Assembly: GCA_020061705.1 (NCBI GenBank)
Contig: JAGUXT010000032.1
Span: 1 to 64,000, forward strand
Source of the DNA: Halothiobacillus sp.
GTDB taxonomy: Bacteria > Pseudomonadota > Gammaproteobacteria > Halothiobacillales > Halothiobacillaceae
DNA length: 64,000 bases
Direction of reading: 5' to 3'
A program made the position numbers and the translations under genes. The notes beneath the pieces were generated by a model. It worked only from the letters and a program-made list of their open reading frames with translations. It had not been told where the DNA came from and made no database searches. Within the stretch, counting starts at the first letter, position 1; each line of letters opens with the position of its first letter. Below are positions 1 through 64,000 of this stretch, one piece after another.

Positions 1-31
1 TAATCTGTTCTTCGCTGAATCGCTTCTTCAT
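1..31 (-). CDS. IS3-family transposase OrfA, N-terminal fragment
   Basis: Only ten codons are visible, reading MKKRFSEEQI, a start typical of the HTH-containing OrfA of IS3-family elements. The gene continues beyond base 1. Whether the element is intact cannot be judged here. Confidence 0.6.
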   Translation of the reverse strand, partial: MKKRFSEEQI

Positions 32-104
32 GTCCAATCTCCTTCATGGGTGGGATTGGACTCTAAGTTCAGGTGCTACTCAAATTGGGGGGACGTCGCC
101 ATCA
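1..104 (-). mobile_element. Edge of an IS3-family insertion sequence
   Basis: The window opens inside an element read on the minus strand. The first codons of a transposase OrfA (start at 31) follow a good ribosome binding site (AAGGAG, complement of 40-46) and a non-coding leader. The likely terminal inverted repeat lies near 84-104, where the minus strand reads into a run of six C after GACGT; this resembles ends of IS3-group elements. The exact end and any target duplication cannot be fixed because the other end lies outside the window. Confidence 0.55.
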
Positions 105-353
105 CCCCCTTAATAAATTCGCCGCCCCCCTTCCTTGACACCACGATGCAAGGCAAACTTGGCTTAACATTTTTATGGCTTCGATAAAAAAGATTGCGCA
201 ACGATTTACTTAGATAAACGGCTTCCTGGCTTCCTCACCTACCCTTGAGGAGTCATTCAAAGGGTAAGGGAGCTGCAATTTCATGCGGCAATGCGCCCGT
301 TCAGCGCGTTCGCAAACAGGTTTCTACACCCCGAACAACGTGGAGATAAGTCA

Positions 354-935
354 ATGTTTCAGGTACGTATCCATGGACGTGGTGGACAGGGCGCGGTGAG
401 CGCGGCGGAGATGCTTTCGGTTGCGGCATTCCTCGACGGTGAGCACGCGCAGGCCTTTCCCAGCTTCGGTTCCGAGCGCAATGGTGCGCCCGTGGTGGCG
501 TACTGCCGCATCGACAGCCGCCCGATTCGCCTGCACGAGCCCGTGCTCGCACCGGATGGGCTGATCATTCAAGACCCTACCTTGCTACATCAAATCGATG
601 TATTCGCTGGCGTACCCGATCACGCCTACGTCGTCATCAATTCCAAAAAGACCTTCAGCGAGCTGGGGCTGGGCGAGTACATCGCCCGCTTCGATCCCGC
701 CCGTGTGCTGGCTATTCCCGCCACCGAAATCGCCCTCAAGCATGTCGGTCGCGCCGTACCCAATGTGCCGTTACTGGGCGCATTCGCCGCGCTGGCCGGG
801 CAAATTCGCCTGCCCTCGGTGCTGGCGGCCATCCGCGACAAGTTTCCCGCGCGCATTGCCGAGCCCAATGTGAATGCGGCGCAAGAGGCCTATGACATGG
901 CACTTGAGCGCATCAGCGCCGTGGTCGAACACTAA
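354..935 (+). CDS. porC: Pyruvate:acceptor oxidoreductase gamma subunit
   Basis: This is the gamma subunit of a 2-oxoacid:ferredoxin oxidoreductase, a cytoplasmic complex that interconverts pyruvate + CoA with acetyl-CoA + CO2. The N-terminus IHGRGGQGAVSAAEML is the family signature for the CoA-domain fold. An upstream in-frame ATG at 291 exists, but the conserved protein begins at MFQVRIHG and has GGAGA about 9 bases ahead, so 354 is chosen (193 residues, normal for the family). It is the first gene of porC-porA-porB-gltD-like. The order gamma-alpha-beta and the neighbours make pyruvate the likely substrate, but another 2-oxoacid is possible. Confidence 0.88.
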   Translation: MFQVRIHGRGGQGAVSAAEMLSVAAFLDGEHAQAFPSFGSERNGAPVVAYCRIDSRPIRLHEPVLAPDGLIIQDPTLLHQIDVFAGVPDHAYVVINSKKTFSELGLGEYIARFDPARVLAIPATEIALKHVGRAVPNVPLLGAFAALAGQIRLPSVLAAIRDKFPARIAEPNVNAAQEAYDMALERISAVVEH

Positions 936-940
936 GTTTT

Positions 941-964
941 AAAAGGCCTCTGTGGCCTTTTTTG
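941..964 (+). terminator. Hairpin with T-run between porC and porA
   Basis: A perfect 8-bp stem (AAAAGGCC at 941-948 with GGCCTTTT at 954-961, loop TCTGT) is followed by more T. It has the form of an intrinsic terminator but sits inside the operon, so it may act as a partial attenuator that lowers porAB relative to porC, or as a 3' end-stabilising hairpin. Confidence 0.6.
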
Positions 965-981
965 TTTCTGGAGATGTACCG

Positions 982-2235
982 ATGCTGAAACAACTGGAAG
1001 GATCACGTGCGGTCGCCGAAGCGGTGGCCTTGTGCCGCCCCGAAGTGGTCTGCGCCTACCCGATTACCCCGCAGACCCACATCGTCGAGGCCGTGGGCGA
1101 GATGGTGCGTGAAGGCACGCTTTCGCCTTGCGAATTCATCAATGTGGAAAGCGAGTTTTCCGCCCTGTCGGTGGCCATTGGCGCATCGGCTGCCGGGGCG
1201 CGCACCTACACTGCCACGGCCAGTCAGGGTTTGTTGTTCATGGCTGAAGCGGTATTCAACGCCTCCGGCATGGGCTTCCCCATCGTGATGACCGTCGCAA
1301 ACCGCGCCATTGGCGCACCGATCAATATCTGGAACGACCAGGGCGATTCGATGGCGATGCGCGACTCCGGCTGGTTGCAGATCTATGCCACCTCCAATCA
1401 GGAGGCGGTGGATCTGCACATTATCGCCTTCCGGCTGGCCGAGGAGATCAGCCTGCCGGTGATGGTGTGCATGGATGGCTTCGTCCTCACCCACGCCTAC
1501 GAGCGCGTGGACATCCCCGAGCAGGCCGAAGTGGATGCCTATCTGCCGCCATTCGAGCCGAGGCAAATACTTGACCCCGCCGAGCCGGTGACCATGGGTG
1601 CCATGGTCGGCCCGGAGGCCTTTACCGAGGTGCGCTACCTCGCCCACATCAAGCAGATGCAGGCACTGGAACTGCTGCCGAAGCTGGCGCGCGAATTCGA
1701 AGCGCGCTTTGGCCGCGATTCCGGTTGCCTGATTCAACGCTACCGCACCGAAGATGCCAAAACCATTGTGGTCGCGCTCGGTTCCGTCGTTGGCACCTTG
1801 CAGGAGGTGATCGACACCCTGCGCAACGAAGGCCATGCCGTCGGCGTTTTGGCCATTCGTGCCTTCCGCCCCTTCCCGCTGGCCGAGGTGCATGATGCGC
1901 TGATGCATGCCGAACGTGTGGTGGTGGTCGAGCGCGCCTTTGCCATTGGTCAGGGCGGCATTGTGGCCGACTCCATCCGCAAGGCGCTGCAAGGCCGACC
2001 CGCCCCCATCTATACCGTGGTTGCGGGTCTGGGCGGTCGCCCGATTACCCAGGCCTCGCTGAATGCCATGCTGCATCAGGCGATGGACGATGCCCTGCCG
2101 TCAGTGACCTTCCTTGACCTGCAGACCGACGTGGTTGAACGTGCGCTCGAGCGTGAACGCAGCCATCGCCGCTCCGGCCCGGTCGCCGAAGGGGTGCTCA
2201 AGGATCTTGGCGTGAAAGCCATGCAGTACGTATGA
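982..2235 (+). CDS. porA: Pyruvate:acceptor oxidoreductase alpha subunit
   Basis: This alpha subunit carries the pyrimidine-binding half of the thiamine diphosphate site. The motif YPITPQTHIVE near residue 27 and the segment NVESEFSALSVAIGASAAG are diagnostic of PorA/KorA proteins; the C-terminal third (from about residue 250) is the domain II/III part found in fused alpha subunits. The start at 982 is preferred over 952 because 952 lies in the terminator-like hairpin while CTGGAG stands 7 bases before 982. It is 417 residues, the usual size. The ends with porB are 10 bases apart, consistent with one transcript. Confidence 0.9.
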   Translation: MLKQLEGSRAVAEAVALCRPEVVCAYPITPQTHIVEAVGEMVREGTLSPCEFINVESEFSALSVAIGASAAGARTYTATASQGLLFMAEAVFNASGMGFPIVMTVANRAIGAPINIWNDQGDSMAMRDSGWLQIYATSNQEAVDLHIIAFRLAEEISLPVMVCMDGFVLTHAYERVDIPEQAEVDAYLPPFEPRQILDPAEPVTMGAMVGPEAFTEVRYLAHIKQMQALELLPKLAREFEARFGRDSGCLIQRYRTEDAKTIVVALGSVVGTLQEVIDTLRNEGHAVGVLAIRAFRPFPLAEVHDALMHAERVVVVERAFAIGQGGIVADSIRKALQGRPAPIYTVVAGLGGRPITQASLNAMLHQAMDDALPSVTFLDLQTDVVERALERERSHRRSGPVAEGVLKDLGVKAMQYV

Positions 2236-2245
2236 GGACGCTCCA

Positions 2246-3238
2246 ATGAGCCATCAGGAAGTCAAGTTTTATCAGACCGGCACGTTTACCGTCGGCAACC
2301 GCCTGCTCGATCCCGAGCAGCGTTCGGTTCAATCCACCGAGGAGCGCACCAACGCGCTGAACTCCGGTCACCGCGCCTGTCAGGGCTGCGGCGAAGCGCT
2401 GGGCGCCCGTTACGCCATGGATGCAGCCATGGCGGCGACCAACGGCCAAATCGTCATCGCCAATGCCACCGGCTGTCTGGAAGTATTCTCCACCCCCTAC
2501 CCCGAAACCGCCTGGCAGGTGCCGTGGGTGCATTCGCTGTTCGGCAATGCGGCTGCCGTGGGCGCAGGTCTGGCAGCGGCCATGCGCGTGAAGGGCAAGA
2601 GCGATGTGCGCGTCATCGCCCAGGGCGGCGATGGCAGCACGGCGGACATCGGTTTCGGCCCGCTCTCGGGCATGTTCGAGCGCAACGATGACGTTTTGTT
2701 CATCTGTTACGACAACCAGGGCTATATGAACACCGGCGTGCAGCGCTCTTCCGCCACCCTGCCTGCGGCGCGCACCTCGACCACGGCGGCGGTCGGCAAA
2801 CGACCCGGACACCAGCTCGGCATGGGCAAGTTCGTACCGGAAATCGCCATGGCACATCACATTCCTTATGTTGCCACCGCTACCGTGGCCGATTTGCGCG
2901 ACATTGAGGCCAAGGTGACCACGGCCATGAGCCTGCGCGGCGCACGATACATTCATATCCTCGTGCCCTGTCCGCTGGGCTGGGGTTCCGCCAGTCACGA
3001 CACCGTGCGTCTGGCGCGCATGGCCAAGGAAAGCGGGCTGTTCCCGGTGTTCGAGGCGCGCGATGGCGAGGTGACGGATTCGCTGAAGATTCGTCATCAG
3101 GTGCCGGTGGAAGAGTTTCTCAAGCCGCAAAAGCGCTTCGCCCACCTGTTCGGCAAGCAGCGCGACGAGGAGGCCATTGGCTTCCTGCAAGCGCGCGCCG
3201 AGCGCAATATCCGTAAATATCATTTGCTGGAGGCCTGA
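2246..3238 (+). CDS. porB: Pyruvate:acceptor oxidoreductase beta subunit
   Basis: The beta subunit binds the diphosphate of TPP and a [4Fe-4S] cluster. HRACQGCGEALGARY (about residue 45) gives the CxxC pair, a further Cys follows in ATGCLEVFSTPYP, and GGDGSTADIGF is the Mg-TPP binding motif; QGYMNTGVQRSS matches pyruvate-type beta subunits. 330 residues is normal. A clear AGGA precedes the ATG. It needs PorA and PorC and an electron carrier, presumably the flavoprotein-ferredoxin encoded 3 bases downstream. Confidence 0.9.
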   Translation: MSHQEVKFYQTGTFTVGNRLLDPEQRSVQSTEERTNALNSGHRACQGCGEALGARYAMDAAMAATNGQIVIANATGCLEVFSTPYPETAWQVPWVHSLFGNAAAVGAGLAAAMRVKGKSDVRVIAQGGDGSTADIGFGPLSGMFERNDDVLFICYDNQGYMNTGVQRSSATLPAARTSTTAAVGKRPGHQLGMGKFVPEIAMAHHIPYVATATVADLRDIEAKVTTAMSLRGARYIHILVPCPLGWGSASHDTVRLARMAKESGLFPVFEARDGEVTDSLKIRHQVPVEEFLKPQKRFAHLFGKQRDEEAIGFLQARAERNIRKYHLLEA

Positions 3239-3240
3239 AC

Positions 3241-4866
3241 ATGGAAAAGCCATTTGCTATTACCCTGGATCCCGGCACCTCGCTCTCCAACCACACCGGC
3301 AGTTGGCGTACTGAACGCCCGGTCTATGTACATCGCCTGCCGCCCTGCAATAACGGCTGCCCGGCAGGCGAGGATATTCAGGGCTGGCTGTTTCACGCCG
3401 AAAGCGGCGACTATGAAAAAGCCTGGCACAAGCTGACCGAGAACAACCCCTTTCCGGCGATTGTCGGACGCGTCTGCTACCACCCCTGCGAATCGGCCTG
3501 CAATCGTGGGCAGATCGACGAAGCCGTCAGCATTCACGCGGTTGAGCGTTTTCTGGGTGACGAGGCGATCAAGAAAAACTGGGCTTTCCCGCTTCCCGTA
3601 CAGAAAAGCGGCAAGCGCGTGCTGATTGTTGGTGCCGGGCCCTCCGGCCTGACCGCCGCCTACCATCTTGCATGCCTGGGTCATGATGTCGAAATCCATG
3701 AGGCCGGCCCCATGGCGGGCGGCATGTTGCGTTTCGGCATCCCGCAATACCGCCTGCCACGCGACATTCTTGATGCCGAAGTCAAACGCATCCTCGACAT
3801 GGGTGTCACGCTGCATCTCAACCGCAAGGTCGAGAACGCTTTGACCGCCATGCAGGAAGGCGGCTTCGATGCGGTGTTCCTCGCCATTGGCGCGCACATT
3901 GCCAAACGCGCCTATATTCCCGCTGGCGCGGCCGCGCATGTGCTGAATGCCGTCAACGTGCTACATGATCTGGAAACGGGCGAAAAGCCACTGCTCGGCC
4001 GTCGCGTGGTGGTCTACGGTGGCGGCAACTCCGCCATCGACGTCGCCCGCACCGCCAAGCGTCTGGGCGCAGACGAGGCCGTTATCGTCTACCGCCGCAC
4101 CCGCGATGCCATGCCCGCCCATCCGTCCGAAGTGCATGAGGCCGAAGCGGAAGGCGTGCTGATCCGTTGGCTAACCACCATCACTCAAGCCGAAGAAGGC
4201 GAGCTGACCATCGAAAAAATGTGCATGGATGATGATGGTTCGCTACAGCCAACCGGTGAATTCGAGACGCTGCAAGCCGATTCGCTGGTGCTGGCGCTGG
4301 GGCAGGATGTTGATCTGGGTTTGCTGGAGCATGTGCCCGGTATCGAAATCGAAGGCGGCGTGGTCAAGGTTGGCGAAAACATGATGACCGGCTGCGAAGG
4401 TGTCTTCGCCGGTGGCGACATGGTGCCGTCCGAGCGCACCGTGACCGTCGGCATCGGACACGGCAAACTGGCCGCGCGCAATATTCACGCCTGGCTCAAT
4501 GGCGAAACCTGGGTACATCCGCCGCGTCCGGCGATTGCCACGCTCGACCGCATTAATCGTTGGTATTACAGCGAAGCGCCCAAAGTCGTCCAGCCGGAAC
4601 TGGACGCCGTGCGCCGCATGAACGGCTTTGAGGAAGTCGTGCAAGGACTGAACGCCGACAACGCCCTGTTCGAGGCGCGGCGCTGTCTTTCCTGCGGCAA
4701 CTGCTTCGAGTGCGACAACTGTTACGGCGTCTGCCCGGATAACGCGGTCAAAAAACTCGGCCCCGGCAAAGGGTTTGAATTCGATTACGACTTCTGTAAG
4801 GGCTGCGGCATTTGTGTGGCAGAGTGCCCCTGCGGAGCCATCGACATGGTGCCGGAGGATATTTGA
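3241..4866 (+). CDS. GltD-like NAD(P)H flavoprotein fused to 2[4Fe-4S] ferredoxin
   Basis: This protein probably passes electrons between NAD(P)H and the Por complex. Residues 30-90 hold the N-terminal cysteine clusters of GltD-type proteins (CNNGCPAGEDI, CYHPCESACNRG). VLIVGAGPSGLTAAYHL near 123 binds FAD, and VVVYGGGNSAIDVARTAKRLG near 255 is the NAD(P) fold. The last 65 residues form a two-cluster ferredoxin with CLSCGNCFECDNCYGVCP and CKGCGICVAECPCGA. The ferredoxin part replaces a separate PorD delta subunit. No glutamate synthase large subunit is nearby, and the 3-base gap from porB makes a Por-specific role much more likely than glutamate synthesis. Confidence 0.85.
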   Translation: MEKPFAITLDPGTSLSNHTGSWRTERPVYVHRLPPCNNGCPAGEDIQGWLFHAESGDYEKAWHKLTENNPFPAIVGRVCYHPCESACNRGQIDEAVSIHAVERFLGDEAIKKNWAFPLPVQKSGKRVLIVGAGPSGLTAAYHLACLGHDVEIHEAGPMAGGMLRFGIPQYRLPRDILDAEVKRILDMGVTLHLNRKVENALTAMQEGGFDAVFLAIGAHIAKRAYIPAGAAAHVLNAVNVLHDLETGEKPLLGRRVVVYGGGNSAIDVARTAKRLGADEAVIVYRRTRDAMPAHPSEVHEAEAEGVLIRWLTTITQAEEGELTIEKMCMDDDGSLQPTGEFETLQADSLVLALGQDVDLGLLEHVPGIEIEGGVVKVGENMMTGCEGVFAGGDMVPSERTVTVGIGHGKLAARNIHAWLNGETWVHPPRPAIATLDRINRWYYSEAPKVVQPELDAVRRMNGFEEVVQGLNADNALFEARRCLSCGNCFECDNCYGVCPDNAVKKLGPGKGFEFDYDFCKGCGICVAECPCGAIDMVPEDI

Positions 4867-4903
4867 TCCGCCACGTACTTACTTCCAATGCAGGTCGTCC
4901 CAA

Positions 4904-5033
4904 AGAACCTGCTCACGATCTTTTTGAAGCTAAAAATTCTTCGTGAAACGACGCTGTAGGTGCGAACTCATTCGCACCTACACGTTTTTGGCGACCATTT
5001 TCCATTCAATGACGAGATCGTGAACAGGTTCTA
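4904..5033. repeat. MITE-like palindromic element, copy 1
   Basis: The gap between the por operon and rhlE is almost filled by an element with imperfect terminal inverted repeats (AGAACCTGCTCACGATC at the left, its near complement at 5016-5032) around an inner palindrome at 4955-4982 (TGTAGGTGCGAA arms). Its right half, read in reverse, closely matches 38173-38232 over about 60 bases, including the string GGAAAATGGTCGC. It carries no ORF. Confidence 0.75.
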
Positions 5034-5102
5034 ATCCGAGCCACCTTCGGGCTCACCCCATCGACGCGTTAGACTAGTGCGCCCTTCACCCAGCGATCCT
5101 CC

Positions 5103-6362
5103 ATGCCATTTATTTCTCTGGGTCTCTCCCCCTCGCTGCTGCGCGCCGTCAGTGCCAAGGCTTACACACAGCACACACCGATTCAGGCCGCCGTGATTCC
5201 GGGTGCCTTGCAAGGCCGCGACGTGCTGGGTTCGGCGCAGACCGGCTCCGGCAAGACGATGGCGTTTGCCTTGCCGCTGTTGCAGCAACTGGAGCAGAGG
5301 CCGCTGGAGAATCCTCGGCGGGTTTTCGGCTTGATTGTGCTGCCCACGCGTGAGCTGTGCACCCAGGTCGGCGAGGAGATTCTGGCCTTGGCGGCGCATC
5401 TGTCGCGGGCGGTGAGGGTCTCCGTCGTGTTTGGCGGCGTGTCCATCAACCCGCAAATGCTGCGTTTGCGCGGTGGCACGGACATTGTGGTGGCCACGCC
5501 GGGGCGCTTGCTGGATTTGTTGGAGCACAACGCCCTCAGCATCAGCCAAGTCAAAACGCTGGTGCTGGATGAGGCCGACCGTCTGCTTGATCTGGGCTTT
5601 GCCGACGAGTTGGGGCGCATTTTGCAGTTATTGCCCGAGCGGCGCCAAAACCTGTTTTTCTCCGCCACTTTCCCGCCTGCCGTGCAAACGCTGGCGAACA
5701 TGCTGTTGCACGACCCGCTGCGGGTGGAGGTGCAGTCCGAGCCAGAAAGCGCGCCGGACATTGAGCAACGCACCATCGCGGTCGATAACGGGCGGCGCAC
5801 GCAATTGTTACGCCACCTGATTCAACAACACCATTGGAGCCGGGTGTTGGTGTTTGTCGCCAGCAAGCACGCCGCCGAAATCGTGGCCGAAAAACTGCGC
5901 AAGGCGCACATCAACGCGGAGCCGTTTCATGGTGATTTGAGCCAGGGCAAGCGCACGCAGGTGTTGGCGGACTTCAAAGCCTCGCGCCTGCGCGTAGTGA
6001 TCGCCACCGACGTGGCGGCGCGTGGTCTGGACATCGCGCAATTGCCGGTGGTGGTGAACTTTGACCTGCCACGTTCAGCGGTGGACTACACGCACCGCAT
6101 CGGGCGCACCGGACGTGCGGGAGAATCAGGCGTGGCGCTGAGCTTTGTCAGCGCCGATAGCGAGGCGCATTTCCGCTTGATTGAAAAGCGCCATGGATTG
6201 CGTGTGCCGCTGGAACAGATTGAGGGCTTCGAGCCCGTGCAGACGGCTCGGGTGGTCGCGCTGTTATCCGAGCAAGACTTGTTTGACCGCGCCAACGGCG
6301 GCATCAAGGGCAAGCGCCCCAGCAAGAAAGACAAGCTTCGGGCAGCGGCGCGCGAGCAATAA
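5103..6362 (+). CDS. rhlE: DEAD-box ATP-dependent RNA helicase, RhlE type
   Basis: A cytoplasmic RNA helicase that remodels structured RNA, in other bacteria linked to ribosome assembly or RNA decay. Motifs appear in order: Q motif (F3, TPIQAAVIP), Walker A AQTGSGKT, DEAD in VLDEADRLLDLGF, SAT (FFSATFP), and HRIGRTGRAG. The C-terminal tail after the helicase core is short and basic (KGKRPSKKDK) and lacks an RNA-recognition domain, as in RhlE rather than DbpA/DeaD. 419 residues. It converges with dbpA across a repeat-filled gap. The closest named relative is RhlE; the exact subfamily is inferred. Confidence 0.85.
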   Translation: MPFISLGLSPSLLRAVSAKAYTQHTPIQAAVIPGALQGRDVLGSAQTGSGKTMAFALPLLQQLEQRPLENPRRVFGLIVLPTRELCTQVGEEILALAAHLSRAVRVSVVFGGVSINPQMLRLRGGTDIVVATPGRLLDLLEHNALSISQVKTLVLDEADRLLDLGFADELGRILQLLPERRQNLFFSATFPPAVQTLANMLLHDPLRVEVQSEPESAPDIEQRTIAVDNGRRTQLLRHLIQQHHWSRVLVFVASKHAAEIVAEKLRKAHINAEPFHGDLSQGKRTQVLADFKASRLRVVIATDVAARGLDIAQLPVVVNFDLPRSAVDYTHRIGRTGRAGESGVALSFVSADSEAHFRLIEKRHGLRVPLEQIEGFEPVQTARVVALLSEQDLFDRANGGIKGKRPSKKDKLRAAAREQ

Positions 6363-6423
6363 ATCAATTCAACTGATTGATCTTTAGTACTTTTATGGAG
6401 CCCTCCGTGAGCACCACAGAACC

Positions 6424-6526
6424 ACTTCCCCCTTTATAAAAGGGGGATCGAGGGGGATTTGGTCGTATTTTAGAACGTGCCACGGCTTCAAATCCCCCCT
6501 ACCCCCCTTTTCCAAAGGGGGGGAAT
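6424..6526. repeat. CCCCCTTT-type inverted repeat, copy 1
   Basis: Two G/C-homopolymer palindromes face each other: 6425-6460 (CCCCCTTTATAAAAGGGGG followed by a G-rich tail) and 6489-6524 (C-rich stretch then TTTTCCAAAGGGGGGG). The two arms are roughly complementary, so the whole region can fold into one long hairpin. A second copy is at 15121-15221. It lies between convergent rhlE and dbpA and could help end transcription from either side. Confidence 0.7.
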
Positions 6527-6556
6527 AACGTCATTTAACACGGTCGAAAACAGGCT

Positions 6557-7978
6557 CTAAATCAACCGCACCCGCACACTCTTGCCCTTGACCTTGCCCG
6601 CGTTGAGTTTTTGCATGGCTTCATGCGCAATCTCGCGTTGCACCGCCACAAAGGTGGTGAACTCGGTCACGTTGATTTTGCCAATTTGCTCGCGGCTGTA
6701 ACCGGCATCGGCGGTCAGCGCACCGAGCACATCGCCGGGGCGAATCTTCTCTTTGCGGCCGCCCTGAATCTGCAAGGTCACCATCGGCGGGCGCAGCGCC
6801 CCCTCGCCGGTAGGGTGCAGATCGTCCACCTTGTGCCAGACCGATTCGCACTGTTGGTACTGTTCAATCCTGCCGACCGCGCCCATTTCGTTCATGGAAA
6901 CCAGGTTCAGCGCCAGACCCGACTCACCCGCGCGCCCGGTGCGACCAATGCGGTGGATGTGAATCTCGGCATCCGGCGTGATGTCCACGTTAATCACCGC
7001 TTCCAGTTGCGTAATGTCCAGCCCGCGCGAGGCCACGTCGGTCGCCACCAGCACCGAGCAACTGCGGTTGGCAAACTGCGCCAGCACTTGATCGCGCTCG
7101 CGCTGTTCCAGATCGCCATGCAACACCAGCGCGACGAAACCCTGCTCTTGCAGCAGCGCCACCAGATCGTTGCACTGCTGCTTGGTATTGCAAAACGCCA
7201 GCGTGCTGACCGGGCGGAAGTGGTTCAACAGCCGCGCCACCGTGTCCAGCCGGTTTTGGCGGGTTACTTCGTAAAAGCGCTGCTCGATCAGGCTCTCGGC
7301 CTGCTGCGATTCGACCGTGATTTGCAGTGGATCGCGCATGAACTGCGTCGCCAGTCTTTCGATGCCTTCCGGGTAGGTGGCGGAAAACAGCAGGGTTTGC
7401 CGCCGTTTCGGGCATTGCTGGATGACGGTTTCAATGTCATTAAAAAAGCCCATGTCCAGCATACGGTCGGCTTCGTCCAGCACCAGCGTATTGAGTGCGT
7501 CCAGATTCAGATACCCGCGCTCCAGATGATCCATCACGCGCCCGGGCGTGCCGACCGCGATGTGTGCGCCGTGCTCCAGCGTGATTCGTTGACCGCGCAA
7601 GGGCACGCCGCCGCACAGGGTCACGACCTTGATATTTTCCTCGGCGCGCGCCAAACGCCGAATTTCGACCGCGACCTGATCGGCCAGCTCACGCGTGGGG
7701 CACAGCACCAGCGCCTGCACCGCAAAACGGCGCGGGTTGAGGTTGGTCAACAATGGCAGAGCAAAGGTGGCGGTTTTGCCGCTGCCGGTCCTGGCCTGCG
7801 CAATAATGTCCTTGCCCAGCAGGGCGGCAGGCAGGGCAGCGGCCTGAATCGGGGTCATTTCCAGATAGCCCAGTTGCTGCAAATTGTCGAGGGTGGCGGG
7901 GTTCAGCGCCAAGCTAGCAAAGCTGGTACTGGAAGGCGGGGCGGCGGCATCAGCCACCTGGGGTTCTGGAGTGTTCAT
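6557..7978 (-). CDS. dbpA: DEAD-box RNA helicase DbpA
   Basis: An ATP-dependent helicase that in E. coli acts on 23S rRNA helix 92 during 50S assembly. Helicase motifs ARTGSGKTATFALPLL, LVLDEADRMLDMGFF, LLFSATYPEG and HRIGRTGRAGESG are all present. The last ~75 residues (from GRKEKIRPGDVLGAL) form the DbpA-specific RNA-binding domain, which sets it apart from the neighbouring rhlE product. 473 residues, a little longer than E. coli DbpA because of a 17-residue Ala/Pro-rich N-terminus. The stop codon TAG lies at the tip of a sequence (AGAGCCTGTTT) that resembles ends of the repeat family seen at 4904 and 38173. Confidence 0.9.
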   Translation of the reverse strand: MNTPEPQVADAAAPPSSTSFASLALNPATLDNLQQLGYLEMTPIQAAALPAALLGKDIIAQARTGSGKTATFALPLLTNLNPRRFAVQALVLCPTRELADQVAVEIRRLARAEENIKVVTLCGGVPLRGQRITLEHGAHIAVGTPGRVMDHLERGYLNLDALNTLVLDEADRMLDMGFFNDIETVIQQCPKRRQTLLFSATYPEGIERLATQFMRDPLQITVESQQAESLIEQRFYEVTRQNRLDTVARLLNHFRPVSTLAFCNTKQQCNDLVALLQEQGFVALVLHGDLEQRERDQVLAQFANRSCSVLVATDVASRGLDITQLEAVINVDITPDAEIHIHRIGRTGRAGESGLALNLVSMNEMGAVGRIEQYQQCESVWHKVDDLHPTGEGALRPPMVTLQIQGGRKEKIRPGDVLGALTADAGYSREQIGKINVTEFTTFVAVQREIAHEAMQKLNAGKVKGKSVRVRLI

Positions 7979-8203
7979 GTTGTGATTGTAACCTTTGTTT
8001 ATGGGTTGACCGATTCAAGGGGGTCTAAACCCTACAAAACATCCCCCGGCCAGGGCTCGATGCCACTTGATACATGGTTGTTGTCGGGGGATGACTACCC
8101 TCCCACAAAGCAAGTGCACAATTCCCGTTAACTGGATAGGTGAATTCAGCTATATTCAGCAGAGATTAGAAAGCGCTATTCACACCCGAGCAGAGGCACG
8201 CGC

Positions 8204-8401
8204 ATGACGGCGACCAGACCACGCAGAGAAGCCTTACGCCGCAAGACCGGGTTGAGCCTGTTACGTACCTTGATGCCTGCTTATGACGGATTGATCCAGC
8301 GCTTCGCCCAGCGCCACGATGTCCTCTCTTCGAAGCTGATCCTCATGGCACGCGATACCGAAGACGGCACCCTGGTGCGCATTGCATGGAGCCACCCCTG
8401 A
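8204..8401 (+). CDS. 65-residue ORF coupled to the c-di-GMP gene
   Basis: This short, basic, unrecognised ORF ends in TGATG, so its stop overlaps the start codon of the next gene by one base. That arrangement is typical of translational coupling. A weak ribosome site (AGAGG) precedes the ATG. The protein has no membrane segment or cysteine motif, begins with a positively charged stretch (RPRREALRRK) and has a helical middle. The segment RFAQRHDVLSSKLILMARD could form two helices. It may be a real regulator or only a leader peptide that controls entry to the large gene. Confidence 0.4.
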   Translation: MTATRPRREALRRKTGLSLLRTLMPAYDGLIQRFAQRHDVLSSKLILMARDTEDGTLVRIAWSHP

Positions 8402-11400
8402 TGCCCGTACTGAATGTGTTGCACCGCCTGCTGCTTCAAGGAAGCCTTGAAAAGCGCATTCGCCTCGCCGCCTTCGGCCTGTCCATGCTGCTGCTCGCTA
8501 TCTTTGGCGTGGTGGCCATGTGGACACAAATGATTCACACACAAAAAGAACAGCATGATGCTCAGGAAACCACCCTGCGACTTTTAAGTGGCCAATTGTA
8601 TTTCGGCCTTGAACACCGGCTTAACGTCATGAAAAAGCTTGGCAACAACCCGATTCTTTGGACGGCCATCTCCGACGCTCACGAGCGTGAGGACTATTTA
8701 AAGAACTTACTCGCAAGCCATAACATCAGTCATGACGATGTCATGCCCATCAGCCTTTTTGACTATCACGGACGCTGGATTTGCGGGGAATACACTCAAG
8801 GGATGCCTGCGGCGAACGCGCCCGACGCATTAGTTAATAGAGCACTGAAATCACGACAACCCAAGAGCGCGCTGATTCTCGGCAATTCACCACACCTGCT
8901 GCTGGCCTTTCCTGTGAACACCCCCTACACCGAGGGAAGCATTGGCGTGCTACTTGGCAACCTATTGTTGGACGAGTTATTTGGACACCCTCTTAGCAAC
9001 CTGAGTGATGGACTGGGCTATGTGATCCGCATCAACGACGAGGTGCTATTCACGTCTTCGCCCCTGAGCACACAACGCCATTATCCAATAACTTCCACAC
9101 TGATCCACCCGGACTTTCCGGAACTATTCCAGATTCAGATTGAGCTATTTGGTACCCGATCCGCCTGGCATAACCTGTTGGTCAAGCAAGGGCTCTTGTT
9201 TCTTCTTACCGTTGTAATTTTAACCGGGGGCATCTGGTTGATCGCTGGCCTGCTGGCACGCGGACTCACCCGGCGACTTAGGCGGCTGACCGATGCCATC
9301 AGTACCCTTCCCCGGCCACAGGGTAGACAGATCCCGCTGGACGCGAGAGGCGACGAAATCAGCCTGCTGGCGCAAGCACTCAAAGATGCGCTGACCAAGC
9401 AGGAAGACATGACCGCGCGCCTGGAAGATTTGGTGGCCGCGCGCACCCGCGAGCTGAGCGTCAGCCAGGAGCGCTATCGACTGGTGATCAAGGCCAGCCA
9501 GGATGGCATCTACGACTGGAATATCATCACGGGCGAGTGTTTCTTTTCGTCGCGCTGGAAATCCATGCTCGGTTATGGCGAAGACGAGCTGAGCGATGCC
9601 TTCGAAACCTTTGCCGGGCGTCTGCACCCGGACGACAAGGCAAACATACTTAGCAAACTCGACGCGCATCTGCAGGGCGACGACAGCACGCTCTCACAAA
9701 CCGAATTCCGCCTGCGCCACAAGGACGGCTCCTGGCGCTGGATTTACTCGCGCGGCATCGTGCTGCGCGATGCTGAGGGCACGCCCTATCGCATGGCGGG
9801 TTCGAATTCCGACATCACCGAACGCAAAAAGGACGAAGCCACCCTGCGTAAGCTGTATACCGCGATTGAGCAGGCGCCGGCCACGGTGGTGATCGCCAAT
9901 CTGGATGCCAGTATCGAATATGTCAATCCACGCTTTACCCAGATCACTGGCTACACAGCAGAAGAGGCGCAAGGTCAAAATCCGCGCATTTTGCAATCCG
10001 GGCACACCAGCAAGGAAAGCTATCAGCAGATGTGGGGTGCGCTGACACATGGGCGCGTGTGGCAAGGCGAGCTGGAAAACAGGCGCAAGAATGGTGAGTT
10101 TTACTGGGAAGACATCCAGATTGCTCCGGTCAAGGATGCTGCAGGTGTCACCACGCACTATGTTGCAGTCAAGATCGACATCACCAAACGCAAACACATG
10201 GAACAGAAACTGGTCGAAAATGAGGCCAAGTATCGCGCCCTGTTTGAAAACAGCCTGTTCCCCACTCTGATGACCGACCCGGTCGCGGGACGGATTCTGG
10301 CCGCCAACCAGGCCGCGCTGGACTTGTTTGGCGCCAGCGAGGATGAATTGCGCGCACGCCCACGCAGTGAACTGATGGACATGAGCGACCCACGCTTGCA
10401 GGTCGCCATTGCTCAGCGCACACAGGTCGGACGCTTTCAGGGCGAGCTGACCGTGTTGGGGCCGAATGGCAGTAAAGTCCCTGTTGAACTTTCATCTGCG
10501 ACTTTCAAAGGCGCGGACGGACGGCTTTTATCGAACATGGTGATTCGTGACCTGACCGCAATCAAACGCAATGAAGAGAGTCTGCGTCTGGCAGCAAACG
10601 TGTTCACCCATGCCCATGAGAGCATCATCATTGCCGATGCCGAAGCCAGGATTATCGATGTCAACGCCACCTTCACCCAGATCACCGGCTATACCCGCGA
10701 CGAGGTTTTAGGCCAAAGCCCGCACATTCTCAGCTCTGGGCAGCAGGATGCCGCGTTCTATGAATCCATGTGGCGCAAAATCCGCGAAACGGACTTCTGG
10801 CAGGGCGAAGTATGGAATCGACGCAAGGATGGCTCATTTTATGCCGAATGGCTCACCATCTGCAGCATCCGCGACAGCCGGAACCAGATCACGAACTACC
10901 TCGCCATTTTCTCGGATGTCACCGAGCAAAAAGAGCATCAGCGCTACATCGAACATATCGCGCACTATGATGCCCTGACCGGCCTGCCCAATCGTGTGCT
11001 TTTGCGCGATCGCTTAACGCAGAGCATGGCCTCGGCAGTGCGCCATAATCGCCCGCTGGCCGTCGCCTACCTCGACCTGGATGGCTTCAAGACCATCAAC
11101 GACAGTCATGGTCACAGCGTGGGCGACAAGCTGCTCACACAGGTCGCCAACAGAATGAAACTGGCGGTACGCTATGGCGACACGGTCGCGCGCATGGGCG
11201 GTGATGAGTTTGTCGCCGTGTTGCAGGATCTGGAGGGAATCAACAGCAGCGTAGCCCTTGTCCTGCGCTTGCTGAGCGCTGCGTCCCAGCCGGTCGAAAT
11301 CAACGGTTTGAGTATGCGTGTATCGGCCAGTATCGGCGTGGCCTATTTCCCGCAACAGGACGATGTCGATGCCGACCAGCTTTTGCGCCAGGCCGACCAG

Positions 11401-12633
11401 GCCATGTATCAGGCCAAACAGGCTGGAAAAAATCGCTACCTTGTGTTTGATGCCGAGCAGGATCGCAGCGTGCGCGGGCACCACGCGAGACTGACCCGAC
11501 TGCAAGAAGCCATGAGTCGACAGGAGTTCAAGCTGCACTACCAGCCCAAGGTGAATATGCGCAGTGGCGAGGTGATCGGCGCAGAGGCACTTATTCGCTG
11601 GCACGACCCGCAACGCGGCCTGCTGGCGCCCGCCGACTTCTTGAGCACCATCGAAGGTAGTCCTCTGTCCATGGATCTGGGCGAGTGGGTGATCGAAAGT
11701 ACGCTGGCGCAGATGGCGACTTGGCGCGCGCTTGGGCTTAACCTTGCCGTCAGCGTCAATGTTGGCGCGCACCAGCTCCAGCACAAGGACTTTATCAGCC
11801 GCTTGCGCCAGATTATGGCGCGCTACCCTGAAGTCAGCCCTGAATTCCTTGAACTTGAAGTGCTAGAATCCAGCGCACTGGAAGATCTTGAGCTTGTCTC
11901 CTCTGTCATTAATGCCTGCCGCGAACTCGGGATCGGCTTTGCCTTGGACGACTTCGGCACAGGCTACTCTTCGCTGACCTACCTGAAGCGACTGCCAGCC
12001 AAAACCCTCAAGATTGATCAAAGTTTTGTGCATGACATGCTGGACGACACCGAAGACCTGGCGATTATCGAGGGTGTCTTGAGCCTGGCCGATGCGTTTC
12101 ACCGCCAAATCATCGCCGAAGGCGTGGAAACCCGCGCGCATGGTGCCATGTTGCTTCGTCTGGGGTGCGAGCAGGCTCAGGGCTATGCCATCGCCCACCC
12201 CATGCCTGCGGATGAAATGATCGACTGGATGGCAAACTGGCATCCCTACCCGGAATGGGTAAGCGTGCAACAAATGCGGCATGAAGATCTGCACATCCTG
12301 TACGCCATTGTGGAGCATCGTTCATGGGTCAACGCTGTAATGCGACAGGTTCAGGACAAACCTAGCAAGACACCATGCATGGATGATTGCGCATGTCGTT
12401 TTGGAAAGTGGTTGCACACCGAGGGTCGCAGAAACCTTGCATTTAAGGACACATTGCTCGGCCTCGAAAACCTGCACAAGTCGATCCATGCCCAGGGGGC
12501 AAACCTTTTGCACTTGAAATATCAAGGACAAGGTGCAGAAGCACTCACCCAAGTGGATTCATTTATCAAGCAAAGCGACTCCTTGCTGGAGCAGGTATGG
12601 GCGCTGGAGCAACGATTGCGCTCCGGTGATTAG
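8401..12633 (+). CDS. Membrane PAS/GGDEF/EAL protein with C-terminal CZB zinc domain
   Basis: A giant (1410 residues) cyclic-di-GMP turnover protein. After a membrane helix near residues 20-45 comes a periplasmic sensor region (~45-265), a second helix (GLLFLLTVVILTGGIWLIAG), and a HAMP-like segment. Four PAS-type domains follow, at roughly 350-860. GGDEF is intact (RMGGDEFVAVL) and carries an RxxD inhibitory site (RYGD) five residues ahead. The EAL domain is intact (AEALIRW, DDFGTGYSSLTYLK, KIDQSF, AEGVETR). The last ~115 residues form a chemoreceptor-type zinc-binding (CZB) domain with His in VEHRSW, Cys in CRFGKWL and two His in LHKSIHAQG. The start at 8401 fits coupling; 8386 would add five residues. 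It probably integrates periplasmic, PAS ligand and zinc signals. Confidence 0.88.
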   Translation: MPVLNVLHRLLLQGSLEKRIRLAAFGLSMLLLAIFGVVAMWTQMIHTQKEQHDAQETTLRLLSGQLYFGLEHRLNVMKKLGNNPILWTAISDAHEREDYLKNLLASHNISHDDVMPISLFDYHGRWICGEYTQGMPAANAPDALVNRALKSRQPKSALILGNSPHLLLAFPVNTPYTEGSIGVLLGNLLLDELFGHPLSNLSDGLGYVIRINDEVLFTSSPLSTQRHYPITSTLIHPDFPELFQIQIELFGTRSAWHNLLVKQGLLFLLTVVILTGGIWLIAGLLARGLTRRLRRLTDAISTLPRPQGRQIPLDARGDEISLLAQALKDALTKQEDMTARLEDLVAARTRELSVSQERYRLVIKASQDGIYDWNIITGECFFSSRWKSMLGYGEDELSDAFETFAGRLHPDDKANILSKLDAHLQGDDSTLSQTEFRLRHKDGSWRWIYSRGIVLRDAEGTPYRMAGSNSDITERKKDEATLRKLYTAIEQAPATVVIANLDASIEYVNPRFTQITGYTAEEAQGQNPRILQSGHTSKESYQQMWGALTHGRVWQGELENRRKNGEFYWEDIQIAPVKDAAGVTTHYVAVKIDITKRKHMEQKLVENEAKYRALFENSLFPTLMTDPVAGRILAANQAALDLFGASEDELRARPRSELMDMSDPRLQVAIAQRTQVGRFQGELTVLGPNGSKVPVELSSATFKGADGRLLSNMVIRDLTAIKRNEESLRLAANVFTHAHESIIIADAEARIIDVNATFTQITGYTRDEVLGQSPHILSSGQQDAAFYESMWRKIRETDFWQGEVWNRRKDGSFYAEWLTICSIRDSRNQITNYLAIFSDVTEQKEHQRYIEHIAHYDALTGLPNRVLLRDRLTQSMASAVRHNRPLAVAYLDLDGFKTINDSHGHSVGDKLLTQVANRMKLAVRYGDTVARMGGDEFVAVLQDLEGINSSVALVLRLLSAASQPVEINGLSMRVSASIGVAYFPQQDDVDADQLLRQADQAMYQAKQAGKNRYLVFDAEQDRSVRGHHARLTRLQEAMSRQEFKLHYQPKVNMRSGEVIGAEALIRWHDPQRGLLAPADFLSTIEGSPLSMDLGEWVIESTLAQMATWRALGLNLAVSVNVGAHQLQHKDFISRLRQIMARYPEVSPEFLELEVLESSALEDLELVSSVINACRELGIGFALDDFGTGYSSLTYLKRLPAKTLKIDQSFVHDMLDDTEDLAIIEGVLSLADAFHRQIIAEGVETRAHGAMLLRLGCEQAQGYAIAHPMPADEMIDWMANWHPYPEWVSVQQMRHEDLHILYAIVEHRSWVNAVMRQVQDKPSKTPCMDDCACRFGKWLHTEGRRNLAFKDTLLGLENLHKSIHAQGANLLHLKYQGQGAEALTQVDSFIKQSDSLLEQVWALEQRLRSGD

Positions 12634-12645
12634 AGTTTCAGGCGG

Positions 12646-12751
12646 ATTAGGACTAATGCAAAATTGTTCCAGCAAGTCAAAACGCCGAAGACAGAAAACC
12701 TGGTACGGCAAGGCCTCTTTTATGCCTAGGGCTGTTTCGCCCAATTCCTAG
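12646..12751. repeat. MITE family A, copy 1 (diverged)
   Basis: A ~106-bp element with degenerate terminal inverted repeats (TTAGGACTAATGCAAAA at the left; its partner near 12737-12751). The core, containing TTCCAGCAAG and GTACGGCAAGGC, matches copies at 35268, 50479 and 60550. It starts 13 bases after the stop of the GGDEF/EAL gene. This is the most decayed of the four copies. Confidence 0.75.
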
Positions 12752-12830
12752 TTGATATTCAGCGGCCACCGGCGAGAAATAGCCCACAGGCTGCTATGCT
12801 TGCACTACCCCGACCACGGAGAACCCCCAC

Positions 12831-13403
12831 ATGAGTATCGCCCTGATTGTGACCCTCGCCCTGCTGGGCGCGCTGGTGCTGTATGGCATCATGATTTACA
12901 ACAACCTTGTCAGCCTGAAGCACGCAGTGAGCAAGGCTTGGGCGAATATCGACGTGTTGCTGAAACAGCGTCACGACGAATTGCCCAAGCTGGTGGAAAC
13001 CTGCCGCCAGTACATGAAATATGAGCAGGAAACGCTGGAACGGGTGATCCAGGCGCGCAGTCAAGTGCAGGCAGCGCGCGAGTCGCACGATATGGGCAGC
13101 CTCGGCCAGGCGGAAGGTGCGCTGCGCCTGGGGCTGGGCAATCTGTTCGCACTGGCTGAAGATTATCCCGAGTTGAAGGCCGATCAGACCTTCCAGCATC
13201 TGCAAACGCGTATTTCCGGGCTGGAAAATGCCATTGCCGACCGCCGCGAGTTCTACAACGAGGCCGTCAATGCCAATAACGTGCGTATCGAACAGTTCCC
13301 GGACGTGATTATCGCCAACAACTTTGGCTTCAAGGCCGCCGAATTACTTGAGTTCAGCGAAGCCGAAAAGGCCGATGTCGATATGCGCTCGCTGTTCACC
13401 TAA
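12831..13403 (+). CDS. lemA: LemA family protein
   Basis: A small membrane-anchored protein of unknown biochemical role. The N-terminal helix (residues 3-22, ALIVTLALLGALVLYGIMIY) is followed by the family hallmark YNNLVSLKHAVSKAWANIDVLL and a long helical region, VETCRQYMKYEQETLERV. 190 residues matches the family. It sits 3 bases from a GIDE-domain protein, a neighbourhood that recurs for lemA genes in bacteria. Confidence 0.9.
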   Translation: MSIALIVTLALLGALVLYGIMIYNNLVSLKHAVSKAWANIDVLLKQRHDELPKLVETCRQYMKYEQETLERVIQARSQVQAARESHDMGSLGQAEGALRLGLGNLFALAEDYPELKADQTFQHLQTRISGLENAIADRREFYNEAVNANNVRIEQFPDVIIANNFGFKAAELLEFSEAEKADVDMRSLFT

Positions 13404-13406
13404 ATC

Positions 13407-14300
13407 ATGGTGGACGACTTCGCGCCGCTGATGGCGGCGATCAAGGCCAACCCCGAAGTGGGGTTTTTCCTTGTATTCATCTTCGGTATCTCGGTGTTGG
13501 GCTTCGAGCGCTTTCTGCGCCTGCAAGCGCGGCGACGTTTGATGCAGGACACGCCCACGTCGCGCATTCGCTCGGCGGCGCAGGGGTATGTCGAGCTGGA
13601 AGGCTATGCCACGGCCTCGCCATCCTCGCCGGTTTTCTCTCCCCTCACGCATACCGAATGCGTCTGGTATCAGTTCAAGGTTGAAGAACGCGAAACGGAT
13701 AACAAGGGCAACACGCACTGGAGAACCGTGCGCAGCGGCACCAGTTCGCATCTGTTTTTACTCGACGACAACACCGGCGAGTGCGTGATCGACCCCGACA
13801 AGGCCGTGGTTGAACCTGCGCACAAAAAGGTCTGGCAAACGGGCGATTACCGCTACACCGAAGAGCTGATTCACCCGCTTGAACAGCTGTACGCCCTCGG
13901 TTGGCTGAGAAGCTATGAGCCAATGCAAAGCAGCCCGCACGACTGGATACGCGACGAGGTGATCGCCTGGAAATCCGACCCTGCCAAGCGCAGACAATTT
14001 GATGCAGATGGCGACGGCGAACTGAATGCGGAAGAGTTCTCCGCCCTGCGCGCAGAGGCCGAGCGCTCTGCACTGGTGGCGTACCAGAATGAACAACACG
14101 AGCGCAGTCTTGCCGGGCAAACCCACATGCTCAACGCCGGTGACCCGCATGGCCGCCCGCTACTGCTTTCCACCCATCCGCAACACAAGCTGGCCGAGCG
14201 TCTGCGCCTGCACGCATGGTTCTGGCTGGCGGGTGCATTAGCTGCGCTGGGGTTGTTTGTGTATCTTGTCACCGATCACATCCCTTCGACCATGTTGTAG
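13407..14300 (+). CDS. GIDE-domain membrane protein with EF-hand loop
   Basis: A membrane protein related to the bacterial GIDE family (annotated as E3-ligase-like from its eukaryotic MUL1 relatives). There is one transmembrane segment near each end (residues 18-35 and 271-292). The middle part, including TECVWYQFKVEERE and the run SSHLFLLDDNTGECVIDP, is the GIDE core. No RING finger is present, so ligase activity is not expected. Unusually, residues around 195-207 read DADGDGELNAEEF, a canonical calcium-binding EF-hand loop. With lemA upstream and xthA 6 bases downstream it probably forms one operon. Confidence 0.78.
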   Translation: MVDDFAPLMAAIKANPEVGFFLVFIFGISVLGFERFLRLQARRRLMQDTPTSRIRSAAQGYVELEGYATASPSSPVFSPLTHTECVWYQFKVEERETDNKGNTHWRTVRSGTSSHLFLLDDNTGECVIDPDKAVVEPAHKKVWQTGDYRYTEELIHPLEQLYALGWLRSYEPMQSSPHDWIRDEVIAWKSDPAKRRQFDADGDGELNAEEFSALRAEAERSALVAYQNEQHERSLAGQTHMLNAGDPHGRPLLLSTHPQHKLAERLRLHAWFWLAGALAALGLFVYLVTDHIPSTML

Positions 14301-14306
14301 CCACCG

Positions 14307-15071
14307 ATGAAAATAGCCACCTGGAACGTCAATTCGTTGCGCGTGCGCCTGCCGCATGTGCTCGACTGGCTCAAAACCGAACAACCCGATGTGCTGGCCT
14401 TGCAGGAAATCAAGCTGGTTGATGAGCTGTTTCCACATGATGCGCTACGCGATGCGGGCTATACCTGCGTGGTCTCCGGCCAACCGACCTACAACGGCGT
14501 GGCCGTGCTGGCACGCCAGCCAATGCGCGACGTCGTGACCGATATTCCGGGCTTCGATGACCCACAGCGCCGCGTGCTGGCCGTCACCATCGACGACGTG
14601 CGCGTGGTGAATCTGTACGTGGTCAACGGCGAGGCCGTGGGCTCGGAAAAATACGCCTACAAGTTGGCCTGGCTGGATGCACTGGCCGCTTGGCTTGCCG
14701 AAGAAAGCGCGCGCCATCCCAGGCTGGTGGTTCTCGGCGACTTCAATATCGCGCCGGATGATCGGGATGTGTTTGATCCGGCCAAATGGGAAGGCAAGAT
14801 TCTTTGCTCCGAGCCCGAACGCGCTGCGCTGGCGCGCCTGCATGAACTGGGGCTGGTTGATGTATTCCGCCAGTTCGAGCAGGAAGAAAAAACCTTCAGC
14901 TGGTGGGATTACCGCATGAACGGCTTCAAACGCAATCTCGGCCTGCGCATCGACCTGATTCTGGCCAGCCCAAGCATGGCCGAACAATGCCGCGCCAGCT
15001 ACGTGGACAAAACCCCGCGCGGCTGGGAACGCCCCTCCGATCATGCGCCCGTGATTGCCGAATTTGCCTGA
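14307..15071 (+). CDS. xthA: Exodeoxyribonuclease III
   Basis: An AP endonuclease/3' exonuclease for base-excision repair. The order of motifs is typical: MKIATWNVNSLRVRL, LQEIKL with the metal-binding Glu, GDFNIAPDDRDVFDP, WWDYRM, and the closing SDHAPVIAEF. 254 residues is the usual size. Start ATG follows the preceding gene by 6 bases, so lemA-GIDE-xthA are probably cotranscribed. Confidence 0.92.
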   Translation: MKIATWNVNSLRVRLPHVLDWLKTEQPDVLALQEIKLVDELFPHDALRDAGYTCVVSGQPTYNGVAVLARQPMRDVVTDIPGFDDPQRRVLAVTIDDVRVVNLYVVNGEAVGSEKYAYKLAWLDALAAWLAEESARHPRLVVLGDFNIAPDDRDVFDPAKWEGKILCSEPERAALARLHELGLVDVFRQFEQEEKTFSWWDYRMNGFKRNLGLRIDLILASPSMAEQCRASYVDKTPRGWERPSDHAPVIAEFA

Positions 15072-15120
15072 GAACCTGCTTCGATCCCGCTGAATGCTTA
15101 CTGCACCCCTAAGGCCATCT

Positions 15121-15221
15121 TCTCCCCCCTTTGGAAAAGGGGGGCAGGGGGGATTTGAAGGTTGCGACCCATGCCAACACCGAAAAAATCCCCCTCAATC
15201 CCCCTTTTGCAAAGGGGGAGG
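15121..15221. repeat. CCCCCTTT-type inverted repeat, copy 2
   Basis: Arms at 15121-15157 (CTCCCCCCTTTGGAAAAGGGG and a G-rich tail) and 15186-15221 (C-rich stretch, then CCCTTTTGCAAAGGGGGAGG) can pair across a 28-base spacer. It matches the element at 6424-6526. The rest of the 15072-15357 gap shows no gene; the sequence right after the xthA stop (AGAACCTGCTT) resembles the end of the 4904/38173 repeat family. Confidence 0.7.
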
Positions 15222-15357
15222 CTATTTCGCCCGCGATCAACACGCATTCGCTCTATCCCAGACAGTCTATTTTTTTACCGATTCACAATCCAAAATACAT
15301 CGCGTACAGCGATAGTAAACCGGCTCAAACACCCAAACTAACCAAGACACACGCCCC

Positions 15358-16650
15358 ATGACCCAAGCCAGCACCGTTCCAGCCAACTCCACCCGCCGCG
15401 TGCTGTTCGCCAGCCTGATCGGCACCACCATCGAATTCTTCGATTTCTACATCTATGCCACGGCAGCGGCGCTGGTCTTTCCGCGTCTGTTTTTCCCCGA
15501 GTCCGACCCCACCACCGCTACTCTGCAATCGCTGGCGACCTTTGCCATCGCGTTTTTCGCCCGCCCGATTGGCGCGGCGCTGTTCGGACACTTTGGTGAC
15601 CGCATCGGGCGCAAAGCCACCCTGGTGGCCGCGCTATTGACCATGGGGCTGTCCACCGTCGCCATCGGCCTGTTGCCGACCTACGCCTCCATCGGCATTC
15701 TCGCGCCCATCCTGCTGGCTGTTTTCCGCTTCGGACAGGGACTCGGCCTTGGCGGCGAATGGGGCGGCGCCGTGTTGCTGGCCACCGAGAATGCTCCGCC
15801 GGGCAAGCGCGCCTGGTTCGGCATGTTCCCGCAACTTGGCGCACCGATTGGCTTCATTCTGTCCAGCATCACCTTTTTGCTGCTGACCGCCCTGCTCACC
15901 GACGAGCAGTTTTTCGAATTCGGCTGGCGCATTCCGTTTGTTGCCAGCGCCCTGCTGGTGCTGGTTGGCCTGTACGTGCGCCTGCGCATCACCGAAACCC
16001 CCGCCTTCACCGAGGCCATGGCGCAGGAAAAGCGCGTGCACTTTCCCGCTGCCAGCGTGTTTCGCGATCACTGGAAGGCGTTGATTCTTGGCACCGTCAT
16101 CGGCCTGTCAGCCTTCGTCACCTTTTACCTGATGACCGTGTTTGCCCTGACCTATGGCACCGCCAAAACCGGGCTGGGTTATAGCCGCGAAACCTTCCTC
16201 TTCGCCCAACTGTTCGGCATCCTGTTTTTCGCCATCACCATTCCAATCTCGGCGCTTCTGGCGGACAAATATGGTCGCCGCTCTACCCTGATTGTAGTCA
16301 CGCTGGCGATCTTCCTCTTCGGCTTTGCTCTCGCACCATTGTTTGGCTCGGGCTCCCTGACCGGCGTGGTGGTGTTTCTGGCACTGGGACTGGGGCTGAT
16401 GGGGATGACCTACGGGCCACTGGGCACGCTGCTCTCCGAACTGTTCCCCACCGCCGTGCGCTACACCGGCTCGTCGCTGGCCTTCAACCTGTCGGGCATC
16501 TTCGGCGCAGCACTGGCACCCTACATCGCCACCTGGCTGGCCAGCCACTACGGTTTGGCCTTTGTCGGCTACTACCTTTCCGCCGTTGCGCTGCTGACCC
16601 TGATCGGGTTGCTGCTGATGCAGGAGACACGCGACAAGGTGCTGGAGTAG
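15358..16650 (+). CDS. MFS transporter, metabolite:H+ symporter (MHS) type
   Basis: A 12-helix major-facilitator permease of the inner membrane. The start GTTIEFFDFYIYATAAALVF and the loop HFGDRIGRKATLV (the MFS A-motif) mark the MHS subfamily, which includes proline/betaine, shikimate and alpha-ketoglutarate carriers. 430 residues matches. The substrate cannot be told from sequence. It is convergent with the phosphatase-fold gene, 8 bases away. Confidence 0.85.
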   Translation: MTQASTVPANSTRRVLFASLIGTTIEFFDFYIYATAAALVFPRLFFPESDPTTATLQSLATFAIAFFARPIGAALFGHFGDRIGRKATLVAALLTMGLSTVAIGLLPTYASIGILAPILLAVFRFGQGLGLGGEWGGAVLLATENAPPGKRAWFGMFPQLGAPIGFILSSITFLLLTALLTDEQFFEFGWRIPFVASALLVLVGLYVRLRITETPAFTEAMAQEKRVHFPAASVFRDHWKALILGTVIGLSAFVTFYLMTVFALTYGTAKTGLGYSRETFLFAQLFGILFFAITIPISALLADKYGRRSTLIVVTLAIFLFGFALAPLFGSGSLTGVVVFLALGLGLMGMTYGPLGTLLSELFPTAVRYTGSSLAFNLSGIFGAALAPYIATWLASHYGLAFVGYYLSAVALLTLIGLLLMQETRDKVLE

Positions 16651-16658
16651 GTCACACT

Positions 16659-17402
16659 CTAGTGTTGGCACCCGGTACGCAGGGAGGCCTTTTCCGGCTT
16701 GCCCCAATCATTGCTGGGCACATCCAGATACGGTGCGGGGAACACTTGCTTGATCGTCGAAAACCCGGTCGGGATGTTCGAGTCAGGATTGGCGTAATCC
16801 ACCACCCAGAAATAGTCGTAATTATCGCCTGACCAGGTGGTCGGCACATCCGGCAACACATCAAGATTAAGCAACTGGCGCAGGGTGATTTTTTCCTGAG
16901 GAAAGGCCTTTTCCAGCGCCGCATTGGCGATATGCTTGTGCTCCCAGAACATGACCACCGTTTTGCCGTGCCAGCGCGGATTCGTCAGCACATCCTGTGC
17001 CGCCTGCTGGGTGCGCTGGTTCAATTGCAGCGTCACCGCGTGTTGATCCAAATGCGGCAATGGCACCACCGAATAGAGCTGCAAGGGCAGTCCCCAACTC
17101 TGTGCCGCCGGGCTCGCAAGCTCCAGCGTGTGCAGCGTGATTGCAAAAATACCACTCGGCGCCTCCGTATTGGCAAACAGGCTATTCGCCGCATCCTTGC
17201 CTAAATAGTTGGCGCGCAACGCCAGCGAGCGCTGCTGCCCCGCTGCACAAAGCTTGTACGCATCCAGTTTTTCACCATGCCGCAGAATAATGATGCGCGA
17301 AGGGCTGGCCTCCACCACCGGCGCGGCAATCAAACCCAACAATCCAACGCCCAGCAATGCCGCACCCAGACCCTTTTGAACCGATGTACCGAGTACCCGC
17401 AT
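16659..17402 (-). CDS. Exported histidine-phosphatase-superfamily protein
   Basis: A 247-residue secreted protein. The N-terminus has a hydrophobic signal sequence (about residues 10-33) ending at VVEASP. Just after it, IIILRHGEKLD contains the RHGE catalytic signature of the phosphoglycerate-mutase-like superfamily. FWEHKHIANAA supplies the second, C-terminal His of the fold. Start 17402 is chosen because AGGTGG stands 7 bases ahead; the frame stays open upstream to 17627 with no signal-like sequence. The substrate is unknown; broad periplasmic phosphatase activity is a reasonable guess. Confidence 0.72.
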   Translation of the reverse strand: MRVLGTSVQKGLGAALLGVGLLGLIAAPVVEASPSRIIILRHGEKLDAYKLCAAGQQRSLALRANYLGKDAANSLFANTEAPSGIFAITLHTLELASPAAQSWGLPLQLYSVVPLPHLDQHAVTLQLNQRTQQAAQDVLTNPRWHGKTVVMFWEHKHIANAALEKAFPQEKITLRQLLNLDVLPDVPTTWSGDNYDYFWVVDYANPDSNIPTGFSTIKQVFPAPYLDVPSNDWGKPEKASLRTGCQH

Positions 17403-17563
17403 AGCAATCCACCTCATGCCTTGTTGAAAAAACGCCGCCTTCCCCCAACGCAATGTAGCACCTTTTCCGTCATGCCTTTCCTGAGCGCCTCGGCATGGAC
17501 ATGCAGGAGGCTGGCGGTGACACCCCCGAGTCATTCCCGGGCAAAGGGCTGGCGTACAGGATG

Positions 17564-19021
17564 TTATCCGCCCAGTTTTTCCAGGTTGATGCCCTTGGTC
17601 TCGATCCGGAACTGCCATGTCACCCACGCGCCCAGCAAGGATGTTCCCGCCAGAATGTAAAGAAGTATTGCGGTGCCGATGTCTGCCAACAGGACGGGAA
17701 ACAAAAAGGCCGTGAGCACTGCGCCGATTTTGGCGAAGGATGCCGCAAAGCCCGCGCCAAGGCCGCGTATTCGCGTCGGAAACACCTCCCCCGCAATCAG
17801 GTAGGTCTGCGCATTGGGGCCCATGTTGGTCATGAAGTTGAACAGGATGAACCCTGCGAAGATCAGGAACATCCGCATGTCGCCGCCGATGGACTCCGCA
17901 AGCGCGACGAGGACAAGCCCGATGGCGCAGCCCAGGAAACCGATGATCTGAAGCCTGACCCGACCCACGCTGTCTGTCAGAAAAATGGCAAACAGAATTC
18001 CGACGATCAGGAACACATCAAGGAAAGCCGCATGCTTCGCGCCCTGCATGGTGTTTTCCAGAAGATCGGCAATGTTTCTATCGTTGCCGAGCGTGTCATG
18101 ACCAAAGGTCGCCGCCAGAATGACCGGCGTGAAGATACCGATACCGTAGGTGCCCAGATCCTGCAGAAACCACGGCACGGACGCGAACACAGTCGCCCTG
18201 CGGTTTTTCTTGCCAAACAGCGTGAGCAGGGATGGCGCGTGCTTCGCCTCCCCCTCACTGGCAGCGGGCTTGGCAAGCGTGATGGTCTTGGGATATTGCG
18301 GGCTCCTTTTGAGCAGCCGCCCAAGCTCCCTCTCCGCCTTCTCGATCATCCCCTTGTCAACCAGCCACTGTGCGGAATCGCAGATCAGCAGCCTCCCCGC
18401 GATCACCAGAATCGCCGGGATGACGATCAGCGCATACATCCAGCGCCAGGCGCCGATCTCGGGGTTGACAGACAGGACAATGAAACCGGCCATGGCACCG
18501 ACCAGAGCACCGACGGCCTGAAAGCCGAACGCGCCAAGAATAAGCCGCCCCCTCATGCGGCTTGGAATACTCTCCGCAATCACCAGATGCGCCGTGGGGT
18601 AGTCACACCCCAGCGCCAGCCCCGCGCCAAACAGAGCGATAAGCAAGACAGTAAAGCTTGGGCTAACGGTCAGCACGATCAGGAAGAAGGTAAAAATGAC
18701 CAACTCGGCGATAAACAGCGCCTTTCTGCCATAGCGGTCAGACAAGCCGCCAAGCGCCGTCGCGCCGACGAGTATGCCAAACAGCGACGCAGCACCAATG
18801 GCACCCTTTTCCAGCGCATTCAGATCGAATTCCGCCACCATCAACGGCAACGCAACCCCGGTCATGAACACCACCATGCCTTCAAAGAATTTCCCGGCCG
18901 TGGCCAGCGACCAGATCAGCCACTGCATCCCGGTCATCGGCGAACTGCCAACCGCCGTCCCGTCCTGCCAGATCGGCGATTCGTCGATATAAGCCTGTAC
19001 ACTTTTCGTGGTGGTATTCAT
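17564..19021 (-). CDS. MFS transporter, sugar-porter/organic-acid type
   Basis: An inner-membrane MFS permease of 485 residues with about 12 helices. The A-motif GGLSDRYGRKALF follows helix 2, and ESIPSRMRGRL after helix 4 resembles sugar-porter-like sequences. A cytoplasmic loop of ~60 residues sits between helices 6 and 7 (LVDKGMIEKAERELGRLLK...). Substrate not predictable. It is divergent from the restriction-modification operon; their 271-bp shared upstream region holds the promoter noted at 19232. Confidence 0.82.
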   Translation of the reverse strand: MNTTTKSVQAYIDESPIWQDGTAVGSSPMTGMQWLIWSLATAGKFFEGMVVFMTGVALPLMVAEFDLNALEKGAIGAASLFGILVGATALGGLSDRYGRKALFIAELVIFTFFLIVLTVSPSFTVLLIALFGAGLALGCDYPTAHLVIAESIPSRMRGRLILGAFGFQAVGALVGAMAGFIVLSVNPEIGAWRWMYALIVIPAILVIAGRLLICDSAQWLVDKGMIEKAERELGRLLKRSPQYPKTITLAKPAASEGEAKHAPSLLTLFGKKNRRATVFASVPWFLQDLGTYGIGIFTPVILAATFGHDTLGNDRNIADLLENTMQGAKHAAFLDVFLIVGILFAIFLTDSVGRVRLQIIGFLGCAIGLVLVALAESIGGDMRMFLIFAGFILFNFMTNMGPNAQTYLIAGEVFPTRIRGLGAGFAASFAKIGAVLTAFLFPVLLADIGTAILLYILAGTSLLGAWVTWQFRIETKGINLEKLGG

Positions 19022-19231
19022 GCTCGATTCCTGTGTTGCCAGACAGATTAAGGATGCACTTCCTTTCGGCTTGTGCGGATATTGCTCAGGCTGCGGTTAA
19101 TGATAGCCACCAGACTTTGACATGGGCGGAAAATGGCAACATTCAGCAACAAAAAAGCGGCTGCAAATCTGGTGCAGACTTTAACCTGACAAAAAGTCAT
19201 CAAGCTACAGGTCAAACGAGGTAAAAAAACC

Positions 19232-19260
19232 TTGCTCTGGGTAAAAAAGAGGCATAATTT
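19232..19260 (+). promoter_or_regulatory. Predicted sigma70 promoter of the restriction-modification operon
   Basis: TTGCTC (19232-19237) and TAATTT (19255-19260) are separated by exactly 17 bases. Two near-identical direct repeats (GAGGTAAAAAA at 19218 and GGGTAAAAAAG at 19240) flank and overlap the -35 region. They could be operator sites for the methylase HTH domain. This is prediction from spacing and consensus only. Confidence 0.5.
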
Positions 19261-19292
19261 CCTCAAACAGAACCAGAGATGCAATAAACGCC

Positions 19293-20570
19293 ATGACCCA
19301 TGTACTCCGCGACGGCTCCGAAGCCGACCTTGCGACACGCTATCTGCTCAATGCCCTGCGCTTTCACACGCAGGCCGACATCGCCGCGCATCTGGGCGTA
19401 ACGGCAAGGGCTGTCCGCCATTGGGCGGTCAAGGAAGAGGTTCCGCAGAAATACATCTTCGGCCTCCAGCGCCTGCTGCCGCTCGAACTGCCCATGAACG
19501 ACGACGCTCCGTTCCGCTTCATCGACCTCTTCGCGGGTGTCGGCGGCATACGCATGGCCTTCGAGGAACTGGGCGGGCAATGCGTATTCACCAGCGAATG
19601 GGACAGCTACGCGCAAAAGACCTATGCCGAAAACTACCCCGGCGGCCACAGCATCCATGGCGACATCACCCAAATCGATGCCGCTGAAATTCCCGATCAC
19701 GACCTGCTGCTGGCCGGATTCCCCTGCCAGCCCTTCTCCATTGCCGGGGTGTCCAAAAAGAACGCGCTCGGTCGCGCCCACGGATTTTCGGACGAAACGC
19801 AAGGCACCCTGTTTTTCGACGTGTGCCGCATCATTGAAAGCAAACAACCACGCGCCTTCCTGCTCGAAAACGTAAAAAACCTCATGTCACATGACAAGGG
19901 GCGCACCTTCGATGTCATCAAACGCTCACTCGACGACCTCGGCTACGACATCCACACCCGCATTATCGATGGCGCGCACTTCGTGCCCCAGCACCGCGAA
20001 CGCATCCTGATTGCCGGGTTCCGCAAGGCGGACAGCATCAGCTTCGATTGGAACGCCCTGCCGCTCCCGCCCAAGGGCACCCACACCCTCGCGGAAATCC
20101 TGCACCGCACGGATGGCCGCGAACCCCGGCTACCGTGGGATGGCGACCGCTTCTTCAACCACGCAAGCCAGCAGGTCGATCCCAAATACACGCTGACCGA
20201 CAATCTCTGGAACTACCTGCAAGGCTATGCGGAAAAGCACCGCGCCAAGGGCAACGGCTTCGGCTTTGGGTTGGTTTACCCGCACAGCGTGACCCGTACC
20301 CTGTCCGCCCGCTACTACAAGGACGGCTCGGAAATTCTGCTCTATCAGGGCGAGGGCAAAAACCCCCGTCGCCTGACCCCGCGCGAATGCGCCCGACTGA
20401 TGGGCTTTCCGGATACCTTCAGGATTTCGGTTTCGGATACGCGGGCTTACAAACAGTTCGGAAACTCGGTGGTTGTGGATGTTATGAGGCACGTCGCAAA
20501 ACTGATGCAGCCCGGTTTGAATGCTGATATCCTGGAACCCGAACTACCACTCCGTTACGCTACCGCTTGA
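19293..20570 (+). CDS. dcm: Dcm-like DNA (cytosine-5) methyltransferase with N-terminal HTH
   Basis: It methylates cytosine in DNA to protect the host from the linked nuclease. Residues ~25-60 (HTQADIAAHLGVTARAVRHW) form a helix-turn-helix, as in methylases that repress their own promoter. The m5C motifs are all present: I FIDLFAGVGGIRMAF, IV GFPCQPFSIAG with the catalytic Cys, VI ENVKNL, VIII QHRERILIAGF, IX LTPRECARLMGF and X KQFGNSVVV. The target-recognition region, with RGNGFG-like and TLSARYYKDGSEIL strings, resembles E. coli Dcm, so CCWGG is the likely target (inference). 425 residues. It is the first gene of a four-gene operon. Confidence 0.88.
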   Translation: MTHVLRDGSEADLATRYLLNALRFHTQADIAAHLGVTARAVRHWAVKEEVPQKYIFGLQRLLPLELPMNDDAPFRFIDLFAGVGGIRMAFEELGGQCVFTSEWDSYAQKTYAENYPGGHSIHGDITQIDAAEIPDHDLLLAGFPCQPFSIAGVSKKNALGRAHGFSDETQGTLFFDVCRIIESKQPRAFLLENVKNLMSHDKGRTFDVIKRSLDDLGYDIHTRIIDGAHFVPQHRERILIAGFRKADSISFDWNALPLPPKGTHTLAEILHRTDGREPRLPWDGDRFFNHASQQVDPKYTLTDNLWNYLQGYAEKHRAKGNGFGFGLVYPHSVTRTLSARYYKDGSEILLYQGEGKNPRRLTPRECARLMGFPDTFRISVSDTRAYKQFGNSVVVDVMRHVAKLMQPGLNADILEPELPLRYATA

Positions 20571-20579
20571 GGTGTTGCC

Positions 20580-20858
20580 ATGAATACCCAATCCCGCATT
20601 CCGAAGCTCAACTCTGCCAGTTTTGACGGCGCCCTGATGTGGTTTGCCGATATGCAAACAAAGGGACTAATGTTTCACCCGGATAATGATCCGGCAGAGA
20701 TATTGCGCATTTGCGATTGGCAACCGATGTTTTCTGACCCTGAAGCTTCCGAAGTTCGTTTCGTGATGAACGAGTTGTTTACCAATTTGGGCGACGAAGT
20801 TTATGCTGCCGCTTACCCGATTGTAATGAACGCATGTGGACTACAGCTTGACGCATAA
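20580..20858 (+). CDS. 92-residue unknown protein inside the restriction-modification operon
   Basis: A small acidic protein of no recognised family, 9 bases after the methylase. GAGGT stands before its ATG, and its TAA overlaps the vsr start (TAATG). It has no HTH, membrane helix or nuclease motif; the N-terminal third is basic-polar and the rest (SEVRFVMNELFTNLGDEVYA) predicts helices. Position suggests a role in regulation or assembly of the system, but nothing in the sequence proves it. Confidence 0.65.
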   Translation: MNTQSRIPKLNSASFDGALMWFADMQTKGLMFHPDNDPAEILRICDWQPMFSDPEASEVRFVMNELFTNLGDEVYAAAYPIVMNACGLQLDA

Positions 20859-21292
20859 TGGCTGACGTAGTCGACAAAGCAACCCGGAGCCGGATGATGT
20901 CCGGCATACGTGGCAAGAACACGAAGCCCGAATTGCTGGTAAGAAAAGCCCTTCATGCGAAGGGTTTTCGCTACAAGCTTCACGCAAATGATCTTCCGGG
21001 AAAACCAGATTTAGTTTTTCCAAAATATCGGACGGTCGTATTTGTCCACGGTTGCTTCTGGCACAGGCATGAGCACTGCAAATTTGCAACAACACCAAAG
21101 ACAAACTCTAATTTCTGGATTGAAAAACTGTCAGCAAACAGCAGACGTGATCAAAGAAACAAATTGCAATTACAGACTCTCGGGTGGCGCGTACTTACGA
21201 TATGGGAATGCGAAATTGACGAAGCGCACCTAACCAAATTAGCGGATACTATTTCAGCAATGGATTCAAATGGCACATCGGCAATTAAATAA
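20858..21292 (+). CDS. vsr: Very short patch repair endonuclease
   Basis: Vsr nicks next to T in T:G mismatches produced by deamination of 5-methylcytosine, and so offsets mutation caused by the linked methylase. Family landmarks are RSRMMSGIRGKNTKPEL, the catalytic Asp in LPGKPDLVFP, and the zinc ligands in VHGCFWHRHEHCKFA. 144 residues is normal. It overlaps the upstream ORF by one base and the downstream endonuclease by 23 bases. Codon and base use is more AT-rich than in neighbouring housekeeping genes, which fits lateral transfer. Confidence 0.92.
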   Translation: MADVVDKATRSRMMSGIRGKNTKPELLVRKALHAKGFRYKLHANDLPGKPDLVFPKYRTVVFVHGCFWHRHEHCKFATTPKTNSNFWIEKLSANSRRDQRNKLQLQTLGWRVLTIWECEIDEAHLTKLADTISAMDSNGTSAIK

Positions 21293-22496
21293 CCTTTTCA
21301 CATATTGCCGCAGCATCGTAAATTCGGCTGGACAGCAGTTGCGTGGAGGAGAGGTTCTTTCCAAGGTACTCAGCAACAACGACGATGCTGGCAGACACGG
21401 AGTCCTCATTCCGACTGAGGCATATGACTTTTTCCCCGAACTGATTATCCCCGACAAGACACACAACCAAACCAATGTATTTGGTGGTTTCGATTTCCTT
21501 GAAAACACACACAAGGAACTCGCATACAAATATTATGAGCGCTACCCGGAACGGCGAATTACTCGACTAAACCCCGCCTTTAACGATAGGCTGCATGGTC
21601 GACGAGTTGCAATTCTCCTTAAGGCCGAGCATCAAGACGGAACTATCGGCTACTACGCGGACATTGTTCGGGAGAAGCTCGATGCCGACTTCCAACCTCT
21701 CTGTTCAGTTCTGTTTGGTGAAAGCATTGCCCTATCAGATGGCGCTTTCTCGATACAGCCAGTCGACTCTCCGATATTTATTCCGGATGATGCTTTAAAT
21801 GACCTTTTAACCCGCTTCGATAAAATATCCGAAATGGGCTGGATAAAATCGTTAAGAGAAGGAGATACAGGAATTGGTTACACATTTGAATCACTTGCAG
21901 GGATCCAAGAAAACAATGACCGGAAAGCCGATTTCCGTGGAATCGAAATCAAATGCAAACAAATTAAGGAATCCGGGGCTGGTGGCGGAAAAATAAATCT
22001 GTTCCAGCAAGCGCCGTGTTGGGAAACAAATCTAAGCGCCTTGGAGCGAATTCGGCTGATTGGCCAACCGGATTTAAATGGCCGCTACGCTTGCCATTCC
22101 CAAGTTACAACCACTAAAAACAACATTGACTTATGGCTGAATCCTTTCGCCACTCCTGCACAAATCGATTTATTGAAAGGCGACACACGCTTTGGTTATT
22201 GGCCTCATTCCATTCTCGCTGAGCGCCTAAAAGAAAAGCATTCACGGGCAGTATTTATCAAAGCCAAGGTAAGTAACACAACTGGAGGCAAGCGCTTCCA
22301 CTACCTGGAACTGATTTATTGCGAGCAACCGTCGATTCGACGGTTCACTGAGCTAGTGCAAGACCGGCGACTGGTATTCGAATTTTTGATGTCAGAAAAA
22401 GAGAATGGAAAAGTCCGAAACCATGGTTATCCGTGGCGACTTTCCAGTGACGAATACTTGAGTGAGTTATTTTCCTTCAGAGTTCAGCTTCGTTAA
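21270..22496 (+). CDS. Restriction endonuclease: EcoRII-N-like domain plus MvaI/BcnI-type nuclease
   Basis: The nuclease partner of the methylase. The C-terminal half (about residue 190 on) has the MvaI/BcnI-family catalytic block TGIGYTFESLAGIQEN, then D in RKADFRGIEIKCK, giving E...D-x(n)-E-x-K. The N-terminal ~190 residues are extra relative to MvaI and BcnI (about 240 residues). By eye they resemble the effector domain of EcoRII (RHGVLIPTEAYDFFP; ERRITRLNP). At 408 residues the protein is also close to EcoRII in size. It likely cuts CCWGG-type sites, perhaps needing two sites. The gene is AT-rich and ends at a shared terminator. Confidence 0.75.
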   Translation: MAHRQLNNLFTYCRSIVNSAGQQLRGGEVLSKVLSNNDDAGRHGVLIPTEAYDFFPELIIPDKTHNQTNVFGGFDFLENTHKELAYKYYERYPERRITRLNPAFNDRLHGRRVAILLKAEHQDGTIGYYADIVREKLDADFQPLCSVLFGESIALSDGAFSIQPVDSPIFIPDDALNDLLTRFDKISEMGWIKSLREGDTGIGYTFESLAGIQENNDRKADFRGIEIKCKQIKESGAGGGKINLFQQAPCWETNLSALERIRLIGQPDLNGRYACHSQVTTTKNNIDLWLNPFATPAQIDLLKGDTRFGYWPHSILAERLKEKHSRAVFIKAKVSNTTGGKRFHYLELIYCEQPSIRRFTELVQDRRLVFEFLMSEKENGKVRNHGYPWRLSSDEYLSELFSFRVQLR

Positions 22497-22553
22497 GCAC
22501 TACGAGGAAATTTTGACTTTTTTAGGTTAATCGTGGGATTTTCAAAAAAAATA

Positions 22554-22576
22554 AAGGCGGCTTTCAAGCCGCCTTT
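22554..22576. terminator. Bidirectional terminator between restriction gene and thiC
   Basis: AAGGCGGC and GCCGCCTT form a perfect 8-bp stem with a six-base loop. T-rich sequence follows on the plus side and an A-run precedes it, so it can stop transcription of the restriction operon and of thiC. Confidence 0.8.
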
Positions 22577-22601
22577 TCTGTTTCACGAGTTCATCGAAAA
22601 A

Positions 22602-24640
<2,039 letters not shown>

Positions 24641-24715
24641 GGCGCTAAACTAACGGAGAGCACCTCGCCGCGCAAGGTGAGATCAACAGCCCGCGAGATG
24701 AGTCCATAATTTTCA

Positions 24716-24744
24716 TTGACTTGGGGCTTGTTTTTCAGTCTAAT
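24716..24744 (+). promoter_or_regulatory. Predicted promoter for rpmH
   Basis: TTGACT and TCTAAT stand 17 bases apart, each with five of six consensus bases, 45 bases ahead of the rpmH ATG. An AGGGAG ribosome site follows at 24775. It probably drives rpmH and rnpA and possibly further. Confidence 0.7.
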
Positions 24745-24788
24745 GCGCGGTCTTTATTCCGCCAGACCCCGCACAGGGAGCCAACATC

Positions 24789-24923
24789 ATGAAAAGAACC
24801 TACCAGCCAAGTAATCTGCACCGCAAGCGTACCCACGGTTTCCGTGCGCGCATGAGCACCCGTGGTGGCCGTGCCGTCATCAACGCACGCCGCGCCAAAG
24901 GGCGCAAGATGCTGTCTCGTTAA
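24789..24923 (+). CDS. rpmH: 50S ribosomal protein L34
   Basis: A 44-residue basic protein of the large ribosomal subunit. The whole sequence matches the family, from [18 protein letters not shown] to KGRKMLSR. It heads the conserved rpmH-rnpA-yidD-yidC-mnmE cluster. In many bacteria this cluster lies next to dnaA and oriC; here thiC is upstream instead, so no origin is indicated. Confidence 0.97.
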
Positions 24924-24948
24924 GTTTGCCTGTGCTCTGCCAATACTC

Positions 24949-25311
24949 TTGAGCAGCACATTTAGCTTTCCGAAAAGCGCGCGCTTATTGCGCCCGGCCG
25001 AATTCAAAAACGTCTTCAATGACCCCGTGCGATTTTCTCGCAACGGGGTCATTGTTTTGGCGCGCAAATCAACTTCGGCAACCGCGCGCGTGGGTCTGGC
25101 GGTGGCCAAAAAGCACGTCAAACGTGCACACGAGCGCAATCGCATTAAGCGCCTGGCGCGTGAAACCTTTCGCCTGCACCCGGTGCGCCATTGCGGTATG
25201 GATTGTGTGGTTTTAGTGCGTCATGGTGTCGCCGAGGCCAGCAACGAGGAATTGCGCAGCGCCTTGAATGCGGCATGGAAACGACTGGCTGAGCAATGCG
25301 CCGCGTCCTGA
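24949..25311 (+). CDS. rnpA: Ribonuclease P protein component
   Basis: The protein subunit of RNase P, which trims tRNA 5' ends. The core contains [12 protein letters not shown] and the RNR signature in [19 protein letters not shown]. No ATG or GTG lies in frame near the conserved start, so the TTG at 24949 is chosen (120 residues); the frame is also open back to an ATG at 24862 inside rpmH. The end overlaps yidD by 16 bases. Confidence 0.88.
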
Positions 25312-25568
25312 TTGGCATCATTCGCGCCTACCAGCTGGTATTAAGCCCGTTAATGGGGCGACAATGCCGCTTTGAACCGACCTGTTCCTGTTATGCTATT
25401 GAGGCAATCCAGCGTCATGGGAGCCTGCGCGGAGGCTGGTTGGGGATCAGGCGCATTTGCCGCTGCCATCCATTCAGCCCCGGCGGGTATGATCCGGTAC
25501 CGGATACTGAGCCCACGGACACTGCGACCGATCAAGTCAAACCCAAAAAATCCACGCCCTCTTCTTAA
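25296..25568 (+). CDS. yidD: Membrane protein insertion efficiency factor YidD
   Basis: A small membrane-associated protein that helps YidC insert inner-membrane proteins. It carries the hallmark [20 protein letters not shown] and the [13 protein letters not shown] block. 90 residues; the last 20 are a polar, low-complexity tail. Its start lies within the rnpA end, indicating coupling. Confidence 0.95.
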
Positions 25569-25597
25569 CATCAAGTCATTTGAGATAAGCCTTCACC

Positions 25598-27355
25598 ATG
25601 GACAGCCAACGCCTCATTCTCGTCGTCGCCTTTAGTTTCGTTTTGCTGCTGATGTGGCAAGCATGGAATGACGACAACGCCGCCCTGCTCAAACAAAGTC
25701 AAACCTCGGCGATGACCACGACGGCGAATGGCACGCCCGTGCGCAATGACCTGCCATCCGCAACCAATGCACCACAAACCAACGCCCCTGCGGGTGATGT
25801 TCCCACGGCACGCGCCAGTGTTGTTCCCGGCGCGCCTGCGGGCACCTCCACGGATGGCGGGCAGATTCGCCTGATTTCCGATGTGCTGAGTTTGACGATC
25901 AATACCCAGGGCGGCGTGGTTCAGCGTGCTGACCTGAGCAAATACCCGATCAATCTTGAACACCCCGACCAGGCCGTGCGCCTGCTCAACGATGCACCCG
26001 GCCTGTTTAACGTGGCGCAATCCGGTTTGCGCGCCACCAGTGGCGCGGCCCCCGATCATTACGCTGCCTTCAAGGCCGAAGGGAATGATTTCCGCCTCGC
26101 TGATGGGCAAGACAAACTCGTCGTGCCGCTCACCTGGGAACAGGACGGCATCAAGGTCACCAAAACCTTCACGCTTACGCGTGGCAATTATGCGGTCGAT
26201 GTCAGCCAAACCGTCACCAACAACAGCGCCGCCCCATGGGTGGGCAGCCAGTATCGTCAATTGCAACGCGGCCCCATTGATAGCAGCATGGCGCTGGTTT
26301 ACACCTACACCGGCGGCGTGTATGCCGGTACGCCGGTTGCGGGTGATCGCCTTGCCTACCAAAAAACCCCGCTGGAAGAACTGCCCAAAAAGCCGGTCGA
26401 TGTTTCGCTCAAGGATGGCTGGGTAGCCATGATTCAGCATTATTTCCTCAGCGCATGGGTTCCAAGCGACAAGGAAGACTTCAACCATTTTTACAGCCTG
26501 ACCAGCACGCAAGGCAACGGCCTGCCGCTGTACACCCTCGGCATGATGTCGCCCGCGCAGACCATCGCCCCCGGTGCGAGCAACGAATTCAGCTCGCGCC
26601 TCTACCTTGGGCCGAAAATTCAGGATGACCTTGAAAAAGTCGCCACGGGTCTTGATCTGACCGTCGATTACGGCATGTTGCACTTTATCGCCAAGCCGAT
26701 TTTCTGGCTGCTCAGCCTGTTCTATGCATGGGTAGGCAACTGGGGCTGGGCAATTGTTTTAGTCACCGTACTCATCAAGCTCGTCTTCTACCCCCTGTCG
26801 GAATCCAGCTATCGCTCGATGGCGAACATGCGCAAGCTGCAACCCAAGCTGGCCTCGTTGAAAGAGCGTTATGGCGAAGACAAGCAGAAATTCTCCGAAG
26901 AGATGATGAAGCTTTATCGCACCGAGAAGATCAATCCGCTCGGCGGCTGCCTGCCGATGCTGGTACAGATTCCGGTGTTCATCGCGCTGTACTGGGTGCT
27001 GGTCGAATCGGTCGAGCTGCGCCAGGCTCCGTGGATTCTGTGGATCAACGACTTGACCGCCAAGGATCCGTACTTCGTGCTGCCGATCATCATGGGTATC
27101 AGCATGTGGCTGCAACACAAGCTCAACCCGCAGCCGATGGACGAAATGCAGCGCAAGGTGTTCCAGATTCTGCCGCCGGTGTTCACCGTGTTCTTCGCCT
27201 TCTTCCCGTCCGGTCTGGTGCTGTACTGGGTGGTCAACAACATTCTGTCGATTGCCCAGCAATGGTTCATCAACAAGCGCATGGGCGCGCTGGATAGCGA
27301 CCTTGAGCCTGCCAACGCCAAGGCCAACACGCCTGTGAAGCTTACGAAAAAATAA
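25598..27355 (+). CDS. yidC: Membrane protein insertase YidC
   Basis: An inner-membrane insertase and Sec partner. The N-terminal helix (RLILVVAFSFVLLLMWQAW) is followed by a Thr/Ala/Pro-rich linker and the large periplasmic beta domain (about 85-350). The conserved five-helix core begins near FIAKPIFWLLSLFYAWVGNW and includes YRSMANMRKLQPKLASLKER and NPLGGCLPMLVQIPVFIALY. 585 residues is a little longer than E. coli YidC (548). Confidence 0.96.
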   Translation: MDSQRLILVVAFSFVLLLMWQAWNDDNAALLKQSQTSAMTTTANGTPVRNDLPSATNAPQTNAPAGDVPTARASVVPGAPAGTSTDGGQIRLISDVLSLTINTQGGVVQRADLSKYPINLEHPDQAVRLLNDAPGLFNVAQSGLRATSGAAPDHYAAFKAEGNDFRLADGQDKLVVPLTWEQDGIKVTKTFTLTRGNYAVDVSQTVTNNSAAPWVGSQYRQLQRGPIDSSMALVYTYTGGVYAGTPVAGDRLAYQKTPLEELPKKPVDVSLKDGWVAMIQHYFLSAWVPSDKEDFNHFYSLTSTQGNGLPLYTLGMMSPAQTIAPGASNEFSSRLYLGPKIQDDLEKVATGLDLTVDYGMLHFIAKPIFWLLSLFYAWVGNWGWAIVLVTVLIKLVFYPLSESSYRSMANMRKLQPKLASLKERYGEDKQKFSEEMMKLYRTEKINPLGGCLPMLVQIPVFIALYWVLVESVELRQAPWILWINDLTAKDPYFVLPIIMGISMWLQHKLNPQPMDEMQRKVFQILPPVFTVFFAFFPSGLVLYWVVNNILSIAQQWFINKRMGALDSDLEPANAKANTPVKLTKK

Positions 27356-27358
27356 GCC

Positions 27359-28750
27359 ATGCTGCCCGCGCCCACCGACACCATTGTCGCCGTCGCCACC
27401 GCCAACGGGCGCGGCGGTATCGGTGTGGTGCGGGTTTCAGGCGCGGAGGTTCCCCGCATTGCTGTCAGCCTTCTGGGCGCATTGCCTGCGCCACGTCTTG
27501 CCGTACATCGCATCTTCCGCGATGCGAACGGCGAGGCGCTGGATGACGGCATTGCGCTGTATTTTCCCGCACCGCACTCCTTCACCGGCGAAGACGTGCT
27601 CGAACTGCAAGGCCACGGCGGCGTGGTGGTGCTGGATCGCGTGGTGCGCGCCTGCCTGGCACAGGGCGCACGCCTTGCCCGACCCGGCGAGTTTTCCGAA
27701 CGCGCCTTTTTGAATGACAAGCTCGACCTGGCCCAAGCCGAAGCCATTGCCGACCTGATTGATGCCGGTTCCGAAGCCGCCGCCAAAGCCGCGCTGGCCT
27801 CGCTGCAAGGCGCGTTCTCGCATGAGGTGCATGGGCTGACCGAACGCCTGATTGCCCTGCGCATCTACATCGAAGCCGCGCTGGATTTTCCCGAGGAAGA
27901 AATCGACTTCCTCGCCGATACACGCCTGCTCACGCAGATCGACGAACTACTCGCCCAAGCCGCCGCCGTCCGCCGCGCCGCGCACCAGGGCGCATTGTTG
28001 CGCGAGGGCTTGCACGTGGTCATCCTCGGTCGCCCGAATGCCGGAAAGTCCAGCCTGCTCAATGCGTTGTGCGGCTTTGAGGCGGCGATAGTCACCGACA
28101 TTCCCGGCACCACCCGCGACGTGCTGCGCCAGCATCTCTCCATCGATGGCCTGCCGATGCACCTGGTCGATACCGCCGGACTGCGCGAAAGCACGGACGT
28201 GGTCGAACAGGAAGGCATCCGCCGCGCCTGGCTGGAGGTCGAACGCGCCGACCGCATTCTTCTGGTGGTGGATGACCAAAGCGGCATTGCGCCGGAAGAC
28301 GCGGCAATCCTGGCGCGCCTGCCCGCCAAACTTGGCCTGACCGTGGTGCGCAATAAAATCGACCTGTCCGGCAACCCGGCAGGCGAACGTGTTATGGAGC
28401 AAAGCCCCGAAGCGCCGGAGTATTTGCGGGGGCGCGCCGTCACCGAAATCGCCCTCTCCGCCAAACAGCGTGTCGGTTTGGATGCATTGCGCGAACACCT
28501 CAAGGACTGCCTCGGCTACCACCCCTCTGATGCCGGCATCTTCCTCGCCCGCCGCCGCCATCTGGACGCACTGCAAAAAGCTGAAGCGCACATGCAGCGC
28601 GCGCACGAATGCCTGCTCAACACCAAAGCCGGCGAACTCGCCGCCGAAGAACTGCGCTACGCCCAACGCCAACTGGACGAAATCACCGGCCAATTCACCG
28701 CTGATGATTTACTGGGACGGATTTTTTCGAGTTTTTGTATCGGGAAATAA
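27359..28750 (+). CDS. mnmE: tRNA modification GTPase MnmE
   Basis: With MnmG it adds the cmnm5 group to U34 of certain tRNAs. The N-terminal folate-binding domain starts [19 protein letters not shown]. The G domain has [14 protein letters not shown] (G1), the potassium-binding DIPGTTRD (G2), DTAGLR (G3) and NKIDL (G4). The C-terminal CIGK provides the catalytic Cys. 463 residues. It starts 3 bases after yidC. Confidence 0.96.
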
Positions 28751-28848
28751 CGCTGGCCGTGATTAATCTGCTCGAAACCCAAGGCGATTCAGCAGATAAA
28801 TCGCAGTACTTGGCTCGGATACTGGCAGGCTGCACTCATAACGGATAG

Positions 28849-29439
28849 TCACTCGGCTTTGTATCCAAGCCGCCTGAGTTTACCTAGCCACTTATCAGCC
28901 TCTTCATGCTTCATGTTGGCTGTAAGACCGATCAGGGTTTCATGTACCGGAGCAATGCCCACAAACCCGAGAATGTTTCGCTCCAATGACTTGACGCTGT
29001 GGGCACGGAAATACCATCGATAGACCATGGTTGGCATACCCATGGTGACGACTACACGAGCTGAACGCCCGGTCAATGCCTTGTTTCCCCAAGGGTTGCC
29101 TCCTTCTTCGCGCGTGAAGGCGAAGCCAGGCCGAGCCACTTGTTCAAGGAAGCCCTTCAGCACTGCTGGCATATCACCCAACCAAAGGGGGAAGAAAAAC
29201 ACGATATGTTCAGCCCATGCGATGTCGTCTTGGGCCGATTTAAGAGATGCCGGGACAGGAACATTTTCCCACTCTTTCTGGCTACGCAGCAGGGGGAAAT
29301 CGATCTCGGCCAACCTTATTTGGCGCAACTCATGTCCGGCCTCAGTTGCGCCTTCGGCATAGCTGGCCGCCAGCGCGTGGCACAGGTGTGGTTCGTCTCC
29401 ATCTGGGTGGCCTTGGATCAAAAGAATTCGCTTGGACAT
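28849..29439 (-). CDS. Flavodoxin-fold NAD(P)H:quinone oxidoreductase family protein
   Basis: A cytoplasmic flavoenzyme of the KefF/NQO type (196 residues). The start RILLIQGHPDGDEPHLCHAL is the FMN phosphate-binding loop. The middle IVFFFPLWLGDMPAVLKGFLEQ matches quinone reductases, and a GFAFTREEGGNPWG segment follows. The exact acceptor is unknown. The gene stands alone, facing the mnmE end. Confidence 0.78.
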   Translation of the reverse strand: MSKRILLIQGHPDGDEPHLCHALAASYAEGATEAGHELRQIRLAEIDFPLLRSQKEWENVPVPASLKSAQDDIAWAEHIVFFFPLWLGDMPAVLKGFLEQVARPGFAFTREEGGNPWGNKALTGRSARVVVTMGMPTMVYRWYFRAHSVKSLERNILGFVGIAPVHETLIGLTANMKHEEADKWLGKLRRLGYKAE

Positions 29440-29694
29440 GGGTTCTCCAGTGCTTGATTGGAAGACGAAAGTAAGAAAAAAACGAAATGGCTAGGTCATC
29501 ATTATGAGTCATGCGCAAGCAGTCTGTACTGCTGCCCAAACAGGATAATCCAAGCGAGCCAGCATGGGCTTGAGGCATGGCAAGCCGAGGCATGACGGAG
29601 CTTTTCTTGCGCCCCATGGCCTGCGAATCTGGTCTTTTAGGTTAGCATCTGCCAAAACGCGGCGAATGCAGCCTGTCAAAGCGGAGAATCGTGC

Positions 29695-30759
29695 ATGAAA
29701 ACCGAATGGAAAAATTTTTTGCGCCAGCGCGGTGCGGAGTGGATCGACCCCGATGCGCCGCTGGCGCACTTTGGCAATCCGGCACAGGAGTTGAGCCTTT
29801 CGCTTACCGGCGAGGTGCTGGTTGATCTGGGGCATCGAGGGCTGATTGCGGTCAGTGGCGAGGAGGCGGAAAGCTTTCTGCAAAGCCTGCTCTCCAACGA
29901 TGTGCGTCAGGTGAGTGACACGCATAGCCAGCTCACCAGCCTGAACACGGCCAAGGGGCGGATGCTGGCGCTGATGCGTCTGTTCAAGCATGAGGGCGTG
30001 TTTTATCTGAGCCTGCCGCGCAGCATGGTGGAGCCGACGCTCAAGCGTCTGCGCATGTATGTTTTGCGCAGCAAGGTGGCGCTGGAGGCGGCGAATGATG
30101 CCTTTGTGCAGTTTGGCCTGAGCGGAATGCACGCCGCCGAGCGCTTGCGCAAGGCGCTGGGCACCGTGCCAGAAACACCCGACGCCGTGCAGCATATTGC
30201 GGGTATCAGCGTGATCCGTCTGCCCTGTGGCCGCAGCGGTCAGCAGCGCTTTGAAATCTACGGCGAGCTGGAACCCATGCAAAAGCTGTGGCAGGCGCTG
30301 GATGTACACGCCACGCCCGTCAGTTCGACCAGCTGGGAGTTACTCGACACGCTGGCGGCCTTGCCGGAAGTCTATCCGGCCACGCTGGAAGCCTTTGTGC
30401 CGCAAATGGCCAATCTGGAGCGCATCGGCGCGGTGAGCTTCAAGAAGGGCTGCTATCCCGGTCAGGAGATCGTGGCGCGGATGCACTATCTGGGCAAGCC
30501 TGCGCGGCGGATGGCATTGCTGCGTGCCCCTGATGCTGATTCCGCCGTGCCGGGGCAGGCGGTGGTAATCAGGGCTGGCGAGGCGGCTGGCGAAGTGGTG
30601 CGTGCCGCACCGCATCCGGATGGCGGGATCGTGCTGCTGGCCGTGTTACGATTAAATTCACTTATAGAGGACGAGTCCACGCTCCACCTCGGTTCTGCCG
30701 AAGGTGCGCAACTTGCTCGTCTTCCCTTGCCCTATGCCCTTGAGGATGCTGCTGCATGA
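29695..30759 (+). CDS. ygfZ: Folate-binding protein YgfZ, iron-sulfur/tRNA modification factor
   Basis: A tetrahydrofolate-dependent protein of the GcvT/COG0354 group that supports assembly or repair of certain iron-sulfur enzymes, including MiaB. The diagnostic motif [18 protein letters not shown], with its conserved Cys, lies near residue 250. 354 residues. Its stop overlaps the thiG start (ATGA), so the two are coupled. Confidence 0.9.
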
Positions 30760-31544
30760 AAAATATTCACGACCCGCTTGTCATTGCCGGAACCGCTTAC
30801 CAATCCCGTCTGCTCACCGGCACCGGCAAGTACAAGGACATGGAGGAAACCCGTCTGGCCACCGAGGCTGCCGGCGCGGAAATCATTACCGTGGCGGTGC
30901 GCCGCGTGAATCTTGGGCAGAACCCGAACGAGCCGAGCCTGCTGGACGTTCTGCCGCCGGATAAATACACCCTGCTGCCCAACACGGCGGGCTGCTACAC
31001 CTGTGAAGATGCGGTGCGTACCTGCCGCTTGGCGCGCGAGCTGCTGGATGGCCATGATCTGGTCAAGCTGGAGGTTTTGGGTGACTCCAAGACACTCTAC
31101 CCGGATGTAATCGCCACGCTGGATGCCGCCGAAATCCTGGTGAAAGACGGTTTCAAGGTGATGGTGTACACCTCGGATGACCCGATTATCGCCAAGCGTC
31201 TGGAAGAAATCGGTTGCGTGGCGGTGATGCCGCTGGCCGCGCCGATTGGCTCCGGCCTAGGCGTGCAAAACAAGTACAACATCCTCACCATCGTCGAAAA
31301 TGCCAAGGTGCCGATCATCGTCGATGCGGGCGTGGGTACGGCCTCCGATGCGGCGATTGCCATGGAGTTGGGCTGTGATGGCGTGCTGATGAACACCGCG
31401 ATTGCCGAAGCCCGCGACCCGGTCATGATGGCGGGCGCGATGAAGCGTGCGATTGAGGCTGGGCGCATGGCTTTCAAGGCCGGACGGATGCCGCGTCGCC
31501 GCTTTGCTTCGGCTTCTTCGCCGACCGATGGGCTGTTTTTCTGA
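30756..31544 (+). CDS. thiG: Thiazole synthase
   Basis: It builds the thiazole phosphate of thiamine from deoxyxylulose phosphate, dehydroglycine and ThiS thiocarboxylate. Family marks are the RLLTGTGKY start, AVRRVNL, the Schiff-base Lys in LVKLEVLGD and the phosphate-binding [11 protein letters not shown] and [12 protein letters not shown]. 262 residues. The usual partner thiS is not adjacent. It overlaps ygfZ upstream and trmB downstream by 4 and 1 bases. Confidence 0.95.
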
Positions 31545-32248
31545 TGCCTGAAGCGACGACTGCACCGGTTTTTATCCGCGCCATCAAAAGCTTCGTATTG
31601 CGCGAAGGCCGCCTGACCGCCGGGCAGCAGCGTGCATTGGATGAGCTGATGCCGCACTTTGGCCTGCCGGAAGGCGACAGCCCGCTGAATTTCACTGAAC
31701 TGTTCGGCAACGACCACCCCGTCACGCTTGAAATAGGTTTTGGCAATGGTGAATCGCTGGCCACCATGGCCGAGGCTGCACCGGAATTGAATTTTATCGG
31801 CGTGGAAGTGCATCGCCCCGGCGTAGGGCACTTACTGCACCTGATCGAGCAAAAGGGCTTGAGCAATGTGCGTGTGGCCAATGAAGACGCCGTCGAGCTG
31901 TTGAAGATGCGCATCCCGCAGGCGAGTCTGGCGCGACTGTTGCTGTTTTTTGCCGACCCCTGGCACAAAAGCCGCCACCACAAACGGCGCATCGTACAGA
32001 CAGGTTTTGCCGATCTGGTCGCTTCACGCCTTGTTCCCGGCGGCGTATGGCACTTGGCCACCGATTGGGAAAACTACGCTGATCACATGCGTTCCGTACT
32101 CGAAGTACACCCAGCCTTTGAGAACGCCATCGCACCCAATGCCTGCACCCCTGGACGCCCAAGCTGGCGACCGGAAACCAAGTTCGAACGGCGCGGACAG
32201 CGTTTGGGACATGGTGTGTGGGATATGCTCTACACTCGTCGAACATAA
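31544..32248 (+). CDS. trmB: tRNA (guanine-N7-)-methyltransferase
   Basis: It methylates G46 of tRNA. SAM-binding EIGFGNGESLATMA and the catalytic FADPWHKSRHHKRRIV are typical, as is the C-terminal RGQRLGHGVWD. 234 residues. The start codon overlaps the thiG stop (TGATG). A thiG-trmB neighbourhood is common in proteobacteria. Confidence 0.95.
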   Translation: MPEATTAPVFIRAIKSFVLREGRLTAGQQRALDELMPHFGLPEGDSPLNFTELFGNDHPVTLEIGFGNGESLATMAEAAPELNFIGVEVHRPGVGHLLHLIEQKGLSNVRVANEDAVELLKMRIPQASLARLLLFFADPWHKSRHHKRRIVQTGFADLVASRLVPGGVWHLATDWENYADHMRSVLEVHPAFENAIAPNACTPGRPSWRPETKFERRGQRLGHGVWDMLYTRRT

Positions 32249-32325
32249 AACCGCGTCGAGTACACGGGGTTATTGTTTACCGTTTGTTTTTCGGGAGTAT
32301 TTGTCGGGGGTATTTTGTCAATCGC

Positions 32326-32354
32326 ATGACAAGCACCCCCTCAGGGATTAGAAT
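32326..32354 (+). promoter_or_regulatory. Predicted promoter for phosphoribulokinase
   Basis: ATGACA and TAGAAT, each five of six consensus bases, are 17 bases apart and lie 46 bases ahead of the prk ATG. AGGGAG is the ribosome site. No CbbR gene lies beside it, and no convincing CbbR box could be fixed by eye. Confidence 0.6.
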
Positions 32355-32399
32355 CCGGCAGGTTGCAATTTCAGTTTTACTTTAATAGGGAGTTAATCC

Positions 32400-33290
32400 A
32401 TGTCTAAAAAGCATCCAGTCGTTGCTGTCACCGGTTCATCCGGCGCGGGCACCACCACAGTCAAGCGCGCGTTTGAGCAGATTTTCCGCCGTGAAAATAT
32501 TAACCCCGCCATCATTGAAGGCGACAGCTTTCACAGTCTGGATCGCATGGCGTTCCGCGAAGCAGTAAAAAAAGCCGAGGCCACAGGCAACAACAACTTC
32601 AGCCACTTCGGTCCCGAAGCCAACCATTTCGACAAACTTGCTGACCTGTTCAAGGCGTATGGAAAAAACGGTGGTGGCAAGAAGCGTTACTACCTGCACA
32701 GCGACGAAGAAGCTGCCGAGCACAATGCTCGCTTGGGCACCACCCTAAAAGCCGGCGAATTCACCCCATGGGAGGACATGCCGGATGCCAGCGACCTGCT
32801 GTTCTACGAAGGTCTGCACGGCCTCGTTAAAGCGGGTGATATCGACGTTTCCAAGTATGTCGATCTTGGTATTGGCGTGGTTCCGGTCGTTAACCTTGAG
32901 TGGATTCAAAAAATCCACCGCGACAACAAAGAGCGTGGCTATTCTGCCGAAGCGATTGTGGATACCATCCTGCGCCGCATGCCGGACTACATTAACTACG
33001 TCACCCCACAGTTCTCACTGACCGATGTGAACTTCCAGCGCGTGGCCACCGTAGACACCTCCAACCCATTCATTACCCGCGACATTCCTACTCCGGATGA
33101 AAGCTTTGTCATCATTCGCTTCAAGGATCCGAAGATTGCCGATTTCCCCTATCTGCTCAGCATGATTCCTGGCTCCTTCATGTCACGCCCAAACAACATG
33201 GTTGTTCCCGGCGGCAAGATGGGCTTCGCCATGGAGCTGATTCTTGCACCGATGATTCACCGCTTGATTGAAGGTCGCAGCGGCAAGTAA
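32400..33290 (+). CDS. prk: Phosphoribulokinase
   Basis: It phosphorylates ribulose 5-phosphate to the RuBisCO substrate, the committed Calvin-cycle step. The P-loop is AVTGSSGAGTTTVKR, and the catalytic region continues with EGDSFHSLDR and SDEEAAEHNARLGTTLKAGE. DLLFYEGLHGL is the Walker-B-like segment. 296 residues matches the proteobacterial octameric type rather than the plant/cyanobacterial one. It stands alone between its own promoter and terminator, with no RuBisCO gene in view. Confidence 0.96.
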   Translation: MSKKHPVVAVTGSSGAGTTTVKRAFEQIFRRENINPAIIEGDSFHSLDRMAFREAVKKAEATGNNNFSHFGPEANHFDKLADLFKAYGKNGGGKKRYYLHSDEEAAEHNARLGTTLKAGEFTPWEDMPDASDLLFYEGLHGLVKAGDIDVSKYVDLGIGVVPVVNLEWIQKIHRDNKERGYSAEAIVDTILRRMPDYINYVTPQFSLTDVNFQRVATVDTSNPFITRDIPTPDESFVIIRFKDPKIADFPYLLSMIPGSFMSRPNNMVVPGGKMGFAMELILAPMIHRLIEGRSGK

Positions 33291-33314
33291 TTGCGCTAGA
33301 TGTTGAATCGAATG

Positions 33315-33339
33315 AACCCCGGCCAGCCCGGGGTTTTTT
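33315..33339 (+). terminator. Intrinsic terminator after prk
   Basis: AACCCCGG and CCGGGGTT form the stem around a short CCAGC-type loop, followed by six T. It is 25 bases past the prk stop. Confidence 0.85.
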
Positions 33340-33424
33340 GTGACCGTTGCATAGACCGAACAGATGGGATACCTGTCTATCCACCCATTGTTAACGCGGC
33401 GTTAGGCAAGAGCTGAGCAGAGTC

Positions 33425-33967
33425 TTACGAGATTTGCATGAACAAGGCAAAGGCCGCCAGCAAGCCACCGATAGCCGCGCCTGCCAGCACGTCGGAGAGG
33501 TAATGCAGACCAAGCACCATGCGCGAGGCAATCACCAAACTGGCAAAGGGCAGTACCAGCCACGCAAGCTCCGGGGCAAACGCGATAATTTGCACGGAAA
33601 AATTGACTGCGTGCAAGGTATGACCGGAGGGAAAGCTGTATTTGTCGAGCGGGGCGACGCTGAGATTGATGCTTTCAAACACATCGCAAGGGCGCGCCCG
33701 CGCGGTCATTTTCTTGATCGCCCAATACAATCCAAAGCCGACCAGTGCTGTGCCCAGCATCCATGCCACTGGAATCCATGCCACGCGCCCGTAAATAAGC
33801 ACCAGTGCTGCCATGATGGCGTACCAACCGATGCCATCCCCCAGGCGACTGGCCACACCAAACACACTGCGCGCCATGCGGTAAGCGTGCAGACGGTGTG
33901 CACCGACGGTAAGCGAGTGCTCCCAATCCAAATAACGATGCAACAGGCTTTCGCGCATAAAGCTCAT
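33425..33967 (-). CDS. PAP2-family lipid phosphatase
   Basis: An inner-membrane phosphatase of the PAP2 superfamily, 180 residues, with about five helices. The three-part signature is complete: KKMTARARP (K-x6-RP), PSGH, and SRMVLGLHYLSD (SR-x5-H-x3-D). The start at 33967 gives a TGATG overlap with the upstream glycosyltransferase stop; the longer open frame to 34150 runs through that gene. Together they suggest synthesis of a glycolipid or processing of a lipid carrier. Confidence 0.82.
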   Translation of the reverse strand: MSFMRESLLHRYLDWEHSLTVGAHRLHAYRMARSVFGVASRLGDGIGWYAIMAALVLIYGRVAWIPVAWMLGTALVGFGLYWAIKKMTARARPCDVFESINLSVAPLDKYSFPSGHTLHAVNFSVQIIAFAPELAWLVLPFASLVIASRMVLGLHYLSDVLAGAAIGGLLAAFALFMQIS

Positions 33968-35163
33968 CAGGCGGCTCCTTGCATGTGCGGGCGCGCCTGG
34001 CTTGTGCTCTTCGCCTGGCTTGCTGGATGGGTTTGACTGTCTGTTTCGGGGGTTATCTCGCGCCACATGGCCTCCAACTGTTGCGCAATCATGCTCCACG
34101 TCTGGGTTTCTGCTCGTTGTCTTGCCGCAATGCCCAAAGTTTGCGCCCATTCGGGCGATGAGGCTAGGCGTTTTGCTTGTTCGATGAAATGCTGTTCGTC
34201 GCCTACGCGCGCGACCAGTCCATTTTCAGCATCGACAAACAAATGCCGCGCTGCTGCGTAATCGAAGGCCAGCGGTGCCAAACCTGAAGCCATGGCTTCC
34301 AGCAACACGTTGCCAAAGGTTTCGGACAAGCTCGGAAATACAAAGCAGTCGGCACTGGCGTAGTGCTCCGCAAGGTCTTCACCCACGCGTGCGCCGCTGA
34401 AAATTATCTCTGGATGATCGCGGCGCAAATCATGCTCCAGTGGCCCGCTACCCACGACCACGGCGCGCAGATCGGGCTGGACTTCGCGCATTGCATGGAT
34501 GCTGCGAATAAACAGTTGCAGGTTTTTTTCTGCCGCGAGGCGGCCAACATAGAGTGCCACCGGTGCATCATCGGCAACGCCCCACGCGGCACGCAAGGCA
34601 GGATTACGGCGCTTGGGATGGAACAACTCTGCATCCACGCCTCGCCCCAGTACCCTGAGCTGCTGCAAACCGTCAGCGGCGAGCTGCACACGCTGGTCTT
34701 CAGTAGGAATCAGGGTAAACGCGGTCGCATTATGAAAGTGACGCAGGTATGCCAGCGCCGGCGCGCCTAGCCAAGGCAGACCGTAATGGCGCATGTAGAC
34801 ATGAAAATGGGTATGCAGGCTGGAGGTCACAGGCAGGTTCAAGGCGCGCGCAGCGTTAAGCGCGGAATAGCCCAGGGGGCCTTCGGTGTCGATATGCACC
34901 ACATCGGGGCGCACTTTAGTCCACAGTTCGCGCAACAATCCGCCGGCCGGGAAGCCGAATTGCATGGCGGTGTAACCAGGAATAGCCATGCCGATGACAC
35001 GTACTTCACCGATTTCACGCGGCACGTCCGCATCACGGGGGGTGGGGCGTACGAGGTTTACCTCGTGCCCGAGACGACGCAACTCACCCACCAACGCCAC
35101 CAACGTGCGTGCAACGCCGTTCAAGTCGGGAGCATAAGTTTCTGTGACAATGGCAATGCGCAT
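33967..35163 (-). CDS. GT4-family glycosyltransferase
   Basis: A retaining GT-B glycosyltransferase of 398 residues. The N-terminus RIAIVTETYAPDLNGVARTL is typical of GT4 enzymes that make glycolipids such as mannosyl- or glucosyl-diacylglycerols. The nucleotide-sugar site is seen in LYVGRLAAEKNLQLFI and in FVFPSLSETFGNVLLEAMASG (EX7E). The C-terminal ~25 residues are Gln/Ser/Ala-rich and probably disordered. Sugar and acceptor are unknown. It is coupled to the PAP2 gene. Confidence 0.85.
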   Translation of the reverse strand: MRIAIVTETYAPDLNGVARTLVALVGELRRLGHEVNLVRPTPRDADVPREIGEVRVIGMAIPGYTAMQFGFPAGGLLRELWTKVRPDVVHIDTEGPLGYSALNAARALNLPVTSSLHTHFHVYMRHYGLPWLGAPALAYLRHFHNATAFTLIPTEDQRVQLAADGLQQLRVLGRGVDAELFHPKRRNPALRAAWGVADDAPVALYVGRLAAEKNLQLFIRSIHAMREVQPDLRAVVVGSGPLEHDLRRDHPEIIFSGARVGEDLAEHYASADCFVFPSLSETFGNVLLEAMASGLAPLAFDYAAARHLFVDAENGLVARVGDEQHFIEQAKRLASSPEWAQTLGIAARQRAETQTWSMIAQQLEAMWREITPETDSQTHPASQAKSTSQARPHMQGAA

Positions 35164-35267
35164 GGCGGCTGATCCCCTGCGGGGCTAAAAACGAAAGTTA
35201 CGAAATCATGCGTAATAAACATGAAGCATTCATGAATCTTTAACATGCAAACTTAATGGACTTGTGT

Positions 35268-35377
35268 AGGACTTACGCAAAAGTGTTCCGGCAAGACAAA
35301 GTTTTGATGTCAGTACTTAGTAAGCTTGGTACGGAGAGGCCGCTTTAACGCAGCTGGGGCGGTTTTGCGCTAGCCCT
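35268..35377. repeat. MITE family A, copy 2
   Basis: A ~110-bp element running from AGGACTTACGCAAAAG to the complementary right end near 35363-35377. It shares its core with copies at 12646, 50479 and 60550. The right part is read as coding sequence: it supplies the last ten codons and the stop of the kinase-Rieske gene. Confidence 0.8.
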
Positions 35378-36583
35378 GAAAATAACTTGCCCACGTTCCA
35401 CGCGCAGACCAATGCGGGTCAGCGACTCACCTTCGCACGGCCCCGCGAAACATCGCCCACCCTCAATATCAAATAATGCACCGTGCAGAGCACAGCGAAT
35501 GTGCCGTCCGTCCTCATCCAAAAACGTATCGGCGGTCACGTTGAGCTCAGCACTCAAATGCGGGCAGTTGTTGAGGTAACCATACGCCTCCAACCCCTGA
35601 CGCACCACAAAAATGGCGCGCATTACCCCGCCATCCTCAACCTCAAAACCCCGTGCACCCGGGTCGGGCAGGCTATTCAGAGGGCATAGAACATTCTCCT
35701 GAGCGGCAAGCGGTGTCAGCAAACCATCCAGGCCAAACTGTCCAACCTTGCGCCCGGCCAGCTGGCAGGCATCGACCAGCGCATCGGCCAATGAGCGCCC
35801 GGAGAGCATGGCGTGAATCAAGCCCGCGTTAAATGTGTCGCCTGCGGCCAAAGTGTCTATGACTTCAATCGGCGGAAACGCCGGGCTGTGGAGCAACTGA
35901 TTATTTTTGGAGAGAGCCCAGGCACCCCGCTCGCCCCAGGGCAGTATCAAAATCGCCTGCGGAGCCCAGCTGCGCGCCTCACGCAAGAAGTCCTCCGGCA
36001 GAGCAAAACCACGCCCCTGCACAAAAGCGCGCGAAAAGATGATGATGTCCGGGTACTCCCAAAGCGCCTCCAATCCTTCGCGCTCTTTCTCCACCTCCAG
36101 AGAAATCGGCTGGTCAGTCACAACGCTGCGTGCAAAGGCCAGCATCACCGCCAAATCATCACAGTTTCGCGCTTCAAAGTGCAGCCAGTCGCAGGAATCA
36201 ATGCCGTCGATATCCATGAAATCGCTGATGGAAAACTCAGCCAGATCACGATAATGCACAATGCTGCGCGAGCCGTTTTGTTGATTCAGCAGGATATAAG
36301 AGGTTGGTGCCGCACCGTGCTCAATGCGGCGCGCATGGCGTAAATCCACACCGCGCAATTCAAGTTCACTGGCAATACGGCGGCCATTCATATCACCGGC
36401 CAATGCCCCTGCCAGGCGGCACTCATGCCCGGCCTGCGCCAAGATACTCAACGTATTAGCCGTATTACCGCCCACGCGCACGGCCTGCGCCAGTGCGCGA
36501 ACTTCACTATCCTCCGCCGGATAGCCGTCCACCGTGTTAATAATATCAAGCGTGGCAATGCCCGTGCCTAGAATGCGTGCCAT
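35345..36583 (-). CDS. PfkB-type sugar kinase fused to a Rieske [2Fe-2S] domain
   Basis: Residues 1-300 form a ribokinase-family kinase; the start GTGIATLDIINTVDGYPAEDSE followed by RVGGNTAN resembles ketohexokinase. The ATP/anion-hole motif is DTLAAGDTFNAG, with AAGD in place of the common GAGD. Residues ~315-405 form a Rieske domain with C340-P-H and C364-A-L-H cluster ligands. The last ten residues (RASAKPPQLR) come from the overlapping MITE. The frame is uninterrupted across the joint, so the fusion looks genuine. Its substrate and redox role are not known. Confidence 0.8.
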   Translation of the reverse strand: MARILGTGIATLDIINTVDGYPAEDSEVRALAQAVRVGGNTANTLSILAQAGHECRLAGALAGDMNGRRIASELELRGVDLRHARRIEHGAAPTSYILLNQQNGSRSIVHYRDLAEFSISDFMDIDGIDSCDWLHFEARNCDDLAVMLAFARSVVTDQPISLEVEKEREGLEALWEYPDIIIFSRAFVQGRGFALPEDFLREARSWAPQAILILPWGERGAWALSKNNQLLHSPAFPPIEVIDTLAAGDTFNAGLIHAMLSGRSLADALVDACQLAGRKVGQFGLDGLLTPLAAQENVLCPLNSLPDPGARGFEVEDGGVMRAIFVVRQGLEAYGYLNNCPHLSAELNVTADTFLDEDGRHIRCALHGALFDIEGGRCFAGPCEGESLTRIGLRVERGQVIFRASAKPPQLR

Positions 36584-36616
36584 AGATTTGATGCGTTGCT
36601 CAACGAGGCATTTACC

Positions 36617-37159
36617 TTAATCACGAAAAGCATGGATGTCCACGCGCCAATCCGAGGGTGTCGCAACCAACACCAGACACGAAGGCGCGCCATGGGTGCG
36701 GGTAAAGCCCGCCGCGCCGGGATTCAGCACCCAGGGTTGAGTACTGTCGTCCACCACCAGGCGATGCGTGTGGCCGTACACAATGGCGCGTGCTTCCGGG
36801 TAGCGATCGCGCAGAGCCTGATGCCGCCGGTAGGCCGGGTTGACCCGATGCCCATGCACCACAACAATCACACCGCCCGGCACGTCAAGACTCAGGTACT
36901 CCGGCAAAACGCGCAAACAGCGCTCCGTTCCTCTTGGCCATTGCTCCGGGGTGTCATTGTTGCCACGCACCGCCAACACGCGTCCACTTTTCGGCAAAAG
37001 CCGAGCCAAAACCTCCGGTGAGCCAATATCCCCCGCATGAACCACCAAATCACAGCCTTCAACAACCTCGGCAATGCGCCGATCGACTGCATTGTGAGTA
37101 TCCGAAAGCAACGCTATCCGCAGGCTGGGCGGTTCGGCGGTAGGTGGCGTGAGCGGCAT
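36617..37159 (-). CDS. Calcineurin-like metallophosphoesterase (YfcE/MJ0936 type)
   Basis: A 180-residue cytoplasmic phosphodiesterase. The metal-binding motifs are complete: SDTHN, HAGDIGS, RGNND, VVHGH and YGHTH, ending NPGAAG. ATG 37159 is chosen; the open frame continues to 37258 with sequence unlike the family. Natural substrate unknown. It lies 33 bases upstream of the kinase-Rieske gene on the same strand. Confidence 0.82.
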   Translation of the reverse strand: MPLTPPTAEPPSLRIALLSDTHNAVDRRIAEVVEGCDLVVHAGDIGSPEVLARLLPKSGRVLAVRGNNDTPEQWPRGTERCLRVLPEYLSLDVPGGVIVVVHGHRVNPAYRRHQALRDRYPEARAIVYGHTHRLVVDDSTQPWVLNPGAAGFTRTHGAPSCLVLVATPSDWRVDIHAFRD

Positions 37160-37322
37160 TGAATCAAGCTCAGTTGGGGGTCGGATTGGGCGATTGCATT
37201 TGCGCGAGCCGGCTTCAACGCACCGCAAGGCAAACACACACCCAGCAGCATAGCGCATTTGCCAGATACGGTCTCACCGCGCACCATGGGGTATATTTCC
37301 CACATTTAAGCAACCCCACGCC

Positions 37323-38174
37323 ATGAATTATCGCCACGCTTTCCATGCCGGCAACTTTGCCGATGTCCACAAACACATGGTTTTACTGAGCGTTTTACAG
37401 CGTTTGCAGCTTAAGGAAACACCCATCAGCGTGCTGGATACCCATGCAGGCGCGGGTGTGTACGACCTGAGTGCCGACCCGTCGCAACGCACCAGCGAAT
37501 GGCGCGATGGAATTGGGCGAGTTTATGTCGAAACTCGCGCTCCGGCGGTGGTTTCGAGCTTGCTTATTACCGTGCGCGCCCTAAATGCCGACCCGCACAA
37601 GCCTCCGCGTATCTATCCCGGTTCACCGCGTCTGATTGCTGCCCACATGCGCCAGCAAGACCGCGTGCAACTTTGCGAGCTCGAACCGAACACCCTGAGC
37701 GATTTGCGTGATTCCATGCGCGGCCTGCCCAATGTGGCGATTCATGCGCGTGATGGCTGGGAAGCCTTGGGCGCACTGCTGCCGCCGCGCGAGATCAAAC
37801 GCGGCCTGGTGCTGATCGACCCGCCTTTTGAAGCGCCCAATGAGCTGCAACGCCTGACCGACGCGCTGATAACCACCCACACGCGTTGGCCACAGGGCGT
37901 GTTGCTGGGCTGGTATCCGATCAAGGATCGCCCCATGGTGGATCGTTTTTTGCGCAAACTCGCCCGCGCCGGAATGCCTGACACCCTGGTATGCGAGTTG
38001 TGCATTCATGCGCCGGATAACCAGCTGCGTCTGAACGGCAGCGGCCTGGTCATCATCAACGCACCGTGGCAGGTGGACGAAACCTTGCGCGAGGCAACGG
38101 CCTGGCTACACGAGCGTATGCAACAAAGCCCGGATGCGCCGTGGCGGGTCACTGCCCTGGGAGATGAGGCTTAG
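37323..38174 (+). CDS. rlmJ: 23S rRNA (adenine(2030)-N6)-methyltransferase
   Basis: It methylates A2030 of 23S rRNA. The start MNYRHAFHAGNFADVHKHMV, the SAM-binding LDTHAGAGVYDL and the catalytic DPPFE motif identify it. 283 residues. Its stop TAG is the first three bases of, or directly abuts, the repeat element that follows. Confidence 0.95.
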   Translation: MNYRHAFHAGNFADVHKHMVLLSVLQRLQLKETPISVLDTHAGAGVYDLSADPSQRTSEWRDGIGRVYVETRAPAVVSSLLITVRALNADPHKPPRIYPGSPRLIAAHMRQQDRVQLCELEPNTLSDLRDSMRGLPNVAIHARDGWEALGALLPPREIKRGLVLIDPPFEAPNELQRLTDALITTHTRWPQGVLLGWYPIKDRPMVDRFLRKLARAGMPDTLVCELCIHAPDNQLRLNGSGLVIINAPWQVDETLREATAWLHERMQQSPDAPWRVTALGDEA

Positions 38175-38290
38175 AGGCTGTTTACATTCTCGCCATTGAA
38201 CGGAAAATGGTCGCAAAAAACGTGTAGGTGCGGGCTTACGCCAGCTTCGCGATAATTCATTCGCACCTACACGGCTTGTTTGAAGCCATT
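38173..38290. repeat. MITE-like palindromic element, copy 2
   Basis: The segment AGAGGCTGTTTACATTCTCG through 38232 matches the complement of 4970-5033 at most positions. The inner palindrome (GTGTAGGTGCG at 38222 with CGCACCTACAC at 38262) has a longer loop than in copy 1. The far end is degraded into a run of T. Confidence 0.72.
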
Positions 38291-38376
38291 TTTTTTTGGC
38301 GGCCTGACTTTGTATTGCGCATGCAACATCCTTGCGCAACACTCAGCGCACAACAGGGCTGACTTGGGTTTACGAC

Positions 38377-41300
38377 ATGCGCAACATGATTCTCGCGGCG
38401 ATTGCCGCACTGCTCTTGGCCACGCTGGCCTATTTCGTCTTTCAGCCAACGGACAAGCCGCCCACGAGCTTGACGGCATCCAGTACCGCGCAAAGCTCAC
38501 CGCCCGTCGCACCGCGCTCCGGTGATTTAACCGCGACCACGCCGCCTGCACAAAATCCCCCGAGCGATGCGTTGCGTTTCCAGCGCCTGTTAATTGACCC
38601 CAATAGCGAAGCCAATGAAGTTTGTCTGATTTTTTCCGCGCCGCTGCAATCGGGCGAGCGTGTGCGTTATGCCGATTATTTGCGCCTTGAACCTGCCATC
38701 AAGGTCGATGTGCGCATCGAAGAGGCGCGTCTGTGCCTGAGTGGTTTGAGCTTTGGGGTTGAATACCAGCTTGAACTGCTGGCTGGCCTGCCCGCTAAAG
38801 ATGGTTTGAAACTTGGCGATAGCGTGCAGCTTCCCCTCAGCCTGGGCGACCGCAGCGCTTCGGTGCGTCTGGGTTCCGGGTTTGTGCTGCCCATCAACCA
38901 CGATGAAGGCCTGCCCGTCACCACCATGAATGTGGACAAGCTGAATCTGAAGCTGTTTCGAGTGGGCGACCGCCTGCTGGCGCGGATGCGCGAGGATTTT
39001 GTCGATGAACGCACCATGTACCCGTATCAGGCCGAACAGATCGCCGAAGACGAAGGTCGCCTGGTCTGGAGCGGCAGCATGACCGTGAGCGCCGAGCGCA
39101 ATATCGCCAAAACCAGCCTGATTCCCATTCAGGAGGCCATCGGCAAGCGAGAGCCGGGCGCCTATTTGCTGGTGGCTGGCGATGCCGCCAAGGACACCGC
39201 CGTAGAAAATGAAGATGACTATTACGACGAAGAGCGCGGACGCATGGCGGCGCAGTGGATCGTGCAATCCGACCTGGGTCTGACGTCGTTCCGTGGTGCC
39301 GATGGCCTCACCCTGCTGGTGCGCTCCCTGCGCGACGCCACACCCGTGGGTGACGTGCGCGTGAGCCTGATTGCGCGCAACAACGATATTCTGGGTGAAG
39401 CCAGCAGTGATGCGCAGGGCGTGGTGCGTTTCCCGGCGGGCTTGTTGCAGGGGCAGGGCGGCATGGCCGCGGTCATGCTCATGGCCTATCATAAGGATGA
39501 TTTCAATTTCCTCGACCTGCGCCGCGCGCCGTTCGACCTGTCTGACCGCGGTGTGGACGGGCGTGCGCCATCCGGGCCGGTGGATGCGTTTTTGTACAGC
39601 GAACGCGGTATTTACCGCCCCGGCGAAACGGTGCATCTGACCGCGTTGGCACGCGATGCCCAGGCCAAGGCGCTGCCGGAGAGCACTCTGATCCTCAAGC
39701 TCATGCGCCCGAACGGCCAGGAAGCGCGGCGCTTTACCCTCAAGGCACAAGGCGAGGGCGGAGCAGCCCTGGCGGTTCCATTGCCCTTGACCGCTGCACG
39801 CGGCGGCTGGGAAATCACTGCGCATACCGACCCGGATGCGTCGCCCGTGGGGCGCCTGAGCTTTGAAGTGCAGGACTTTGTGCCGCAACGTCTGGCGCTG
39901 ACCATTCTGGACAAGCCCAAAGTGCTGAGTGCGGGTGAAAACCTTGCCATTCCGCTGGAGGCACGCTTTTTGTATGGCGCGCCGGCTGCCGCACTGAGCG
40001 GGGAGGGCGACCTGATTCTGGAGACCGACCCTGCCCCCTTCCCCATGCACAAGGGGTTTCGATGGGGTGATGAGGACGAGGTCTTCCAGGGCGAGCGCGT
40101 GAGCTTGCTGGTAGGCGAAACCGATGCCGCTGGCAAGACCACGGTCACCGGCCAGGTACCGGGCACGATTCAAAGCTCGCGCCCGCTGCGCGCGGATATT
40201 GCGCTGGCGATCCGCGAGCCGGGTGGGCGGGCAACAGGTGAGCATGTTTACGTCCCCGTGCATGTGCAGTCCTTGGCGCTGGGGCTGCGCCCGACCTTCG
40301 AAGGGGCGGCCAGACAGGGTGCCGACGCGCTGTTCGAGTTGATCACGGTGGACAGCCACGGCGCGCGCGTGGAACAGGGCGGTCTGGAATACCGCTTCAT
40401 CAAGGACGAATCCACCTGGCAATGGCATCGCCGCGACAATCAGTGGCGCTACGAGCGCGTGGTGCGTGAACGTGAGCTGGCCTCCGGTACATTGAATGTC
40501 GCCAAGGACAAGCCGGCCGTGCTCAAACAACAGGTGAGCTGGGGCAACTACCGCCTGATTGTGCGCGACCCGGCCAGCGGGGCGCAGACCAGCCTGCGTT
40601 TCTGGGGCGGCTGGTATGGTGAAGCCACGGCAGAGCGCCCGGATCGTCTGCCGATTGCGGCTGACAAAGCCGGTTATGTCGCTGGCGAAACCGCCAGGCT
40701 GCACATCGATGCCGAGTTCGCTGGTCAGGCTCTGATTGTGATGGCCAACGAGCGCGTGCATGAGGTACGCAATGTCAGCGTGCCCGCTGGCGGCGCGGAT
40801 GTGGAGATTCCGGTGCGCGCCGAGTGGGGCGCAGGTGCCTATGCGCTGGTCACGCTGTATCGCCCGTTGAACGCCAAGCTCGGTCATGCGCCGGTGCGCG
40901 CCGTGGGCGTGGCCTGGCTGGGGCTGAACCCGCAGGAGCGCACCCTGAAGGTGGCGATTGATGCGCCGGGCAAGATTGCGCCGCGTCAAAAGATCGAAGT
41001 TCCGGTAACGATTTCCGGCCTGACAGCGGGCGGCAAGGCGGCGTATGTGACGCTGGCGGCGGTCGATCAGGGCATTTTGCAACTCACACGCTTCAAGACT
41101 CCAGCACCGCAGGCGCATTACCTGAGCAAGCGCCAGTTGGGCGTGGGCATGCGTGATGATTACGGACGTTTGATTCGCGGCCTGAATGCCGGTGGTGACG
41201 ATCAGGGCGGCGATGCCGACGGCGGCAAGGGGCTGGACGTGGTGCCGACGCGCACCGTGGCGCTGTTCTCCGGTCTGGTGAAAACTGATGCGCAAGGCAA

Positions 41301-43299
41301 GGCGCATATCCCGCTGGATGTGCCTGATTTTCAAGGCGAACTGCGCCTGATGGCGGTGGCCTTCGATGCCGAGAAAATGGGCTCCGGCGAGATGCGCATG
41401 ACCGTGCGCGACCCGTTGGTGGCCGAGCTGATTCTGCCGCGCTTCCTTGCGCCGGGCGATACCGGGCGCTTGACCACCTTGCTGCATAACGTCGAGGGCG
41501 CGGCGGGAGCCTACACGCTGAAAATCAGCGCCAGCGGCGCAGTCAGCGGCGGCGAGTCGTCGACTCTGATCGAGCGCAGCATTCAGCTCGCCGCAGGCGC
41601 GCGCGAGGTGTTCACCCTGCCCTTGCTGGGCAAGGATGCGGGCATTGGCCAGGTGGTGATGAACCTCAGCGGCCCGGCGCAGGCCGATGGTAAGGCCTTC
41701 AACGTGACCCGCGACTGGCCGATTCAGGTGCGTCCGCCGCAAGCCGTACAAAGCCGTGAAAACACCGAGCTTCTGGCCGCCGGACAATCCGTGGTTCTGG
41801 ACAGGACACTGCTTGATGGCTTTGTGCCAGGCACGGAGCAGGTATCCCTGAGCCTGTCGCGTTTCGCCGGGCTGGATGTGGCGGGGCTGCTGCGCTGGAT
41901 GGATCGTTATCCCTTCGGTTGCCTGGAGCAAACCACCAGCCGTGCCATGCCACTGTTGTATTTCAACGAGATGGCCAAGGTCAGCGGGGTGCGTCAGGAT
42001 CGCGGCCTGGATATGCGTGTGCAAGTGGCAATTGACCATGTCCTCGCCATGCAGCAGGTCAATGGCGGCTTCAATATGTGGGGGCCGTGGGGCAATAGCG
42101 CCGACCCGTGGATTAGCGTCTTCGCCCTGGACTTTTTGCTACGCGCCGCCGACAAGGGATTTGATGTGCCGCAAGCGCCGCGTCAATTGGGGCAGCAGTG
42201 GTTGAGCTCTGAGGCCATGCGCGATAGCCGTGCCGATGTGCGCGCCTATGCGGCGGCGCTGCTGGCGCGTCTGGGCAAGGTCAACGCCAGCGACCTGCGC
42301 TATTTTCACGACCAGAATCCGCCCTCCGATCCGGTTGGCTGGGCGCATTTGGGCGCGGCACTGGAAGCCATCGGCGAGCGCGCGCGCGCCAATCATGCTT
42401 TCAATGCGGCGAAAGAGCTGCTGGCCAAGCCGGGCAGCTACAAACCTGCGCCGTATGGCTCTTACTTGCGCGATGTGTATGCGGTAGCGGCGATCATGGC
42501 GCAGGCCGGGCGTAGCTCCGCCGTGCCGTCGATCCTGGCGCTTGCCCCCACGCGGGGCATCGAAGCGGGGCGTTACGGCCTGGATTACACCACCACGCAG
42601 GAAAAGGCGTGGATGCTCCTCGCTGCGGCCGATATCGGACGCAATGCCGGAAAAATCGCGGTCGAAGTCAATGGCACGCCGGTACCCAAGGGTGATCCGG
42701 CGTCAGTCACCATCGAAGCGGCAGCGCTGGCCGGTACGCGCCTGAATAATGTCGGCGAGAGCGAGGTGTTCCGCATCCTGTCGGTCGAAGGCGTGCCGCG
42801 TGAACCCTTGCCCGCCATGTCCGAAGGTCTTCGCCTGAGCAAGCAGGTGTTCAGCCTGAGCGGTCAGCCGGTGAATTTGCAGCAGCTTCCGCGCAACGAA
42901 CGTTTCGTGGTGGTGATTGAAGGCGAGTCGAACCCACGTATGGGCGGTGATTATGCCGTGCTTGATCTTTTGCCTGCGGGCTGGGAAATCGAAGGCATGT
43001 TGCGCCCGGAACAGGCAGGTTACGCCTGGCTGGGCGAACTGTCCGAAGCGCAAATGCGCCAGGCGCGGGATGATCGCTACCTTGCAGCCATCAGCCTGCC
43101 CAACTACGTGATGGATCGTAGCGACCCGGACTATCCAACGCGTGATTACAGCAAGGAAATCTGGAGCTTCAAGCTGGCCTACGTGGTGCGCGCGGTCACA
43201 CCGGGACGCTTCGCCCTGCCCGCTGCCAACGCCGAGCATATGTACGCGCCGCGTGTTCGCGCTCGTACCGCGATGGGTGAGTTGAATATTGTGGAGTAG
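38377..43299 (+). CDS. yfhM: Bacterial alpha-2-macroglobulin
   Basis: A 1640-residue periplasmic protease trap. A single N-terminal hydrophobic helix (ILAAIAALLLATLAYFVF) acts as signal anchor; there is no lipobox Cys, unlike E. coli YfhM. A chain of macroglobulin domains follows, including the YSERGIYRPGETV segment common to bacterial forms. The thioester motif GCLEQ sits near residue 1181 in FGCLEQTTSR, followed by the helical thioester domain. ATG 38377 is preferred over 38332 because it starts right at the anchor. It pairs functionally with the PBP1C gene downstream, as in other proteobacteria. Confidence 0.9.
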   Translation: MRNMILAAIAALLLATLAYFVFQPTDKPPTSLTASSTAQSSPPVAPRSGDLTATTPPAQNPPSDALRFQRLLIDPNSEANEVCLIFSAPLQSGERVRYADYLRLEPAIKVDVRIEEARLCLSGLSFGVEYQLELLAGLPAKDGLKLGDSVQLPLSLGDRSASVRLGSGFVLPINHDEGLPVTTMNVDKLNLKLFRVGDRLLARMREDFVDERTMYPYQAEQIAEDEGRLVWSGSMTVSAERNIAKTSLIPIQEAIGKREPGAYLLVAGDAAKDTAVENEDDYYDEERGRMAAQWIVQSDLGLTSFRGADGLTLLVRSLRDATPVGDVRVSLIARNNDILGEASSDAQGVVRFPAGLLQGQGGMAAVMLMAYHKDDFNFLDLRRAPFDLSDRGVDGRAPSGPVDAFLYSERGIYRPGETVHLTALARDAQAKALPESTLILKLMRPNGQEARRFTLKAQGEGGAALAVPLPLTAARGGWEITAHTDPDASPVGRLSFEVQDFVPQRLALTILDKPKVLSAGENLAIPLEARFLYGAPAAALSGEGDLILETDPAPFPMHKGFRWGDEDEVFQGERVSLLVGETDAAGKTTVTGQVPGTIQSSRPLRADIALAIREPGGRATGEHVYVPVHVQSLALGLRPTFEGAARQGADALFELITVDSHGARVEQGGLEYRFIKDESTWQWHRRDNQWRYERVVRERELASGTLNVAKDKPAVLKQQVSWGNYRLIVRDPASGAQTSLRFWGGWYGEATAERPDRLPIAADKAGYVAGETARLHIDAEFAGQALIVMANERVHEVRNVSVPAGGADVEIPVRAEWGAGAYALVTLYRPLNAKLGHAPVRAVGVAWLGLNPQERTLKVAIDAPGKIAPRQKIEVPVTISGLTAGGKAAYVTLAAVDQGILQLTRFKTPAPQAHYLSKRQLGVGMRDDYGRLIRGLNAGGDDQGGDADGGKGLDVVPTRTVALFSGLVKTDAQGKAHIPLDVPDFQGELRLMAVAFDAEKMGSGEMRMTVRDPLVAELILPRFLAPGDTGRLTTLLHNVEGAAGAYTLKISASGAVSGGESSTLIERSIQLAAGAREVFTLPLLGKDAGIGQVVMNLSGPAQADGKAFNVTRDWPIQVRPPQAVQSRENTELLAAGQSVVLDRTLLDGFVPGTEQVSLSLSRFAGLDVAGLLRWMDRYPFGCLEQTTSRAMPLLYFNEMAKVSGVRQDRGLDMRVQVAIDHVLAMQQVNGGFNMWGPWGNSADPWISVFALDFLLRAADKGFDVPQAPRQLGQQWLSSEAMRDSRADVRAYAAALLARLGKVNASDLRYFHDQNPPSDPVGWAHLGAALEAIGERARANHAFNAAKELLAKPGSYKPAPYGSYLRDVYAVAAIMAQAGRSSAVPSILALAPTRGIEAGRYGLDYTTTQEKAWMLLAAADIGRNAGKIAVEVNGTPVPKGDPASVTIEAAALAGTRLNNVGESEVFRILSVEGVPREPLPAMSEGLRLSKQVFSLSGQPVNLQQLPRNERFVVVIEGESNPRMGGDYAVLDLLPAGWEIEGMLRPEQAGYAWLGELSEAQMRQARDDRYLAAISLPNYVMDRSDPDYPTRDYSKEIWSFKLAYVVRAVTPGRFALPAANAEHMYAPRVRARTAMGELNIVE

Positions 43300-43317
43300 T
43301 GCGCGAATGGCGCGGGT

Positions 43318-43977
43318 TTGGATTTCGGATTTCATCCCCCCTTTTGATGCCGCCGTGAACCGGCCTGTGGGGGCCGGGGAAAAGCGCCATGGATGGCACG
43401 GAGTGGATTTTGGTTTCATCCCCCCGTGTGGGGTCGCTGTGAACGCGGTGCTGGAGGCATGGTAAACAGGCCATGGATGGCCTGTTTAGTCCCGTCGCGA
43501 CATGGATGTCGCGTCGGGACGGCCTTGCCGTAGGCGCTGCGTTCACAGCTTGCCCGTAGGGCGACCCCTTGGGGCGTGTTCTTTTGGTTACTTTTCTTGC
43601 ACGAGCAAGAAAAGTAACTCGCCCGTGGCCACGTCCATTTGCAACGAAGCGTCTGCGTTAAGACGGGCGAAATAACCCATCATCCGTTCAAGGACGGTGG
43701 CATTGTTTCGCCCGTCTCCACGGTGCGACTTCGCACAAAACGTATTTGATACGGGCGAGTAACTTTCTTTGCTTGCACAAAGAAAGTCACCAAAGAAATG
43801 CACCCCGTTGATGCCGCCCTGCGGGCAAGCCGTGAACTGACCTACGCAAGCAGGGTCGCCTCAACACGACATCCATGTCGTGACGAGGCTAAATGCGCCA
43901 TCCATGGCGCTATTACCCGGCTTACACAGGCCGGTTCACGGCGGCATCAAAAGGGGGAGGAAAAACCAAAATCCACG
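43318..43977. repeat. Large nested palindromic element between macroglobulin and pbpC
   Basis: The 736-bp gap carries no credible gene. Its ends form a perfect 33-bp inverted repeat (43337-43369 and 43925-43957, CCCCCTTTTGATGCCGCCGT... type), extended by imperfect pairing outward. Inside, matched pairs are nested: GGATGG/CCATCC blocks (43381 and 43898), GACATGGATGTC and CGACATCCATGTCG (43499 and 43867), GTTCACAGCTTGCCCG and CGGGCAAGCCGTGAAC (43541 and 43822). Two hairpins follow, 43587-43618 (GTTACTTTTCTTGC stem) and 43759-43790, around a central palindrome 43661-43717 (AGACGGGCGAAA arms). Confidence 0.85.
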
Positions 43978-44035
43978 CCGCCTTCGAAAACTTGTTCAAC
44001 CAACTCAAACACAAGTCACTACATGGAACGTCCTC

Positions 44036-46150
44036 ATGACTAAACGCTGGCCGGTGCTTGGCCTGATCTTGATCTTATTTTTGGGATTGTGGGGCTGGAG
44101 TCGCCTGCTGCAACGCCATGTCTCGCCATTTGATCCGCAAGCACTGCAAGCTCAAACCAGCGGGCAAAAACTCGCCCATAGCGTAAGCATGAGCTGGCTT
44201 GCTCCGCCAAATTTGCAGCGTATTCACGGCCATTCGAGCCTGGTTCTTGATCGCCAAAATCGACTTTTACGTGCCTTCCCCACCGTAGACGACACCTGGC
44301 GACTGCCCACCGCTGCCCGCGATGTTGATCCGCTTTACCTCGCCATGCTCAAGGCCAGCGAAGATCAACGTTTTGACCAGCATGTCGGTATCGACCCACT
44401 GGCCGCCACGCGCGCCCTTGGGCAAGCCTTGCGCCACGGACAGATCATTTCAGGCGCGTCCACCCTCACCATGCAGACCGCGCGCCTGCTTGAACCGAAG
44501 CCGCGCACGCTGGGGGCGAAACTGCATGAAGCGGCGCGTGCGCTGCAACTCGGTCTGCTGCTGGGGCGTGGGGGCGTGCTCGACATTTATCTCAGCCTTG
44601 CGCCTTTTGGCGGCACGCTGGAGGGCGTTAGCGCCGCATCGCTGGCCTGGTTTGGTCATGCAGCGGATAAATTCACTCCCGCTGAGGCTGCCTTGCTGGT
44701 CGCCCTGCCGCAATCACCGGAGCGTCTGCGCCCGGATCGCCACCCTGAAGCGGCCAAGGCCGCGCGCAACCGCATTCTGCAACGCATGGTGGCACGCGGA
44801 TTGCTGGCCGCCGATATTGCCGATGCCGCACAGAAGGAAGACGTACCACGCTTTCAACGCAGCCTGCCGCGTCACGCGCCGCATCTGGCACAAAACCAGA
44901 TAAGCGGCGCACAAGGCAAAATCGTCTCCACCCCGATCGACGGCGTACTGCAGGGCAAACTCGAAGACTTGGGGCTGGCCTGGCGCAGCAAACTTGAGCC
45001 CGGCAGCGATCTGGCCATCGTCATCCTCGACGGCAACCGCCTGATCGCCCACCTGGGCAGCGCAGACTGGAATCTACGCCAACTGGACTTGAGCCGCGCC
45101 GTGCGCTCGCCAGGCTCAACCCTCAAGCCGTTGATCTACGCGCTGGCTTTTGACGATCTGGCGCTGCACCCTGCCACCCTGATGGACGACATGCCGCAAC
45201 GCTTCGGCGACTGGCAGCCGCGCAATTTCGATCATGAATTTCACGGCACGGTCACCGCGCGCGAAGCTCTGCAACGCTCGCTCAACATCCCGGCGGTACA
45301 AGCACTGGAGCGCGTCGGCCCAGCGCGTCTAGCCGCCTTGCTTAACCGCTGTGGTGCGCGGCTCGAATTCCCCAACAGTGACGACCCCGGCCTACCGCTG
45401 GCCTTGGGCGGCGTGGGCATACGTCTGATCGACCTTGCCATGCTCTACGCCGCACTGGGGCAAAGTGGCGTGGTCAAACCCATCCTTCAGCAACAACAGC
45501 CCCCCCCTGGTTCAGAGTGTCACTTGGTAAGTCAAACCGCCGCGTTTGTCGTGCTCGATATCCTTGAGCACAGCCCCATGCCCGAAGGCGTAGCTTCGGC
45601 ACGTGGCGTGCAACGCCCACGGCGCATCGCCTTCAAAACCGGCACCTCCTACGGCTTTCGTGATGCCTGGACAGTGGGCGTATCCGCACAATACACCGTC
45701 GCCGTCTGGGTGGGCCGAGCCGACGGCGGTGCCTCACCCGGCAGCCTGGGACGACTCACCGCCGCCCCGCTGATGTTCAAGACGTTCGACCTGCTGCCGC
45801 CGGATCGCGCTCAGCGTCCGCTGCCTGAAAACCCGCACCATCCCCTGCTGCAAGGCCGCGCCCCACCAGCACTCACCCGCCTGAGCGGCGGCGATGCCCC
45901 CCAGGCCAGCACCCCGCGCCTGCGCATCCTTTTCCCCCCGAATGGCGCCAGCGTGGAAAGCCTCAACGAAGGTATCGCGCTGAATGCCGCCGGAGGCATC
46001 GCGCCACTGCGCTGGATCGCCAACGGCAAGCCCCTGCCGGAAAACAGCCGCTTCTGGCAACCTCAAGGCGTCGGCTTCGCCCACCTGGTAGTTCTGGACA
46101 GCCTGGGGCGCCGCGCCGAGACACGCATCCGCGTGCTCGAGCCAGATTGA
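44036..46150 (+). CDS. pbpC: Penicillin-binding protein 1C
   Basis: A bifunctional peptidoglycan synthase of the inner membrane. An N-terminal anchor (VLGLILILFLGLWGW) is followed by the GT51 domain with catalytic EDQRFDQHVG and GASTLTMQTARLL. The transpeptidase domain has SxxK in PGSTLKPLIY, SLN, and KTGTS. The last ~90 residues match the PBP1C-specific C-terminal domain. 704 residues, somewhat shorter than E. coli PbpC. The frame is open back to 43880 through the palindrome, but MTKRWPVLG at 44036 is the natural start. Confidence 0.93.
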   Translation: MTKRWPVLGLILILFLGLWGWSRLLQRHVSPFDPQALQAQTSGQKLAHSVSMSWLAPPNLQRIHGHSSLVLDRQNRLLRAFPTVDDTWRLPTAARDVDPLYLAMLKASEDQRFDQHVGIDPLAATRALGQALRHGQIISGASTLTMQTARLLEPKPRTLGAKLHEAARALQLGLLLGRGGVLDIYLSLAPFGGTLEGVSAASLAWFGHAADKFTPAEAALLVALPQSPERLRPDRHPEAAKAARNRILQRMVARGLLAADIADAAQKEDVPRFQRSLPRHAPHLAQNQISGAQGKIVSTPIDGVLQGKLEDLGLAWRSKLEPGSDLAIVILDGNRLIAHLGSADWNLRQLDLSRAVRSPGSTLKPLIYALAFDDLALHPATLMDDMPQRFGDWQPRNFDHEFHGTVTAREALQRSLNIPAVQALERVGPARLAALLNRCGARLEFPNSDDPGLPLALGGVGIRLIDLAMLYAALGQSGVVKPILQQQQPPPGSECHLVSQTAAFVVLDILEHSPMPEGVASARGVQRPRRIAFKTGTSYGFRDAWTVGVSAQYTVAVWVGRADGGASPGSLGRLTAAPLMFKTFDLLPPDRAQRPLPENPHHPLLQGRAPPALTRLSGGDAPQASTPRLRILFPPNGASVESLNEGIALNAAGGIAPLRWIANGKPLPENSRFWQPQGVGFAHLVVLDSLGRRAETRIRVLEPD

Positions 46151-46162
46151 ATTTCAGCCCAT

Positions 46163-46189
46163 AAAAAAGCCCACTCTCTAAAGTGGGCT
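46163..46189 (-). terminator. Intrinsic terminator of tRNA-Phe
   Basis: On the minus strand AGCCCACT and AGTGGGCT enclose a six-base loop, then six T follow. It lies 17 bases beyond the tRNA end and also close to the pbpC stop on the other strand. Confidence 0.85.
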
Positions 46190-46205
46190 GATTCATTGAA
46201 TCTTA

Positions 46206-46281
46206 TGGTGGCCAGAGAGGGAATCGAACCCCCGACACGAGGATTTTCAATCCTCTGCTCTACCGACTGAGCTATCTGGCC
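46206..46281 (-). tRNA. tRNA-Phe (GAA)
   Basis: A complete cloverleaf of 76 bases with encoded CCA. The acceptor stem is GGCCAGA with TCTGGCC, the D arm holds GCTCAGTCGGTAGAGC, the anticodon loop is TTGAAAA with GAA, and the T arm contains GTTCGATTCC. Confidence 0.97.
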
Positions 46282-46427
46282 TTTTGGAGGCGCGTATTAA
46301 ATACATCTCATGCTGTTGCGTCAAGCGTTTTCGTTGCTTTGGTTTGATAAATGGCCTTTGCCGGGTTTCCGCCGGGGCGGCTCCGTTGTATGCTTCACCA
46401 TCTTTTAAGAAATTTCGTCGTGTTTTT

Positions 46428-47123
46428 ATGAATCAGCCGTTTCGCTCCGTGGAAGAACCCACGTTAGGCTTTCCTCCCGCACCTGACATGACACGTGCCG
46501 ACGCAACCACCAAAACACTGGCAACACCCACGCATGGTCGTGTGGCCGAGGTCAGTCGCGATACGCTGGAAACGCGGGTGCGCGTGAAGATCAATCTTGA
46601 TGGCACAGGACAGGGGGCGTTCCGCACGGGTGTACCTTTTCTTGAGCATATGCTCGACCAGATTGCGCGCCATGGCATGATGGATTTGCACATTGAATGC
46701 GATGGCGATTTGCACATCGACGACCACCACAGCGTGGAAGACATAGGCATTACATTGGGCATGGCACTGGCGCAAGCGGTGGGCGACAAACGCGGCATCC
46801 GTCGCTACGGCCACGCTTATGTGCCGCTGGACGAGGCGCTTTCGCGTGTGGTGATAGATCTTTCCGGTCGTCCGGGCTTGATTTTTGGCTGTGACTTTTC
46901 CCGCGCTTCTATCGGTATGTTTGAAACCCAGCTTGTGCAGGAGTTTTTCCAGGGCTTTGTCAATCATGCCAAGGCGACGCTGCATATAGATAATCTGCGC
47001 GGCGTGAACGCACACCATCAGGCGGAAACCATTTTCAAGGCTTTTGGACGAGCCCTGCGCATGGCATGTGAGTTGGATGCACGCATGGGCGATGCCATGC
47101 CGTCCACCAAGGGCGCACTGTAA
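46428..47123 (+). CDS. hisB: Imidazoleglycerol-phosphate dehydratase
   Basis: It catalyses the sixth step of histidine synthesis. The manganese ligands are in [21 protein letters not shown] and [15 protein letters not shown]. It is monofunctional: no histidinol-phosphatase domain is fused. Start 46428 gives 231 residues with an unusual ~37-residue leader; ATG 46488 would give 211, nearer the family norm. Neither has a strong ribosome site. It heads hisB-hisH-hisA-orf-hisF-hisI-hisE. Confidence 0.93.
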
Positions 47124-47765
47124 ATGAGTAGTGTCATCGTCGTTGATTACGGCATGGGTAATTTGCGCTCGGTGGCGAAGGCGATTGAGCATGTCGCCCC
47201 TGCGGGATTGACGGTGCGCGTGAGCGGTTGCCCAAGTGAGCTTGCAGCGGCGGATCGCATCGTGTTTCCGGGGCAGGGCGCGGCGCGGGATTGCATGTTG
47301 GAGCTTAACCAGCGTGGGCTGCACGATGCCTTGCTTGAGGCTGCGCGCAGCAAGCCTTTTCTTGGCATTTGCATGGGCATGCAGGTGCTGATGGCACACA
47401 GCGAAGAAAATGAAGGCACAGTGTGTCTGGATATGTTTCCCGGTGAGGTGCGCTTTTTTGGCCACGATTTACAGGATGCAGCGGGTGAGCGCCTGAAAAT
47501 TCCGCATATGGGTTGGAACCGTGTGCAACAGGTGCGCCCGCATCCAATCTGGGATGGCATTGAAGATGAAGAGCGCTTTTATTTTGTACACAGCTATCAT
47601 GTTGTGCCCGCCGAAGCTGATCTGGAGCTGGGCACGACGGATTACGGTGCACGTTTCGTGTCGGCCATTGCACGCAATAATGTGGCCGCTGTGCAGTTTC
47701 ATCCGGAAAAGAGCGCCGAGGCGGGTTTACGCCTATTACGCAATTTCCTGCATTGGAACCCTTGA
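47124..47765 (+). CDS. hisH: Imidazole glycerol phosphate synthase, glutaminase subunit
   Basis: It supplies ammonia to HisF. Catalytic Cys is in GICMGMQVL, and the His-Glu pair is in FHPEKS near the end. DYGMGNLRSVAKAIE is the usual start. 213 residues. The ATG directly follows the hisB stop. Confidence 0.95.
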   Translation: MSSVIVVDYGMGNLRSVAKAIEHVAPAGLTVRVSGCPSELAAADRIVFPGQGAARDCMLELNQRGLHDALLEAARSKPFLGICMGMQVLMAHSEENEGTVCLDMFPGEVRFFGHDLQDAAGERLKIPHMGWNRVQQVRPHPIWDGIEDEERFYFVHSYHVVPAEADLELGTTDYGARFVSAIARNNVAAVQFHPEKSAEAGLRLLRNFLHWNP

Positions 47766-47819
47766 TTGCTCTAAAGTTTTTTCTCAACCCTGATTACCAC
47801 GCCGAGGACTTTTAACGCC

Positions 47820-48560
47820 ATGTTGCTGATTCCTGCCATCGACCTGAAAGAAGGCCAATGTGTACGCCTGCGCCAAGGGCGCATGGAGGACGACACCGTG
47901 TTTTCAGCTGATCCTGTCGCCGTTGCCGCGCGCTGGGTTGAGGCAGGTGCGCGGCGTTTGCATCTGGTGGATTTGGATGGGGCGTTCGCTGGCAAACCAA
48001 AAAACCGCGAGGTGGTGCGCGCGATTGCCGAAGCTTTTCCTGATCTGCCGATCCAGATTGGCGGTGGCATTCGTGACGAGGCTACGGTTGAGGCGTACCT
48101 GAATATCGGCGTAAAGTACGTCATTATTGGCACCAAGGCCGTAACAACGCCGGGCTTTGTCAGCGATTTATGTGTCTCCTTTCCTAGCCACATTATCGTG
48201 GGCCTGGATGCCAAGGACGGCAAGGTGGCGACCGAGGGCTGGTCCAAATTGTCACAGCATGATGTAGTTGATTTGGCCAAACATTTTGAACGCTATGGTG
48301 TGGATTCAATTATTTACACCGACATCAGCCGCGACGGTATGATGCAGGGCGTGAATGTCGAGGCCACGGTGCGTCTGGCGCAAGCGGTCAACATTCCTGT
48401 GATTGCTTCCGGTGGCGTGACTTCAATCACGGACATTGAGCGTTTGTGCGCCGTATCAGACGAGGGTGTTGCCGGTGTGGTCATTGGCCGTGCGCTCTAT
48501 GAGGGCGGACTGGATCTGGCGCAAGCGCAATCCCATGTGGATACTCACTGCCCGGGATAA
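47820..48560 (+). CDS. hisA: ProFAR isomerase
   Basis: A (beta-alpha)8 isomerase that converts ProFAR to [24 protein letters not shown] carries the catalytic Asp; [14 protein letters not shown] and [13 protein letters not shown], with the second catalytic Asp, are typical. 246 residues. Confidence 0.96.
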
Positions 48561-48590
48561 CGATCGAGAATATTTTCCGAGGTCATTTTT

Positions 48591-48962
48591 ATGCACAACC
48601 TTGAACGTGATGATGTGGCAAAAGAACTGATTATGCCGGATGACGCATCCGCACAGGAGCTGATGCGCGCGGTCGTTACACTAAATTTGCGCCTTGAACA
48701 ACGCCGTCCGGGCAAGCCGATTGTATGTGAGGTGGTAGGCTCCGACCCCCTTGAGTTGGTTGTGGTGATTCCTGGTGATCAGGACTCCTACACTTTGCAG
48801 GCTTTGCGTCATCTCGTTGAAGGCGAGAGCGTAACGCTCAAACGCCGCGACCACGGCAAGATTGTGAGCGGAACGTTGTATCACTGCCGCAAGGCAGTGC
48901 GCGAGGGGGACCACCCCAATCTTCATCTTGCAGGCCTAAAAACCGCACCGGGAGCATTTTAA
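48591..48962 (+). CDS. 123-residue unknown protein within the his operon
   Basis: A soluble protein of no recognised family, inserted between hisA and hisF. Its TAA ends one base before the hisF GTG, so it is translated as part of the operon. The sequence has a polar N-terminal helix region ([18 protein letters not shown]) and a later beta-rich half ([23 protein letters not shown]). There are two cysteines and no membrane segment. Codon use looks like the neighbours. A role tied to histidine synthesis is possible but unproven. Confidence 0.72.
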
Positions 48963-48963
48963 G

Positions 48964-49734
48964 GTGCTCGCCAAGCGCATTATTCCCTGCCTGGATGTGG
49001 CCGATGGTCGCGTGGTCAAAGGCGTGCAGTTTTTGGGGCTACGCGATGCGGGTGATCCAGTGGAAATTGCACGGCGCTATGATGCCGAAGGTGCCGACGA
49101 GCTGACCTTCCTCGACATTTCCGCCAGTCATGAAGGCCGCGAAACCATGCTGCATGTGGTCGAACGCGTGGCGGATGAAGTCTTTATCCCGCTCACTGTG
49201 GGCGGCGGCATTCGCACGGTGGAAGACGTGCGTCGCCTGCTCAATGCTGGCGCGGACAAGGTTTCGATCAATACCGCAGCGGTCACTAACCCGGATTTTG
49301 TGCGTGAGGCCAGCGACAAAGTAGGCAGCCAGTGCATCGTGGTGGCGATTGACGCCAAGCGGGTTTCGCAACCCGGCGAGCCGCTGCGCTGGGAAATTTT
49401 CACCCACGGCGGGCGCAAGCCGACCGGTTTGGATGCGATTGAGTGGGCGAAGAAAATGGTGGCCTATGGTGCAGGCGAGTTGCTGGTGACCAGCATGGAT
49501 CGTGACGGCACGCGCATCGGTTTTGATTTAGAGCTGATGCGCACCATTAGCGAGGCGGTCGAAGTACCGGTCATTGCTTCCGGCGGCGTGGGCAATCTGA
49601 ATCATCTGAATGATGGTGTGCTCAAGGGCAAGGCCGACGCGGTGCTGGCCGCGAGTATTTTCCATTTCGGTGAATTTACAGTGCAACAGGCCAAGGAGCA
49701 CATGGCACAAGCGGGTATCGAGGTGCGCTTGTGA
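48964..49734 (+). CDS. hisF: Imidazole glycerol phosphate synthase, cyclase subunit
   Basis: A barrel enzyme that uses ammonia from HisH to form IGP and [22 protein letters not shown] has the first catalytic Asp and [13 protein letters not shown] the second. 256 residues. The start is GTG at 48964, fixed by the preceding stop and the family N-terminus. Confidence 0.96.
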
Positions 49735-50147
49735 GACATCCATCGTTTTTGGATGCAGTGCAATGGACTAGCGACGGACTGGTGCCGGTGATTGCACAGG
49801 ATGCGACCTCCGGTCGGGTACTGATGTTCGCCTGGATGAACCGCGAGGCACTGGCGCAAACCGCCGAACTGGGTGAGGCGGTGTATTGGTCACGCTCGCG
49901 CAACAAACTCTGGCACAAGGGCGAAAGCTCGGGGCATGTGCAAACGGTGCGCGAGATTCGACTGGATTGCGATAACGATGTGATTTTATTGCAGATTGAA
50001 CAACACGGTGGCATTGCCTGTCACACTGGGCGGCAGAGCTGCTTTTACTTGCGCCTTGAAAACGGGCAGTGGGTCGCGGTTGACCCGGTACTGAAAAACC
50101 CGGATGAGATTTACGCGACGCCGCATGAGCCACACACGCATGAATAA
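49731..50147 (+). CDS. hisI: Phosphoribosyl-AMP cyclohydrolase
   Basis: It opens the purine ring of [14 protein letters not shown] and [14 protein letters not shown] are family marks, and the zinc/magnesium ligands are in LDCDND and the [10 protein letters not shown] block. 138 residues. GTG start overlaps the hisF stop (GTGA). It is not fused to HisE. Confidence 0.95.
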
Positions 50148-50470
50148 TGACCATGAATAACGACGTGCTGAATCAATTACAAGCCGTGCTTGAAGCGCGC
50201 AAACAGGCCGCACCAGAGTCCTCGTATGTGGCCAGCCTGTACGCCAAAGGCCGTGCCACCATCGCCAAAAAACTCGGCGAGGAAGCCGTGGAAACGGTCA
50301 TTGCCGCCATGCAAAATGACCGCGAACAGTTGATTTATGAAACGGCGGACTTATGGTTTCACAGCATGGTATTGCTGGCGGATGCGGGGCTTGAGCCGCA
50401 GGATGTGCTGAATGAGCTGGCGCGGCGTTTTGGCCTTTCTGGACATGATGAAAAAGCTTCACGCGTATAG
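50147..50470 (+). CDS. hisE: Phosphoribosyl-ATP pyrophosphohydrolase
   Basis: It removes pyrophosphate from PR-ATP. The MazG-like metal motif is [13 protein letters not shown], followed by [13 protein letters not shown]. 107 residues. Start ATG overlaps the hisI stop (TAATG). It closes the his run. Confidence 0.95.
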
Positions 50471-50478
50471 CCTCAAAC

Positions 50479-50580
50479 AGGACTTACGCAAAAGTGTTCA
50501 AGCAAGGCAAAGCTTTGATGCCAGTACACTTGGTAAGGCGAGGCGCTTGAACGTCGCTGGGGCGGTTTTGCGTAAGTCCT
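50479..50580. repeat. MITE family A, copy 3
   Basis: A 102-bp copy with the cleanest ends: AGGACTTACGCAAAA at the left and TTTTGCGTAAGTCCT at the right form a perfect 15-bp terminal inverted repeat. It sits between hisE and tatA and separates the two gene groups. Internal sequence matches copies at 35268 and 60550. Confidence 0.88.
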
Positions 50581-50644
50581 TTTAAAATTTCTGTATCATT
50601 CACCACTAATGTTCCTTTAACCCCTTTATTTGAGGATTTATCGC

Positions 50645-50911
50645 ATGGGCGCTTTTAGCATTTGGCATCTTCTGATTGTTTTGGTCATCGTGATCTTGTT
50701 GTTTGGCACCAAGCGCCTGAAAAGCATCGGTAGCGACATGGGTAACGCGATCAAAGGCTTCCGCCAAGCCGTCAAAGACGAGTCCAAGGATGACACCGCA
50801 ACACCGCCTGCAGATAACAACGCCAACGCGCAAAACCTGCCTCCGCAACCCGCCACACAGCAAGCTCGCGTAATTGAAGGCGAAGCAACCCGCGAAAACA
50901 CCAAGTCTTGA
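50645..50911 (+). CDS. tatA: Sec-independent translocase protein TatA
   Basis: A pore-forming subunit of the Tat export system. [20 protein letters not shown] is the membrane helix, followed by the amphipathic [20 protein letters not shown]. 88 residues. ATG 50645 is chosen over 50630 because it gives the standard MG start and GAGG lies ahead of it. Confidence 0.95.
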
Positions 50912-50986
50912 TGCCCCGACTCCATCGGGCATGGATCGTGGCCGATCTTCTCGCGGATGGACAGCGGCACAGCCTGAGTAAGCAGC

Positions 50987-51589
50987 ATGTTTGATCTCAG
51001 TTTCTGGGAAATTTTGGTGATCGGTATTATCGCCGTCATCGTGGTGGGTCCTGAGCGTCTGCCTGGTATGGCCTATACGGCGGGGAAGTGGATCACCAAG
51101 GTGAAGCGCTTTGTGGCGAATGCCAGAGCGGAAGTCGAAAGTGAATTCAATACCGCCGAGCTGCGCAAGCTGATGAGTGTGCAGGAAGAAGAAATGCAAA
51201 AGCTGCGCAAACTGGTGGAAGACACGCGCCACGATGTTGAGCAAAGCCAGCATCTACTGACTCAATCGGTGGACGAAGCTGCTCAATCGGTGCGCGCTAC
51301 CGTCGCTCCGGCGAGCGAAACTCAACCCGTCGTGCCTGCTGTCGAAAGCACTCCGCCCACACTCAGCAAAGCATCGGATGTCGCCGTACCTGTCGCTGGG
51401 CTCTCCGTGGCCGGACCCGAAGTTGAGGCCACGCTCCCTCCCGCCACGGCCCAAACCATCGAAGATGAAATGCAGGCGCTCAGCCAATCCTTGGGAGAAA
51501 CACTGCATCGACCAAGCTTCGGCGCGGCACAAGAAACAGCCGATGCCGCCACACCAGCCCCAGAACAAACACCCAGGGCCAGCGCATGA
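50987..51589 (+). CDS. tatB: Sec-independent translocase protein TatB
   Basis: A Tat receptor component. MFDLSFWEILVIGIIAVIVV is the helix and GPERLPGMAYTAGKWI the conserved hinge. After a charged helical region the C-terminal ~90 residues are Ala/Pro/Thr-rich and likely disordered. 200 residues. The end overlaps tatC by 4 bases. Confidence 0.94.
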   Translation: MFDLSFWEILVIGIIAVIVVGPERLPGMAYTAGKWITKVKRFVANARAEVESEFNTAELRKLMSVQEEEMQKLRKLVEDTRHDVEQSQHLLTQSVDEAAQSVRATVAPASETQPVVPAVESTPPTLSKASDVAVPVAGLSVAGPEVEATLPPATAQTIEDEMQALSQSLGETLHRPSFGAAQETADAATPAPEQTPRASA

Positions 51590-52758
51590 CCCAGCCATCT
51601 TCTTCACCTGATATGTCCACGCTTTCCGAGGGCATGAAGGCCTTTGTCGCGCATCTGATCGAATTGCGTGACCGCCTGTTGCGCGCCGTGCTCGCCATCG
51701 TGGTGTTGATGGTGATGCTCTTTCCATGGGCCAGCGAATTATTCACCATTTTCGCCACCCCGGTTCTCAACAGCCTGCCCGACGGGCAAACCATGATCGC
51801 CACCGGGGCCATTTCACCGTTTTTTATCCCGATCAAGCTCGCCGCACTGGCCGCCGTGTTTATCGCCATGCCTTATATCCTCTACCAGCTCTGGGCGTTT
51901 ATTGCTCCGGGCTTGTACCAGCATGAAAAGCGCCTTGCCATGCCGCTGATCGTGTCCAGCTCCGTATTATTTTATGTCGGCGCCGGCTTTGCCTATTTTA
52001 TTGTCATCCCCGCCGTATTCCATTTCATGGCCATGTTCGCACCTGAAGGGGTGTCGTTTATGCCTGATATTGGCAGCTACCTCGATTTCGCCATTGGCTT
52101 GTTCTTTACCTTTGGCTTGGCTTTTGAAGTCCCGGTCGCGGTGGTTTTGTTGAGCATGGTCGGCATCGTCACCCCCGACCAACTGGCAGAAAAGCGTCGT
52201 TACGCTATTTTGGTGGCATTTATTATTGGTGCCATTTTCACCCCACCCGATATTTTGTCGCAATTCATGCTCGCCATTCCTGTGTGGATGCTCTATGAGC
52301 TGGGCATTCTGGTCGCGCGCGTCATGGTGAAAAACAAGGCTAAAGAGGACGATGAGGAGTCCGCCGACGAGAACAACGAAGATATGCAAAAGCTTTCCCC
52401 TCCCATCGCCAAAGCCGCGTTACCCGCAGCCCTTGCTGGCGAGCTGAGCGCGGATGAGGCCAACGCAACGCCGCCCACTGACACCGCGCCTACTGAAACG
52501 GATGCGCACGACGCGCTTGATATGGATGCCGAGTTTTTGCGTGCCGAAGAAGAAGAGCGCCGCCTGAATGCGGGCGAGGCACTTGAACCCGCGCAACAAC
52601 CAGCTGAGCAATCTGGCGTGGATCATGCTGCTGAAATGAATCAGCCGGATGATGAACCCGGTCTCATCCACCGCGATGATCGCAGCACATCCTTGCAAGA
52701 GCCATTGCCACCCCATGAAACCGATGACGATGCTCAACCGAATAAACCAAATCCATGA
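51586..52758 (+). CDS. tatC: TatC with long acidic C-terminal tail
   Basis: The multi-spanning Tat core that recognises twin-arginine signals. HLIELRDRLLRAVLAIVV is the conserved N-terminus, with six helices ending near residue 250. A further ~140 residues form an acidic, low-complexity cytoplasmic tail (ESADENNEDMQ..., DMDAEFLRAEEEERRL). TatC is usually about 250-260 residues, so this tail is unusual. The stop overlaps the gpmI start (ATGA). Confidence 0.94.
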   Translation: MTQPSSSPDMSTLSEGMKAFVAHLIELRDRLLRAVLAIVVLMVMLFPWASELFTIFATPVLNSLPDGQTMIATGAISPFFIPIKLAALAAVFIAMPYILYQLWAFIAPGLYQHEKRLAMPLIVSSSVLFYVGAGFAYFIVIPAVFHFMAMFAPEGVSFMPDIGSYLDFAIGLFFTFGLAFEVPVAVVLLSMVGIVTPDQLAEKRRYAILVAFIIGAIFTPPDILSQFMLAIPVWMLYELGILVARVMVKNKAKEDDEESADENNEDMQKLSPPIAKAALPAALAGELSADEANATPPTDTAPTETDAHDALDMDAEFLRAEEEERRLNAGEALEPAQQPAEQSGVDHAAEMNQPDDEPGLIHRDDRSTSLQEPLPPHETDDDAQPNKPNP

Positions 52759-54311
52759 GTACGCACACCATGTCTAATCTTGCTCCACGCAGCCCCGTTG
52801 TTCTCATTATTCTTGACGGTGTAGGCGTTAACCCAAGCCGCAGCAACAATGCCGTTGCTCTTGCGCATACACCGCGCCTTGATGATTTTATGGCGCACCG
52901 CCCGCACACGGTGCTCGAAGCCTCCGGTCGTGCCTGCGGCTTGCCGGATGGTCAAATGGGCAACTCCGAAGTCGGCCACCTGACCCTCGGCTGTGGCGAA
53001 CTACACCGGCAGGATCTGGTACGCATTGATGATGCCATTGCCGATGGCAGCTTCTTTGACGTTCCCGCACTGGTCGCTGCGGCGCAAAAATCCGCCAAAA
53101 ATAAGCGCCCACTGCATTTGCTCGGCCTGGTCTCCGATGGCGGCGTACATAGCCACATCGACCATCTGCTGGCGCTTATCAAGCTAGCCAAGTCGCATGG
53201 TGCACGTCCCCTGCTGCATATGTTTACCGATGGCCGTGATACCGCGCCTCGAAGCGCAATCACCTACCTTGCCGAAGTCGAAGCTGCGCTGGCTGAAGCG
53301 GGTGGGGCGATTGCCAGTATCTCCGGTCGCTATTACGCCATGGATCGAGATCAGCGCTGGGAGCGCACCCTCAAGACCTGGAATGCCATCGTGCTTGGCG
53401 AGGGAGCTCAGGCCAACGATGCTCGTGCGGCTATCCAAGCCAGCTACGATGAGGGTATCAATGACGAATTTATCCAACCCGTCGTTCTCCCGGCGTATGA
53501 GCGCCCTCACGCTGAGGATGGCGTGATTTTCTTTAATTTCCGCAATGACCGTCCACGCCAACTCGCCGAAGCACTCGGCCAAAAAACCTTTACCGGCTTC
53601 GATCGTTTTGAGTTTGATCCGCTGACTGTCACCTCACTGACCGAATACGATCCGCGCTTCCTCTCGCCGATCGGCTTTCCGCCCGAGCGCCCCGGTGTCA
53701 CCTTGGGTGAAGTCATTAGCCAAGCAGGCTACAAGCAGTTCCATTGTGCAGAAACTGAAAAATATGCCCATGTCACCTTCTTTTTCAATGGCGGCAAGGA
53801 GCAACCCTACGCTGGTGAAGACCGAGTCATGGTGCCTTCGCCTAAGGTCGCCACCTACGATCTGATGCCCGAAATGAGCGCCGAGGGCGTGGCAGATGCC
53901 ACCATTGCGGCAATCGAAAAGAATGAATACAGCTTCATTCTGGTGAACTTTGCCAATGGAGACATGGTCGGGCATACCGCCGTACGTGAAGCCGTGATCA
54001 AGGCCGTCGAAGCGGTTGATACACAAGCCGGGCGCGTAGTCGATGCAGCAGTAGCGGCTGGCTACAGTGTAATTATGACCGCCGACCATGGTAACTGTGA
54101 CGAGATGATAGACCCGATTACCGGCGAACCGCATACCCAGCACACCATTTACCCCGTGCCCTGTGTACTGCTTGATAAGGCACCGTGGCGCTTGCGCACC
54201 GGCGGCGGCATTGCCAATATTGCAGGCACAGTGCTTGAGCTGATGGGGCTACCCGCACCCAAGAAGATGAAGCCATCTTTGTTGCTGGAAAGCGTGCAAC
54301 GGCCAGGCTAA
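52755..54311 (+). CDS. gpmI: 2,3-bisphosphoglycerate-independent phosphoglycerate mutase
   Basis: It interconverts 3- and 2-phosphoglycerate with two manganese ions. VVLIILDGVGVN starts the metal site, QMGNSEVGHLTLG holds the phosphorylated Ser, and VSDGGVHSH and MTADHGNCDEM complete it. 518 residues. ATG 52755 overlaps tatC; ATG 52770 is an alternative only five codons later. Confidence 0.95.
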   Translation: MSTHTMSNLAPRSPVVLIILDGVGVNPSRSNNAVALAHTPRLDDFMAHRPHTVLEASGRACGLPDGQMGNSEVGHLTLGCGELHRQDLVRIDDAIADGSFFDVPALVAAAQKSAKNKRPLHLLGLVSDGGVHSHIDHLLALIKLAKSHGARPLLHMFTDGRDTAPRSAITYLAEVEAALAEAGGAIASISGRYYAMDRDQRWERTLKTWNAIVLGEGAQANDARAAIQASYDEGINDEFIQPVVLPAYERPHAEDGVIFFNFRNDRPRQLAEALGQKTFTGFDRFEFDPLTVTSLTEYDPRFLSPIGFPPERPGVTLGEVISQAGYKQFHCAETEKYAHVTFFFNGGKEQPYAGEDRVMVPSPKVATYDLMPEMSAEGVADATIAAIEKNEYSFILVNFANGDMVGHTAVREAVIKAVEAVDTQAGRVVDAAVAAGYSVIMTADHGNCDEMIDPITGEPHTQHTIYPVPCVLLDKAPWRLRTGGGIANIAGTVLELMGLPAPKKMKPSLLLESVQRPG

Positions 54312-54330
54312 ATCGCTTCTGCCCCCAAAC

Positions 54331-54357
54331 AAAAACCCGCGTCATGCGGGGTTTTTT
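54331..54357 (+). terminator. Intrinsic terminator after gpmI
   Basis: AAAACCCGC and GCGGGGTTTT pair around a GTCAT loop with a T-run. It ends the his-tat-gpmI group. The rest of 54312-54604 shows no gene. Confidence 0.85.
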
Positions 54358-54553
54358 ATTGCCAACGCCAAGCAAAGGGCACTTCTATAAATCCGCTTAA
54401 TCCGCGCGTCCCGTTCTCTCACTCCTTGGGCTTCCTTGCCCAAGGCCTGCTGCGCAGGAAAGGCGCTCGAATCTGACTGCGCCAATCAATAGCTTGGTCG
54501 TCTTGATCGAATTAAAAAAGTGCCCCAAAAAGTCCTGGCAGCCAAACGCGCCC

Positions 54554-54582
54554 ATAAAAAAGCCGCCCACATGGGGCGGCTT
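54554..54582 (-). terminator. Intrinsic terminator of the cytochrome c gene
   Basis: On the minus strand AAGCCGCCCC and a near-complement GGGCGGCTT form a strong stem, followed by six T. It lies about 22 bases past the cytochrome stop. Confidence 0.85.
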
Positions 54583-54604
54583 GGTCACACTAAGCCACTA
54601 GGAG

Positions 54605-55702
54605 TTAGTGTGCGCCAACGGGCTTCAAGGTGCCGATATAAGCCGCTACAGCAGCGGTGTCTTCAGCATCCAGGCCTTGTGCCACTGGCCACATGAACGA
54701 AGAGTTCGGGCCAACGGACTTGCCAGACTTGTAGATGGCCATCAATGCTGTGACCGCGCTGGCAGGGTGTCCAGGCATCATCGGTGCATTCAACAAGCGG
54801 CTGGTGTGCGCCTCTTCAGTGCCATGGCACAGGGCGCAGGTAGTGTAAATCGCACGACCACGTGCCAGCACTGCTTGATCGACAGCAGCAGGGGCGGCGG
54901 CGGCCGGAGCCGTTGCTGATGCTGCAGGAGCCGCACCACCCATACCACCAATGTAAGCTGCCAGGTTGTCGATGTCAGCATCGGTCAGCGCCTTGGCATT
55001 TGGTGCCATCATGGCGGTGTTGGCACCAACGGTTTCACCCGCACGGTACTTTTTGAGCAAGTCAGCAATTTTATCCGCTGGTGTACCGGCCAATTTCGGG
55101 AACATGCCCGCGCCTTCACCGTTCGCACCGTGGCACGCTGCGCAGGTTGCATACTTCTCTTTGCCAAGTGCCGCATCGCCCTTGCCTGCCGCCGCAGGTG
55201 CCGCAGCAGCAGGTGCGGCAACAGCGGCACTACCACCCAATGATGCAATGAATGCACCCAAATCGGCGATATTGGCATCTGTCAATGCCTTGGCATTCGG
55301 TGCCATCATGGCAGTATTCGCGCCGACGGTTTCACCCGCACGGTATTTCTTCAGCAGGTCTGCTGCCTTGTCGGCGCTCAGACCGGTCAGTTTTGGGAAC
55401 ATGCCCGCGCCCTCACCCTTGGCACCGTGGCATGCTGCGCAGGTCGCGAACAGGGCTTGACCCGCTGCAACGTCGCCTGCACCACCGGCAGCCGGGGCGG
55501 CGGTCGCTGCCGCCGGAGCCGGGGCTGCTGCGGGTGCTGTTGCCACTGCTGGCTCAGTCATCACAGGACCACGCGTGGTGTTTTTGTTGATGGTGCCCAC
55601 AAAAGCAACAATCAAATAAATCACTGCAACCAACAATACCAGGGCGCCAACCCCAGTCACGACCTTCGCCATCGGATCGACTTTAACTTCATGCTCTGCC
55701 AC
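54605..55702 (-). CDS. Membrane-anchored triheme cytochrome c
   Basis: A periplasmic electron carrier of 365 residues. An N-terminal helix (VVTGVGALVLLVAVIYLIVAF) anchors it. Three class I heme domains follow, with CAACH, CAACH and CALCH motifs. The first two domains are almost identical over ~60 residues (LLKKYRAGETVGANTAMMAP in both), a sign of recent duplication; Ala/Pro-rich linkers separate the domains. MMAP and FMWP probably hold the axial Met. The start is GTG 55702, with GAGGAG 8 bases ahead. Partners are unknown, but it fits respiratory chains of sulfur or iron oxidisers. Confidence 0.87.
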   Translation of the reverse strand: MAEHEVKVDPMAKVVTGVGALVLLVAVIYLIVAFVGTINKNTTRGPVMTEPAVATAPAAAPAPAAATAAPAAGGAGDVAAGQALFATCAACHGAKGEGAGMFPKLTGLSADKAADLLKKYRAGETVGANTAMMAPNAKALTDANIADLGAFIASLGGSAAVAAPAAAAPAAAGKGDAALGKEKYATCAACHGANGEGAGMFPKLAGTPADKIADLLKKYRAGETVGANTAMMAPNAKALTDADIDNLAAYIGGMGGAAPAASATAPAAAAPAAVDQAVLARGRAIYTTCALCHGTEEAHTSRLLNAPMMPGHPASAVTALMAIYKSGKSVGPNSSFMWPVAQGLDAEDTAAVAAYIGTLKPVGAH

Positions 55703-55767
55703 GGCAATACTCCTCAAGGTTTTTGTTATGGTTTCGGCGGCACATGATTGCCCGCGAAATTATGCGG

Positions 55768-55773
55768 ATTATA
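55768..55773 (-). promoter_or_regulatory. Possible -10 box of the cytochrome c gene
   Basis: The minus strand reads a perfect TATAAT 66 bases before the GTG start. The expected -35 region has no good match, so an activator may be needed, or the box may be chance. Confidence 0.35.
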
Positions 55774-55936
55774 GGCTGTGCAAAGCCTGTCCCGATAATA
55801 AGAGGATTTTAGCGTATTTATTCTTAGTTTATTAGGAACTTCTTAACAACGCGCTACAAAGAGCCGGTTCTAACGTTTCCTTGCGCTGGCTTTCAGGCTA
55901 CATTGTCACTTCATTTTGGCTTCCATCAGTTTTCTT

Positions 55937-57160
55937 ATGCCCTCCTTTGTCTGGACAGCGCTTGATGCTTCGGGTCATACCCGCAAAGGGATGCAGGAAG
56001 GCGACTCCGCTCGTCTCGTGCGCCAAACCCTGCGTGAACAGGGGTTAAGCCCTCTATCCGTCGAACTTGGTGCAGAGCAGGCGCGTGAATCCGCTGCACC
56101 GGGTGGACTGCGCATGTTTCGACCCACTGTCGGTGCTGCGGAACTGGCCTTAATTACGCGCCAGTTAGCCACCCTGGTGCAAGCGGGTTTACCCATCGAC
56201 ACGGCTCTGGGTTCGGTGGCTCGGCAGAGTGAGCGGGCAGCAACGCGGCAGATTGTGCATGCCGTGCGCTCCAGAGTAATGGAAGGACATACTTTTGCCG
56301 ACGCGTTGAGTGAGTTCCCGCGCGTATTTCCGGAATTGTATATTTCCACCGTGGCCGCTGGCGAACAATCCGGGCATCTCGACACGGTACTGGAGCGACT
56401 GGCGGATTACACCGAATCGCGTGAATCCTTGCGTCGCAAGGTGCAACTGGCTTTGTTTTATCCTGGCCTACTCACTTTAATGGCCATCGTCGTGGTCATG
56501 GGCTTGCTTACCTATGTCGTGCCGCAGGTCACACAGGTGTTCGAGCATCTTGGACAAAAACTCCCCACTCTGACCCAAGGGTTGCTGGCCGTATCGGGGT
56601 TTTTACGTGTGTACGGCTTGTGGCTGATTGGCGGCATTGTGCTGGGCGTTTGGGCATTTAAGCGTGCTTTACGTGTGCCCGGCTTCAAGCGTCAGTGGCA
56701 TCATTTGTTGCTAAGCTTACCCGTGATCGGACGACTGATTCGCGGGGTGAATACGGCGCGTTTTGCACGCACACTGGGCATTTTGGCTTCAGCGGGCGTG
56801 TCGATTCTGGAGGCCATGCGGATTGCGGCTTCAGTGATGGATAATCTTCCCATGCGCGAAGCTGTCGAAGCTGCGACAGTACAAGTGCGCGAAGGGGTAG
56901 GTATTGCGCGAGCATTGGAAGAGAGCAAACTTTTTCCACCCATGACTGTCCAGCTAATTGCCTCTGGCGAACAGTCCGGACGGCTGCGCCCGATGCTGGA
57001 TCGCGCTGCCGTGCAGCAGGAAGGCGAGTTGTCGGGCATTATTGCCACCGCGCTTGGCTTGTTCGAGCCTGTGCTGATCATGGTGATGGGCGGCGTGGTT
57101 CTGATTATCGTTTTGGCAATTCTGATGCCTATTTTTGAATTAAATCAACTAGTTAAGTAA
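55937..57160 (+). CDS. gspF: Type II secretion system inner-membrane protein F
   Basis: The platform protein of type II secretion. Two GspF repeats are visible, each with the TRQLATLVQAGLPI or RFARTLGILASAGVSI start and a SGEQSG-like box (AAGEQSGHLDTVLERLADY; ASGEQSGRLRPMLDRAA). Three membrane helices. 407 residues. ATG 55937 (MPSFVWTALDASG) is the family start; TTG 55916 is the open-frame limit. No gspE is beside it. Confidence 0.93.
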   Translation: MPSFVWTALDASGHTRKGMQEGDSARLVRQTLREQGLSPLSVELGAEQARESAAPGGLRMFRPTVGAAELALITRQLATLVQAGLPIDTALGSVARQSERAATRQIVHAVRSRVMEGHTFADALSEFPRVFPELYISTVAAGEQSGHLDTVLERLADYTESRESLRRKVQLALFYPGLLTLMAIVVVMGLLTYVVPQVTQVFEHLGQKLPTLTQGLLAVSGFLRVYGLWLIGGIVLGVWAFKRALRVPGFKRQWHHLLLSLPVIGRLIRGVNTARFARTLGILASAGVSILEAMRIAASVMDNLPMREAVEAATVQVREGVGIARALEESKLFPPMTVQLIASGEQSGRLRPMLDRAAVQQEGELSGIIATALGLFEPVLIMVMGGVVLIIVLAILMPIFELNQLVK

Positions 57161-57172
57161 AGAGGTTCTAGC

Positions 57173-57604
57173 GTGCGCCATAAGCAAAGTGGTTTTACCC
57201 TGATTGAAGTGATGGTGGTGGTGGTGATTTTGTCGATTTTGGCTGCGATTGTCGTGCCCAAGATCATGGATCGCCCGGATGAGGCGCGCATCACCAAGGC
57301 CAAGCAGGATATTCGTGCGCTTGAAGCGGCACTGAATCTGTACAAACTGGACAATTTTATTTATCCAACCACCGATCAGGGACTTGAGGCACTGGTGCAG
57401 CCGCCGACCATTGCGCCAGAACCCCCCAAGTGGAAGCAGGGTGGCTATCTTGACCGCATGCCGCTCGATCCATGGGGCAAGGCATATTTGTATTTGTCAC
57501 CCGGCGATCAGGGGCGTGCGTTTGATTTGTATTCGCTGGGTGCGGATGGCCAGCCTGGCGGCGCGGGTGCGGCTGCTGATATTGGTAACTGGGAGGCGCA
57601 GTGA
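57173..57604 (+). CDS. gspG: Type II secretion major pseudopilin
   Basis: The main pseudopilus subunit. The prepilin site is [20 protein letters not shown], cut before F with Glu at +5. The conserved C-terminus includes [12 protein letters not shown] and [13 protein letters not shown], and ends in a calcium-loop-like [10 protein letters not shown]. 143 residues. GTG start with AAAGAGG ahead. It follows gspF by 12 bases. Confidence 0.95.
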
Positions 57605-58221
57605 ACGATACGCCACCAAACTCAAAACATGACCCAGAGCATGAATCCGAGCAAGTCTTGATTCTGCGCGATGAAGTTCATTATCGCGCCATTCCGGAAG
57701 GCGAGCCGCTTGAGGGTGAGGTCTTGCCGCAGGCGGGCGAACAGTTCGATGCGGCCACACGGCGCATAAGCAAACCGTTCAACACGCTGTGGTGGGTGAG
57801 CCTGGTTATGACCGTATGGCTGGTTTGGTTGACGCTGCGCGGCGATCCGACGGGCATTATGAACGTGCTCCTGGCGCTGATTCTGGCACTACCCTTTTTG
57901 GTTCTGAGTGCCGCTCGCCTGGCCTTGGCGGGTGTGTTTGCCCTGTTACGCGATGGCGTTCAACAGGCTCATGCCATGCCCAAAAACGCCCAGCAATGGC
58001 AAGACACCATGCGTAACGCACGCGAACACGCAGGCAAGGCGCGGGCGAGCGAGTGGATGGGCGCAGCAGGCAAAGTTAGCGACACCGTGGATGGCGTACG
58101 CACGGCAGCGCAAGCACTTATGCTCACACCCGGATTCTTTGCAGCCTTGGCGCTGTCGCTTTTGGCGACACTGATTATGCTTCCGGTAACGTTGTTTACC
58201 CTGTTGCTCGTCGTGTTCTAA
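57601..58221 (+). CDS. Unknown inner-membrane protein coupled to gspG
   Basis: A 206-residue protein with two helices near residues 64-105 ([37 protein letters not shown]), another near the end ([20 protein letters not shown]), and an acidic N-terminus. The middle loop is helical and polar. No family recognised. The GTG start overlaps the gspG stop, which suggests linked expression with the secretion genes or with folM, which follows directly. Confidence 0.7.
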
Positions 58222-58947
58222 ATGACCCCGCGGATGCTGCATAAAGCCATCCTGCTCACCGGCGGCGGACAGCGCCTCGGCCTGTATCACGCTGAACGCA
58301 TTCTTGATCACGGCTGGCCACTGATCGTCACCTACCGCACTCCGCGCGCATCCATTGAGCATTTGGTTTCACGTGGAGCCCTTGCCATTAAAGCCGACTT
58401 ATCATCTGTGGACGGCATTGCGTCTTGTATTCAAGCCGTGCAAATGCACGCCGCCAGTCTGCGCGCGATTATTCACAATGCTTCGCTCTGGCTGGATGAT
58501 GCGCACATCGCGCAACACCCAACCGACTTTGCGGCCATGCTGCACGTGCATGTGCACGCGCCCTACACCATCAATCTGGCCTGCGAGCCGTTGCTGCGCT
58601 CGGATTCATCCCAGTTGAACGACATCATTCATATCAGCGACACCGGCGTGCGCTGTGGCGACGCGCATCACGCAGCCTACATGGCCAGCAAGGCTGCCCT
58701 GGAGAATCTCAGCCTTTCGTTCGCCGCACGCTTTGCACCGCATATCAAGGTCAACACCATCGCACCCGGGTTGATTTTGTTCAACGAAAGTGACGATGCC
58801 GACTATCGGCAACAGCGCTTGCAACAATCCTTACTTGGTTTTGAGCCGGGCGCGCACGTGGTCTGGCAAACCATCGAGTGCTTGCTCAACAACCCCTATA
58901 TCACCGGTGCCACCTTGCCGGTAGATGGCGGAAGACACTTAAAATGA
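58222..58947 (+). CDS. folM: FolM-like dihydromonapterin/dihydrofolate reductase
   Basis: A short-chain dehydrogenase of 241 residues. The NADP-binding loop is ILLTGGGQRLGLYHAERIL; catalytic YMASK and the segment NTIAPGLILFNESDDADY match FolM, which reduces dihydromonapterin. The ATG directly follows the previous stop. A general SDR role cannot be ruled out. Confidence 0.82.
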   Translation: MTPRMLHKAILLTGGGQRLGLYHAERILDHGWPLIVTYRTPRASIEHLVSRGALAIKADLSSVDGIASCIQAVQMHAASLRAIIHNASLWLDDAHIAQHPTDFAAMLHVHVHAPYTINLACEPLLRSDSSQLNDIIHISDTGVRCGDAHHAAYMASKAALENLSLSFAARFAPHIKVNTIAPGLILFNESDDADYRQQRLQQSLLGFEPGAHVVWQTIECLLNNPYITGATLPVDGGRHLK

Positions 58948-58950
58948 ATA

Positions 58951-59119
58951 CTAGCCGCCTATCGGACTTTAGGAATCGCACCGAAAATCTGGCTGAGCGA
59001 GGGCAGATTTTGCCGCTTTTGCAGGGCAATAGTGGGCTCTATTGCCCAAAAAAGCGGTGAAATATGCACCGTTCAGACGGATTTGCAGCCGATTCTCCTA
59101 AAGTCCGACAGGCTGCTAG
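58951..59119. repeat. MITE family B with CTAG ends
   Basis: A 169-bp element. Left end CTAGCCGCCTATCGGACTTT and right end 59090-59119, its near-perfect complement with CTAG last, form ~28-bp terminal inverted repeats. Inside are three stems: AAAATCTG/CAGATTTT (58984/59004), CCGCTTTT with AAAAGCGG (59013/59050), and GGGCAATAG/CTATTGCCC (59024/59039). The photolyase start codon lies inside the element. Confidence 0.85.
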
Positions 59120-60551
59120 TCAAGACACGGCGATTTGGTGGATACGTCGTGACCTGCGTCTGGCTGATAATCCCGCCCTGCTCGCCGCAGCCGAACACCA
59201 ATACCTTATCCCGGTCTACATCCACGAACCTGATGATGACCTTGGCGCTGCTTCCGCATGGTGGTTACATCACAGCCTGCTCGCCTTGCAGCAAACGCTA
59301 TGCAAACTTGGCTCTAACCTCATCCTGCGCCAAGGGCGGGCGCACGAGGTTCTTGATTCGCTCATTAAGGACAACGGTGTGACGGCGGTGTATTGGAATC
59401 GACAATACTCACCGACCCAACGCGCCCGTGACAGTCAAATTAAACGGACACTGCGCGAGCGTGGCCTGCGCGTGGAGAGTTTCAACTCGCATCTTTTACT
59501 CGAACCATGGCAAAACACCCGTGACGGACATCCGTACAAGGTTTTCACGCCATTCTGGAAGGCCTGCCTCAAACTGGGCATCGACCACGCGCCTCACAGC
59601 GCGCCCACGCAACTCCGACCGACACCGCGACTTAACTCCGCACGGCTTGAAGCACTGAACCTCTTGCCACGCTCTCCTTGGGATGGCGGCCTGTGCTCCA
59701 CGTGGAACGTCGGAGAACTCGCAGCCTGGCAGCAGTTGCAAACATTTTTAACCCGGCATCTCCACGACTACCCCGAAGGCCGCAACCGCCCCGCCGAACC
59801 GGGCAGCTCGCGCCTTTCGCCGCATCTGGCGTTTGGCGAAATCAGCCCGCGCCAAATCGTTTATGCCGTGCGCGCCCAGCAACACGCGCACCCCGCAACC
59901 AGCGACGAATCCGTGCGCATCTTCTTGAGCGAACTCGGCTGGCGCGAGTTTGGCTATCACCTGCTCTACCATCACCCTGCAACTATTCAAGAATCACTCA
60001 ACCCGCGCTGGTGCGTGCTGCACTGGCCTGAAGTCGATAATACCTATTGGCAGGCATGGATACGCGGCCAAACCGGTATCCCGCTGGTTGATGCCGGCAT
60101 GCGCGAGCTCTGGCACACCGGCTGGATGCATAACCGCGTGCGCATGAATGTCGCCTCATTGCTTACGAAAAACATGCTCATCCCGTGGCAATACGGCGAA
60201 CGCTGGTTTGCAGATACCTTGGTGGATTTTGATCTGGCCAGCAATGTGCAAGGCTGGCAATGGACGGCAGGCTGCGGTGCCGATGCCGCACCCTATTTCC
60301 GCATCTTTAATCCGGTGTTGCAGGGTGAAAAATTCGACCCGCAGGGTGACTATGTGCGCCGCTGGGTTCCCGAGCTCGCACACCTACCACCGCGCTGGAT
60401 TCATCGCCCCTGGGAAGCCCCAGCGCCGGTACTGAATGCCGCTGGAATAAGGCTTGGACACGACTACCCATACCCGGTGGTCGATCTCGCCGCCAGTCGC
60501 ACGCGCGCATTGGAATTTTTTGCTGCGCTCAAGCGCGGGCCAGAGGAATAA
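59064..60551 (+). CDS. phrB: Deoxyribodipyrimidine photolyase
   Basis: A light-driven enzyme that reverses UV pyrimidine dimers using FAD and an antenna. TAIWWIRRDLRLADNPAL begins the antenna domain. The FAD domain includes SRLSPHLAFGEISPRQ, GIPLVDAGMRELWHTGWMHN and the DFDLASNVQGWQW segment. 495 residues. The first ~19 residues (MHRSDGFAADSPKVRQAAS) are coded by MITE B; no other start codon is found before the conserved region. The stop abuts a family A MITE. Confidence 0.94.
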   Translation: MHRSDGFAADSPKVRQAASQDTAIWWIRRDLRLADNPALLAAAEHQYLIPVYIHEPDDDLGAASAWWLHHSLLALQQTLCKLGSNLILRQGRAHEVLDSLIKDNGVTAVYWNRQYSPTQRARDSQIKRTLRERGLRVESFNSHLLLEPWQNTRDGHPYKVFTPFWKACLKLGIDHAPHSAPTQLRPTPRLNSARLEALNLLPRSPWDGGLCSTWNVGELAAWQQLQTFLTRHLHDYPEGRNRPAEPGSSRLSPHLAFGEISPRQIVYAVRAQQHAHPATSDESVRIFLSELGWREFGYHLLYHHPATIQESLNPRWCVLHWPEVDNTYWQAWIRGQTGIPLVDAGMRELWHTGWMHNRVRMNVASLLTKNMLIPWQYGERWFADTLVDFDLASNVQGWQWTAGCGADAAPYFRIFNPVLQGEKFDPQGDYVRRWVPELAHLPPRWIHRPWEAPAPVLNAAGIRLGHDYPYPVVDLAASRTRALEFFAALKRGPEE

Positions 60552-60659
60552 TCAGGGGTTGCGCAAAAGTGTTCCAGCAAGGCAACGTGCCGAAGACAGT
60601 AAACTTAGTACGGCGAGGCGCTTAAACGCCGCTAGGGCGCTTTTGCGTAAGTCCTGATT
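60550..60659. repeat. MITE family A, copy 4
   Basis: Arms AATCAGGGGTTGCGCAAAAG and CTTTTGCGTAAGTCCTGATT bound a 110-bp element that fills the gap between convergent photolyase and tag. It shares the core TTCCAGCAAGGCAA with other copies. The right end is coding for the tag C-terminus. Confidence 0.88.
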
Positions 60660-61231
60660 ATTTCCTCGCGGCGGAAGCAATCCAATAGATGATCATTCAC
60701 CATCCCCACTGCCTGCATGTAGGCATAGCACACTGTTGAACCCATAAACTTGAAGCCGCGCAGCTTCAGATCGCGGCTCAGAGCATCCGATTCCGCTGTG
60801 GATGCCGGACACTCCGCCAACGAGTGCCTTTCATTCACTTTTGGCGTGCCGCCGACAAAACCCCAAAGATAGGCATCAAAACTGCCGAACTCCTTCTGAA
60901 TTGCCAAAAAGCACCGCGCATTGCTAATCGTCGCCAAAACCTTCAAACGGTTGCGCACAATGCCGGGGTTGGCGATTAGTTCGGCCACTTTCTCATCGCC
61001 ATACCGCGCGATTTTTTGCGCGTCGAATTGATCGAATGCCTGACAATAACCCTCGCGCTTGCGCAAAATCGTGTACCAACTCAAACCCGCCTGCGCCGAC
61101 TCCAGCACGATGAACTCGAATAGCTTCGCATCGTCGTGAACGGGAACGCCCCATTCCGCATCGTGATAAGCCACATAATCCGGCTTACTTAGATCCACCC
61201 ATGAACAACGACAGATTGTATGCAGAACCAT
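60632..61231 (-). CDS. tag: DNA-3-methyladenine glycosylase I
   Basis: It removes 3-methyladenine from DNA. CRCSWVDLSKPDYVAYHDAEWG and ESAQAGLSWYTILRKREGY are typical, as is the zinc-binding and catalytic region around KFMGSTVCYAYMQAVGMVNDH. 199 residues. The final eight residues (IRTYAKAP) and stop lie in the MITE, so the native C-terminus was probably replaced. Confidence 0.93.
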   Translation of the reverse strand: MVLHTICRCSWVDLSKPDYVAYHDAEWGVPVHDDAKLFEFIVLESAQAGLSWYTILRKREGYCQAFDQFDAQKIARYGDEKVAELIANPGIVRNRLKVLATISNARCFLAIQKEFGSFDAYLWGFVGGTPKVNERHSLAECPASTAESDALSRDLKLRGFKFMGSTVCYAYMQAVGMVNDHLLDCFRREEIIRTYAKAP

Positions 61232-61315
61232 GATTTGATCCGTTTTGACCCTATTAACTTGCGCACACTATACTCAAAACCCGGCAACCCCCATACAACG
61301 CAAAAGGAGCCAAAA

Positions 61316-61705
61316 ATGGAATCAGAGCGCTATACACGCGGCTGGGAAACGCTCAAGGGCATTAGTGGGCAGACTGGCGAGCGCGTCATCGCCGCACTTA
61401 GGGACGCGTCCCCAGAACTTGCGCGCTATACCATCGAGTTTCCCTACGGTGACGTGTATTCACGCGGCGTGTTGTCGCTCAAAGAGCGCGAGATCGCCAC
61501 TCTTGCCGCTCTCACCGCACTGGGTAACGCCCAACCGCAACTCAAGGCGCATGTTCATAGCGCCTTGAATGTCGGCTGCACGCGTGAAGAAGTTGAGGAA
61601 ATCATGATTCAAATGGCCGTTTATGCGGGATTCCCGGCGGCACTGAACGGCATGTTCGCGGCCAAAGAGGTATTTGACGAGCGCGATAAGGCAGAATCAC
61701 CCTAG
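61316..61705 (+). CDS. Carboxymuconolactone decarboxylase family protein
   Basis: A small AhpD-like-fold protein of 129 residues. LSLKEREIATLAALTALGNAQPQLKAHVHSAL and GCTREEVEEIMIQMAVYAGFP match the family. There is only one Cys and no CxxC, so it is of the decarboxylase rather than the AhpD thiol type. AAAGGAG precedes ATG 61316; the frame is open back to 61220. Its actual reaction is unknown. Confidence 0.83.
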   Translation: MESERYTRGWETLKGISGQTGERVIAALRDASPELARYTIEFPYGDVYSRGVLSLKEREIATLAALTALGNAQPQLKAHVHSALNVGCTREEVEEIMIQMAVYAGFPAALNGMFAAKEVFDERDKAESP

Positions 61706-61744
61706 CCACCTCCTATTGATCCGGCACGGTTATATCCTGAATCG

Positions 61745-61805
61745 TAGGAGCGGGCTTGCCCGCGAAAGTCCGTAGCTAAAGCCTTCGCGGGCAAGCCCGC
61801 TCCTG
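61745..61805. repeat. REP-like palindrome
   Basis: TAGGAGCGGGCTTGCCCGCG (61745) and its 22-base complement (61784-61805) form a nearly perfect hairpin, a repeat type common in gammaproteobacterial genomes. It lies between the decarboxylase-family gene and trmL. Confidence 0.85.
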
Positions 61806-61900
61806 CAACTCATGGAGTGTCAGGCCGGATCAATAAAGCCGAACTGGCAGCTATTTATTTCCCCCTCGCCCCTGACGCACCTGGTCATCCACGCCTGCCC

Positions 61901-62368
61901 ATGCTCCATATCATTCTGTTTGAACCTGAAATTCCGCCCAACACCGGCAATATCATCCGCCTCTGCGCCAATACCGGCGTGCAACTGCACCTGATCGAAC
62001 CACTTGGGTTTCACATGGAACATCAGCAACTGCGCCGTGCCGGGCTGGATTATCACGAATTTGCCAAGGTCAAAACCCATGCCTCATGGGCGGCGTTCAC
62101 GCACGAGGTAAAACCCACACGCATCTGGGCAATGACCACCAAAGGAGATCCTGGCAACACGCCCTACACAGTAGATTTTGCGCCGGGCGACGCACTGGTT
62201 TTCGGGCCGGAATCACGCGGCCTGCCGATGGATTTATTGCAGTCACTGCCGCAGGATCACTGGTTGCGCCTGCCCATGCAGCCGGATTCACGCAGCCTGA
62301 ATCTGTCCAATGCCGTGGCGGTGTGTGTGTATGAAGCCTGGCGGCAGCGCGAGTTTGCTGACTGGTGA
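61901..62368 (+). CDS. trmL: tRNA (cytidine(34)-2'-O)-methyltransferase
   Basis: A SPOUT enzyme that methylates the wobble base of tRNA-Leu. [30 protein letters not shown] and [17 protein letters not shown] are the knot motifs. 155 residues. ATG 61901 is chosen over 61817, since the family begins right here. Confidence 0.95.
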
Positions 62369-62369
62369 A

Positions 62370-63659
62370 TCAGGCCGCCAGCGCCAGCCGAATCCTCTCG
62401 AGCGCGTCCATGATCACCTGACGCGGCGCGCCAAGGTTCAGACGCATGAAACCCTCGCCCGCCTTGCCGTAAATCAAGCCGGGACTCATGCCGACCTTAG
62501 CTTTTTCGACCAACAGTTTCTGCATGGTCATGTCGTCCAATCCCCGAGCCTTCATCAAGGCACGACAATCCAGCCACATGAGAAACGTGCCTTCCGAGCG
62601 CAAGGGATGGATGCCCGGCAGGTGCGCTGCGCAGTAATCCAGCACCGCCTCCTGCGTTTGGGCGAGATAAGCCATCAGCTCATCCAGCCAGGGCGCGCCA
62701 TGCCGATAGGCGGCCTCCGCTGCTGCAATGCTGAACGGGTTATTGTTCTCAATATGCAGCCGGGTGAACTCTTGACGCACCCGACTGCGCAATTCCGGCT
62801 CACCGCACAGCATAAAGGCCAGCCCCATGCCGGGAATATTGAAACTCTTGCTCGGCGCAAGCGCGGTAATCACCCGCTCGGGCAGATCTTCCAGCGTAGC
62901 CAGCGGGATATGCGTATTCGGCGCGTAAACCAGATCGGCATGAATTTCGTCGGAAACCACGATCAAGTCATGCTTGCGCGCAATCGCCAGCAAGGTTTCC
63001 AGTTCATCGCGTCGCCACACCCGCCCAACCGGATTATGCGGTGAGCAAAGCAGAAGCAGCTTGCCGCCATCACGCGCGCATTGCTCCAGATGCTCGAAAT
63101 CCATGCTGTAATGCCCATCCTGCTCGCGCAGTGGGTTGAGGATTAAACGACGGTCATTCTCCGTCACCGCGCTGAAAAACGGGGTGTACACCGGCGGTTG
63201 CACAATCACTCCGTCACCCTCACGGGTAAAGGCGCGCACGGCAGCATAAAGCACGGGCACCACACCAGGCATGGGCGCCACCCATTCACGCTCCACCTCC
63301 CATGCGTGGCGCTGCTTTTGCCAGGCGATGAGTGCGTCGTACAGGCGCTCGGGAAACTGGGTATAGCCATACACCGGATGCGCCGCACGCGCAGCAAGTG
63401 CACTACGAACAGCAGGCGGCGAGGCAAAATCCATATCAGCCACCCACAGCGGCACGACATCGTCCGTGCCAAACACCGCACTGCGGCCATCCCATTTCAC
63501 GCTGTCCGTGCCAAGGCGCGAAATACTTTGATCGAAGTCAATCATGGCGAAGTCCTGTTTTGCACTTTCAGTCGCAGGCGGCTGCGGCTGACAGGCGGTC
63601 ATTATGCTCAGGGCAGCAGCACCGCCTCCGAACTTCAGAAAATCGCGGCGTGTGCTCAT
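62370..63659 (-). CDS. PatB/MalY-like PLP C-S lyase with Tat lipoprotein signal
   Basis: An aminotransferase-fold enzyme of 429 residues. The N-terminus RRDFLKFGGGAAALSIMTAC is a twin-arginine signal ending in a lipobox-like TAC, so the enzyme may be exported folded and lipidated. The rest follows PatB/MalY cystathionine beta-lyases: PLWVADMDFASPPAV, SPHNPVGRVW, VVSDEIHADLVY, and the PLP Lys in APSKSFNIPGMG. PLP lyases of this family are normally cytoplasmic. The neighbour upstream on the same strand resembles an ovothiol methyltransferase, so this could be the C-S lyase (OvoB role). Confidence 0.82.
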   Translation of the reverse strand: MSTRRDFLKFGGGAAALSIMTACQPQPPATESAKQDFAMIDFDQSISRLGTDSVKWDGRSAVFGTDDVVPLWVADMDFASPPAVRSALAARAAHPVYGYTQFPERLYDALIAWQKQRHAWEVEREWVAPMPGVVPVLYAAVRAFTREGDGVIVQPPVYTPFFSAVTENDRRLILNPLREQDGHYSMDFEHLEQCARDGGKLLLLCSPHNPVGRVWRRDELETLLAIARKHDLIVVSDEIHADLVYAPNTHIPLATLEDLPERVITALAPSKSFNIPGMGLAFMLCGEPELRSRVRQEFTRLHIENNNPFSIAAAEAAYRHGAPWLDELMAYLAQTQEAVLDYCAAHLPGIHPLRSEGTFLMWLDCRALMKARGLDDMTMQKLLVEKAKVGMSPGLIYGKAGEGFMRLNLGAPRQVIMDALERIRLALAA

Positions 63660-63684
63660 TGGAAGGTTCCTTCAGTTTCACCAT

Positions 63685-63738
63685 GTGCGAATGAATTCGC
63701 ACCTACAATAAGCCCCGTAGGTGCGAATTCATTCGCAC
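63685..63738. repeat. GTAGGTGCGAATTCATTCGCAC inverted repeat pair
   Basis: TGCGAATGAATTCGCACCTAC and its complement flank a ten-base loop. The unit is the same as the inner palindrome of the elements at 4904 and 38173. Here it stands alone, between two minus-strand genes. Confidence 0.85.
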
Positions 63739-63771
63739 AACAACCTACCCGCATGAAAAATACGTGCCCCA

Positions 63772-64000
63772 TCAAACCACCCGCTCCCACAGCGTGACTT
63801 CAGCAACGCTATGCTGAAATTTGCGCCGGGTTTCGCGGATGACAAAGGGAACGTCCTGTGGAGCCTGCAACAGGCGGAAGTGCGTACCAAGCAGGGCTTT
63901 CAGGCCATCCAGCGTAGTGAAGTTTTCGCCATCCTTTTTGAAGCCACCCACCCATTTTTCACGCACCGTATGCTCTTCAAGCCAGGTGTACGGCGAGGCG
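63772..64000 (-). CDS. Methyltransferase C-terminus, resembling ovothiol N-methyltransferase (partial)
   Basis: The gene runs off the right edge; 75 residues are visible. The sequence (YTWLEEHTVREKWVGGFKKD, then GLKALLGTHFRLLQAPQDVP and ETRRKFQHSVAEVTLWERVV) resembles the C-terminal end of the 4-mercaptohistidine N1-methyltransferase domain, found alone or fused to the 5-histidylcysteine sulfoxide synthase OvoA. The frame has no stop to base 64000. Recall of the family is by eye, so the call needs the missing part. Confidence 0.6.
   Translation of the reverse strand, partial: ASPYTWLEEHTVREKWVGGFKKDGENFTTLDGLKALLGTHFRLLQAPQDVPFVIRETRRKFQHSVAEVTLWERVV

Follow-up and report, generated by a model that had tools for sequence, protein, structure and literature searches.

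To our knowledge, UbaLAI is the single characterised example of an enzyme that joins a B3 domain to an MvaI-type nuclease. It reportedly has CC/WGG specificity and a catalytic domain close to that of MvaI, and is said to be stimulated by a second site; its N-terminal domain (UbaLAI-N) has reportedly been proposed to act as a handle which tethers the monomer through two sequential nicks. In EcoRII, the segments KRLSANDTG..GGHQVGLYIP and RNEKRITR of the N-terminal domain, EcoRII-N, are the DNA-gripping arms. UbaLAI is introduced in its published description as a monomeric Type IIE enzyme (doi 10.1093/nar/gkx634). Type IIE enzymes are defined in PMC4081073, where BcnI is described as a monomer which cuts single sites strand by strand.

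The window (the whole stretch of 64,000 nucleotides of Halothiobacillus sp. DNA that was analysed) contains four consecutive genes, M, S, V and R, and the conserved gene thiC. The features discussed below are the following:

19293..20570, + strand: M, Dcm/EcoRII-type C5-cytosine methyltransferase, 425 aa (PF00145, 8e-87; TIGR00675 dcm, 1.6e-96)
20580..20858, + strand: S, undescribed 92-aa protein between M and Vsr (alignment of seven family members; three-helix AlphaFold2 model)
20858..21292, + strand: V, Vsr T:G mismatch nicking endonuclease, 144 aa (TIGR00632, 1.4e-45; PF03852, 1.4e-32)
21270..22496, + strand: R, UbaLAI-type two-domain restriction endonuclease, 408 aa (PADLOC PDLC03584 REase_II, 1.4e-149, residues 6-408)
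21285..21776, + strand: N-terminal B3-like effector domain of R, residues 6-169 (5O63, E=1.4e-48; Foldseek TM 0.93)
21807..22454, + strand: C-terminal MvaI/BcnI nuclease domain of R, residues 180-395 (PF15515, 5.1e-31; MvaI 2OA9, 1e-7)
21930..21953, + strand: catalytic block of R, D221...E226-I-K228, PD-(D/E)XK (aligned with MvaI PDFHDIEIK)
22602..24491, - strand: thiC, conserved chromosomal neighbour fixing the locus (98% identical in L019)
20500..22600, no strand: swapped segment S-V-R (identity drop versus L019)
L019:6909-7187 and L024:5293-5571: homologues of S

The original prediction, made from the DNA letters, described R as the join of an EcoRII-like effector domain and an MvaI/BcnI-type nuclease, in one operon with Vsr and a Dcm-like methylase. 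The matches of M to TIGR00675 and of V to TIGR00632 bear out these operon members. The reading frames of V and R overlap by 23 bp, and the N-terminus of M is weakly HTH-like (around residues 25-61; P22_Cro-like HTH, 0.0011, below the Pfam cut-off).

The reading frame of R is open, intact and of full length, with its catalytic and arm residues. In the C-terminal half, the expected match to PF15515 (MvaI_BcnI) was found in Pfam, scoring 108.9 bits where the cut-off is 25, and the MvaI/BcnI catalytic block is indeed present. We take its residues D221, E226 and K228 to be the equivalents of D50, E55 and K57 in MvaI. The N-terminal 170 residues or so receive no label in the Pfam search. An alignment of 20 family members served as input for the AlphaFold2 model of R, which reached a mean pLDDT of 90.8 and a pTM of 0.85. 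When the full-length model is compared with known structures using Foldseek, UbaLAI-N ranks first (5O63, E=5.7e-19, TM 0.93 by target length), followed by MvaI (2OAA, 1.6e-16), BcnI (2ODI, 3.4e-15) and then the B3 domains of plant ARF/TEM proteins. The extra N-terminal part is thus a separate domain with a B3-like fold, as had been anticipated.

The EcoRII-N profile, PF09217, matches neither the N-domain of R nor UbaLAI-N, even at E<=10, and the label was rejected for this domain. EcoRII-N is absent from the Foldseek top 50 for the full-length model, so the motifs, the hhalign comparison and one intermediate sequence provide the link to EcoRII. The two arm segments of R, K32..N37-D38-D39-G41-R42-H43-G44 and Y92-P93-E94-R95-R96, correspond to the two arm segments of EcoRII-N. 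Profile comparison of the two domains by hhalign gives a probability of 41% (E=2.8e-4), which is weaker than the link through an intermediate, where a family member from Bacillota matches the EcoRII-type N-domain of L019 with a BLASTP E of 1e-8 in a single comparison. Taken with the fold, these comparisons point to a possible remote relation of the N-domain of R to EcoRII-N. The EcoRII catalytic domain, EcoRII-C (PF09019), has no match in R and none in the whole host genome.

Residues 6-169 of R are about 49% identical to the B3 domain of UbaLAI (PDB 5O63). The join of the two domains is therefore real, and R belongs to an enzyme type that is already known, the UbaLAI type. The suggestion of a new allosteric architecture does not survive, since UbaLAI already has the B3 plus MvaI-type layout and the family is widespread, with 21 loci in one scan. 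The missing PF09217 match, which makes the N-domain look unlabelled in Pfam, could be taken to favour a wholly new architecture of R, but this reading is refuted by UbaLAI, whose layout is the same, and it now has practically no credibility. The Type IIE logic predicted for R is supported by analogy with this relative.

The 21 loci come from a scan of genome contigs with an alignment of the N-domain, and are found in Pseudomonadota, Verrucomicrobiota (Opitutaceae), Lentisphaerota, Planctomycetota, Acidobacteriota, KSB1 and Bacillota. At least 19 further homologues of R, from several phyla, are intact or nearly so, and all those with a sufficiently complete gene have the MvaI/BcnI half. In the 20 aligned family members, the nuclease residues D221, E226 and K228 are invariant, as are, in all 20 N-domains, K32, L34, N37, D38, D39, G41, R42, H43, G44 and Y92-P93-E94-R95-R96. 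The same N-domain alignment found zero loci in viral contigs, and scans with the full-length R as a single protein found nothing in genome contigs or viral contigs. The matches to R on plasmids and phages are partial or concern the MvaI/BcnI half only.

Three other MvaI/BcnI nucleases (L004:1051-2232, L005:1015-2208 and L014:715-2160) were considered as UbaLAI-type enzymes and rejected, their N-terminal domain being a different one, of about 150-165 aa, with the motif TKxGDPR; the L014 protein has an additional Glyoxalase_8-type N-terminus. Near the UbaLAI-type R genes of Bacillota (L039, L041, L042 and L044), the only methylases are distantly related ones, about 25% identical to M, with three methylase-like matches at L039. 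For this reason, the targets of these Bacillota enzymes may differ from CCWGG.

We consider R to be the nuclease component of a CCWGG-specific M-S-V-R restriction–modification operon and a monomeric Type IIE enzyme of the UbaLAI type, with a probability of about 0.87. The domains, the fold, the invariant catalytic and arm residues and the operon are the direct basis of this proposal, while CCWGG specificity, the monomeric state, stimulation by two sites and the role of the tether are carried over from UbaLAI, MvaI and EcoRII. M would methylate one cytosine of CCWGG in the host DNA. The two arms of the B3-like domain of R would grip one unmethylated CCWGG site, thereby tethering the protein, and the MvaI-like domain, with its one active site (D221/E226/K228), would bind another CCWGG asymmetrically, nick one strand, turn round and nick the other. 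Vsr would repair the T:G mismatches which arise from deamination of 5-methylcytosine.

The N-domain could also merely add affinity, or be a relic, in an enzyme that acts on single sites like MvaI. The MvaI-like domain of R is complete, and BcnI-like monomers cut single sites (PMC4081073). However, the residues of the B3 arms are invariant in 20/20 sequences down to about 30% identity and are conserved more strongly than most other parts of R, and UbaLAI is classed, in its published description, as Type IIE. Action on single sites is therefore unlikely.

The membership of M in a family shared with EcoRII-type systems, the presence of Vsr and the interchange of R with EcoRII-type enzymes point to CCWGG as the probable target of M and R. 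The composition of the host genome fits this target weakly. In the 412 kb sampled, CCWGG is mildly under-represented (observed/expected 0.69, rank 4 of 32); in a genome of the same family that lacks this M, and whose base composition differs from that of the host, the ratio is 0.86 (rank 15). MvaI and BcnI, which have a common fold and different targets, show that R could have the layout of UbaLAI and another target, such as CCSGG (BcnI-like) or CCNGG. This is quite improbable, because M is of the Dcm family, is interspersed with the methylases of EcoRII loci and travels with Vsr, and because CCSGG is not avoided in the same 412 kb of the host (1.08), whereas CCWGG is.

The same 412 kb of the host (G000) strongly avoid GGWCC (observed/expected 0.12) and also GGSCC (0.34), which suggests another, older restriction pressure of the GGNCC type.

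A second genome of the genus (G371) has a homologous system at the same place beside thiC. Its M is 97% identical to that of the window, S 60% and Vsr 67%, but its R (L019:5177-6496) is of the EcoRII type, with a match to EcoRII-C PF09019 of 2.4e-27 and one to EcoRII-N of only 0.012, below the cut-off. When positions 19293-22496 of the window are compared with L019:5177-8477, the DNA identity is 92-99% through M and breaks sharply at about 20,500, at the 3' end of M; most of S and V is 48-73% identical, R shows background similarity, and the identity rises again in thiC.

In a third genome of the genus (G370; L077:900-2981), M is 91% identical and continues in frame into an HNH_2 domain, the fusion protein having 693 aa. 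Such fusions also occur in two more distant genomes, G169 (L020:4205-6280) and G128 (L131). The former is followed by the leftover end of a UbaLAI-type R (73% identical, residues 212-408), the latter by that of an EcoRII-type R (84% identical to the L019 R). In the three fusions, FADSA or FSQAA stands in place of FGNSV, the methylase motif X. In a genome from another genus of the same family (G373), thiC and the transporter that neighbours the system adjoin, with no system between them. Upstream of the fusion in G370 (L077:3053-3199), there is only a 49-codon 3' piece of thiC, the 5' part of which is on another contig; this split reflects either a rearrangement or an assembly gap.

The decayed remnants of R at L020 and L131, together with the modest avoidance of CCWGG, could be taken to mean that the R of the window is itself decayed or inactive, and that only M and Vsr matter. 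Since this R is of full length and all its catalytic and arm residues are intact, we regard its inactivity as very improbable.

When the type of R is mapped as a label on a phylogeny of 28 M proteins, at least 9 changes are needed, the minimum possible being 2. The starred branches of the tree alone force 5 changes of the UbaLAI label and 4 of the EcoRII one. Clustering of the labels exceeds that of shuffled labels only modestly (a count as low is obtained in 18 of 200 shuffles), and the M of the window groups with EcoRII-partnered and HNH-fused M proteins at 100/100. On the M phylogeny, UbaLAI-type and EcoRII-type R are thus interspersed partners of one M family. The simplest reading of these sequences is that the effector gene may have been replaced repeatedly behind a retained methylase. 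We infer that such replacement would be tolerated because the retained methylase already protects the host. The alternative is a transfer in the opposite direction, in which recombination places M next to a resident R.

The S protein has zero matches in Pfam, NCBIfam, PADLOC and PHROGs. Its family has the motif LxFHP-D-DP, and its three-helix AlphaFold2 model has no significant match in the PDB and only weak matches to phage proteins. Of 369 genomes of the class, four encode S; each of them has the M-S-V-R operon, and within this set S is found only alongside a Dcm-type M, Vsr and an R of the UbaLAI or EcoRII type. It directly precedes Vsr at the UbaLAI-type loci L024, L029, L033 and L034 and at the EcoRII-type loci L019, L124, L126 and L127; at L027, S precedes M. 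No copy of S is detectable in the operons L025, L032, L035, L123, L125 and others. Distant S-like proteins are encoded on two viral contigs (L138 and L139).

We give even odds to the following combined proposal: the operon is an exchange site, in which a fixed CCWGG methylase is kept while recombination close to its 3' end exchanges isospecific effectors (monomeric UbaLAI type, EcoRII type, in-frame HNH fusion), and S is a dedicated part of the Vsr-bearing systems, which might for example regulate R or act together with Vsr. The exchange of nucleases and the S protein are more interesting than the enzyme alone. The genus provides a natural experiment, in which one methylase and one genomic site are served by two Type IIE designs, with an HNH fusion in a third genome. 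The comparison makes it possible to ask what advantage a monomeric tethered nuclease has compared with a dimer, and how one nuclease gene can give way to another without killing the methylase-protected host. R also extends UbaLAI from one characterised example to a broad family, whose invariant arm and active-site residues are targets for mutagenesis.

R resembles UbaLAI in its domain order (the second domain of UbaLAI being reportedly of the MvaI type), its B3 fold, its arm residues and the 49% identity of the N-domains. It differs in that it comes from another organism and is known here from its sequence, which matches UbaLAI via the N-domain, and from a model. With MvaI and BcnI (PF15515), it shares the nuclease fold and the D-(E)xK active site, but these enzymes have no N-terminal effector domain. 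EcoRII (PF09217 and PF09019; PDB 1NA6 and 3HQF) is a dimer, with a catalytic half (EcoRII-C) unrelated to that of R and an N-terminal profile that R does not match. It nevertheless has, like R, an N-terminal B3-like effector domain with the arm motifs K-x-LS-x-ND...GH...IP and E-x-RIT-R, and at EcoRII-type loci the neighbouring M and Vsr are of the same kind as at the locus of R.

What the first reader, a model, noticed from the sequence alone, without database searches (positions are those of the whole stretch)
35345..36583. Sugar kinase-Rieske protein fusion
A ketohexokinase-like PfkB domain and a complete Rieske cluster-binding domain share one open frame. Redox control of a sugar kinase, or cluster-dependent targeting, would be new. 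Position next to a phosphoesterase and glycosyltransferase hints at sugar phosphate metabolism.
Basis: partly seen in the sequence, partly recalled or inferred. Interest (0 to 1): 0.62.

Follow-up and report, generated by a model that had tools for sequence, protein, structure and literature searches.

The report
Ketohexokinase fused to Rieske ferredoxin
A bacterial relative of the human fructose-phosphorylating enzyme ketohexokinase carries an iron-sulphur (Rieske) domain at its tail in a whole family of sulphur-oxidising bacteria; elsewhere the two are neighbouring genes, so they probably work together, in a way nobody has yet tested.

Summary
Window 35345-36583 (minus strand) is one 412-codon frame: an N-terminal PfkB kinase (residues 3-285) and a C-terminal Rieske [2Fe-2S] domain (about 298-403) with complete CPH...CALH ligands. 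The kinase is specifically ketohexokinase-like; all six human residues checked (D15, N42, N45, R141, K174, D258) are conserved.

It is not an error. 25 of 26 kinase-bearing genomes of the same family, several in one contig, carry the full fusion with invariant ligands, under purifying selection in both domains. In 369 Gammaproteobacteria sampled, kinase and Rieske genes are fused or adjacent on one strand in 38 of the 59 genomes holding both. Trees place fusions on three branches (at least two changes forced). So the fusion records an old two-gene operon. In many lineages it follows a gene for an FGE-sulfatase-domain protein.

The Rieske belongs to a subfamily with a C-x2-GPC motif in all 64 copies examined. 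I found no paper describing the pair.

Functional linkage is well supported. The mechanism is not: I favour redox-gated or redox-reporting ketose 1-phosphorylation (about 0.35), against a Rieske electron carrier that merely travels with the kinase.

The parts
35345..36583 (-). Kinase-Rieske fusion gene, 412 aa
   Evidence: single ORF; fused in 25 family genomes
35729..36577 (-). PfkB / ketohexokinase-like domain, residues 3-285 (D13, G39-N40, N43, R106, R139, K166 and catalytic D249 of A247-G248-D249)
   Evidence: PF00294 E 2.2e-30; mammalian ketohexokinase E about 1e-57 in PDB by sequence and best by fold, E 2e-30; residues invariant in 101 sequences
35693..35728 (-). Short linker, residues 286-297
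   Evidence: between the domain borders and the conserved Rieske start near 'LCPL'
35375..35692 (-). Rieske [2Fe-2S] domain, about residues 298-403; ligands C-P-H-x21-C-A-L-H, then C-F-A-G-P-C
   Evidence: PF00355 E 1.3e-07; ligand motif and C-x2-GPC in all 64 copies extracted
36617..37258 (-). YfcE-type metallophosphoesterase, upstream, same strand, 33-nt gap
   Evidence: PF12850 E 1e-32 and TIGR00040 above its cut-off; upstream of the fusion in all family loci examined, absent at the non-family loci checked

Best explanation
The gene encodes a ketohexokinase-type ATP:ketose 1-phosphotransferase whose C-terminus is a Rieske ferredoxin of the C-x2-GPC subfamily. SHOWN: one intact, selected reading frame; conserved catalytic and ketose-pocket residues; complete 2Fe-2S ligands; relatives in which the two are adjacent, co-oriented and often abutting genes; more than one fusion event on the tree. 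INFERRED: the two products act in one process. INFERRED, weakly: the Rieske cluster, possibly with the conserved nearby Cys pair, couples the kinase to cellular redox or O2 state by switching or tuning it, or by reporting its state, so that ketose 1-phosphate formation follows electron-carrier supply in these respiring, sulphur-oxidising bacteria. My split: architecture 0.97, functional coupling 0.8, redox gating as the specific mechanism 0.35.
For: Intact fusion in 25 family genomes, including single-contig ones, with invariant CPH...CxxH. 369-genome class sample: kinase in 102, Rieske in 141, both in 59 (39 expected, Fisher p 2.5e-6, not corrected for phylogeny); 38 of the 59 fused or adjacent on one strand, Rieske downstream in 37. 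The fused label needs 3 changes on the kinase tree, 2 forced by well-supported branches. Residues matching human D15, N42, N45, R141, K174 and D258 are invariant in 101 sequences; mutation of D15, N42 or N45 inactivates human KHK-A (PMC11332825). No oxygenase or reductase among the neighbours identified, which leaves direct kinase-Rieske coupling as a simple option.
Against: 43 of 102 kinase genomes lack a detected Rieske of this subfamily and 82 of 141 Rieske genomes lack the kinase, so neither needs the other for basic function. One family MAG (L040) has a decayed Rieske remnant beside an intact kinase region. No experimental data; most of the Rieske half of the model is below pLDDT 50, so no interface can be read. 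Substrate not known.
Confidence: 0.42

Rival explanations
1. The Rieske part is an ordinary electron-carrying ferredoxin for a separate enzyme encoded elsewhere. The kinase belongs to the same pathway, and fusion only fixes stoichiometry or location, with no allosteric effect on the kinase.
For: The Rieske occurs without the kinase in 82 genomes and beside other genes: an FGE-sulfatase-domain protein, ABC transporter and UPF0047. Its nearest solved relatives are dioxygenase ferredoxins. Kinases without it keep all catalytic residues.
Against: No electron acceptor or reductase is consistently beside it among the neighbours identified; the most frequent third partner, the FGE-domain gene, has no match for its N-terminal part in 26 of 27 family genomes that (bar one) keep the fusion.
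Confidence: 0.33
2. The pair is the soluble end of a larger membrane-linked system: a cNMP-binding, rhodanese and FGE-like domain protein, then kinase, Rieske and an ABC-2 transporter. The Halothiobacillaceae fusion is a streamlined remnant of it.
For: 26 genomes have the FGE-domain gene upstream of the kinase and/or Rieske on the same strand; ABC ATPase and permease follow in L069 and L088; L093 and L102 have Rieske followed by an ABC ATPase.
Against: Most kinase-Rieske pairs, including all family fusions and the f54 fusions, are not beside it.
Confidence: 0.15
3. The Rieske fold is kept as a structural or docking module without a working cluster.
For: The Rieske part evolves somewhat faster than the kinase (dN 0.136 against 0.070 for L001).
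Against: All four ligands and the C-x2-GPC motif are invariant in every copy extracted.
Confidence: 0.05
4. Sequencing error or chance read-through of two genes in this assembly.
For: None in close relatives; some distant relatives do have two abutting genes in one frame separated by a single stop (L044, L046, L047).
Against: 25 family assemblies carry the fused frame; purifying selection on both parts.
Confidence: 0.01

Closest known systems
Ketohexokinase (fructokinase of vertebrates, PfkB family; PDB 2hlz, 2hqq, 3nbv)
   Same: 38% identity over the kinase domain by fold alignment; same pocket and catalytic residues
   Different: Bacterial; carries a C-terminal Rieske domain; substrate not tested
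Rieske-type ferredoxins of aromatic dioxygenases (PDB 3gce, 5bok, 1fqt)
   Same: Rieske fold family and CxH...CxxH ligands
   Different: Distant (E 0.001-0.01); ligand spacing 21-27 here; extra C-x2-GPC motif; no dioxygenase partner found; fused to a kinase
Other PfkB kinases (E. coli sulfofructose kinase YihV, ribokinase, ribose-1-phosphate kinase)
   Same: PfkB fold
   Different: Far weaker matches than ketohexokinase

Membership tests
PfkB / ribokinase-like carbohydrate kinase | PF00294 above curated cut-off; AGD catalytic motif | tested here: met
   106.5 bits against 25.8; A247-G248-D249 invariant in 101 sequences
Ketohexokinase | Best sequence and fold match is ketohexokinase | tested here: met
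Ketohexokinase | Fructose-pocket residues D15, N42, N45, K174, R141 and base D258 | tested here: met
   equivalents D13, N40, N43, K166, R139, D249 invariant in 101 sequences
Ketohexokinase | Phosphorylates fructose at C1 | not testable with these tools
   needs an enzyme assay
Rieske [2Fe-2S] domain | PF00355 above curated cut-off | tested here: met
   31.9 bits against 20.3
Rieske [2Fe-2S] domain | Two Cys and two His cluster ligands CxH...CxxH | tested here: met
   inter-motif spacing 21-27, longer than the textbook 15-17 (recalled, not tested)
Rieske [2Fe-2S] domain | Bound 2Fe-2S cluster | not testable with these tools
   needs EPR
Dioxygenase-system Rieske ferredoxin | Neighbouring oxygenase and reductase subunits | tested here: not met
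   none among the neighbours identified here

The most novel reading that the evidence does not exclude
A sugar kinase switched directly by a built-in Rieske cluster: ketose 1-phosphorylation gated by redox or O2 state, which would be a regulatory use of a Rieske domain.
Probability: 0.33. Interest if true: 0.82.

Novelty: new variant of a known kind. Interest (0 to 1): 0.55.

Why it matters
Rieske domains are known as electron carriers in respiration and oxygenases; a conserved, repeatedly fused partnership with a ketohexokinase would point to a new role, and to a bacterial function for an enzyme family studied mainly in mammals as a fructose-metabolism drug target. It gives a Rosetta-stone link between two gene families, testable with one purified protein.

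Tried and rejected
(1) Sequencing error or split genes: rejected. (2) Link to sucrose metabolism: sucrose-phosphate synthase exceeds its cut-off in 18 of 27 family genomes but not in the window's own genome, while the fusion stays, so sucrose synthesis is not required. (3) Glycosyltransferase and PAP2 neighbours as functional hints: found next to the fusion only within the window's genus. (4) Structure of the whole fusion: kinase good, Rieske mostly below pLDDT 50 because only three fused sequences were in the alignment; no interface inferred. (5) Papers: no description of a Rieske-PfkB or ketohexokinase-Rieske pair in the library; subscription journals are not covered. (6) Phylum-wide sample: 2 of 398 genomes matched, too few to show a wider spread.

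Full report
OBSERVATION. The minus-strand frame 35345-36583 runs without a stop for 412 codons. Pfam finds PfkB at residues 3-285 (E 2.2e-30) and Rieske at 322-386 (E 1.3e-07), both above cut-off. The Rieske part has CPH-x21-CALH followed by CFAGPC.

KINASE IDENTITY. NCBIfam gives only sub-threshold matches to several PfkB equivalogs. PDB sequence search is led by mammalian ketohexokinases (E about 1e-57; next, sulfofructose kinase, E 2e-13), and the AlphaFold model's kinase half matches human ketohexokinase best (E 2e-30, 38% identity). Human residues whose mutation abolishes activity (D15, N42, N45) or reduces activity or substrate affinity (R141, K174), and the catalytic base D258 (PMC11332825), correspond to D13, N40, N43, R139, K166 and D249, all invariant in 101 homologues. 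It therefore probably phosphorylates a ketose at C1; the substrate is inferred.

NOT AN ARTEFACT. In the window's family 26 of 27 genomes have the kinase; 25 have the full fusion with intact ligands, several as single-contig genomes. The family is identified as Halothiobacillaceae from the titles of the nearest public records. The exception, L040 from a 64%-complete MAG, shows a decayed Rieske remnant after the kinase. dN/dS is low in both domains.

ORIGIN. In 369 sampled Gammaproteobacteria the kinase occurs in 102, the Rieske subfamily in 141 and both in 59; 38 of those 59 are fused or adjacent on one strand, Rieske downstream in 37. Many pairs abut or overlap; in L044, L046 and L047 the two frames are in phase with a single stop between them. 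One-frame fusions occur in the window's family plus G172, in f54 (three genera) and in G081. On the kinase tree the fused label needs 3 changes, at least 2 forced by well-supported branches; the bootstrap had not fully settled. This is the neighbour-gene-then-fusion pattern and the strongest evidence of functional linkage. Counts are by genome and not corrected for phylogeny.

RIESKE SUBFAMILY. All 64 copies extracted (fused, adjacent, stand-alone) have C-x2-GPC after the second ligand pair, and the inter-motif spacing is 21-27. Five further copies were missed by the extraction filter, not scored as lacking it. Nearest solved relatives are dioxygenase ferredoxins, only distantly.

WIDER CONTEXT. 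In 26 genomes a gene for an FGE-sulfatase-domain protein lies upstream of the kinase and/or Rieske on the same strand; the L069 copy also has cNMP-binding and rhodanese domains and is followed by kinase, Rieske and ABC-2 transporter genes. In 26 of 27 family genomes the cNMP/rhodanese part has no match, so the fusion is kept without it. Within the family a YfcE-type phosphoesterase is upstream at every locus examined; GT and PAP2 genes are genus-specific.

MECHANISM. Coupling is well supported; its nature is not. Because each gene also occurs without the other, the Rieske is unlikely to be needed for catalysis. Options are redox gating or reporting (favoured, about 0.35), a pathway-mate electron carrier (0.33), and a remnant of the FGE/ABC system (0.15). 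The model cannot decide.

NOVELTY. Both parts are known families; the combination, its recurrence and its operon were not found in the paper library. Hence a new variant of a known kind.

Noticed in passing
L069 (G384) 3293-11034; also L070, L088, L102, L107, L111, L100, L108: Recurrent gene cluster in Gammaproteobacteria: FGE-sulfatase-domain protein (L069 copy with cNMP-binding and rhodanese domains), sometimes UPF0047, then ketohexokinase-like kinase and/or Rieske, often then ABC-2 transporter genes. Function unknown.
   Followed up: partly
L040 (G006 contig 44): The only family member with a kinase but without an intact fusion: Rieske tail decayed by stops and frame changes (incomplete MAG, so error not excluded).
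   Followed up: partly
window genome G000: No sucrose-phosphate synthase above the family cut-off, although 18 of 27 family genomes have one: patchy presence within the family.
   Followed up: partly
window 38332-43299 +: 1655-aa frame with a GCLEQ motif that looks like a bacterial alpha-2-macroglobulin (read by eye, not searched).
   Followed up: no
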